From positions 3,854 through 45,413 of the forward strand of contig PLSP01000059.1 of NCBI GenBank assembly GCA_003165195.1: 41,560 bases of DNA, read 5' to 3'. The stretch is from Candidatus Bathyarchaeota archaeon (lineage in GTDB: Archaea > Thermoproteota > Bathyarchaeia > Bathyarchaeales > Bathycorpusculaceae). The stretch's first letter is position 1, and each line of letters begins with the position of its first letter. Position numbers and translations under genes: made by a program. Positions 1-41,560 of this stretch are shown here, one piece after another. The notes under the pieces were generated by a model. The model did not search any database. It was not told the origin of the DNA and worked only from the letters and a program-made list of their open reading frames with translations.

Positions 1-67
1 CTATTCGTGCAGCTCCCACAATTTTGGTTTTTGCTTCTTCCCTGTATTCTGGAATCACTTTGGGCAT
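1..67 (-). CDS. N-terminal fragment of a TetR/AcrR-like transcriptional regulator, truncated by the window edge
   Basis: Reverse strand from the ATG at 67 reads MPKVIPEYREEAKTKIVGAARI, typical of TetR N-termini; divergent from an MFS exporter. Confidence 0.6.
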   Translation of the reverse strand, partial: MPKVIPEYREEAKTKIVGAARI

Positions 68-179
68 GCTTAACCATCGGTAGATTGCTTTATTTCACTT
101 TAAAACATTCCTATTAGCGACGATAAGTATATTAATTGACTATAAGTCGGTATTACAAAAAATAATAGGTGAAAACGAC

Positions 180-1664
180 ATGAACAGCAACTCCCCCAAA
201 AGCCCAAACGACTCAAACCGCTTAGGCTCAAATTATGCAACTAGAGTCCTCCTAACAGTAACTGCAGTCTCACTATTACTGAACTATGTGGAAACAATGG
301 TTATTCCAGGCATATATGACATCCAAAAGGACCTATCAACCACAGCCACAATTGCTTCATGGATCACCTCTGCATTCTTAATCGTGGGAGCTGCAGTTTC
401 GCCGCTTTTTGGAAAACTCGGGGACATTTACGGCAAGAAAAAAATCTTTCTCATAGTCCTACTCTTCTATATCGCAGGTGTAGGATTAGCAGGATTCTCA
501 ACGAACATATACATGTTAATCGCTTCAAGAGCGATTCAAGGCGTCGGCTTTGCCATAGTTCCTTTGGGGTTAGCTATGATCACTGACGTTTTCCCCAAAG
601 AGCGAGTAGCCACAGCGCAGGGTATAATCAGCGGAACCTTTGCTATCGGCGCTGCCGTTGGCCTAATTATTGGCGCATATATTGTGCAGGACTTAAGTTG
701 GGAATGGGCTTTTCACTCTGCGTTCATTTTAAGCATCATTCTGTTCTTCATAGCGCTTATAGCTCTCAAAAAAGATGTACCTGGTGAGAAAAGCAAAGTA
801 GACATCGTTGGCACAAGCATGCTGATGTCTGGCATAGTCCTCATACTGCTATACTTAACTGAAGCGCCCACTTTAGGTTGGTTATCACTTGAAAACATCG
901 CGTTTCTAATCCCAGGCACTTTCTTAACTGTCGGCTTCTTTGCCTTCGAAAACAAACAAACTATCCCGCTTATTCAGTTAAGTCTGCTAAAAATCAGAAA
1001 TGTACTTGTAGCAAACTTGGTCGGCATACTTTCTAGCATGTCGATGTTCCTGCTCTTTTTCGCAGTTATCTATTACGCTCAGTACCCTGCCCTTATTGGT
1101 CCGTATGGACTGGGATTAAGCATTATTAACACAGGATTAACACTTGCCCCAGCAACATTGGTTATGCTCATTGTTGGGCCATTGATGGGCAGACTTGTAA
1201 CCAGAATTGGACCAAAACCGATACTCACTTTAGGGGCATCCATCAGCATAATCGGCCTTCTGCTGTTTATCTTCTCCAGAGGAACCACAACAGAATTGAC
1301 CATAGATGTAGCAGTCGCTCTTGTGGGAGTTGTCTCATTGATTATCCCCATAGTAAACATGATTTCGGTTTCTGTGCCTAAAGAAAACATTGCAGTCGGA
1401 TTAGGAATGAACACTATGCTAAGAAACCTCGGAGGAGCAATTGGACCGGTCCTTGCCACCACAATTATTTCAACATACTATGACAGAGTTGGACCGCCAA
1501 TATTGCCAACCGTCATGACGTTCGGGAATAAAACAGCCTTTAACACAATCTTCACTATAGGCATAGTATTGATGATAGCGATAATCGCATTAAGCTTAAC
1601 AGCCAAAAACTACACGTTCGGAAAAAACAATACTAAAAAATCAGAAACCCTGAAAAAAAAGTAA
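180..1664 (+). CDS. MFS drug/solute exporter (DHA2/EmrB-like)
   Basis: 494 aa, many TM segments; GKLGDIYGKKKIF and SRAIQGVGFAIVPLGLAMITDVFP motifs typical of MFS drug exporters. Confidence 0.88.
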   Translation: MNSNSPKSPNDSNRLGSNYATRVLLTVTAVSLLLNYVETMVIPGIYDIQKDLSTTATIASWITSAFLIVGAAVSPLFGKLGDIYGKKKIFLIVLLFYIAGVGLAGFSTNIYMLIASRAIQGVGFAIVPLGLAMITDVFPKERVATAQGIISGTFAIGAAVGLIIGAYIVQDLSWEWAFHSAFILSIILFFIALIALKKDVPGEKSKVDIVGTSMLMSGIVLILLYLTEAPTLGWLSLENIAFLIPGTFLTVGFFAFENKQTIPLIQLSLLKIRNVLVANLVGILSSMSMFLLFFAVIYYAQYPALIGPYGLGLSIINTGLTLAPATLVMLIVGPLMGRLVTRIGPKPILTLGASISIIGLLLFIFSRGTTTELTIDVAVALVGVVSLIIPIVNMISVSVPKENIAVGLGMNTMLRNLGGAIGPVLATTIISTYYDRVGPPILPTVMTFGNKTAFNTIFTIGIVLMIAIIALSLTAKNYTFGKNNTKKSETLKKK

Positions 1665-1736
1665 AGTATCCCCGACCATTTGCTAGCTATTTTGTAGCTG
1701 AGCTTTTTATTTAGCAAAAAATAAAAATGGGATTTT

Positions 1737-2402
1737 TTAGACCTTCAGTGGTTTTCCGCAGTTAGGACAAAAAGTGGCGTTTGCAGCCACTGGTGCTCCG
1801 CAATTAGGGCAGTACATCGTTGCTTGCGGTTGCGTTTGTGCCTGGTAAGGCGGTGGCTGTGTTGTGGGCGGTGCTGGGGGTGGAGCGTAACCGTATGGTT
1901 GTGGGGGTGCTTGGCTAGAAGTTTTTACTGAGAAGAAGGCAATTGTAGCGAATATCCAAGCGATGAATATTAGGAATAAGCCAACGAAAACTATGGTCAA
2001 TATGGCGCCCCACCAAAGTAAGGTGCCTGCAGTTTCGAATGAGTGTTCGCCGGTTTTTTGGGCGAGTAATGAGAATGCGCGTCTAAAGTGCATTGCCATA
2101 AGTATGTAGAAGACGAAGACAACTACTAGTGCGCCAAAAATAGTAACCAAAGAGCCGAATCCGAAGGTGAAAATACCGACTGCAAAGGAAAGCACGAGAC
2201 CTGCGGCGAATGCTGCGCCTCCAATAATTCCAAAGATAAGACCCCATAGAGCATTGTGGTAGATCTCTGGCTCCTTATAGTAGTCTGACATCCCTTTCAT
2301 GCCCACGAAAACCAAGATTATACCTATGATGCTAGCGAATGGGAAGATGAGAAGTATTGATCCTATGCCTGCGAGATTCTTACTTGATTCTAAGCTGCTC
2401 AT
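1737..2402 (-). CDS. DUF996-like membrane protein with C-terminal zinc ribbon
   Basis: 221 aa, hydrophobic N-terminus, proline-rich linker, C-terminal YCPNCGAPVAANATFCPNCGKPL double CxxC. Confidence 0.75.
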   Translation of the reverse strand: MSSLESSKNLAGIGSILLIFPFASIIGIILVFVGMKGMSDYYKEPEIYHNALWGLIFGIIGGAAFAAGLVLSFAVGIFTFGFGSLVTIFGALVVVFVFYILMAMHFRRAFSLLAQKTGEHSFETAGTLLWWGAILTIVFVGLFLIFIAWIFATIAFFSVKTSSQAPPQPYGYAPPPAPPTTQPPPYQAQTQPQATMYCPNCGAPVAANATFCPNCGKPLKV

Positions 2403-2554
2403 TTATTGTTTCCTCAATAAAATGGCATTTATAATGTCAATGCATAAAAGCTTTTGCGATCATATTAACGCTAACTTAAAAGCTGAACGAAACTACATTT
2501 TACGAACTGTAAATAAAAGATAGTTGCAATTAAGAAATAAAGGAGAACCTTCAT

Positions 2555-4087
2555 TTGGACAACCATATTGCTTCAATTTATAAAGAATTACTATCGAAAA
2601 TAAAAGATGTTACAGTGTTGGGAACCGCTGAGGGCATAGTCCACTGGGACATGGAAACCATGATGCCTCCAGGGGCCGTAGAACAGCGAAGCGAGCAACT
2701 TGCATTGCTGAGCCGCATTCAACACCAGTTGGCAACTGACCCCGAAATAGGAAGACTCCTCAGCGTTATGCAGTCAAGCCCAGAATCCCAGTCACTGGGA
2801 CAAGTGGAAAAACGCAATCTCTACCTAATCGACAAAAGCTATCGTGAACAAACCGCTCTACCAGAAAAACTGGTAGCTGACCTTGCCAAGCAGGAAGCCG
2901 TCGCAGTGAACGTGTGGAAAAAAGCTAAGGCTCAAAAAAACTTTAACCTCTTCAAGCCTGAATTGCAGAAACTGCTGGATTTAAGCAGACAAGCCGCGGA
3001 ACTTATTATGAAGGTAAAAGAAGTTAAGACGCCCTATGAAGCGATGATCGACAGTTTTGAACCGAAAATGACCCAGGACAAGATCACGGCAACGTTTAAT
3101 GAACTTCAAATAGGGCTCAAAAAATTGGTAAACAAAATAGAAAACAGCTCTGTTAAACCTGACACGTCTTTGCTTTATCTGCCTGTTCCAGTTGAGAATC
3201 AACGTCAAATAGCCCAGTTACTAACACAAACTTTAGGGTACGATACTGCTTCTGCCGACGCCCGCGGACGAATAGATGAAACAGAACACCCCTTCACAAC
3301 AGGTTACTACGACGACGTGCGCATAACAACCCACTATTACCAGGACAACTTTGCAAGCTCAATCTTCTCGGTTATGCATGAAAGCGGTCATGCAATCTAC
3401 GAAGAAAACCTCAACCCAAACTGGAAGTACCAACCTGTGGGCTCAACCTGCTCATATGGCGTTCATGAATCGCAGTCACGGTTCTACGAAAATGTTATTG
3501 GCCGCTCCAAAGAATTCTGGGTTGGCTTTATGCCCAAGCTCAAAAAAGCTGCGCCTAATACGGCCGGTCTCCAATTGGACAGATTCCTTCAGGCAGTTAA
3601 CAGGGTTGAGCGGTCAAAAATTCGAATTGAGGCTGACGAAGTAACCTACAACCTGCATGTAATTGTGCGTTTTGAAATTGAAAGGGACTTATTTGCTCAA
3701 AAAATAGATGTTGATGAGTTGCCGCAGGTGTGGAACCAAAAATACGAGGAGTATCTTGGCATTAAAGTCGAAAATGACTCAGAGGGCGTAATGCAGGATA
3801 CGCATTGGGCAAGTGGATTGTTCGGTTACTTCCCAAGCTATACGCTTGGCAACATTTACAGTGGTCAATTAACCGCTGCAATCACAAAAGACATGCCAGA
3901 TTGGCGAAGTCAACTTACACTGGGAAAACTCAGCCATGTAAACGATTGGTTAAAAGAAAACATTCACGTGCCAAGCGACCTCTATGACCCAGAAGAACTC
4001 ATCAAAAAAGCAACTGGGAAAAGCCTAAACTCTGAAGCTTACCTGCAATACCTCAACGAAAAATACGGAAATCTTTACGGTGTCTGA
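2555..4087 (+). CDS. Carboxypeptidase Taq family metallopeptidase (M32)
   Basis: 510 aa, TTG start; VMHESGHAIYEENL zinc motif and GVHESQSRFYENVIGRS are M32 signatures. Confidence 0.93.
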   Translation: MDNHIASIYKELLSKIKDVTVLGTAEGIVHWDMETMMPPGAVEQRSEQLALLSRIQHQLATDPEIGRLLSVMQSSPESQSLGQVEKRNLYLIDKSYREQTALPEKLVADLAKQEAVAVNVWKKAKAQKNFNLFKPELQKLLDLSRQAAELIMKVKEVKTPYEAMIDSFEPKMTQDKITATFNELQIGLKKLVNKIENSSVKPDTSLLYLPVPVENQRQIAQLLTQTLGYDTASADARGRIDETEHPFTTGYYDDVRITTHYYQDNFASSIFSVMHESGHAIYEENLNPNWKYQPVGSTCSYGVHESQSRFYENVIGRSKEFWVGFMPKLKKAAPNTAGLQLDRFLQAVNRVERSKIRIEADEVTYNLHVIVRFEIERDLFAQKIDVDELPQVWNQKYEEYLGIKVENDSEGVMQDTHWASGLFGYFPSYTLGNIYSGQLTAAITKDMPDWRSQLTLGKLSHVNDWLKENIHVPSDLYDPEELIKKATGKSLNSEAYLQYLNEKYGNLYGV

Positions 4088-4293
4088 GCAGGTGCGGGAG
4101 TAGGAGTAGAAGGGGAAGTGGGCTTAGTTAATTCCTTGAAAACGTACAGGGAAATGTAGAAAACAATTGAGCCGATGAACAGGACAATACCGATGCCGCC
4201 GACGACTGAATTGTATATGTTGGCTCCGATGATGAACAATATAAAACCAAGTATGAATGTTGCTAAGCATGCCCAGTCAAAGCGAGACATCAT
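4075..4293 (-). CDS. Small two-TM membrane protein with Pro/Thr-rich tail
   Basis: 72 aa; two hydrophobic segments; convergent with and overlapping the end of the M32 gene by 13 nt. Confidence 0.5.
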   Translation of the reverse strand: MMSRFDWACLATFILGFILFIIGANIYNSVVGGIGIVLFIGSIVFYISLYVFKELTKPTSPSTPTPAPAQTP

Positions 4294-4457
4294 GTTGCCT
4301 CATGATGAACCATTCAATAAAACTTCAAGATATATACATTTATCGATATAGTTTTCAAAATCCAAGTTACCGCTGCCCCTTAACAAATAATGTCATAAAA
4401 GGTAATTTTTCAGAAAAATACTGAACGCTTCCTAAAGGTTTCAATCTGTATCCGACA

Positions 4458-4470
4458 TTTTTATATATTA
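4458..4470 (+). promoter_or_regulatory. Putative archaeal TATA box for the Fae-Hps gene
   Basis: TTTTTATATATTA about 35-45 nt upstream of the start codon. Confidence 0.5.
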
Positions 4471-4504
4471 CTTGCTCCACACAGAGCGGCAGAGGCTAAG
4501 ATGA

Positions 4505-5950
4505 ATGTCGGGAGCAGATGTTAAGAAGCCAGAGACACGAGAAGAATTTATCAAATTGTTAACTGAAGCCGCCAAAAAAGAGGTTGGCTTAAAAAACAAA
4601 CCCTTAAAACCGACAGTTATTGGAACTGCTAAAGAGTTAGACATACACAGGGATACACTTTACAGTTGGTTAAAAGAGTTTAATGTCGATTTTAAAGAGG
4701 TTGCTGACCGAACACCGACAATAGTTGCAGACTACGCAGACGATTCTCAGCAAGAAAACGTCTATCTAATCGGTGAATCATTGGTTGGAGAAGGAAACGA
4801 AGTAGCTCACATAGACCTTATGGTAGGCAATAAATCAGGGCCAGTCGGCCAAGCATTCGCTAATGGCATGACAAATCTATCAGCTGGTCACACCCCGTTG
4901 TTGGCAGTTATTAGGCCTAATCTACCGCCTAAACCCCACACGCTAATTGTGCCAAAAGTGACTGTAAAGAACATGGAGGACACAGGAAAAATTTTTGGTC
5001 CAGCACAAGCCGCAGTAGCTAAAGCGATCGCTGATTCTGTAGAAGAAGGAATAATTCCAGTTGACAAACTCGATGAATGGGTCATAATTTGCAGCGTTTT
5101 TATTCACCCTAAAGCCAAGGATTTCCGCCGAATATACCAATACAATTACGGCGCAACAAAAATGGCGCTTCAAAGAGCCCTAAAGAAGTATCCATCGCTT
5201 GAAAAGATCATTTACGAGAAAGACCGCTCCAAGCACCCAATTATGGGCTTCAAAGTTCCACGTCTATGGAGACCACCATACCTACAAATTGCACTTGACG
5301 CGCCTTCACTTGAAGGAGCAAAGAAGGTTCTTGAACAATTGCCGGGAAGCGACAGAATAATCATTGAAGCAGGAACACCACTCATTAAACGCTACGGAAC
5401 AAGAGTAATCAACGAACTACGACAAGTAGCCAAAGACAAATTCGTAATAGCAGATCTCAAAACGCTTGATGTTGGCAAAGTCGAAGTAGACATCGCCTAT
5501 GAAGACACCGCAGACGCAGTTGTCGCAGCAGGCTTAGCGCCCGCAGAAACCCTTGACGCAACAGTTCACGAAGCCAGACGCATGGGAATCTACGCGGTCA
5601 TCGACATGCTAAACGTAGAGGACGTCCTTGCAAAACTAAAATCACTTAAAGACTTCCCAGATATCGTCATCTTACACCGAGGCATCGACCAAGAAAGCGG
5701 AAGAACCTGCGGACTTGAACGCATAAAACTGATACGCCAAGCATTCCCCAACAAGAAATTCCTAATTGCAGTCGCAGGCGGCATAGTTCCAGAAACAGCC
5801 AAAGAAGCACTCGAACTGGGCGCAGACATACTCATCGTCGGCAGATACGTCACACAGAGTAGAGACATCGAGCGGGCAGTCAGAGACTTCCTCGAATTGA
5901 CACCAGCCATGCGCGAAGACATCGACCTATACCGAGTCCACACAGAATAA
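4505..5950 (+). CDS. fae-hps: Formaldehyde-activating enzyme / 3-hexulose-6-phosphate synthase fusion with N-terminal HTH-like extension
   Basis: Fae core [22 protein letters not shown]...[27 protein letters not shown], then an Hps (OMPDC-fold) domain [17 protein letters not shown]...[15 protein letters not shown]; about 80 extra N-terminal residues. Confidence 0.93.
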
Positions 5951-6122
5951 AACAAAAACCAAGAGCGCAAGCTCACCAAACTTTTTCTTTATTTTATTTC
6001 AAGTAAAACATCAGGTTTTCTGTAACAGCTCAACAGGACAACCATTAACATCAGTATTTATTGGCTCTTTGCATGCGCCCATACTTGACACCTGTTAACC
6101 CCAGAAGATCTCTTTTGATTTT

Positions 6123-6155
6123 CACCGGGGAAGGGACTCGAACCCCTGCGAACAC
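6123..6155 (-). other. tRNA 3'-end remnant (tRNA-Ser-like T-arm plus acceptor 3' strand)
   Basis: Reverse complement GTGTTCGCAGGGGTTCGAGTCCCTTCCCCGGTG matches 30/33 nt of the tRNA-Ser 3' end at 21070-21102; no 5' half found upstream. Confidence 0.75.
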
Positions 6156-6219
6156 AAAATTTGTAATGCATTGAAATGCGATAGAGTTAAAAGCAATTAT
6201 TATGTAAATTGTTTTAGGC

Positions 6220-6489
6220 GTGTGTATGGTTAGAGAAAAAAAGCGGCAAGTATGCTTTCGAATTGAAGAATCCATTGTTAATGAAATGGAGGATATAAGA
6301 GAGAAAACGGGCGTTCCGGTCAGCACACAGATAGAGTTACGACTAAAGGGCTTCACAATAAATAGTATTGCTGAGAAGGGCAGATGGGATAAAGTTTGGC
6401 GTTGGTATACAAGCTTAGAAAAAGACGATGCTTTTGCAGATAACGTTGAAAACGCGGTTGAAAGAATGCGGGAGCTGAAACTTCGTTAA
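6220..6489 (+). CDS. VapB-like ribbon-helix-helix antitoxin
   Basis: 89 aa; KKRQVCFRIEESIVNEMEDIREKTGVPVSTQIELRLKGF RHH-like; stop overlaps start of the downstream PIN toxin. Confidence 0.75.
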   Translation: MCMVREKKRQVCFRIEESIVNEMEDIREKTGVPVSTQIELRLKGFTINSIAEKGRWDKVWRWYTSLEKDDAFADNVENAVERMRELKLR

Positions 6490-6887
6490 TGGTCTGTTTA
6501 GATACAACTTTTTTGATCGATCTAATTCGAAAAAAACCCGAGGCTGAAAAGAAATTAAGCAGCCTTATAAAAAGAAGCGATGGTCCATGCGTCACTGTTA
6601 TCACTGTAGGAGAGCTGTTTTATGGAGCCTTCAAGTCAAGAAATGTTGAAAAGGAAAAAGAAAAAATAAACGCCGTTCTAAGTGGTCTTCTGATTCTTGA
6701 AATGAATGAACATGGGGCTGAAAAATTTGGGCAAATTCTTAGCGCTTTAGATCAGGCGGGTCAGAAAACTAATGATAGAGATGTTTTGATTGCTGCAATC
6801 GCTATTTCAAAAGGTCAAAATGTCATAATAACCCGAAACGAAAAAGATTTCGAAAAAATCCCAGAGATAGCCGTTGAATCGTACTAG
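6489..6887 (+). CDS. VapC-like PIN-domain ribonuclease toxin
   Basis: 132 aa; MVCLDTTFLIDLIRKK N-terminus, internal GELFYGA, C-terminal DRDVLIAAIAISKGQNVIITRNEKDFEKI. Confidence 0.9.
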   Translation: MVCLDTTFLIDLIRKKPEAEKKLSSLIKRSDGPCVTVITVGELFYGAFKSRNVEKEKEKINAVLSGLLILEMNEHGAEKFGQILSALDQAGQKTNDRDVLIAAIAISKGQNVIITRNEKDFEKIPEIAVESY

Positions 6888-6929
6888 ACCTAAATTTTTG
6901 GTCACTACATTTTCGAATATTTGTTGTTG

Positions 6930-7073
6930 GACCGGTGGAGGGATTCGAACCCCCTGCGAACACGAAGCTCATCAGTGTCTTTAATCGAATCAAATCCCAA
7001 CTAAATTTCAGAGTTCGTTATGCTGGGGCTCTGACCATTAAGGATGTGCATGCTGGCTCACTAAAGCACCAAT
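6930..7073 (-). tRNA. Candidate intron-rich or degenerate tRNA; possible tRNA-Gln(CUG)
   Basis: Reverse strand: 3' T-arm GGGGG-TTCGAAT-CCCTC and acceptor CACCGGT pairing with upstream ATTGGTG (two G.U); ACGAA-CTCTGAA ... TTCGT could be an anticodon arm interrupted by a ~40-nt intron; D-arm region has an extra insertion. T-arm is solid, the full model is tentative. Confidence 0.35.
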
Positions 7074-7248
7074 TTAGCGATTGTATGATACTCGAGAAAA
7101 CTTTTAACCTTAGCATTCGGTTAGCCATATTAACGGATTACATCTAAAGATTGTAGTCCCAAAAGGATTATTTTCATAAGATTAGTAAATAAATTAGCGA
7201 TAGTTTTTGTTGGCTCGATTATCTTTTTAGCAGCTATTAGCCCAGCGT

Positions 7249-8070
7249 TTGCTCTTTTCCGGTTCGATGACTCTGCCGAGAATGATTCCATTTAGCTCAA
7301 GCAACAGCAATTGGTACAGCTCAAATTGGAGTGGATACGCAGTTAATGGTTCGGCAGGCTCGGTAACTTCTGCTAGTGGGTCATGGATTGTTCCCACAGT
7401 TAGAGGTGGCACTGGTACTGCATACGCTGCATTCTGGACTGGCATCGATGGCTTTGGCTCAAGCACAGTTGAACAAATAGGAACTCTCTCAGAAAGTAGC
7501 GCTACCTTCGGCTTTAGAAGCGGATCAAAAACAACCACAGCTTACTACGCTTGGTACAAATTTTATCCTTCCGAGTCAATTATAGCAATAACCACAGCAA
7601 CTACACCATCAGGAGCTTCAGCGGCAGTAAAGCCTGGTGACATAGTCTTTGCAGAAGTGACTTATGTAACTGGTGACACATTTGTCCTTACCATTACTGA
7701 TAAGACTGAAGGATGGACGTTTACCACAACAGGAAGCCAATCCGGTGCTACTGAGTCTTCCGCCGAGTGGATTGCAGAGGCACCCTCATCATCTACAGGA
7801 GCATTGCCACTTGCAAACTTTGGTAAAGTTTACTTTGGAAATGACTACACATCCACTGCATTAACCTGCTATGCCACCGTAAATGGGGTTACCGGGAGTA
7901 TTGGTTCCTTTTTACATGGAAGTTCTGTTGGAAGGTCTAATGAGGTTCAATCGATAACAATGGCTACTCAAATGGGCTTTGGCAGATACACCATTATTGT
8001 TCCCGAAGCTACTCCATCAGCGTTGTCATCGGATGGAACTAGCTTTTCGATTACATGGGACAGAGCATAA
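7249..8070 (+). CDS. Eqolisin-like (peptidase G1) secreted protease, apparently frameshifted from its signal peptide
   Basis: SSNWSGYAVNG...SASGSWIVPTV...AAFWTGIDGFGSSTVEQIGT...SAEWIAEAPSS...ANFGKVYF matches the G1 pattern with candidate Gln and Glu; a signal peptide is encoded just upstream in another frame. Confidence 0.7.
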   Translation: MLFSGSMTLPRMIPFSSSNSNWYSSNWSGYAVNGSAGSVTSASGSWIVPTVRGGTGTAYAAFWTGIDGFGSSTVEQIGTLSESSATFGFRSGSKTTTAYYAWYKFYPSESIIAITTATTPSGASAAVKPGDIVFAEVTYVTGDTFVLTITDKTEGWTFTTTGSQSGATESSAEWIAEAPSSSTGALPLANFGKVYFGNDYTSTALTCYATVNGVTGSIGSFLHGSSVGRSNEVQSITMATQMGFGRYTIIVPEATPSALSSDGTSFSITWDRA

Positions 8071-8303
8071 GGCTACTTCATCGAGCTAAAACTCCCTTTT
8101 TGTTACTTAGCTTCCTTCTAGCTAACTTGCCTCTTAGATAGCCTCTTTTCTACAATGGTCAAAACAGCCAACAGTCGATCCGCTCTGACCTCAAAAAAAA
8201 GCAAACGCTGCTTGGCTGCTTGCTGTAAATTGCAAGCTTTTAGAGCATCCTTTGGAAGTCGGGTTAATACATTCATCAACTTCGCAGTTCCAGAAAGACC
8301 TCG

Positions 8304-8349
8304 GAGGGATAGGGGTCTACTATTTGCACAAAATGTCTATAGCCAAAAA
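8304..8349 (-). repeat. Hairpin/poly-pyrimidine repeat R8 (TTTGG subtype)
   Basis: Reverse strand TTTTTGGCTATAGACATTTTGTGCAAATAGTAGACCCCTATCCCTC, nearly identical to R2. Confidence 0.85.
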
Positions 8350-8377
8350 GATCACCTAAACATTCGACTTGGTAGAA

Positions 8378-8415
8378 TAGGGGTCTAGTATTTACATCAA
8401 ACTTCAATAGGTAAA
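8378..8415 (-). repeat. Hairpin/poly-pyrimidine repeat R7
   Basis: Reverse strand TTTACCTATTGAAGTTTGATGTAAATACTAGACCCCTAT; with flanks, perfect 8-bp arms GTATTTAC/GTAAATAC. Confidence 0.85.
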
Positions 8416-8446
8416 TACCAAGCCCAAACCAACAAACCGGTGCGTT

Positions 8447-9700
8447 TTAGTGTACAAGCTTTAGCGCTATAAAGGCGGTTAAGAAGATGACTGCTGTTAT
8501 GAGGAAGGTTGGCAGATAACTAAAGCCGGTGGGTAGATAGGTGAAGCTGTTGGCGAGAAATGGTCCAAGGAAAGCGCCTATTGCTGCGCCTAAGCCTACC
8601 ATGCCGTCGAAGAGGCCTGCTTTGCCTTGGGGGATGATTTCCATTGAGAGCGAAAGCATCATTATGTAGTACATGGCGTAGGCGAAGCCGAGGCACAGTA
8701 AAAGACCGCATGTTAGAATGGTAGGCGCTATGGCTAAGGCTATTACGCCGATTAGGATAAAGACAAGGAGGCTGCGGAGAAGTATGAAGCGTGGCATCTG
8801 CTTTCTAATGTTTATTGAACTTGCTCGGCTGCGGATTAAGAAGTAACCTGTTGTTGCACCGATCGAGTTGAGGATGTATGCTAGATACACGTATTGTTCT
8901 TGTCCCCCAAACACGCTTTTGAGGTAGAGTGGAAGCGGCGTGAAAAACAAGCTTGTTGCAAGAGCGAATAAAACTATGGCAAAGGCAAATCCTCGGAAAC
9001 TGTCTTCTTTAAGGTTACCTTTCCAAGGTAACCCATCCATCAACCTAGTTGATGCTTGAACTCCACGACACGTTAAATCTACCTTTCGCTCAATTGTTAC
9101 CAGGCGTCTTTCAAAAATTATCAAGGGATCAGCAATCAAAAGTAACGCTGCCGCAAATGCCACTACGCTCAAGCCGCTGCAAATGTACAGTGTGTAGGTT
9201 GCTAAATTGGAAAAAGTAATTGCGGATGCAAATAAGACCATTCCGATGGCTAAGCCGATGATGAACCCGATTTCGGTAATTCCCTCGTAGAGACCAAAAG
9301 ACCGCTCCCAATCCTTGCGGCTGTAATGCTCTGTGATGAGAACATTTTTGGGCGATTCATGCGCTACATGAAGCATCTGCATCACGATGTAAAGAAACAC
9401 AAATACTATGAGGTTTTGGGCAAACGGTAAGGCCATCAAGAACAGGATAGCGGACATTGAAGCGAAAGAGAGAAGAATGAAAGCTTTGTAGTGGCGTGTT
9501 TTGTCGCAGAGGTATCCCCAGAGGAACGAGGCGGGGATCGAGCAAAAAATAGCTATGGAAGTCATTACGCCCAAGGCAAGCAGCGGCCCACCCAGCAAAC
9601 TGGTGTTCTTGAAGAGAACCACGTATAGCGGTATGAAAACTGTAAGCATGCCGAAAGCCATGTCATGAAAGAAGAAGCCTAACCGCCACATAGCCAACAA
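8447..9700 (-). CDS. MFS transporter
   Basis: 417 aa polytopic protein; PASFLWGYLCDKTRHYKAFI and GLFDGMVGLGAAIGAFLGPFLANSF MFS-like segments. Confidence 0.85.
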   Translation of the reverse strand: MLAMWRLGFFFHDMAFGMLTVFIPLYVVLFKNTSLLGGPLLALGVMTSIAIFCSIPASFLWGYLCDKTRHYKAFILLSFASMSAILFLMALPFAQNLIVFVFLYIVMQMLHVAHESPKNVLITEHYSRKDWERSFGLYEGITEIGFIIGLAIGMVLFASAITFSNLATYTLYICSGLSVVAFAAALLLIADPLIIFERRLVTIERKVDLTCRGVQASTRLMDGLPWKGNLKEDSFRGFAFAIVLFALATSLFFTPLPLYLKSVFGGQEQYVYLAYILNSIGATTGYFLIRSRASSINIRKQMPRFILLRSLLVFILIGVIALAIAPTILTCGLLLCLGFAYAMYYIMMLSLSMEIIPQGKAGLFDGMVGLGAAIGAFLGPFLANSFTYLPTGFSYLPTFLITAVIFLTAFIALKLVH

Positions 9701-9835
9701 ACCACTATAAAGTTAAATTAAAGCTTTTGCCTGCATAAATTAAAGTCGCTTAAAAATAAGAGATGCATCAGTTTCCATATAAATCCTTAATAGAGAGTTG
9801 ATTAATTTCATACTCCGCTGGAGAGTAATCAGTAA

Positions 9836-10243
9836 ATGGCAAAATTCAAGGTCATAGTTTCCGATCCTGAAGCGGGAACATCCAAAGTTGTCGAGCTCGA
9901 AGAAGCTCGTGCAGTTCCACTTATCGGAAGAAGAGTTGGAGAAACCTTAGACGGCGCAGTAGTAGACCTGCCAGCGCACAAAATCCTAATAACAGGCGGC
10001 TCTGACAAAGACGGCGTACCCATGAGGGGAAACGTTCATGGTGGTGTACGACGAGCAGTCGTTCTCAGCGGAGGAACAGGCTTTGTACCACATAGAAAAG
10101 GAGAAAGAAGACGCAAAACAGTCCGCGGCAACATTATAACAGACGAAATCGCGCAGCTCAACATGAAAATCACTGAGAAGCCAGCTGGCGCAAAAGCACC
10201 CGAAGCCAAAGCCACGCCGCAGCCTGCACAGTCAACAAAATAA
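9836..10243 (+). CDS. rps6e: 30S ribosomal protein S6e
   Basis: FKVIVSDPEAGTSKVVELE...LIGRRVGETLDGAVVDLPAHKILITGGSDKDGVPMRGNVHGGVRRAVVLSGGTGF. Confidence 0.95.
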   Translation: MAKFKVIVSDPEAGTSKVVELEEARAVPLIGRRVGETLDGAVVDLPAHKILITGGSDKDGVPMRGNVHGGVRRAVVLSGGTGFVPHRKGERRRKTVRGNIITDEIAQLNMKITEKPAGAKAPEAKATPQPAQSTK

Positions 10244-10309
10244 TACTTAAAATTTATTAGCATCCTATAATTCTTTCATATTTCATAAAGTAGATTAAGG
10301 AATAAAAGT

Positions 10310-11563
10310 ATGAGCGACGAAAGTAAACCCTTGCCTAAGCAACCAGAAGTCAACGTTGGCACCATAGGTCACGTCGACCATGGAAAAACAACTTTGGTTC
10401 AAGCATTAACCGGCGTTTGGGCTTCAAGACACAGTGAAGAACTCAAAAGAGGCATCACCATTAAACTGGGCTACGCAGACATGCCAATCTTCAAATGCCC
10501 AAAATGTCCTGCTCCAAACAACTATACAATTCATGATTACTGTGAAAAATGCAATTCACCAGCAGAATTTGTGCGTGCGATAAGTTTCGTTGACGCCCCC
10601 GGACACGAAGCACTAATGGCCACGATGCTTTCTGGCGCAGCCATTATGGATGGAGCAATCCTAGTAATCGCTGCTGACGAGCCGTGCCCACAGCCACAAA
10701 CGCGTGAACATCTTGCAGCTGCCGAAGTTAGCGGCATCAAAAACATGATTATTGTTCAAAACAAAATTGATATTGTTGATGAGAAAAGAGCGCTTGAAAG
10801 CTACCGTGAAATCAAAAACTTCATAAAAGGCACAGTAGCTGAAACTGCTCCGATAATTCCGATCTCAGCCCAACGAGGCATAAACATCGACGTTCTAATT
10901 ACCGCTATCCAAACAATCGTACCTACACCTAAAAGGGACGCCTCACAACCACCGCTAATGTACATTATCCGTTCTTTTGACGTTAATAAGCCAGGCACAA
11001 CCATTGAAGGCTTGGAAGGCGGCATCATCGGCGGAACCATCGTGCAGGGCAAATTTGCAGTCGGGGAAGAAATAGAAATCCGCCCAGGCATAAGTGCTGA
11101 GAGAGAAGGAAAAACCGTCTATGACCCATTGATTAGCGAAATAGTGAGCTTGCAGGCTGGTCAACAAAACGTTCAAGAAGCAACCTGCGGAGGCTTAGTC
11201 GGAGTAGGAACCCTACTTGACCCATCCTATTCAAAAGCAGACGGCTTAACAGGCAGCATCGCTGGAAAAGCAGGAATGCTTCCACCAACATTAACCGAGC
11301 TAACTTTGGAAACACACGTTTTAGAACGGGCAGTGGGAACAAAGGACCTGTTGAAGGTTGAAAAATTCAACCCAGACGAAGTATTGCTACTTCACATAGG
11401 CGCCGCAGTAAACGTGGGCAAAGTTATGGGAATAAAACAGAACGTCATAAAAGTCAAGTTGACAAGACCAATCTGTGCCCTGCCAGGCTCCAGAGTTGCC
11501 ATCAGCAGGAAAATTACCGCTCGATGGAGACTCATCGGATACGGGCTCATTCCCTCAAATTAA
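10310..11563 (+). CDS. eif2g: Translation initiation factor aIF2 subunit gamma
   Basis: P-loop NVGTIGHVDHGKTTLVQALTGVWASRHSEELKRGITIKLGYAD, Zn-binding CPKCPAPNNYTIHDYCEKC, SFVDAPGHEALMATMLSGA. Confidence 0.97.
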   Translation: MSDESKPLPKQPEVNVGTIGHVDHGKTTLVQALTGVWASRHSEELKRGITIKLGYADMPIFKCPKCPAPNNYTIHDYCEKCNSPAEFVRAISFVDAPGHEALMATMLSGAAIMDGAILVIAADEPCPQPQTREHLAAAEVSGIKNMIIVQNKIDIVDEKRALESYREIKNFIKGTVAETAPIIPISAQRGINIDVLITAIQTIVPTPKRDASQPPLMYIIRSFDVNKPGTTIEGLEGGIIGGTIVQGKFAVGEEIEIRPGISAEREGKTVYDPLISEIVSLQAGQQNVQEATCGGLVGVGTLLDPSYSKADGLTGSIAGKAGMLPPTLTELTLETHVLERAVGTKDLLKVEKFNPDEVLLLHIGAAVNVGKVMGIKQNVIKVKLTRPICALPGSRVAISRKITARWRLIGYGLIPSN

Positions 11564-11569
11564 AAAGGT

Positions 11570-12010
11570 TTATTCTGTTATCATGCCCATTTTCTTTAGG
11601 TAGGCATGCGCTTTTTCCAACACATCTTTGGAGTTTTTGAAGGATAATTTATCCAGTGCATGCGGGTAATTCAGCCAAGTGTATCCTACATGCTCAAAGG
11701 ACAACTCAACTTTGTCAGTGAATGATTCCATTATAAAAAAAACCACTTCTTTGTGAACCGTTAAGCCTTGCCTTCTGTAGAAATAAGCGATTGCTTCCCT
11801 GAAGGCATCAACAAACGTGGCGTCAGTGATGCTTGTTTCCTCTTGCAGTTCACGGACCACGGTTTGTTTCTCAGTCTCATTTGCTTCGACGTTTCCTTTT
11901 ACAAAATCCCAATGTCCCGCAGCATAGTTTAGAAGAAGATATTTTGTCGACGAATCCTTTTTTGTAAAGATTACGGCGCCACAGGATTTTTCACGGAGCA
12001 CTCGGTTCAC
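11570..12010 (-). CDS. NUDIX hydrolase (Ap4A hydrolase-like)
   Basis: Nudix box region GNVEANETEKQTVVRELQEETSI; 146 aa. Confidence 0.9.
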   Translation of the reverse strand: MNRVLREKSCGAVIFTKKDSSTKYLLLNYAAGHWDFVKGNVEANETEKQTVVRELQEETSITDATFVDAFREAIAYFYRRQGLTVHKEVVFFIMESFTDKVELSFEHVGYTWLNYPHALDKLSFKNSKDVLEKAHAYLKKMGMITE

Positions 12011-12144
12011 CTAGCTGTTGGTCAATTCATGTATTTAAGATATTTAAAGTGATAGTAACTTAAAAGCTACGCAGGACTGCTAAGATAAAGTGCAAATTAA
12101 AGCTAACAACTAAACTAAGAGCTTAACGTCAAGGAGAATGCTAC

Positions 12145-12558
12145 ATGTCAAGTTCAACAAAGGAAACGTTTAAAGTAATTTTGGATTCAAATGCACTCTT
12201 TGTGCCGCTTGAGTTTAGACTTGACATTTTCAATGGTGTTGAGCAGTTACTAAATCGGAGAGTCGATTTTGTTTTGCTATCGGCGGTGAAACGGGAGCTT
12301 GAAATCCTATCCGCTAAGGATTCACCTACAATCCGCCGTGAAGCCGCCTTTGCACTCAAGTTGACTGAAAAATGCAAATATGTGTCAATTGACTCTGGAG
12401 ACATGTCGACTGACGATGTTATAGTTAAAATTGCTAAGGCGTGGAATTCGCCTGTTTTTACTAACGATAGGCAACTAAGGTTGAGGCTAAGAGATATAAG
12501 TGTGCCAGTGATTTATGTGAGACAAAAATCGCGTCTGGAAATTGACGGATTGATATAA
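12145..12558 (+). CDS. PIN-domain protein, FCF1/UTP24-like
   Basis: FKVILDSNALFVPLEFRLDIFNGVEQLL...DDVIVKIAKAWNSPVFTNDRQLRLRLRDISVPVIYVR; conserved context between aIF2-gamma and RpoE. Confidence 0.88.
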   Translation: MSSSTKETFKVILDSNALFVPLEFRLDIFNGVEQLLNRRVDFVLLSAVKRELEILSAKDSPTIRREAAFALKLTEKCKYVSIDSGDMSTDDVIVKIAKAWNSPVFTNDRQLRLRLRDISVPVIYVRQKSRLEIDGLI

Positions 12559-12560
12559 CT

Positions 12561-13145
12561 ATGTTTAAACTCATAACACTTCAGGACACTATCCGCATTC
12601 CTCCCGAAACTTTTGGCAACCCACTTGAAAAAGTAGGTCGCGACCAAGTTAAGCAGAAGTACGAGGGAATCGTAGATGAGGAATTAGGATACGTGATTGC
12701 CGTAACAGGCATAGAGGTTAGCCCTATCGGAAAAATAATTCCTGGAGACGGCGCCACCTTCCATAAAGTAACGTTTTCCTTATTGACATTCTACCCAGTA
12801 ATTCAAGAAATCGTTGAGGGAGATGTGGTTGAAATAGCGGACTTCGGCGCTTTCGTCCGCATCGGACCAGTAGACGCGCTTCTTCACGTTTCACAACTTA
12901 TGGATGATTACATATCTTACGATGAAAAGCAAGGGATTCTTCAAGGAAAAGAAACCAAACGCAAACTAACAGCAGGCGACCAAGTTCGCGTCAGAATAAC
13001 CGCAGTTTCACTTGGAAGGGCGGGAAGCTCAGGGAAAATCGGTGTCACTGCGAGGCAACCATTCTTAGGCAAACTGGAATGGCTAAAGGAAACAGCGGCC
13101 GTACCTGAAAAGAAACACTCAGATGCAAAAGAGAAAGCAGCGTAA
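12561..13145 (+). CDS. rpoE: DNA-directed RNA polymerase subunit E' (Rpo7)
   Basis: IRIPPETFGNPLEKV...GDGATFHKVTFSLLTFYPVIQEIVEGDVVEIADFGAFVRIGPVDALLHVSQ (S1 domain). Confidence 0.95.
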   Translation: MFKLITLQDTIRIPPETFGNPLEKVGRDQVKQKYEGIVDEELGYVIAVTGIEVSPIGKIIPGDGATFHKVTFSLLTFYPVIQEIVEGDVVEIADFGAFVRIGPVDALLHVSQLMDDYISYDEKQGILQGKETKRKLTAGDQVRVRITAVSLGRAGSSGKIGVTARQPFLGKLEWLKETAAVPEKKHSDAKEKAA

Positions 13146-13161
13146 AATAGGAGAGATTTAG

Positions 13162-13347
13162 ATGAGTGAAAAAGCATGCACTAACTGTCATTTTATAACT
13201 AAAGAAAACGTTTGTCCAAAATGCCGATCCACAAGCTTCAGCGAAGATTATAGCGGCTTAGTTGTCATGTTTGACCCCGAGAACTCAGCTATTTCAAAAG
13301 CTATGAACATAAAAGAGAAAGGCAGATTCGCGCTGAAAGTACGGTAG
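13162..13347 (+). CDS. spt4: Spt4-like transcription elongation factor (RpoE'')
   Basis: 61 aa; EKACTNCHFITKENVCPKCRSTSFSEDYSGLVVMFDPENSAISKAMNIKEKGRFALKV. Confidence 0.93.
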   Translation: MSEKACTNCHFITKENVCPKCRSTSFSEDYSGLVVMFDPENSAISKAMNIKEKGRFALKVR

Positions 13348-13399
13348 ACTCTTTTTAGCTTTACCATAGTAATCTTTTTACTAAAACCCTGACGTTATT

Positions 13400-13945
13400 G
13401 TGGACAAGGGTGGAACAATGACTGTAGCTTACACTATAACACCGGAACTTCGCACAAAACTAAAAGAGCCTTTCGGCACTTTGATTTGTGGATCCTATAA
13501 AGAAACAATGGGCAAGATGAAAGAGTATATTTCGAAAGAGAACTCGCCTTTGTTAATTTCTGTAGGAGATATCGTTTCTATTAATCTTCATGTTCACAAC
13601 ATACAGCCTCAACTTACGATTATTGATAATAAATCCCTCAGAACTCAGGTCGTCGCCGCCAGAGCCCAGGCAGAAGAAACGGTGCATGTGAATAATCCGC
13701 AGGGAACCATTACGCAGGAGGCAATCTCGGCAGTCAAAGCAGCCTTAGAAAAAAACGAGCACACACACATTGTGGTTAACGGCGAGGAAGATTTGCTTGC
13801 GCTAATAGCTGTTTTGTATGCTCCTGAAAACGCTGTTGTAGTTTACGGTCAACCCCACGAGGGCATAGTTGTTGTCAAAGTCACTTCTGACAGAAAGGAG
13901 CAGGCAAAGCAGTTTCTAAATGCCATGAAACCCTCGAAAAGCTAA
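13400..13945 (+). CDS. GTP-dependent dephospho-CoA kinase (DUF359)
   Basis: VGDIVSINLHVHNIQPQLTIIDNKSLR...VNNPQGTITQEAISAV...HIVVNGEEDLLALIAVLYAPENAVVVYGQPHEGIVVV. Confidence 0.93.
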   Translation: MDKGGTMTVAYTITPELRTKLKEPFGTLICGSYKETMGKMKEYISKENSPLLISVGDIVSINLHVHNIQPQLTIIDNKSLRTQVVAARAQAEETVHVNNPQGTITQEAISAVKAALEKNEHTHIVVNGEEDLLALIAVLYAPENAVVVYGQPHEGIVVVKVTSDRKEQAKQFLNAMKPSKS

Positions 13946-13989
13946 ATAGGAAGAAAACTGTTTGAACTAACCGCCTTAAGTGAAAACTA

Positions 13990-14301
13990 ATGGAACTCAA
14001 AATAGACTCATCTAAGAACAACCCGCTTCTGAAACGAAAGGAAGTAGGTTTCACTATTATTCAAGGTCCAAAAGAGAAAACGCCCCAAAGGCTAGATGTA
14101 AAAAGAGCTATAGCCATTGAAATGAAAATCGGCGACGACGTAGTCTTCGTTAAACGGATGCACACTAAAACGGGAACCAGCATCACTCAGGGAGAAGCCA
14201 ACGTCTACCAGAACCCTGCACAGGCCAAACTTGTTGAGCCCGAATACATTAGAAAAAGAAATAGCCCACCTGAAAAAACTAAGGAAGAGGCTCCAGCATA
14301 A
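13990..14301 (+). CDS. rps24e: 30S ribosomal protein S24e
   Basis: NPLLKRKEVGF...GDDVVFVKRMHTKTGTSITQGEANVYQNPAQAKLVEPEYIRKRN. Confidence 0.93.
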   Translation: MELKIDSSKNNPLLKRKEVGFTIIQGPKEKTPQRLDVKRAIAIEMKIGDDVVFVKRMHTKTGTSITQGEANVYQNPAQAKLVEPEYIRKRNSPPEKTKEEAPA

Positions 14302-14576
14302 TGTCCAAAAAACCTCCAGCGACAAAGAAAGAAGCAGCCCCCGCTGCGGCACCAGCAGCTGCAGAAGCAGCATCAGCAAAGAAAACTGAAAAGGGAAAGA
14401 AAGAAAAGAAGCACAAACAGGAAAAAGGAGTGCACGCAATGTACAAAGTTGAGGGCGATAAGGTTTCTCGGGCAAGGCCAACTTGCGAGCGTTGTGGACC
14501 AGGCTACTTCATGGCAGACCACCATGACAGGTACACATGTGGGCACTGTGGCTTTACTCGTTACAAGCAGAAATAA
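14301..14576 (+). CDS. rps27ae: 30S ribosomal protein S27ae with Lys/Ala-rich N-terminal extension
   Basis: C-terminal KVSRARPTCERCGPGYFMADHHDRYTCGHCGFTRYKQK zinc ribbon; about 45-residue low-complexity extension. Confidence 0.93.
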   Translation: MSKKPPATKKEAAPAAAPAAAEAASAKKTEKGKKEKKHKQEKGVHAMYKVEGDKVSRARPTCERCGPGYFMADHHDRYTCGHCGFTRYKQK

Positions 14577-14622
14577 GCAGTTTTAAATCCCTGCTTGTAC
14601 GATTAGCTTCAGGTGGCCGTCA

Positions 14623-15051
14623 ATGCTTAGAGTTAACGTGGTAATAACTAGCATCTCAGCTGAACGCTTTTGGGATATTAGAAAGCCCATTCCGCCTATT
14701 CAAATAAACACTAACATTAATGTTGTTGGAATGGAGAAGAAACAAGACGAATCTTTGGATGTTCCTTTTGTCTTATCAATCACTTATAATCCATCCATCG
14801 CCCAAATGAACATAAAAGGAAACGCTTACGTCACCGGCGAAAAGAATGAAATTGACAAAGCCCTCAAAGACTACGAACAGAAAAAGCCACCGCCACAAGT
14901 AATCATCCAGTCCGTATCAAACGTTGTATTCATCGAATCCATCCTCATCTCAAGAATACTAAACATGCCACCTCCAGTCCCACTGCCGCAGATACCTGAA
15001 ACCGGAAAGCCCCCGAGCTCTAAACCAGAAGGAAGAGACTACAGCGCATAG
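14623..15051 (+). CDS. Conserved hypothetical protein
   Basis: 142 aa ORF in the ribosomal gene cluster with coding-like composition. Confidence 0.6.
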   Translation: MLRVNVVITSISAERFWDIRKPIPPIQINTNINVVGMEKKQDESLDVPFVLSITYNPSIAQMNIKGNAYVTGEKNEIDKALKDYEQKKPPPQVIIQSVSNVVFIESILISRILNMPPPVPLPQIPETGKPPSSKPEGRDYSA

Positions 15052-15061
15052 CCGACCCCGG

Positions 15062-16561
15062 TTACAGGAAACCTTTAAGCTTCCTGGCTATGGCATCCGC
15101 AATTTTTAATTCAATTGGAAACGCAAAGTTTCTGTGTTTCCAACGGTATTTTTCAACATTGTTCATTATTTTATAAACAGTCTTGTATACAAAGTCACGC
15201 TCTATTATCCTTGCTTCTGGATAAAACGCTAAACGCGTAACCGCTGAAATTGTATGCAACTCGCTTACTCGTGAACGGCTGTGCCAAGGTGGGTCAAAAT
15301 GGAAAACATGTATGCTGCCCCATTCTTCAAGCGATTGTGGTGCTTTAAACTCGGGTGGTAAAAACTCCATGACCGGACTGGGAAATGGAGTGTACACGAA
15401 TATACCGTAATGCTGCGTTTTTGGATTAACTTCACGCATCCTATCCATTAAATCAAACGTTTGCTTTAGGTCATCGTCAGTTTCCCCCGGTAGACCGCTC
15501 ATCCATGAAACATACGGCTCGATTGAAGGCGCCCAGCGATGCAGATTCTCAACTGACTGCAACATTTGAGCTGCAGTGACGTCTTTGCAGATAAGTTGTT
15601 GTATGCGGTCTGAACCTGACTCACCTCCAAAATCCAGTTCAACGCAGCCAGCTTTCTCTAGAAGCTCCAGAAAAGGCTTATCGTAAGTTGACATGTAGTC
15701 GAATCTGCAGTTCGCTCGCCATTGAACTCTAAGTTTGCGTTCAATAAGCCCCGTGCAAATTTCTTCAACGCGTTTCTTGTCAACAAAGACGTTGTCGTCT
15801 ATTGGATCAATTATTTTGATGTGTGGAAACTTTACCAGTATGTATTCTATTTCGTCAAGGACGCGTTTGGCGCTTTTAGCTCGCCACTTGTTTTTGTTAA
15901 AGTAGCTGTTGTAACAGAAGCCACATCTATGTGGACAGCCTCGGCTTGTTTGGATATGGAAGCGGCCAGATTTTATCGATGGATACTTTTCAATTGGAAG
16001 AAGGTCATAAGGTAAATCTATCGGCAAATCATCTAATTCGGCAACTTTTCCAGGAGGGTTGCTTTTGACTGAACCATTAAATTTGTAGGTTATTCCGGCA
16101 ACATCGTCAAGCGGCTGATTCTGCGCTAGCTTGTTTGCCAAATCCTTGATTATTAATTCTCCTTCTCCACTAACAACAACATCAACATAGGGGGTGCTTG
16201 CAGTTTGCTCGGGTAGCAGTGTTGGGTGGACTCCTCCCCAAACTATGGGACACGAGGAATTTTGATCTCTAACATAACGTGCGAATTCAAGCGCGTACTT
16301 GATTTGTAAACCGCTCATACAACTTATGCCAACAAAAACTGGGTTCCCAACGTTGAAACGGCGGAAATCTTCTTGCCGCATGTCAAGAATGCGCACAGTA
16401 AACCTTTCTTGACGCAGTGAAGCAGCAATATACAGAAGAGCCAACGGGATTTGGGGGTCAGGCGCTCTGTATTTTCCAGGAAAAACAAGCAAAACATCTC
16501 CCTTTTGATTATCAATGTTCAAGTTGGAAGAATGCGATGAAGCAGTTTTGGAAGAAAGCAC
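15062..16561 (-). CDS. B12-binding domain radical SAM protein (BchE-like class)
   Basis: N-terminal GISCMSGLQIKYALEFARYVR cobalamin-binding-like segment; radical SAM TSRGCPHRCGFCYNSYF. Confidence 0.9.
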   Translation of the reverse strand: MLSSKTASSHSSNLNIDNQKGDVLLVFPGKYRAPDPQIPLALLYIAASLRQERFTVRILDMRQEDFRRFNVGNPVFVGISCMSGLQIKYALEFARYVRDQNSSCPIVWGGVHPTLLPEQTASTPYVDVVVSGEGELIIKDLANKLAQNQPLDDVAGITYKFNGSVKSNPPGKVAELDDLPIDLPYDLLPIEKYPSIKSGRFHIQTSRGCPHRCGFCYNSYFNKNKWRAKSAKRVLDEIEYILVKFPHIKIIDPIDDNVFVDKKRVEEICTGLIERKLRVQWRANCRFDYMSTYDKPFLELLEKAGCVELDFGGESGSDRIQQLICKDVTAAQMLQSVENLHRWAPSIEPYVSWMSGLPGETDDDLKQTFDLMDRMREVNPKTQHYGIFVYTPFPSPVMEFLPPEFKAPQSLEEWGSIHVFHFDPPWHSRSRVSELHTISAVTRLAFYPEARIIERDFVYKTVYKIMNNVEKYRWKHRNFAFPIELKIADAIARKLKGFL

Positions 16562-16740
16562 TCGAAAATAACCTCTCTAGTAAGATATTAGACATGGTTT
16601 TTAATCCTTCCTAAAATAAAAAAGAGTGAAGCTGGCAACTAATGCGTACCTGAATCCAACTTTCAATCAGCTAATCTTTCTATAGTATCAACAGAACTTT
16701 TGCCCAAAACTCAATCACAAAGAATAGCAGATCCCAAAGG

Positions 16741-16778
16741 AGGAGGGTCTAGTATTTACAGCTAAAACACATGTAAAA
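16741..16778 (-). repeat. Hairpin/poly-pyrimidine repeat R9 (divergent loop)
   Basis: Reverse strand TTTTTACATGTGTTTTAGCTGTAAATACTAGACCCTCCT; same stem and tail, different loop. Confidence 0.7.
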
Positions 16779-16850
16779 ATGGAGACAAAAAACATCAAGC
16801 GCTTACGCATATGAAGCGATAGTTAAGAAAAATAAAAGTTTAAAAAAGGT

Positions 16851-17255
16851 TTATTTCAGCGGAACATACATCGACGAACGAGACGCACCGATACCTGGCG
16901 TTCCATGTCTAACAGGCTTGTTAGTTATAGCGAACTCGCCGAGGTAATGGCCAATCATTTCAGGTCTTATGTCAACTGCAACGAATTCTTTGCCGTTATG
17001 GATTTGGATTTTAACGCCAACCATTTCTGGGAGGATTATGAGGTCTCGCACGTGAGTTTTTATGTTGATGTCTTTGCCTTCTTTTTTGGCTTCTTTGGCT
17101 ATCCGCAGCTTCTCTAAGAGTATTCGCTGCTCAGCAGTTAAGCCTCTTTGCAGGCTTCTTCGTTGTCGTGATGGAAGCAGATTTATGAATTCATCCATAG
17201 ACATACCTGATAAACTAATTAGGCTGTGTCCGCGGTAACTAAATTCTTTTGGCAT
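16851..17255 (-). CDS. rps19: 30S ribosomal protein S19
   Basis: [35 protein letters not shown]...[60 protein letters not shown]. Confidence 0.95.
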
Positions 17256-17309
17256 CTTTCATCTCATCCTTAAACATTTTTTTTAACGCTATAAACTTTC
17301 TCCCATGGC

Positions 17310-18050
17310 CTACCGGATTGCCCGTTTCTTCTTCTGTCCTGGTCCTCTTGCGGCGATCAAACCGACTTTCTGTCCTGGTGGAGCGCCATGTGACGTTGTT
17401 GTGCATCTGCGAGCGCTTCGTTTGCTGCTGCCGTATGGGTGACATGCTGGAACCATTTTGCGTCCGCTGGTTCTTGGATATTTGTGACCTTTAGCTTTCA
17501 TGAGGTGGAATTTCGCGCCTGCTTTGAGGAAAGGCTTCTCGATTCTTCCAGAAGCTGAAATTACGCCTACAGTGGCTAAGCAGTAGTCGTTAACATATCT
17601 TGTTCTGCCAGAAGGCAATCGTATCATTGTGCCTTGTGGAGTGTGACCGACAACAGTCGCGTAGGCGCCTGAAGCCTTTGCCATTTTGCCGCCGTCGCCT
17701 GGACGGAGCTCAAGGTCGCAAACTATGGTTCCTTCAGGTACTTTTCCTAATGGAAGAATGTTGCCGATTTCAGCAGGAGCTTTTCCACCGTAGCAGATTT
17801 GTTGTCCAGTGAAAACACCTTCAGGAGTAACTGTGTAACAGGATAATCCGTTTGCAAATTTAACCAATGCTAAAGGTGCGCCGCTTCCAGGGTTATGCAT
17901 AAGAGCTTCTATGGTGCCAGTCAATGAAGCCTCGAATGATTCTTTTGGTGCTATATTAGGGTACTTTGCAGGTGCAACCCGTTTGTGGGTTGAAGCGCGA
18001 AAGTTTCGTCCGCCGCGGCCTCGTCTTTGAACACGAATTCGTTTTCCCAT
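17310..18050 (-). CDS. rpl2: 50S ribosomal protein L2
   Basis: MGKRIRVQRRGRGGRNFRASTHKRVAPAKYP...RPGDGGKMAKASGAYATVVGHTPQGTMIRLPSGRTRYVNDYCLATVG. Confidence 0.96.
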   Translation of the reverse strand: MGKRIRVQRRGRGGRNFRASTHKRVAPAKYPNIAPKESFEASLTGTIEALMHNPGSGAPLALVKFANGLSCYTVTPEGVFTGQQICYGGKAPAEIGNILPLGKVPEGTIVCDLELRPGDGGKMAKASGAYATVVGHTPQGTMIRLPSGRTRYVNDYCLATVGVISASGRIEKPFLKAGAKFHLMKAKGHKYPRTSGRKMVPACHPYGSSKRSARRCTTTSHGAPPGQKVGLIAARGPGQKKKRAIR

Positions 18051-18070
18051 AAGTCATGCCTTCTAAAATG

Positions 18071-18331
18071 TTAGAGTATTCCAAGTTTTATTGCGACATC
18101 TGAAGCTTTGAACTCAGGGGTAAGCTTCACAAACGCTTTTTTCACGCCTTGAGGAGTAATAAGCAGGTTGATTTTGCTTACTTTAACTTCGTATAGTTCC
18201 TCAACGGCTTTTTTAATATCGCTTTTCTGTGCTTTCAAATTCACTATGAATATGAGTTTGTTGTCTCGCTCAACCATTAAACTTGCAGACTCAGTCATCA
18301 AGGGGTAAGATATGACTTCATTTATTTCCAT
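18071..18331 (-). CDS. rpl23: 50S ribosomal protein L23
   Basis: 86 aa; ISYPLMTESASLMVERDNKLIFIVNLKAQKSDIKKAVEELYEVKVSKINLLITPQGVKKAFVKL. Confidence 0.95.
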   Translation of the reverse strand: MEINEVISYPLMTESASLMVERDNKLIFIVNLKAQKSDIKKAVEELYEVKVSKINLLITPQGVKKAFVKLTPEFKASDVAIKLGIL

Positions 18332-19125
18332 TATGCACTCGCTCCTTTACCGTACAGCTTATTTAATTCTTCAATTGAACCGCATGTCCAAAGCGTTAAT
18401 CTTCCAGGATGAGTTCCAGGAGCCAACATTTCAGTGTTCAAGTTAGCGACGGTAGTTACCTGGACACCGGGGACGTTACTTGCGGCGTTTATTAAGCCCT
18501 TACCATCCACAACTACGATGAGTGGCCCAACGGCTTGCTTCATTTTTCTGCCTCTATGTTTGCCTTTTCCAGCACGGACTTTTCGGCTGTTCCGCACTCG
18601 GGTAATGTCCTCGTTTACTCCTAAGCTTGTGAGTATTTCTTCAACCTCTTTTGCCTTGGTTATGCCTTCAATTGCGTCGTCAACAATCAATGGTATATCA
18701 ACGACTTTATCAATAGCGTGCCCGCGCGAAGCCACGGTTTCTTTCCGAGCTGTGGCTGCAATAGCAGAGAATAATGCAAGTTTAGCTTCTTTCTTTGGAA
18801 TGTTCTTGAGGATTTTCTTTTCAGCTTTTGGCGGATGAGGCTGTCTTCCTTTAACGGTGCTTGGAGCAAAAGCTGCTCTTCCACTGCCGCCTTTAATTCG
18901 TGGAACTCTTGCGGTTGCGCTGCCTGTTCCTCGTGACTCTGCAGTTGTTCGTTTTCCAGCCATTGGGTCTCTGCCTTGCGGTTGAAGCCTACTGGACTGG
19001 ATGTGAAGCACTGCACGTTTTATAACGTCTGGTCTTAGTGGTGTTGAGAACACGTTTGGAAGGGTGACGTTTCCCTTGGATGTGCCTTGTAAATCAAAGA
19101 TTTTTGCGGTTTTTTGTTCTGGCAT
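18331..19125 (-). CDS. rpl4: 50S ribosomal protein L4 (L1e-type)
   Basis: VTLPNVFSTPLRPDVIKRAVLHIQSSRLQPQGRDPMAGKRTTAESRGTGSATARVPRIKG. Confidence 0.96.
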   Translation of the reverse strand: MPEQKTAKIFDLQGTSKGNVTLPNVFSTPLRPDVIKRAVLHIQSSRLQPQGRDPMAGKRTTAESRGTGSATARVPRIKGGSGRAAFAPSTVKGRQPHPPKAEKKILKNIPKKEAKLALFSAIAATARKETVASRGHAIDKVVDIPLIVDDAIEGITKAKEVEEILTSLGVNEDITRVRNSRKVRAGKGKHRGRKMKQAVGPLIVVVDGKGLINAASNVPGVQVTTVANLNTEMLAPGTHPGRLTLWTCGSIEELNKLYGKGASA

Positions 19126-19139
19126 AGCTTTTCAACCTT

Positions 19140-20180
19140 TTATTTTCCCTGCGGAGATTCCAGTGATATATAGGTTACTTGTGGCGGAACTTCTGGAACT
19201 TCTGTTGGTGGACGAGCTGGAACGCGGAGGCGAATTTGGCGTTTTTCTGTTCCTGGGATGCTGCCTTCGATTAGTATGTAGGGTCCTTTTATTTCGCCGT
19301 ATCTTATGTATCCGCCTTTGACGGTTACTTCTTTGCCGTCTTTGCCGATTTTGAGGATACGTTTGTTGAATTCGATGCGTTGGTGATAACCCATTTGACC
19401 TGCTCTTGGAATAGAGTACATTAAGTGGTGTGGATTCCATGGACCTAAGGTGGCGATGCCGCGTTTAGTTTTTCTGCCCTTATGTTGCAGGCAAGTTACG
19501 CCCCAACGTTTAACTGGACCTTGGAAGCCTTTTCCAACAGTAATTCCGGCAATATCAATGTACTGCCCATCTTTGAATACTTCTTCAGGCGCTACCGTTT
19601 TGCCTAGAAGCTGCTGGGCATATTCAAATTGCTGCTGAATTGTGCCGCCGCCGATTTGGATTTCGCAGCTCTCCGGCTTCTTCTTTGAGAGGCTGGTTTG
19701 ACTCGGCTGGGTGGCTACGATAACTCGGACGATGGCTGTTACTGGAAGCGTTTCCTGGACTTTTTCAAGCATGGCTTCGGTGTTAAAGCTTTCTGGAAGA
19801 ACCAACAGGCGATCCAGGATTGCCGGCGGGTCTTTCATCCATGCTTCAGTGAGGTTTTTGAGTCCATATGGTGTTTTGGTGTAAGTTCTAATGCCACATA
19901 CAAGAATTGGTGGCGTTTCTAGTATGGTTGCTGCCCGCATGATTTCTTTGCCAAAGTTTGGTGAACGTTTCCTGTCTTCAATGGCAAAGACGTAGGTCAT
20001 GCCTGCTTTGTAAGCTGAGAAACCTAAAAGCTTTGGAGAATCAGATTTGATTCCTGGCCAGTATCTGATTCGTGCTGTTGGTTTTTTAGCACGATGCCTA
20101 GGTAAATAAGCTAATGAACCATGTTTTGGAGCGTGAGTTTTACGATGTCCCATAGTCTTTCCGCTTCGCGCCTTTAGCAA
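19140..20180 (-). CDS. rpl3: 50S ribosomal protein L3
   Basis: MGHRKTHAPKHGSLAYLPRHRAKKPTARIRYWP...DIAGITVGKGFQGPVKRWGVTCLQHKGRKTKRGIATLGPWNPHH; the initiator may be the internal Met before GHRKTHAPK. Confidence 0.96.
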   Translation of the reverse strand: MLKARSGKTMGHRKTHAPKHGSLAYLPRHRAKKPTARIRYWPGIKSDSPKLLGFSAYKAGMTYVFAIEDRKRSPNFGKEIMRAATILETPPILVCGIRTYTKTPYGLKNLTEAWMKDPPAILDRLLVLPESFNTEAMLEKVQETLPVTAIVRVIVATQPSQTSLSKKKPESCEIQIGGGTIQQQFEYAQQLLGKTVAPEEVFKDGQYIDIAGITVGKGFQGPVKRWGVTCLQHKGRKTKRGIATLGPWNPHHLMYSIPRAGQMGYHQRIEFNKRILKIGKDGKEVTVKGGYIRYGEIKGPYILIEGSIPGTEKRQIRLRVPARPPTEVPEVPPQVTYISLESPQGK

Positions 20181-20371
20181 ATAGAACTAGAAGTTATAAA
20201 TGTTACCGTTAAAAACAAAAAACAGATTGCGTCCCTTTAGAAAATCGTCGAGGCATTTTTTTGGAGAAACAAGCAGATCTTTCGTGTTGCTATTTGGTTT
20301 TGGGAAGACATTTGAGACTGCTTTGGGCCGTTTCTTTTTTTGCAAGCGAGGTTTGTTGTTTAGGATTGGTA

Positions 20372-20411
20372 TTTACCTATTGAAGTTTAATGTAAAGAGT
20401 AGACCCCTCCC
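20372..20411 (+). repeat. Hairpin/poly-pyrimidine repeat R1
   Basis: TTTACCTATTGAAGTTTAATGTAAAGAGTAGACCCCTCCC. Confidence 0.9.
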
Positions 20412-20452
20412 TTCCTATACCCTCTCTAAAGAGGCTGGTTTGGATTCATCTT

Positions 20453-20494
20453 TTTGGCTATAGAAATTTTGTGCAAATAGTAGACCCCTATCCC
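20453..20494 (+). repeat. Hairpin/poly-pyrimidine repeat R2 (TTTGG subtype)
   Basis: TTTGGCTATAGAAATTTTGTGCAAATAGTAGACCCCTATCCC. Confidence 0.9.
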
Positions 20495-20555
20495 TTCTAC
20501 CTTCCATCTAAGGTGTCAAGTTAGTAACATTTGGTTTCTGAACTGTCAGACCCAA

Positions 20556-20599
20556 TTTTACCTAAAGAAACTTGTAGTAAAATTGAGACCCCTATCCCC
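20556..20599 (+). repeat. Hairpin/poly-pyrimidine repeat R3
   Basis: TTTTACCTAAAGAAACTTGTAGTAAAATTGAGACCCCTATCCCC. Confidence 0.85.
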
Positions 20600-20645
20600 T
20601 CGGCATTCCGCTTGCGTGGGTTAAAGGGCGATGTTTTGAACGCCT

Positions 20646-20690
20646 TTTTACCTATTGAAGTTTGATGTAAATAGTAGGCCCCTCCCCCCT
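20646..20690 (+). repeat. Hairpin/poly-pyrimidine repeat R4
   Basis: TTTTACCTATTGAAGTTTGATGTAAATAGTAGGCCCCTCCCCCCT. Confidence 0.9.
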
Positions 20691-20727
20691 CCTACCTTCT
20701 TTGGGAGAACAGCAGGCTTCAACCATA

Positions 20728-20770
20728 TTTACCTATAGAACTTTGATGTAAATACTAGACCCTTGCCCTC
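20728..20770 (+). repeat. Hairpin/poly-pyrimidine repeat R5
   Basis: TTTACCTATAGAACTTTGATGTAAATACTAGACCCTTGCCCTC. Confidence 0.9.
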
Positions 20771-20791
20771 CTAAGACAGGTTGTTAGAACA

Positions 20792-20835
20792 TTTTACCTA
20801 CGAAAAGTTGATGTAAAATGTAGACCCCTCCTCCT
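20792..20835 (+). repeat. Hairpin/poly-pyrimidine repeat R6
   Basis: TTTTACCTACGAAAAGTTGATGTAAAATGTAGACCCCTCCTCCT. Confidence 0.9.
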
Positions 20836-20983
20836 CTCCTATCCGTTCTGAATCACGTAATCTAATGTTTGAATTATCCAACAAGGAGTGCGCTCAGGTT
20901 TGCAGGTTAAGGCAAGCAGCCAAGCGATCGAGAATCACATCTGGAAAACGTTTTTACTGAGCAACCGCAACACATGTATGCAA

Positions 20984-21105
20984 GCCGGGGTGGCGGAGTG
21001 GTTAACGCGCCAGCCTCGAGATCTAACAAAAGAGGGCTAAGCCAAAAGGCAAGTTAGCTGGTGGGCCTAGTGCTCGCAGGGGTTCGAATCCCTTCCCCGG
21101 CGCCA
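20984..21105 (+). tRNA. tRNA-Ser(CGA), intron-containing, with encoded CCA
   Basis: Acceptor GCCGGGG/CCCCGGC plus G and CCA; anticodon stem CCAGC/GCTGG with CTCGAG-intron(~35 nt, ~21021-21055)-A; class II variable arm GGGC-CTAGT-GCTC; T-arm AGGGG-TTCGAAT-CCCTT. Confidence 0.9.
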
Positions 21106-21150
21106 AAAATAATATTGAAAGAGCTTTGGCTATTTATTGGATTAAGAATA

Positions 21151-21285
21151 AGGTTTGCTGAGACTCTTGGAAAATTTCTTCGGGTAAAAAGAAATGCAAT
21201 TTTTTGCTGTTACAACTATTGCTACTTCGATAATTTAGCCAAAAAAACTTCTCAGCATCCTCTTGTCTTCTTTGCAAAAAAAATA
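21151..21285 (+). repeat. Diverged direct repeat, copy 1 (downstream of propeller paralog 1)
   Basis: AGGTTTGCTGAGACTCTTGGAAAATTTCTTCGGGTAAAAAGAAATGCAA... resembles 25855-25980. Confidence 0.7.
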
Positions 21286-21327
21286 AAAAAGGAAAGAAAT
21301 GGTTTTTCCATTTTTTTCTTGTTTTAC

Positions 21328-24234
21328 TTATGGTTTTCTTCTGAGCATCAATATTGTTGCTGCGCCGACTACGATGATCACAACTATTATGGCGGCTATT
21401 CCTGCAAAGATGGCATTGTTTGTGTTTGCTAGGTTAGCGGGTGCTTGAGTTATTGCTGGTGTTGCCGCTGCCGCTGGGTCAACTGCGAAGCTTGTTTCAG
21501 CCGATGATGGCCAGTAACCATTGGTGCCTGCGAACACTGCGTAGACTGTGTAGTTGCCTGCAATGTCTGGCTTCCAGTTCAAGCTGTATGAGCCTGTGGA
21601 GTCAGTTGTGGTGGTGCCGATTTGTCGGGTGTTGCCGTTGGAGTCTGTGACGGATATTTGGACTGTTACGCCTGTGAAGTTAGTTGGCATTGCCTGCTGC
21701 TGGTAGACATATCCCATCCAGTCCCGCATGTTTGCGTCAGATGATACTGGTACTCCGTTGGGGAAGTCAGCTTTCTGTTCAGTTTGTTGTGTGCCTGCTG
21801 AGATATCAATTACTTTGCCGTTGATTGTCACGCCTTGTCCATACGTGAGGTCTGCGTTTGGTGCGTTAATTGTTGTTTGGCTTGGTCCTCTTCCAATAAC
21901 GTAGATTTGTTGGTCGTAACTGTTGAAGAAGGTTGCATAGCCATCTGAGATTGCATAGGCCATTGTTCCGAACTCGGTTGTGTAGGCTGCTAGTGTATAT
22001 ATTTCTTGACCAGTGGTTGCGTTTATTGCTCGTGTCATTGCGCCTTTGTAGATTGGAGTTTCAATCGTGTGCTCTGAGGATACTATGTATACTACGCCGT
22101 TGCCGATGGCATTGATGAGTGATGGATAGTTACCGGGGCATTCAAAGTTACTGTTTGTGCTGTTGCCTTCTCCGCCGTTGCCGTATGTCCATAAGAGATT
22201 GCCTGTTTTTGTGTCGTAGCAGTAGCAGGTACCACCGTATTGCATTGTGTAGAGTTTCCCGTAAGCGAAGGTGTTGGAGATGCTGCCTGATGATGGGCTT
22301 CCGTAATAGTCCATTGCGGTTTGTTCTGGAGTTGGACCCCAAAGTTTCTGGCCGGTGTCCAAACTGTATCCTACGAAATTCATTGTTTCCCTAATGTTTT
22401 CAACGAAGACGCGGTTTACCGGGTCCACTCCGGCTTCTAGCACTGTGAGGTTGCCTGCTGGTGGCTGATACGTCTGCATCCAGGTAATGTTTCCATACGT
22501 GCCAGGTTTTAGGCTGACTGCGAAGTATGTGTATGGTGTCCAACTATCGGATCCCATGAATGTTGCGCCTTGTCCGGGTAATGTGCCGTTGTAGCAGAGC
22601 ATCGTATCGTTGAAGTAGCATTGAACAATGGTAACTGGATTTGCTCCTTGACCAAATGTAGTGACGACTCCGGCGGTGTTCGTTGTTAAAGTTTGGGCGC
22701 CCATGGTGTTGAGCCAGGGTATCGATACGTTCCAGTCGAATCTTGTGTGGGCATCTGCTAGGTTCCATACTGATGCATTGATTGCTGCTGTGATTGCTGT
22801 GTAGTTTGTGATTGTGGTTGTGCTGACACCGTTTAAGGTGGAGGTCGTGCTTGCCGGACTGTAGGTGGGTGTGAAGTAGTAGTTGTAGCTGTAGCTGCTG
22901 GATCCACTTATTGGGGCGACACTGCTGGTATCTGGAGCCGGTGATAGACCTGTCCATGACCAAAGTTTAGTTGAATTCCATTCAGATAAAGTGTAACTTG
23001 GGGCAGCGGTTGTACCTCCGTTGGTTATGACGTATCTATATTGTTCGCCGTTCGGGCCGGTTACTCTTGTGAATCCTGTAGCTGATGGAACACCAGTTAC
23101 GTTGAATAGCCAGAACCCTGTATATGCGTCAAAAGCTTCTGCGAAGTTGCTTGTGAAGAGAATCGGTGGGTAGACTCCATGTTGGTTTTGGTCTTGAACA
23201 TCATATAGGTACGCAAAGGATATTGTGGGTACATAGCCTACTCCGTTAGACAAAGGCATGTTTGCAGCGTTATTGCTTTGCCATTTGATTTGTCCTGTTG
23301 ACAAATCAACGCAGGTGGTTGGTCCAGAGCTTACACCGGTGTATGAGACTGGCGGGTTGAAGATGAGCATTCCATCGATAATTATGGGGTTGGCATATCT
23401 TTCACTGTAAGCAGAACCCTCGAAATATGTGTCTCCTTGAGTGGGCAATCCGGTTTCTCCACCAACAACTCCTCCGCCCTGAATTGGCTTTGTCCACATT
23501 ATGTGTCCGGTGAGTGGTCCAACACAGTCTGATGGATTAATTATTTCACCGTTACCTCCGGCATTGTAGCTTACCGCTAAGCCTCCGAAGCCTGCTGCGC
23601 CGTTACCCATCCAGTTTGAACCCACTGTAAACCAAAATGAGTTTTCACCGAAGATAGGCCGTGTCCAGTATTGGCTTGGCAATGGAGCTTCTGGGTAGAA
23701 GGGAACTGGTGATTGCTGAACAGTTAAGGTTGTTGTCGCTGATGCAGTCGAATAGCTGTCGTTAATGTATGCTGAGCGTGGATCCATGTTGCTGGTTGTC
23801 ATGGTTTGCCCTGGAAAGTTGAATGTAACGGTGTATGTATCTGGAGTGGTGGGATACCAAGTGTAGCCTTTGCTAGAGGTTGTGTCTGTAATTGTTGCAA
23901 ATGTTTGCTGGAAAACTACCGTCCCGTTGGATCCGGTGATTGTGAGTTGATAGTTTTGGAATCGGTAGCTGTTGGTGACTGCTGCGTAATAGCTTTCACC
24001 TGGGAATTGCCCGTAGACTCGGTTGAGCCACATGTAAATTAGTGCAGGTTGACCTACGCCTACGGTGGTTGGTAGGGCGGCGACGTAAGCGTTGGTTGGA
24101 ATGTTAATTCCCGGATTGTGCGCACTAGCCTGCGGAACTAGAGTCATTGAAGCTGCGATTGAAGTTAGCAAAAGAGCTGCAATCAAAATAGCGTATGCAT
24201 TGTTCCTATTTAGATTTAGGTTAATGTTTGACAT
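21328..24234 (-). CDS. Secreted, C-terminally membrane-anchored PQQ-like beta-propeller protein with Ig-like domain (paralog 1)
   Basis: 968 aa; signal peptide; GNLLWTYGNGGEGN and VDLSTGQIKWQS propeller-type repeats; GSYSLNWKPDIAGNYTVYAVFAG Ig-like; C-terminal TM plus RRKP. Confidence 0.85.
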   Translation of the reverse strand: MSNINLNLNRNNAYAILIAALLLTSIAASMTLVPQASAHNPGINIPTNAYVAALPTTVGVGQPALIYMWLNRVYGQFPGESYYAAVTNSYRFQNYQLTITGSNGTVVFQQTFATITDTTSSKGYTWYPTTPDTYTVTFNFPGQTMTTSNMDPRSAYINDSYSTASATTTLTVQQSPVPFYPEAPLPSQYWTRPIFGENSFWFTVGSNWMGNGAAGFGGLAVSYNAGGNGEIINPSDCVGPLTGHIMWTKPIQGGGVVGGETGLPTQGDTYFEGSAYSERYANPIIIDGMLIFNPPVSYTGVSSGPTTCVDLSTGQIKWQSNNAANMPLSNGVGYVPTISFAYLYDVQDQNQHGVYPPILFTSNFAEAFDAYTGFWLFNVTGVPSATGFTRVTGPNGEQYRYVITNGGTTAAPSYTLSEWNSTKLWSWTGLSPAPDTSSVAPISGSSSYSYNYYFTPTYSPASTTSTLNGVSTTTITNYTAITAAINASVWNLADAHTRFDWNVSIPWLNTMGAQTLTTNTAGVVTTFGQGANPVTIVQCYFNDTMLCYNGTLPGQGATFMGSDSWTPYTYFAVSLKPGTYGNITWMQTYQPPAGNLTVLEAGVDPVNRVFVENIRETMNFVGYSLDTGQKLWGPTPEQTAMDYYGSPSSGSISNTFAYGKLYTMQYGGTCYCYDTKTGNLLWTYGNGGEGNSTNSNFECPGNYPSLINAIGNGVVYIVSSEHTIETPIYKGAMTRAINATTGQEIYTLAAYTTEFGTMAYAISDGYATFFNSYDQQIYVIGRGPSQTTINAPNADLTYGQGVTINGKVIDISAGTQQTEQKADFPNGVPVSSDANMRDWMGYVYQQQAMPTNFTGVTVQISVTDSNGNTRQIGTTTTDSTGSYSLNWKPDIAGNYTVYAVFAGTNGYWPSSAETSFAVDPAAAATPAITQAPANLANTNNAIFAGIAAIIVVIIVVGAATILMLRRKP

Positions 24235-24807
24235 TTTTCTTTCTCTCTCCTAAGTCGATGGTGAGCGATTCAACCGCTTGCTTATTTAAAACTTCTCTAA
24301 ATCGCAACCTTCCATCGTTCAAAGTTTCTTTTCTAATGTTATTTTGGCGAATTTAGCTGTTGAATGGCACCTTCTATTTCTTAGAGATTATCAACTCAAA
24401 TATTTTCTTTGCAATTGGAGCTCTTCAAACGCGCATAACAACTATGTTGACTTACATTACCTTACTGATAATTGAGTTAGGTTACAAGCCTAACCTAAAA
24501 TGCATCAGCATTTTTCAGTCCATTACCCGCTCAGAACTTTGATGCCCACGGCTGAAACGGACTAAATCAGAGTTTCTAATCTTGGAACTCAGGTAGAAAG
24601 AAGAAAGAATCGCAGGAGTACGGCCTAATTAAAAAAACCATGGGAACAATTCCTATAAACATAGCATTGCACCCGTCCGGAGCTTATTTGACAAAAGCCG
24701 TTCTTCCATGTTTTTTGAGAACCACATCGGACACTTTAGTATAATTTCCCTCTCGATTCTTTATTCCCGACAAGTTAGGAAAAAACCGTCCGCATTAGGG
24801 CAGTTAA

Positions 24808-24903
24808 CTATTCTTCAGCTAATTTTTCAATCTCCAGCCAATCTCTCTGAGAGGCAAAAAGGTGGAAAGTAGCTGCGGAGAAACAAGTCAATGGTTTCAT
24901 CAT
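24808..24903 (-). CDS. Possible 31-aa small ORF
   Basis: Reverse strand reads MMKPLTCFSAATFHLFASQRDWLEIEKLAEE*; AAGGTG-like sequence upstream; may be a gene remnant. Confidence 0.2.
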   Translation of the reverse strand: MMKPLTCFSAATFHLFASQRDWLEIEKLAEE

Positions 24904-24920
24904 CAACACCTTGAGGATAT

Positions 24921-24941
24921 GAATCCCTTCCCCGGCGCCAA
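24921..24941 (+). other. Exact 21-nt copy of the tRNA-Ser 3' end (candidate att site)
   Basis: GAATCCCTTCCCCGGCGCCAA identical to the tRNA-Ser 3' end around 21086-21106, same orientation. Confidence 0.8.
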
Positions 24942-24943
24942 CT

Positions 24944-25531
24944 TCAATTTAACGCTTTCACCATTGCATTGCCCAGTTGCCTTGCGGTTTCTATGCCTTC
25001 CTGGTCGTTTAGGACCTCGCCAATTTCTCTTCCTATTGCGTAAACTCTTCCGCCGCTTGGAATTGCCACTCCGAGGGCTGTTAGAAAGGTCATCATTTGA
25101 TTGCAGGTGCTGGAAACTCCCGACCTTCGAGCTACCGCAATTGCGCCGCCAACTTTACCGATAAAATCCTGCCTTTTGCGCGCAAGCGCCAAGAAACCTA
25201 CACGGTCAATGAAGGTTTTCATTTGTGCTGTTACGCCTTGGAAATAGGAGGGGCTGGCCAAAATGATGCTGTCTGAGTTGGTTACTTCTTCGTAGAGGGC
25301 TTGTCCATCATCCACTATAACGCATTTTCCAGTTTTAAAGCAGGCCATACAGGCATTACAGGGCTCAAGATGAAAATCGGAAAGGCGAATCAACTTAGTT
25401 TCGGCACCGTTCAATTTTGCAGCCTTCAAAGCTTCACCCAAAATCAAGTCGGTGTTTCCTTCTGCTCTTGGGCTACCGCTCACACCTAAAACACGCAATT
25501 GCTTAGTCCTCATTAATTCTCTGTTAAGCAT
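24944..25531 (-). CDS. NADPH-dependent FMN reductase / iron-sulfur flavoprotein family
   Basis: LRVLGVSGSPRAEGNTDLILGEAL...EPCNACMACFKTGKCVIVDD...DSIILASPSYFQGVTAQMKTFIDR. Confidence 0.92.
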   Translation of the reverse strand: MLNRELMRTKQLRVLGVSGSPRAEGNTDLILGEALKAAKLNGAETKLIRLSDFHLEPCNACMACFKTGKCVIVDDGQALYEEVTNSDSIILASPSYFQGVTAQMKTFIDRVGFLALARKRQDFIGKVGGAIAVARRSGVSSTCNQMMTFLTALGVAIPSGGRVYAIGREIGEVLNDQEGIETARQLGNAMVKALN

Positions 25532-25681
25532 AGGCTAATAAACATTCTAAAGCCGAAAACCCCAAAGCTGATCCATCTGCTTATGAAGGCTCGTTGACAC
25601 TTTCATGATAAGTTGAGGCTAATCCTATGCAACATTAAATCAATCGAATGAAGACTATTCGGCTATTAGCACTTTAGTCGG

Positions 25682-25807
25682 TTATTTTTTTTGTTTGTAG
25701 TAGCAGGGCAGCCAGGGACATATCGGCTCCGCCTGTTCTGAGCGTATGCACATTTTACAGTTTTTCTTACACTCTGGGTAACAATTATTGTGCTTTTCCT
25801 CTTGCAT
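25682..25807 (-). CDS. Candidate 41-aa cysteine-rich microprotein
   Basis: Reverse strand ATG...TAA encodes MQEEKHNNCYPECKKNCKMCIRSEQAEPICPWLPCYYKQKK; six Cys; below the ORF-track length cutoff. Confidence 0.45.
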   Translation of the reverse strand: MQEEKHNNCYPECKKNCKMCIRSEQAEPICPWLPCYYKQKK

Positions 25808-25854
25808 TTTGCAGTCCTACCGCGCTAAAGTCTTGATTTTCTTTAGTAATGAAA

Positions 25855-25980
25855 GGGTTTGCTGAGGCTCTGGGAAAATTTCTTCAGGAGAAAAGAAATG
25901 CAAACTGTTGCTATCACAAACTATTGCTATTGAGTGATTTTAGCCAAAGCCCTCTCAGCCCCATGATGTCTCCTTTGCTA
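25855..25980 (+). repeat. Diverged direct repeat, copy 2 (upstream flank of propeller paralog 2's 3' end)
   Basis: AGGGTTTGCTGAGGCTCTGGGAAAATTTCTTCAGGAGAAAAGAAATGCAA... resembles 21151-21285. Confidence 0.7.
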
Positions 25981-26280
25981 AATATGTTTATTTTTAATAT
26001 TTTTTTTAATTTGTTTTATTCTCCTTAATTGATAGTAAATCTTTCAAGCATTTGTTTATTTTAAACTTTGTGAAAATAAATCGTTTTAACTTATAGAATT
26101 GCATTTGTTAATTAATAAAAGCAATTTTATAGACAAAGGAAGTGAACTTGTTACAAGATTAATAAAAAAATTCTGCAAGGTTTAGCAATTTCGTGCTCCT
26201 TGCCATAAGCCTATTTGAGCCTAATCGTTTCTAAAAATTCTTAATAACAAAAAAAAGAAAGGAAAGATTTGTTGTTTTTT

Positions 26281-29082
26281 TTATGGATGCTTTCTGAGAG
26301 TCAACAATGCTAGTACTGCACCGATTATGATGATGACAACGATTACGGCTGCGATTGAAGCGAAGAAATCACTGCTGGATACTGAAGTTGAAGCTGTCGA
26401 TGTTGGCATTGGTGATGCGGTTGCTTGAGACATTACGGTAAAGCCGGTTTCAGCTGATGATGGCCAGTAGCCGTTTGTGCCTGCGAATTGAGCGTAGACT
26501 GTGTAGTTGCCTGAAACATCTGGAGTCCATGTGAGTCTATAGGTGCCGCTTGTGTCGGTCATTGCTGTCCCGATTTGTCTGTGGTTGCCGTTGGAGTCTA
26601 AGACGTAGATTTGTACTGGAACACCGGTGAAGTTGGTTGGAATCGGCTTCTGCTGGTAAACATAGCCCATCCAGTCTTTCATGCTTGCGTCAGATGATAC
26701 TGGAACACCGTTGGGGAAGTCACCTTTTTGCTGTGTCTGTTGTGTGCCTGATGAAACGTCCATTACGGTGCCGCTGATAACTACTGGTTGACCAAATGAT
26801 AGGCCTGCGTTTGGTGCTGTCACTGTAGTTGCGCTGGGTCCTTGGCCGACACTGTATATTGAATTGTCTAAGCCGTTAAACCATGTCGCGTAACCGTCGG
26901 CGATTGCATAACTGTATGTGAAGAATTCGCCTGTGTAATCAGAGAGAGACCAGATTTCTGTTCCGTTGTTTGCATAGACAGCTCGAGCCATTGCGCCTTT
27001 GTAGATTGGGGTTTCGACAGTGTGTTCAGTGCTAACTAGGTAGATTATTCCATTGCCGATTGCTTGGATGAACATTGGGTAGTTGCCGTATGCTGTGTAT
27101 AAGCCACTGTTTGTGCTGTTACCTTCTCCGCCGTTGCCGTAGGTATATACCAGGTTTCCAGTTGTCAGGTTGTAGCAGTATAGTATGCCGCCATATGAGC
27201 TGCTGTATAGGTTGCCGTAAGCTAGCTGATCGTCCATGTATGGATAGGCTGGTTGACCGTAGTAGTCCCATGCGCTTTGGTTGCCGACTGGGCCCCAAAG
27301 TTTTTGTCCAGTTGTTAAGTCGTATCCTGCCCATGTTACGGTTTCTTTGTAGCCCTCAACGAAGACACCCTTGCCGCCGTTGGCTGTTGGGTCAACTCCG
27401 CCGAAGAGCACTGTCTGGTTGCCTGATGGTGGGTTTAGTGTTTGGGTCCAAAGTACTTGTCCAAATGTTGAGTCAGATGGGTTTATGTCAACTGCAAAGT
27501 ATGTGTATTGTCCCCAGCTGTTTGTTCCAAAGATGTTTGTAGTCATACCAGGGGTTGTTCCGTTCTGGCAAAGCAAGACCTTGTTGTAGAGGGCTGCAAG
27601 TACTGTTGGTTGGTAGGTATAGTCAGGGTTAGCGGTTCCCATTGGTGCACCGGTATAGGGATTAGTGAGGACATTGTAGCCTTGTATGCTTACTCCGTTC
27701 ACTGCTGTGAGAGTGGCATTACCCATTGTGTTTAGATAAGGTGCTGCAACGTTCCAGTCGTAGCGGTTGTTAGGGTCAGTGTAGTTGAAGACGGCTGGAT
27801 TTGCGCCGCCGTTAATAGTTCCGGAAGCTAATGGTACTAATCCTGAGAAGTCCCAAAGTTTTGAAGAATTCCATTCGGCTAATTGCCAGTTTGGATTTGC
27901 TGGTGTGCCTATCTGTACAAAGGTGTATCGTAAGTGTTCACCTTGTGGTCCCATGGCTTCTGCGCCTGAAGGAACATTTGTTACGTTGAAGAGTGGGGTA
28001 CCTGTGTCTGCATCATATGCATTTGCGAAGTTGGCTGTGAATAGAATTGCTGGGTAGACACCGTGTTGGTTCTCGTCTTGAACGTCGTATATGTATCCGA
28101 ATGATAGTTGTGGAATATTGGGATTTGACCAGATAAGTTGTCCTGTCACTAGGTTAACACAGACTGTTGGACCGGTAGGTAATCCGTAAAAGTTTCCTGG
28201 TGAGCCAGTGAATGATGATGCTTCGGTGTAGTAGATTTTTCCGTCGAGAACTATTGGGTTGGTAAAGCGTTGGTTGTATGCTGATCCTTCAAAGTATGTG
28301 TCGCCTTGAATTGCAAAGTTGTTTCCGCCGACAACTCCTCCATCTTGAGTTGGTAGAGTCCACATTACGTGGCTTGTGAGTGGCCCGACTGCATCGCCTG
28401 GATACCTTTGAACGTATGCTGCTGAGTTAAAGCCTGTAAGATCGCCAAAGCCGGTTGTAGATGAAACTGGAGCGCCTGTGCCTAGCCAGTTTGATGAAAT
28501 TGTGTACCAGTAGGTGTTTTCAGCGTAGATTGGGCGTGTCCAGAAAGTTGTTGGAAGCGGGAAGCTCGAGATGGATGCGGGTAATGCTGTTTGTTGAACT
28601 GTGAAGGAGGTACTTGCATTGCTGGGTCCGAAGTAGTCACCAACTAGTGGTGAGCTTGGGTTGTAGAAGCCGGGGTATTGAGTGTAGTACATGCCAGGGA
28701 AGCTGAAGTATACCGTGTATGTTCCGACCACGGTTGGCGTGTATTTGTAGAATTGAGACGATGTGCTGTCTGCAACGTAGCTAAAGATCGTTGAGTTTAC
28801 TCCACCGTTTGGGTCCACAATTGTGAGGTTATAGTTGTGGAATCGCCAGTTGTTTGTTATAGCTGAGTCTGTTCCGAACGACTTGTCTATCCACATTACA
28901 ATGGATATTGGTTGGCCGACGCCGACCGGGTTAGGTTCGGCAGTAACGCGTGCATATGTTGGTATTGTCCATCCTGGTGTATGTGCGCTTGTTTGGGGCA
29001 TTAGAATCATTGATGCTCCGATTGAAGTCATTAACAATATAGCGAACAAAATGGCAAATTTTCTGTTTTTAGTATTTGACAT
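26281..29082 (-). CDS. Secreted, C-terminally anchored PQQ-like beta-propeller protein (paralog 2)
   Basis: 933 aa; same architecture as 21328-24234; shared FPNGVPVSSDASMKDWMGYVYQQ and TVYAQFAGTNGYWPSSAET blocks. Confidence 0.85.
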   Translation of the reverse strand: MSNTKNRKFAILFAILLMTSIGASMILMPQTSAHTPGWTIPTYARVTAEPNPVGVGQPISIVMWIDKSFGTDSAITNNWRFHNYNLTIVDPNGGVNSTIFSYVADSTSSQFYKYTPTVVGTYTVYFSFPGMYYTQYPGFYNPSSPLVGDYFGPSNASTSFTVQQTALPASISSFPLPTTFWTRPIYAENTYWYTISSNWLGTGAPVSSTTGFGDLTGFNSAAYVQRYPGDAVGPLTSHVMWTLPTQDGGVVGGNNFAIQGDTYFEGSAYNQRFTNPIVLDGKIYYTEASSFTGSPGNFYGLPTGPTVCVNLVTGQLIWSNPNIPQLSFGYIYDVQDENQHGVYPAILFTANFANAYDADTGTPLFNVTNVPSGAEAMGPQGEHLRYTFVQIGTPANPNWQLAEWNSSKLWDFSGLVPLASGTINGGANPAVFNYTDPNNRYDWNVAAPYLNTMGNATLTAVNGVSIQGYNVLTNPYTGAPMGTANPDYTYQPTVLAALYNKVLLCQNGTTPGMTTNIFGTNSWGQYTYFAVDINPSDSTFGQVLWTQTLNPPSGNQTVLFGGVDPTANGGKGVFVEGYKETVTWAGYDLTTGQKLWGPVGNQSAWDYYGQPAYPYMDDQLAYGNLYSSSYGGILYCYNLTTGNLVYTYGNGGEGNSTNSGLYTAYGNYPMFIQAIGNGIIYLVSTEHTVETPIYKGAMARAVYANNGTEIWSLSDYTGEFFTYSYAIADGYATWFNGLDNSIYSVGQGPSATTVTAPNAGLSFGQPVVISGTVMDVSSGTQQTQQKGDFPNGVPVSSDASMKDWMGYVYQQKPIPTNFTGVPVQIYVLDSNGNHRQIGTAMTDTSGTYRLTWTPDVSGNYTVYAQFAGTNGYWPSSAETGFTVMSQATASPMPTSTASTSVSSSDFFASIAAVIVVIIIIGAVLALLTLRKHP

Positions 29083-29312
29083 TTTCTCTATCTCCTTATT
29101 GTGAGTCGTTTTCTATGAAAGGTTGATTATTTAAGAGTTTGCTTAGCACTTTAAAAAGCGGCGTTAAAATAGCCTTTTAGGACAAAAAAAAGAGCTTTTA
29201 TAAGTGCAGAGTTTAAACAAAAATGTTTGCGTAGATGTAAAAGGCACGATTAATTTAAATATCAAAAAAGAGACCATGAACACAGTGGGGATTTACAGTC
29301 TCAATCCAACAA

Positions 29313-30287
29313 GTGAGTGTAACTCAAGCAAAGATTCTTAAAGAATTAATAGCCGACGGACGCAATAGCCCCGACAAAATCGCCAAAAAATTAGGCTTAT
29401 CTAAGGAATCAGTCAAAAAAGACATTACAAAAATGGAAAAAAAAGGAATAATCACGGGAGCAACCACTCACATTAACTATAGGTTGTTTGGTTACAAAGC
29501 GGTGGCGCACATTCAGATCAATGTTGACTCACATCAAGCAGACCAGCTTTTGGAGTACTTGCAAAAAATGCCAGAGGTATACTCTGCATATTCTGAGTGG
29601 ATCAAGGGGAACGTAGAGGTTGTCGCTACGCTTAAGACGCTTGAACAATTAAGCGAAATAAAGGATTCTGTCAAGAGGAATTTTTCGGTTCTGGAGATGA
29701 AGACAGCAATTTGGACAGATGTAAAAGAAATGAATGACAACTTGGCGATAATTCCTGAAATCAGAATGAAAGGATTTGCAGGAACCAACAAGAAGGAGAG
29801 CCTTCAGAATAAAAGTGGTTCTCGAGACATTGTGATAGATCAAATTGATCAAAAAATAGCTGATAAGCTCGCCGAGAATGGGCGAATCTCCATGGGAACG
29901 CTTGGAAAAGAAGTAGGAATCTCATCAGAAACAGCTAAAAGGAGATACGAAAAATTAAAGGAAAACGGCGTTCTAAAAGTAACAGTTCAAATTAATCCCT
30001 ATAAAATTGGATATCGAGCTTTATGCATTTTTTTCACAGTCACGGACGAAAAGTCTGAATCGATTATCGAAAAAATCGGAGATATTCCTGATATTATAAG
30101 TGTCATGAAGACTACTGGGGACTACGACCTACAAATATATGCAATGGTACAGGATATAGAGAAGTTACTCGCCATTCAAAAAGAGATCGGCAAGGTGCCA
30201 GGAATCATCAGGTCAGATGTTAAGATTTCAGGATTAGGTGGCTTTAAGAAATGGCCGTCACCAAGACAGTATATTTCCACATTTTAG
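29313..30287 (+). CDS. Tandem-duplicated Lrp/AsnC family regulator 1
   Basis: 324 aa; two HTH_AsnC-like segments (KILKELIADGRNSPDKIAKKLGLSKESVKKDI and IDQKIADKLAENGRISMGTLGKEVGISSETAKRRYEKL), each followed by an AsnC ligand-binding-like segment. Confidence 0.9.
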   Translation: MSVTQAKILKELIADGRNSPDKIAKKLGLSKESVKKDITKMEKKGIITGATTHINYRLFGYKAVAHIQINVDSHQADQLLEYLQKMPEVYSAYSEWIKGNVEVVATLKTLEQLSEIKDSVKRNFSVLEMKTAIWTDVKEMNDNLAIIPEIRMKGFAGTNKKESLQNKSGSRDIVIDQIDQKIADKLAENGRISMGTLGKEVGISSETAKRRYEKLKENGVLKVTVQINPYKIGYRALCIFFTVTDEKSESIIEKIGDIPDIISVMKTTGDYDLQIYAMVQDIEKLLAIQKEIGKVPGIIRSDVKISGLGGFKKWPSPRQYISTF

Positions 30288-30376
30288 AAATTAAAAATTT
30301 GATCCGAATAACTTGCCAAAAAACAATGAAAGTTGCAACTTTAACGACAAAACACAAACAAAAAGATAAATTTTAA

Positions 30377-31393
30377 ATGCAGATTCAGAGAACAAATGAA
30401 AGAGGCAACCCAGTGGCTAAGTTGACAGAGCTCGATTCCAAAATTCTTCAAAACCTGTTAATGGATGGCAGAACTGGTTACGACGAAATAGCAAAAAAAT
30501 GTAAAGCGTCGAAAAATAAGGTTTGGAAACGCTGTAAAAGCATGAAGGAAAGAGGCATAATTACGGGCGCAACAATTCAGATGAATTTTGGCCACTTTGG
30601 ATTTGACGCTCTCGTTACATTGCTAATCAGCGTTGATGCACAAGACATTGAGCAAGCTATGGAATTTATAGAAAAAACAACTGAGGTACGGGCCTACCGG
30701 CAATACAACAATATTTACAATATTAGGGCCGTTGCAACTTTAAAGAACCTAAATGAATTAGATCACATCAAACAGATAATTAAACGAAAAATTCCCACGG
30801 TTGGTTTAAAAACTTACGTCTGGACTGGCGTCAGAAATATTCCTGAAAACTTGAACCTCGCAGCCAACAAAGATTTCAACGCAACTAAACAACAAAATTC
30901 TATCAAGCCAGACGTTAAACCATTTGAACGAGTTACGATTGATGAGTTGGACCAGCAAATTGCTGGAAAACTAACGTTGGATGGACGCTGTTCTTTTACC
31001 GAGATTGCAAAAGAAATCGGAGTATCAACAGATACAGTAGTGAAAAGATATCATAGACTAAGGCAAATGGGTTCCATAAAAGTCTCAGTTCAAATAAACC
31101 CCAACAAGGTTGGGTACACCCAAATATTAGATTTCAACCTTTCATTTACAACTCTAGGTGGCTTGTCGGATACAGTAGTGGAAGCACTTTCTAAAATCCC
31201 TGACATTATTATAATCACTAAAACGAGCGGTGACTTTGATTTGCAGTTGACAGCTATGGTAAGAGATGTGGCGCAAACATTCGCTATCCAAGATCAAATC
31301 GCTAGAATCAGCGGAGTTACTAAAATCGAAGCAACATCAAGAAAAATCCCCGACAAATGGCCAACCCCTCTTCAGTATATTTCGACACTATAG
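30377..31393 (+). CDS. Tandem-duplicated Lrp/AsnC family regulator 2
   Basis: 338 aa; LDSKILQNLLMDGRTGYDEIAKKCKASKNKVWKR and LDQQIAGKLTLDGRCSFTEIAKEIGVSTDTVVKRYHRL; same C-terminus style (KWPTPLQYISTL) as regulator 1. Confidence 0.9.
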   Translation: MQIQRTNERGNPVAKLTELDSKILQNLLMDGRTGYDEIAKKCKASKNKVWKRCKSMKERGIITGATIQMNFGHFGFDALVTLLISVDAQDIEQAMEFIEKTTEVRAYRQYNNIYNIRAVATLKNLNELDHIKQIIKRKIPTVGLKTYVWTGVRNIPENLNLAANKDFNATKQQNSIKPDVKPFERVTIDELDQQIAGKLTLDGRCSFTEIAKEIGVSTDTVVKRYHRLRQMGSIKVSVQINPNKVGYTQILDFNLSFTTLGGLSDTVVEALSKIPDIIIITKTSGDFDLQLTAMVRDVAQTFAIQDQIARISGVTKIEATSRKIPDKWPTPLQYISTL

Positions 31394-31476
31394 TTAACTG
31401 GTTATCTCCAATTTGCGTCCACCCTTAAAGAAGGGTTTGCTAAGTTCTGGGTGTGTCTAAAAAAGAAGTTGCTTAA

Positions 31477-31596
31477 GTTGATTTCCCGGAAACTAACGGA
31501 AAATTTGATTACATAGGCTTCAGAGATAAAAGTGGTAAAGGTCATGCATGGTACGAGGAACTATTTCTTTTCTATTGGGAGAAATCTAAATGTTAA
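31477..31596 (+). pseudogene. Possible C-terminal protein-coding remnant
   Basis: Frame reads VDFPETNGKFDYIGFRDKSGKGHAWYEELFLFYWEKSKC*, protein-like but with no start codon and a stop immediately upstream. Confidence 0.3.
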
Positions 31597-31629
31597 CAGC
31601 CTTTGTATACTGGGGAAGGGAGAATAGGA

Positions 31630-32172
31630 ATGGCTTCATGGTCTGAATATTTTGTTTTGAGGATGTTCAGGCTGCTTAGAAAGTTACCGCTTATGAAGAT
31701 ACTTCGTTTTGGCACTTCAACGGAAAAGTTTACTGATTATTTCAAAGGGTTTGAGGGAGTGAAGGCGGTGCGAGGCATTTTTGGAGATGACACTGATGAG
31801 ATACTGGGGAAGCTTAAGGTGGGGTTCATTTGGTTTGGTTACATGGCGGTCGACGATGAAGATGGGCACTTAATGGTTAATAGTCGCTATTTGGAGAACG
31901 GTGACAAGACGGAGATTTACTTGGATGTTATCCACGAACTGTGTCATGTTAAGCAGCATTTGGACGGTAAAGAACTGTTTGACTCCAGATACGATTACGT
32001 GGATTCACCCACTGAAGTGGAAGCTTACCGATACACTGTAATTGAGGCTAAGCGTTTAGGACTAAGCGATAAGCGAATTCTCCGCTACTTGCAGACCGAG
32101 TGGATGAGCGACGCAGATTTAAGGCGTCTTGTAAGCAATATGGGAATCGATCTTCAGAATGTAGAGAAATAA
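31630..32172 (+). CDS. Putative zinc metallopeptidase-like protein
   Basis: VIHELCHVKQHLDGKELFD...SPTEVEAYRYTVIEAKRLG: HExxH plus downstream Glu; ATG at 31630 preceded by GGGAGAATAGGA (ORF track starts at TTG 31603). Confidence 0.65.
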   Translation: MASWSEYFVLRMFRLLRKLPLMKILRFGTSTEKFTDYFKGFEGVKAVRGIFGDDTDEILGKLKVGFIWFGYMAVDDEDGHLMVNSRYLENGDKTEIYLDVIHELCHVKQHLDGKELFDSRYDYVDSPTEVEAYRYTVIEAKRLGLSDKRILRYLQTEWMSDADLRRLVSNMGIDLQNVEK

Positions 32173-32224
32173 TTGTGATTTTTCTTAGTTAAAAAAGAGG
32201 AGGAAGTGAGTTTTTTTCTCACTT

Positions 32225-35206
32225 TTATGGGTGTTTTCTTGATATCAACATTGCTAACAGGGCACCGATTACAATTATTACAACGATGATAGCGACTGAG
32301 AAGGGTACGAAGTATTGGTCAGCTGCTGTTAGCGGGGTTGTTGTTGGGGCTGTGGTTGGGTGGGTTGCTTCAGGCATTACGTTGAATGTTGTTTCAGCGC
32401 TTGATGGCCAGTATCCATGGTTGCCTGCAAAGTTGGCGTACACTGTATAGTTGCCTGCAATGTCAGGGGTCCATACGAGATGGTATGTTCCTGTTACATC
32501 AGTTGTTGCTGTTCCTATTGATCGATAGTTGCCGTTAGAGTCTAAGACATAGAGTTGCACTGGTACACCTGTGAAGTTAGTTGGCATTGGCTGTTGTTGG
32601 TAAACGTATCCCATCCAATCTGTCATGCTAGCATCAGAAGACACTGGTACACCATTGGGGAAGTTTCCTTGTATTTGGGTCTGTTGTGTGCCAACAGAAA
32701 CATCTGTAACTATGCCTTGTATAACAACATTATCGCCTAGTGTTGAGACGCCATTTGTAGCTGTAACTGTGGTTGCGCTTGGGCCTTGTCCGACATCGTA
32801 GACTTGATCATCATAGCCATTGTAGAATATTGATTGGCCATCTGCAATAGCGTAACTCATCGAGCCAAATTCGCCGGTGTAATCCGAAACGCTCCAGAGT
32901 TGTGTCCCGTCTGTCGCATTGATACCTCTTGCCATTGCGCCTTTGAGAATGGGTGTTTCCACTGTGTGCTCAGTAGTAACTATGTATAACACTCCGTTGC
33001 CGATTGCATTGATTTCAATTGGAAAGTTGCCTGGTCTTTGGAAGTAGCTTTCAGTGGTGTTCCCTGTTCCGCCGTTACCATACGTCCACAATAGGTTTCC
33101 ATTAGTCATTGAATAGCAATAGATTATTCCTGCTTGTCCGCAGCTGTAGAGGTTACCATATGCTGCCATGCCGGTCACGTATGGATAGATTGGGTTTCCG
33201 AAGTAGTCAAGTGGTGCTTGACCCGCTGTAGGACCCCAGACTCTTTGGCCTGTTGCCATGCTATATCCTACCCATTGAGTTGTTTCTTTGTAGCCTTCAG
33301 CGAATACTCCTGCTGTTGGATCGATTGGGCCCATGCTAACAGTGATGTTGCCCACTGGTGGTGTGTATGACTGCATCCAAAGTATTTGCCCGAGTGTGGA
33401 ATGGGCTGGGTTGAGATCTATGGCGAAATATGTGTATTGAGTTTGTGCTCCACCTAGTGCGGGCAGAGTTCCGTTTCTTAGAATCATCTCATTGTTGTAA
33501 AGGGCGTACATTACGTTGGCGGGAGAAGTAGCGGTTGCAGATCCCGAGAATGAATAGTCAGGGTTGAAGCGGCCGTTAACATTGCCAGAGGAGTTTGTCG
33601 TATAACTAAGGCCTTCGATGTTGTATATGCCTGTTGCATTATTTACAACTGTTATAGTTTGGTTGCCCATCACGTTTAGCCATGGAAGCGTAACATTCCA
33701 GTCATATCGTTGGTGCGGATTAGGGGTGTTGGGAGTTATTGACGTAGGATCTGTAGGCTGCCAGACGGTTGCGTTGATTGCCGCCGTTATTGCTGTATAG
33801 TTTATGACTTGGGTGGTTGGAACGTTGTTCATGTAAGACGTACTGGAGACGTTACTGAAAGTGGGAGTGTAATAATAGTTATAGTTGTAATTGCTAGAGC
33901 CTGTAATAGGGCTGACACTGCTGGTATCTGCTGCTGGTGAGAGTCCTGTGTATGTCCAGAGTTTGCTTGAGTTCCATTCAGCTAATGTCCAACTTGGATT
34001 TGTAGCGTTGCCACCGTTTGCGAAGACGTACCTCAATTGTTCACCTTGTGGACCTTGAGCTGCTGTCCCCGTTGGAACACCAGTGACGTTAAATAGCCAA
34101 TTTCCTGTGAATGCGTTAAACGCTGATGCAAAGTTGCTTGAGAATAGGATTGGTGGGTAAGTTCCATGTTGATTGGGATCTTGTACATCGTAGACGTAGG
34201 CAAAGGATATTGCAGGTACGTTGTTTGGCGGGCCTGAGGCTATTGGGTCGCTGTTTGGTAGATATGTGCTTTGCCATAAAATCTTACCTGTTGATAAACT
34301 TAAGGCAGTAGTTGGACCCGAACCCGATCCTGCGAATGAAATAGGTGGGTTGTAGATGAGCATTCCATCGACAACTATGGGGTTTGTGAATCTTTGACTG
34401 TATGCCGATCCTTCAAAATAACTATTCCCTTGGATATAGGATTGGTTGTCTCCGACGATTCCTCCTGATTCAATTGGAATTGTCCACATGATGTGTCCGG
34501 TCAGTGATCCCACGGCATCGCCGGTAGTTCTTTCAGCAAATGAGTTTGTGCCGAAGCCAGTAATTGTGCCTGAGCCAACAAGGGATGATACAGGTGATCC
34601 AGTGCCTAGCCAATTTGAAGCATATGGATACCAATATGAGTTTTCACCGTATATTGGGCGTGTCCAGAAAGTAGTTGGGAAATATGAAACAGCTACGGGA
34701 CTTAGTTGTACGGCACTTTGCTGCACTGTGAGAGTTGTAGTATAGTTGCTGGGTAAATATGAGTCGCCAATGTTTACGGAACCAGTTGGTTGGTCGTTGG
34801 GTGCTTGGAGAGTTTGGCCGAGGTAATTGAAAGTTACCGTATATACTCCTGCTACTAGTGGAGTAAAGTAGTAAACTTGATTGTCGGTTGTATCACTGAT
34901 TGTGGGGAAGGTTTGTTGTATGTTTGTGCTGTTAGGACCGGTTATGGTGAGCTGGTAATTGTGGTATCTATAGGTGTTTGGTATTGCAGCACTAGGTATA
35001 GGTGCGTTGCCTAGGAACATGTCGATTAAAGCTGTTTGACCTACGCCTACAACGGATGGTTCAGCAGCCACGTAGGCAAAAGTTGGAATGTTCCAAGCAG
35101 GGGTGTGTGCGCTAGTCTTGGGAATTAGAGCGCTTGATGCACTCATCGATATTATAAGCAAAATAGCAATCGTAATAGCTCCAGATATATTCTTTTTCCT
35201 ATGCAT
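32225..35206 (-). CDS. Secreted, C-terminally anchored PQQ-like beta-propeller protein (paralog 3)
   Basis: 993 aa; same architecture; shares the TGLSPAADTSSVSPITGSSNYNYNYYYTPTF insert with paralog 1 that paralog 2 lacks. Confidence 0.85.
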   Translation of the reverse strand: MHRKKNISGAITIAILLIISMSASSALIPKTSAHTPAWNIPTFAYVAAEPSVVGVGQTALIDMFLGNAPIPSAAIPNTYRYHNYQLTITGPNSTNIQQTFPTISDTTDNQVYYFTPLVAGVYTVTFNYLGQTLQAPNDQPTGSVNIGDSYLPSNYTTTLTVQQSAVQLSPVAVSYFPTTFWTRPIYGENSYWYPYASNWLGTGSPVSSLVGSGTITGFGTNSFAERTTGDAVGSLTGHIMWTIPIESGGIVGDNQSYIQGNSYFEGSAYSQRFTNPIVVDGMLIYNPPISFAGSGSGPTTALSLSTGKILWQSTYLPNSDPIASGPPNNVPAISFAYVYDVQDPNQHGTYPPILFSSNFASAFNAFTGNWLFNVTGVPTGTAAQGPQGEQLRYVFANGGNATNPSWTLAEWNSSKLWTYTGLSPAADTSSVSPITGSSNYNYNYYYTPTFSNVSSTSYMNNVPTTQVINYTAITAAINATVWQPTDPTSITPNTPNPHQRYDWNVTLPWLNVMGNQTITVVNNATGIYNIEGLSYTTNSSGNVNGRFNPDYSFSGSATATSPANVMYALYNNEMILRNGTLPALGGAQTQYTYFAIDLNPAHSTLGQILWMQSYTPPVGNITVSMGPIDPTAGVFAEGYKETTQWVGYSMATGQRVWGPTAGQAPLDYFGNPIYPYVTGMAAYGNLYSCGQAGIIYCYSMTNGNLLWTYGNGGTGNTTESYFQRPGNFPIEINAIGNGVLYIVTTEHTVETPILKGAMARGINATDGTQLWSVSDYTGEFGSMSYAIADGQSIFYNGYDDQVYDVGQGPSATTVTATNGVSTLGDNVVIQGIVTDVSVGTQQTQIQGNFPNGVPVSSDASMTDWMGYVYQQQPMPTNFTGVPVQLYVLDSNGNYRSIGTATTDVTGTYHLVWTPDIAGNYTVYANFAGNHGYWPSSAETTFNVMPEATHPTTAPTTTPLTAADQYFVPFSVAIIVVIIVIGALLAMLISRKHP

Positions 35207-35703
35207 TTTTCTTTTCTCCTATAAGTCACTGCTTGACTGGCTACAGCTTATAAATTTTGTCTAGGAAAGGAAAAATGGACTGGATTTTAACATCACCCAA
35301 TAATAAAGCTTTTGATAAATTTCTAAAAAAGCATCCTTGCCAGTCATGACTTGAACTAAGAGGCAAGGAAGTTAAGTCAAAAATGAGCAAATCTGAAAAT
35401 ATTAAATATTAAAAGAATATCGGCAACATTAATGCAGTTGCCTGCAGTTAGCTCATTCCACTATCTTTCTGCTTTTTCAAAGATTTAGGCAATTTCGCTT
35501 TGATTAATATTTGTTGAACAGCAGATTTCTCAAATACCGGCATAAAGTGAAAGGCAAGGGGGACGGTTTACCTGGGGTTAAAAGTATGATTGAAGCGTTA
35601 GGTGTTAGAATAACTTTTGAAAGCTGAAAGGATAATGTAACAAAGTTTATTGTTCACCTGGCAAAGAAACCGAACGGCAAAAAAACTTAAATGTGGCCTT
35701 TTT

Positions 35704-36003
35704 TCAACCCATTATTGTGGGGTGTATATCTTCCTCGTTTATGTGATGCATCACGTGGATAGCTAATCCGGTAGCTGCACCTGCCGACAGCCCAATTAAC
35801 AAATTGTTAAGGGGCGCATACTGTCTAACCAACCCTAAAATCACGAGCACATCGAAACCCAATGCGACTGCTAAGTAGCCAACACACCACATTTTAACAC
35901 TCATGCCGCGGGGCTTCTCTATGCCTATGCCACCTAAAACGCCGAACATTATTAGAAAACCTATTAGCGCATAGATCCAGTCCCAACTCAAAGTTTTTTC
36001 CAC
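35704..36003 (-). CDS. Small membrane protein
   Basis: 99 aa; three hydrophobic segments. Confidence 0.6.
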   Translation of the reverse strand: MEKTLSWDWIYALIGFLIMFGVLGGIGIEKPRGMSVKMWCVGYLAVALGFDVLVILGLVRQYAPLNNLLIGLSAGAATGLAIHVMHHINEEDIHPTIMG

Positions 36004-36120
36004 CTGTTTTGAGTGGCTATGTAAGTTTAGAGCTTTATTAGGTTATCTCAAAGAGCTTGCTTTAAAGGCACCTCATCGCTAAATCAGATTGCAAACCGTT
36101 AACTTTTTCTACCCTCAAAG

Positions 36121-38253
36121 ATGCATCTATTCAACTTCAAGGGTGTGAATGGGTTAACGAACTTCGATACCAGACACTGCCATAAATGGGCGCAGCTTTT
36201 ACTTGCAAGGCAACAAAAACTCAGCCAAACAGTAACCGCCCTAAAAGAACAGGACGTTGATTTGGCGAAGAAGTTGTTTACACAAATTATTACAGGAGTA
36301 AACGGCGGCAAACAAGCGGATCCAGGTATGGCTGGCTCCCTTCTTTACCATATGGCAATGATTTCAAAAATGGAGTCGGAAACGCGAGTGCTCATCGACG
36401 AGCTACATGTTGACACACCTGATGTCGGCGAGAAACTTCAGGACATTTACAGCGATTTTGAATCCGACGCCAAAGAGCTAACTAAGGAAGTCGCACCCTT
36501 TAATTTGAAATTTCAAGAAATTGCTTCATGCCGTCCCACAACAACCGAAAAAATTAGACTTTTCAAAAAATTAAAAGCGGAAGCTAAAGCAGCCCAAACT
36601 CTGCTAGCTAACATGGACCCGAAAGCTGAGGCTGCATTAAGAAAAACGTTCATTGACTGGGCACAGCAAATCATCAAGATGCGACTAATTCAAGAGTACG
36701 AGACAATCAAGGGTTTGCTAGTAACAGAGGAACTTGTGCAAAGTGTGGGGTCAGCAGCTGTTGAAGAGGCCATGCTACGAGTGCAGGATAAATTCGGTCA
36801 AGACACCGTCAACATTGCTCTTGACGTTACGCTTAAGGTGGGGATGCGCCGTGAAAAGCTTCAGTCAGTCATGTTAAGCGACCACTTCATAAACTACAAC
36901 ATGAGCGTTGAATCCCTGGATGGACGCATGGAGTTTTTGAACTGCCCAATCTACGGAAGCCACAAATATGCTGAACAAAAACATCGCGTAAGCCCAGAGG
37001 CAGCGTCGCTTTTCTGCAAGCATTTCTGCTTTGCCCATGCAAGAGCCATGTTGGACACGGTTCTTCCCTTTCCATTTACGCTTTGGCAGCCGAAAAGAAT
37101 GGCCACCAACGGAAACTGTGAGTACTACCTAAAACTTGCATATTCACCAGCAGCAAACACTTCCGAACGATTTGTCCCCTTGGTTATGTCCTGGAACGTC
37201 ACACGCGAATGCAACATGAAATGCAGCCACTGCTACATCAATGCCACTGAGAAAAAACTAGAAAATGAATTAACCACCGCTGAAGCAAAAAAACTCATGG
37301 ACCAAATCTATCAAGTAAGCCGTCCCCTTCTGATTTTAAGCGGCGGCGAGCCTCTCTTACGCCCAGATATTTATGAGCTTATTAGCTATGGCTCAAAGAT
37401 TGGTTTGAAAATGGGGTTAGGAAGTAACGGTAGCCTCATTGATGAAACCGCAGCTAAAAAACTCAAGGAAGCAGGCATAACAACCGTTTCCATAAGCTTG
37501 GACTCCCATATTGCGAAACACCATGATGAGTTCAGAGGGGTAGAGGGCGCATGGCAAAAAGCACTCGAAGCCTGCAAGTTTCTACGCAAAAATAATGTAC
37601 TTGTCCAAGTTAACGCAACCTTAACACAGCAAAACTACAACCAAATAGACGATATTATGTCGTTGGCTGAAAGCATCGGCGTCGAAAACTTTCACTTGTT
37701 TTTCCTTGTTCCAACAGGTCGAGGAACCAAGTTGACCGATATTTCTCCACAGAAATACGAGGAAATGATCAGCAAAACCTTTGCTAAAGTATCTAATCAC
37801 ACCTTAAACGTGAGACCTTCTTGTGCGCCGCAGTTCATGCGCATCGCCCAGGGCATGGGCTTGGATATGAGGCAGTGGATTCGCGGCTGCATCGCAGGAC
37901 AATACTACTGTCGCATCTACCCCAACGGAGATGTGACACCTTGCCCCTACCTGCCAGTCAAGCTTGGAAACATACGCGATCAAAGTTTCAAGGAAATATG
38001 GTTCAACTCACCTGTTTTTAAAGCGCTAAGAAACCCAGACACACTTAAAGGCAAATGCGGCATCTGCGAGTACCGATTTGTATGCGGAGGCTGCAGGGCA
38101 CGAGCCCATGGGCTTTCAAACGACTTTATTGATTATTGCGGGGACCTGCATGAACCTTCAGAGCTGAAAAATGATTATTTAGCTGAAGATCCGTGGTGTG
38201 TCTACCAACCTAAAACAGCTCAGAAAACCGAACGCAACCAAACAGACAACTAA
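36121..38253 (+). CDS. Radical SAM/SPASM domain protein with ~350-residue N-terminal extension
   Basis: NVTRECNMKCSHCYINA (CxxxCxxC), LILSGGEPLLRPDI, SPASM-type CxxYxxxCGGCRARAHG; long N-terminal region with additional Cys. Confidence 0.9.
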   Translation: MHLFNFKGVNGLTNFDTRHCHKWAQLLLARQQKLSQTVTALKEQDVDLAKKLFTQIITGVNGGKQADPGMAGSLLYHMAMISKMESETRVLIDELHVDTPDVGEKLQDIYSDFESDAKELTKEVAPFNLKFQEIASCRPTTTEKIRLFKKLKAEAKAAQTLLANMDPKAEAALRKTFIDWAQQIIKMRLIQEYETIKGLLVTEELVQSVGSAAVEEAMLRVQDKFGQDTVNIALDVTLKVGMRREKLQSVMLSDHFINYNMSVESLDGRMEFLNCPIYGSHKYAEQKHRVSPEAASLFCKHFCFAHARAMLDTVLPFPFTLWQPKRMATNGNCEYYLKLAYSPAANTSERFVPLVMSWNVTRECNMKCSHCYINATEKKLENELTTAEAKKLMDQIYQVSRPLLILSGGEPLLRPDIYELISYGSKIGLKMGLGSNGSLIDETAAKKLKEAGITTVSISLDSHIAKHHDEFRGVEGAWQKALEACKFLRKNNVLVQVNATLTQQNYNQIDDIMSLAESIGVENFHLFFLVPTGRGTKLTDISPQKYEEMISKTFAKVSNHTLNVRPSCAPQFMRIAQGMGLDMRQWIRGCIAGQYYCRIYPNGDVTPCPYLPVKLGNIRDQSFKEIWFNSPVFKALRNPDTLKGKCGICEYRFVCGGCRARAHGLSNDFIDYCGDLHEPSELKNDYLAEDPWCVYQPKTAQKTERNQTDN

Positions 38254-38463
38254 TAGGCAAGCTAACCTTACAGAAACTATTTATAACATGTCTGTCTATC
38301 AAAAACTTTAATCGGCAGTTAAAACGGCTTTGGCAGCCCGCAAACACGATTACTCGAGCCTGTGGACAGCCAAAATTGGTGGGTGAAAGCAATATGATGG
38401 TCCACAAATCCAATCAGTCGAAAGGCTTCCATAAAGCAGTAGCGTCCAGAAACTCCACGAAAC

Positions 38464-39732
38464 ATGGTTTTAAACCAAACATGCACCGTCAACGTTAAGG
38501 AGGCAATTCGGATTTCAAATGGGAGCCTGTCAAAAAGTTTCTGGGGAATGTTTAAACAAACATCGGTAGCCTACCTCTTTGATATTTTTGGGTTGCTTGC
38601 AGGTTTCCTTATCGCGTACCAACTTAACATTTTTGGAACAACCAAGTGGGCGCTAGCACTTTTTCCAACGCTAATAAGTACTAGAGTGATTAACGGTTTG
38701 CTTAGTGGTCGCTTAAGCACTGGCTTACATCTTGGCACAATTTATCCGAGATTCTCTGGAAACACCAAAAGCTTCAACAAACTTGTCCATTCAGTTATCG
38801 TGTTAACTTTAGCTACCAGCGTAATGGTTAGTTTAATGTCGTTTGTTTTAGGCTACGCTTTTTGGGGTATAACCATCGGTGATTTTTCAGCTATATTATC
38901 TGTAATGGTTGCTACGCTGGCATTAGGGTTACTTTTTTCTATAATCACTATCAAAGTTGCGTTTGTCTCGTTTTCGAGGGGATTAGACCCTGACATTGTA
39001 GTTTTCCCAATCATTTCAAGCTTAGCCAGCATCTTCATTTCGCTTTGTTATGTTGGAGTGTTTAATCTGTTCCATTTCATACCTTTTTTCGGAAGGCTCA
39101 CAATCTTAGGCATAGGCTTTGTCCATATAGCAATCGTTTTGTATCTACTTTCAAAAGATAAAGGTGAACCTGAGTTTTTAAGAACCATCAGGGAATCGCT
39201 GGCGATGCTAGTTATCGTCGCCTTGATTGTTACGGTTACGGGAACCTTGTTTAGAACAATAAACAGTTTTGCTGAGAGCAGAGCAGAAATCAACTTGATC
39301 TTGCCAGCAATAGTTACCATTTACCCATCAATTATTAATATGGTAAGCAACGTAGGTTCAGTCGTAGGCTCCACGGCCAACACTAAACTGGCTTTGGGTT
39401 TGCTTTCTCCGTCCTTTTCCTCAATAAAGAACCATGGTAAAAACATTCTGAGCGCTTGGCTGGCGTCGTTTATCATGTTTAGTATTTTAGCTTTAATTTC
39501 GCTAGCTGCAAATCAGGTTCACCCATTGTCAAGTGCAATCGACTTTCTGGTTATAATTTGGTTATCCAACTTGCTAGCAACTGTCGGAATAGTTTTTCTA
39601 TCTTACGGCATTTCAATAATAACTTTTAAGAGAGGATTAAACCCTGAGAACTTCGTCATTCCGGTCGAAACCTCTTTTGCAGCAATAATAATGTCAACTG
39701 CTCTCCTGATTGTTCTGTTACTTATTCTGTAA
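38464..39732 (+). CDS. MgtE/SLC41-type divalent cation transporter, duplicated integral domain
   Basis: LALFPTLISTRVINGLLSGRLSTGLHLGTIYP ... SRGLDPDIVVFPIISSLASI and second-half LILPAIVTIYPSIINMVSNVGSVVGSTANTKLALGLL ... KRGLNPENFVIPVETSFAAI. Confidence 0.8.
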   Translation: MVLNQTCTVNVKEAIRISNGSLSKSFWGMFKQTSVAYLFDIFGLLAGFLIAYQLNIFGTTKWALALFPTLISTRVINGLLSGRLSTGLHLGTIYPRFSGNTKSFNKLVHSVIVLTLATSVMVSLMSFVLGYAFWGITIGDFSAILSVMVATLALGLLFSIITIKVAFVSFSRGLDPDIVVFPIISSLASIFISLCYVGVFNLFHFIPFFGRLTILGIGFVHIAIVLYLLSKDKGEPEFLRTIRESLAMLVIVALIVTVTGTLFRTINSFAESRAEINLILPAIVTIYPSIINMVSNVGSVVGSTANTKLALGLLSPSFSSIKNHGKNILSAWLASFIMFSILALISLAANQVHPLSSAIDFLVIIWLSNLLATVGIVFLSYGISIITFKRGLNPENFVIPVETSFAAIIMSTALLIVLLLIL

Positions 39733-39801
39733 ACACGAGGCAATTGGCACATAATTAAAATAATTCCGAGACCCTAATAACTATTGGAGAGCGACCTTTA
39801 A

Positions 39802-40998
39802 TTGCCTAAATTTGAGAAGTTAGAGTACAAGCCTATTCCAGTCAGACAGCTTTTGCTCGAAATGAAGAACCTTTCTGAGTTGATGATTGATTTGGCTTAT
39901 TCAGCAGCCTTATACAATGACAAAGACCTTGCTGAAGACGTTTTGGCGCTTGAAAGACGAGTTGATACATTAGCATATCTTTTAGACATGGAAATAATGG
40001 TTGCTTCAAGAGATCCAAAGGACGCAGAGGCTATGGTAAGCATTTCCAGGGTGGCTGCTGCCACAGATAAAATTTCAGATGCAGCAGCAGATATTGCAGC
40101 TATAGTTACCCGAAATATTGGAATCCACCCTATAGTGGGCGAAATCTTTGAAAAAGTTGAAGAACGCCTCATGAAAGTGACTGTTAAAGCCAACTCAACT
40201 ATAGTCAAGAAAAGAATAGGTGAGCTTGATTTAGCTGCAAGAATGGGAGTTGACATTATTGCCATTCGAAGAAATAAAGATTGGATATTGGACCCAAAGA
40301 GCACAGAAAGTATTTTTCAAGACGACATCCTGATTACCCGAGGGGCACCCTCTGGAATCGAAGAGTTTAAAGATTTAGCCGAGGGTCAACTCGCAAAGTT
40401 AAACGGGCAGGAACGCGCCAGATTCGAAGAAATTGTCACACGATTCGTAGAGCTCAAAGACACTTCTGAATTGATGTTGGATTTAGCTTACTCCTCGCTT
40501 TTTCTTAACAGCAAAGAGCTAGCTGAAGAGGTGGAAAACTTGGAGGAACGCATGGATCAAATGCACACTGACTTTGAGCTGCTTGCTTTAACCAGCGACT
40601 TCAAAAAAGAGGAAGCCTCAGGTTTCCTTGGTCTGATCAGGCTTGGCGTGGCTACTGAAAAAATCGCTGATGCTGCCGCAGAAATGGCGGAAGTTGTCCT
40701 ACGCGGTATTCAACCGCATCCGATTCTGAAGCTAACGATAAAAGAAGCTGAGGAAACCGTTGTTCAAGCTTGTGTTACTGCCGATTCTTCGCTTATAGGT
40801 AAGACGTTGAAAGAAGCGCGGGTCCATGAAGAAACGGGCATGTGGGTTTTAGTGATTAAAAGAGGAGAAATGGGACTTCGGCCTAGAGGAGAGTCAAAAA
40901 TTCAAGAAGGAGACGTGTTGATTGCTTCAGGCTACACGGATGGCGTTGAAGACTTAAAGAAGCTTGCGTCGCCAACTCAAACGTGTCACATAGAATAG
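39802..40998 (+). CDS. PhoU/TrkA-C domain protein (two PhoU-like plus TrkA_C-like units)
   Basis: Repeated SELMIDLAYSAALYNDKDLAEDVLALERRVD / SELMLDLAYSSLFLNSKELAEEVENLEERMD followed by TrkA_C-like segments. Confidence 0.85.
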   Translation: MPKFEKLEYKPIPVRQLLLEMKNLSELMIDLAYSAALYNDKDLAEDVLALERRVDTLAYLLDMEIMVASRDPKDAEAMVSISRVAAATDKISDAAADIAAIVTRNIGIHPIVGEIFEKVEERLMKVTVKANSTIVKKRIGELDLAARMGVDIIAIRRNKDWILDPKSTESIFQDDILITRGAPSGIEEFKDLAEGQLAKLNGQERARFEEIVTRFVELKDTSELMLDLAYSSLFLNSKELAEEVENLEERMDQMHTDFELLALTSDFKKEEASGFLGLIRLGVATEKIADAAAEMAEVVLRGIQPHPILKLTIKEAEETVVQACVTADSSLIGKTLKEARVHEETGMWVLVIKRGEMGLRPRGESKIQEGDVLIASGYTDGVEDLKKLASPTQTCHIE

Positions 40999-41078
40999 CA
41001 AGAATCTTTATTTCAGATTCATTAACACTATAAGCACCCACCATTATATTAGGGCAGGCTAGCTTTAGCTAAAATTGA

Positions 41079-41420
41079 GTGAGGGAAAAAAGAATGGTCA
41101 CTTGTACTAATGGCGCATGCAAAAAAACTTTTGTAACCCCACTTCAAGCGCTAAATCTCCAGCAGGAACCAGAAGAACCCTACGCTGCATGCCCTTATTG
41201 CTTAACAAGAATTGATGAAATAGATTCAAAATGCAACAATAAAACTGAAAAACTATCTCAGAAAGCTATAGAAAAAGAAGAAAAACCTAAGCTCAAACCA
41301 GTCTCCTGCAAGTACCATCTTGGCTACTTAAGCGAAAGAGAACAAAAAGAGCAAATCCCAGACGAATGCATTGTGTGTAAATACATTGTTGATTGCATGC
41401 TACAAAAGATGCGTGCATAA
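41079..41420 (+). CDS. Cysteine-rich zinc-binding hypothetical protein
   Basis: 113 aa; CTNGACKKTF...CPYCLTRI and C-terminal CKYHLGYLSEREQKEQIPDECIVCKYIVDCML. Confidence 0.65.
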   Translation: MREKRMVTCTNGACKKTFVTPLQALNLQQEPEEPYAACPYCLTRIDEIDSKCNNKTEKLSQKAIEKEEKPKLKPVSCKYHLGYLSEREQKEQIPDECIVCKYIVDCMLQKMRA

Positions 41421-41475
41421 AGGTTTTGTAAGCTAGAAAAATTAAGAATTGGAAAATTGAGAAAAAATAAAATTT

Positions 41476-41560
41476 TTATTTCTTTTTCTTTGCGGTTTTT
41501 TCGTCGGTGGCAGCTGCCTCAGTCGGTTTGGCAGACTCTTCTGCTTTTGGCTCTTCTTTC
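41476..41560 (-). CDS. C-terminal tail of a protein truncated by the window edge
   Basis: Reverse strand reads KEEPKAEESAKPTEAAATDEKTAKKKK*; charged Ala/Lys/Glu-rich tail. Confidence 0.5.
   Translation of the reverse strand, partial: KEEPKAEESAKPTEAAATDEKTAKKKK

Follow-up and report, generated by a model that had tools for sequence, protein, structure and literature searches.

The window, the whole stretch of 41,560 nucleotides of Candidatus Bathyarchaeota archaeon DNA that was analysed, contained an array of six in-register repeats of about 43 nt. They spanned 20371-20834 of the plus strand, all ran in one direction, and had start spacings of 81, 104, 90, 81 and 65. The array lay in the 804-nt gap that separates the L3 gene (PF00297; minus strand, 20180) from a tRNA gene (20984-21102), the non-coding gap in which the initial annotation had placed it. 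The six units and the three additional copies that this annotation had counted in the window were all recovered, the latter on the minus strand. The hairpins proper were delimited by a profile and stem search. The features are as follows.

20369-20421, plus strand: unit 1 (hairpin 20369-20399), GTATTTAC-15 nt-GTAAAGAG followed by TAGACCCCTCCCTTCC, of the first-of-array type.
20450-20502, plus strand: unit 2 (hairpin 20450-20480), CTTTTTGG-15 nt-GCAAATAG followed by TAGACCCCTATCCC; identical copies of this 31-nt hairpin are present at four other loci, where the spacers are different.
20554-20606, plus strand: unit 3 (hairpin 20554-20584), AATTTTAC-15 nt-GTAAAATT followed by GAGACCCCTATCCC, preceded by spacer module C.
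20644-20696, plus strand: unit 4 (hairpin 20644-20674), CTTTTTAC-15 nt-GTAAATAG followed by TAGGCCCCTCCC, preceded by spacer module A (GGTTAAAGGGCGATG, 14 copies).
20725-20777, plus strand: unit 5 (hairpin 20725-20755), ATATTTAC-15 nt-GTAAATAC followed by TAGACCCTTGCCC, preceded by module H.
20790-20842, plus strand: unit 6 (hairpin 20790-20820), CATTTTAC-15 nt-GTAAAATG followed by TAGACCCCTCC, preceded by module I.
20843-20983, plus strand: 3' flank, from the array to the tRNA gene, holding GGCAAGCAGCCAAGC, a motif common to the 3' flanks of other arrays.
8298-8418, minus strand: second array, of two units (hairpins 8388-8418 and 8320-8350), which begins some 30 nt beyond an MFS transporter gene located at 8447-9700 (minus strand).
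16730-16780, minus strand: solitary, more diverged unit (hairpin 16752-16780) between a radical-SAM gene and the gene for ribosomal protein S19.

The L3 protein shared 89% identity with its counterparts in Candidatus Bathyarchaeota bog_990, fen_992 and palsa_989, and 86-87% with those in some Ca. Bathycorpusculum. The tRNA gene, whose assignment to Ser is that of the initial annotation, is 119 nt long and bears an intron; it was found by Rfam (RF00005) and missed by ARAGORN at default settings.

The consensus of the repeat is NNN-TTTRC, a loop and GYAAA-NNN, followed by T or G, by AGACCCCT and by a tract of pyrimidines. The opposite strand reads AGGGGTCT[A/C] ahead of the stem (tag GTCT[A/C]). 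The loop was 15 nt long in 128 of 174 matches and often contained CTATNGAAA. The TTTAC/GTAAA stem first proposed was present as a core, but the real stem was longer, at 8 bp, because the three bases outside TTTRC also paired and varied with compensation. These outer triplets were of the types CTA/TAG, AAT/ATT, CAT/ATG, CTT/AAG and GTA/TAC. Among 115 copies, standard pairs made up 82.7% of the stem, compared with 68.1% after shuffling and 39-49% when the partners were slid. The covariation score of the same stems was 0.342, against 0.135 for shuffled and at most 0.075 for slid partners. Exceptions to the pairing were a T-T mismatch in a CTT/TAG type and an A-C in an ATA/TAC type.

The repeat was abundant in its own genome. 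The 12-mer TAGTAGACCCCT, with at most one mismatch allowed, gave 85 matches, compared with 11 for the reversed control. In about 417 kb of own-genome sequence, gathered around the pattern matches, the profile and stem search found 157 sites with scores of at least 20, and none in a Markov shuffle. With a covariance model (R1), at least 150 copies were matched genome-wide at E values up to 0.1 (lowest 7e-15); since no more than 150 candidates were scored, this count is a minimum. The copies were distributed over 51 loci with 1-7 units each. Of the pairs of adjacent units, 103 shared an orientation; the 2 opposed pairs lay at one locus. The arrays were intergenic. The orientations of the neighbouring genes, read along the array, were (-,-) 17, (-,+) 17, (+,-) 12 and (+,+) 11. 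This near-random distribution argued against any fixed promoter or terminator role, and such an element was rejected.

The genome is a fragmented MAG of 171 contigs with an estimated contamination of 5.5%. NN gaps lay within the arrays at L012, L023, L027, L032 and L042, where the assembler broke at the repeats, and the true arrays may be longer. Since several arrays hold short N gaps or sit at contig ends, they may also be collapsed.

The spacers, described at first as unrelated, were so within one array. Across the genome, on the other hand, they could be sorted into recurrent families (A to Q for those with at least three copies) whose lengths were characteristic, for instance 65-68, 73, 79, 81-82, 90-92 and 103-105. 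Units were mostly 65-105 bp (range 64-166). Module C was common to nine loci, including the window. The order of the modules was conserved in part and shuffled in part, as in a mosaic. A spacer family was tied to the hairpin that followed it (mutual information 1.91, compared with 1.09 when shuffled). Identical hairpins nevertheless adjoined unrelated spacers; CTTTTTGGCTATAGAAATTTTGTGCAAATAG, for example, was found at five loci with different spacers. We interpreted this as exchange of modules with breakpoints at the hairpin edge, which accounts best for identical hairpins beside unrelated spacers.

The 5' flanks of the arrays had almost nothing in common. Short modules, among them GCTTGCTTG, CAAGCAGCCAAGC and GCGTGTTTTAGCGTG, recurred in the 3' flanks. 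A module of about 200 nt with repeated GCGTGTTTTAGCGTG and CCGTGCCGTAGCGTGCC was seen at L009, L011, L013, L019, L192 and L197, at several of them directly downstream of the arrays. Among 163 flanking ORFs, no recurrent gene family was found as a carrier, apart from a few duplicated genes. A predicted protein of about 160 aa, with no Pfam match, has paralogues (75% identical) beside the arrays at L015 (5754-7058) and L029 (5151-5920), and the L015 gene has arrays on both sides. Duplication seems to have involved this gene along with the arrays.

The orthologous gaps in relatives were mostly much smaller. The gap between L3 and the tRNA gene was 804 nt in the window and 211, 352, 359 and 401 nt in four congeners. 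Other gaps were 586 compared with 124, 431 with 98-162, 754 with 213, 793 with 382, 757 with 404, and 789 with 481. The exception was L010, where the gap was not enlarged (760 compared with 805). Hence the arrays are, for the most part, net insertions in this genome. Neither common termini nor target-site duplications, of the kind that mark a MITE, were seen in the array flanks, where the divergence of the relatives made exact junctions unreadable.

The covariance-model search proposed by the initial annotation was productive in the genome itself, but not in its relatives. R1 gave no convincing match in 31 congeners (a single one reached E = 0.0063). A scan of the order's other 164 genomes, with stricter filters, found nothing at E <= 0.001. 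Searched as a strict pattern, the exact 20-mer core matched no further genome in a set of 85,488 species.

A de novo k-mer scan of the congeners revealed a different intergenic repeat, CATATTTGGATCCTAATAG-N7-TGCAGAAACCTATAGGGGGTAGGTC, in G006 and G022. The pattern had matches in 13 of 32 genomes, with at least 20 each in G012, G013, G018, G022, G024 and G006, and none in the genome of the window. The loci gathered for it were L226-L245 (G012), L141-L160 (G006) and L200-L215 (G022). In G006 it formed tandem pairs 60-64 bp apart. It resembled the present family in being intergenic and of high copy number in the same genus, with a G/C run beside a palindromic core. On the other hand, it showed little stem covariation, mostly solitary copies and no detectable sequence homology to the present family. 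Neither R1 run against the congeners nor R2 run against the own loci gave a convincing counterpart, and homology of the two is not supported. The G017 sample contained neither family. At 2 of 20 sampled G012 loci, the G012 repeat shared its gene gap with an array of the present genome, which is suggestive only. A further element around GTAAACCGC-N2-CRCCCACACAAAGAGA was present in G006 in seven copies in 400 kb (L141, L142, L144, L151, L154, L155 and L156).

The family was compared with known systems. Like a CRISPR, the arrays have partly palindromic repeats in one direction with spacers between them. Unlike those of a CRISPR, the repeats diverge (70-86% identical to the reference copy), the spacers recur throughout the genome, and there are about 50 dispersed loci. 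Phage, IMG/VR and plasmid searches gave only a spurious 28-bp plasmid match. CRISPR was therefore rejected, in agreement with the initial view that this is not an ordinary one. Membership in an Rfam family was not supported, as none of 4227 covariance models matched. Box C/D and H/ACA RNAs were rejected because the TGATG and ACA motifs were not conserved. A tRNA-linked element was also rejected: four arrays (in the window, C16, C45 and C96) precede a tRNA-like gene by about 140-240 nt, which is commoner than chance, yet these are a small share of the arrays.

Intergenic mosaic repeats are known chiefly from bacteria, in which they promote rearrangement and provide targets for insertion. The NIMEs of N. 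meningitidis, about 90 intergenic elements of 200-2700 bp, consist of 20-bp inverted repeats between RS families of 30-160 bp (PMC3898611, PMC3046118). The arrays here likewise have short inverted repeats that separate several spacer families. The inverted repeat dRS3, ATTCCC(N8)GGGAAT, has fixed 6-bp arms (PMC3898611), whereas the present arms, NNNTTTRC/GYAAANNN, vary with compensation, the 15-nt loop is conserved and the pyrimidine tail is long. A phage that encodes an IS110-type transposase uses dRS3 as a target (PMC3898611, PMC3046118); no IS110-type gene was found here.

REP elements carry GTAG or CGTC tags and are often arranged head-to-head, the GTAG type being associated with RAYT transposases (PMC2817692, PMC3733652). 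REP/BIME are species-specific, with complementary changes in the stem, and the CGTC families have loops of 4-5 (PMC2817692, PMC3733652). The present repeats share these stem changes and the species specificity, and are also high-copy extragenic hairpins with a one-sided unpaired tag. They differ in the tag (GTCT[A/C]), in the 15-nt loop, in their head-to-tail rather than head-to-head or alternating arrangement, and in that no RAYT was found. The family behaves like NIMEs and REP/BIMEs, but does not have their sequences, and their enzymes were not found. A survey of REP-like palindromes across archaea does not mention Bathyarchaeia (PMC12306157), and no paper on such repeats in Bathyarchaeia was found in the literature searched.

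The genome was searched for a mobilizing enzyme. The only Y1 transposase (PF01797) was a lone IS200-type gene with a 144-aa frame, and no hairpin of the family was found in the surrounding 3.4 kb. An IS200 derivative was therefore rejected. The IS110-type DEDD transposase (PF01548), which is present in 17 of 32 genus genomes, had no match in this genome, which is about 95% complete, and neither had reverse transcriptase (PF00078). An IS110 or retroelement origin was rejected accordingly. Tyrosine recombinases gave nine matches, of which only one was near a hairpin copy: at L016 (2142-3684), a 405-aa tyrosine recombinase gene (PF00589) begins about 270 nt from a solitary copy. This match, at C147:2421-2903, is a weak candidate for the enzyme.

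On balance, we favor the interpretation that the family represents lineage-specific, non-autonomous intergenic mosaic elements of archaea, mobile or recombinogenic. Of the three readings offered initially (an undescribed ncRNA, a protein-binding array and a mobile repeat family), the last fitted best. The arrays combine a short hairpin with a pool of 65-105-bp spacer modules at about 50 intergenic sites in one Bathyarchaeia species, a soil-type archaeon. The hairpin, with its conserved loop and pyrimidine tail, may be exposed in single-stranded or cruciform DNA. It may there be recognized by a recombinase or transposase acting in trans, or may itself be a preferred site of recombination. The arrays would then spread as non-autonomous elements and shuffle their modules, as proposed for bacterial REP/BIME and NIME. 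Against this view, homologous recombination alone could have spread them.

It is rather unlikely that the arrays are host-selected sites at which a protein with a nucleoid, segregation or replication role recognizes the inverted repeat or its cruciform. The fixed 15-nt spacing in most copies, the conserved loop and tail, and the dispersed, orientation-free arrays of up to seven sites are as such sites would be. A host function would, however, be expected in related species, and no congener has the family. The outer stem bases change freely if compensated, unlike those of a double-stranded DNA operator, and conservation extends to the spacer modules, which a set of binding sites would not require.

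Slightly less likely still is a structured ncRNA, in which transcribed arrays would act repeatedly, for example as a protein sponge, through the hairpin and an unpaired CCCCU tail. The compensatory stem changes, the conserved loop, the C-rich single-stranded tail and the several units in one direction are consistent with this reading. On the other hand, the median hairpin energy was only -3.2 kcal/mol, the fold of the whole array did not stand out from shuffles (z = -0.44), and RNAalifold predicted no pair in the consensus. Mispairs were G-U in 15 cases and A-C in 29, so there was no G-U excess. The random gene orientation, the absence of a shared 5' (promoter) region and the lack of an Rfam match also argued against an RNA, and this initial reading was left unsupported. 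All of these results except the Rfam comparison favored a role in the DNA form.

Least probable, and unlikely, is neutral debris, degenerate copies of one ancestral element spread by ectopic recombination and segmental duplication, with template switching keeping the hairpins perfect: a mutational route to perfect palindromes exists, the copies differ widely and some arrays were duplicated along with genes (L015/L029; two L034 arrays), but the loop and the TAGACCCCT tail, which are free of pairing constraint, are conserved across spacer families.

A further idea is more tentative. Each species of this genus may evolve a hairpin repeat system of its own, and an archaeal enzyme not yet described, active on DNA in single-stranded or cruciform form, may take the arrays as substrates and swap hairpin-bounded modules like tiny promoterless cassettes. 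The absence of the family from congeners, several of which carry another, points to a repeated origin of such systems within the archaea. In this genome, where no RAYT, IS110-type or reverse-transcriptase gene turned up, which enzyme spreads hairpin repeats becomes a testable question. The repeat arrays also account for some of the breaks in the assemblies of these MAGs and for some of their long gaps between genes. Palindromes of a separate type, GTACGAATATTCGTAC, were clustered in about 4 kb of the same genome (L182 12291-16284; G000:C96, about 52-56 kb).
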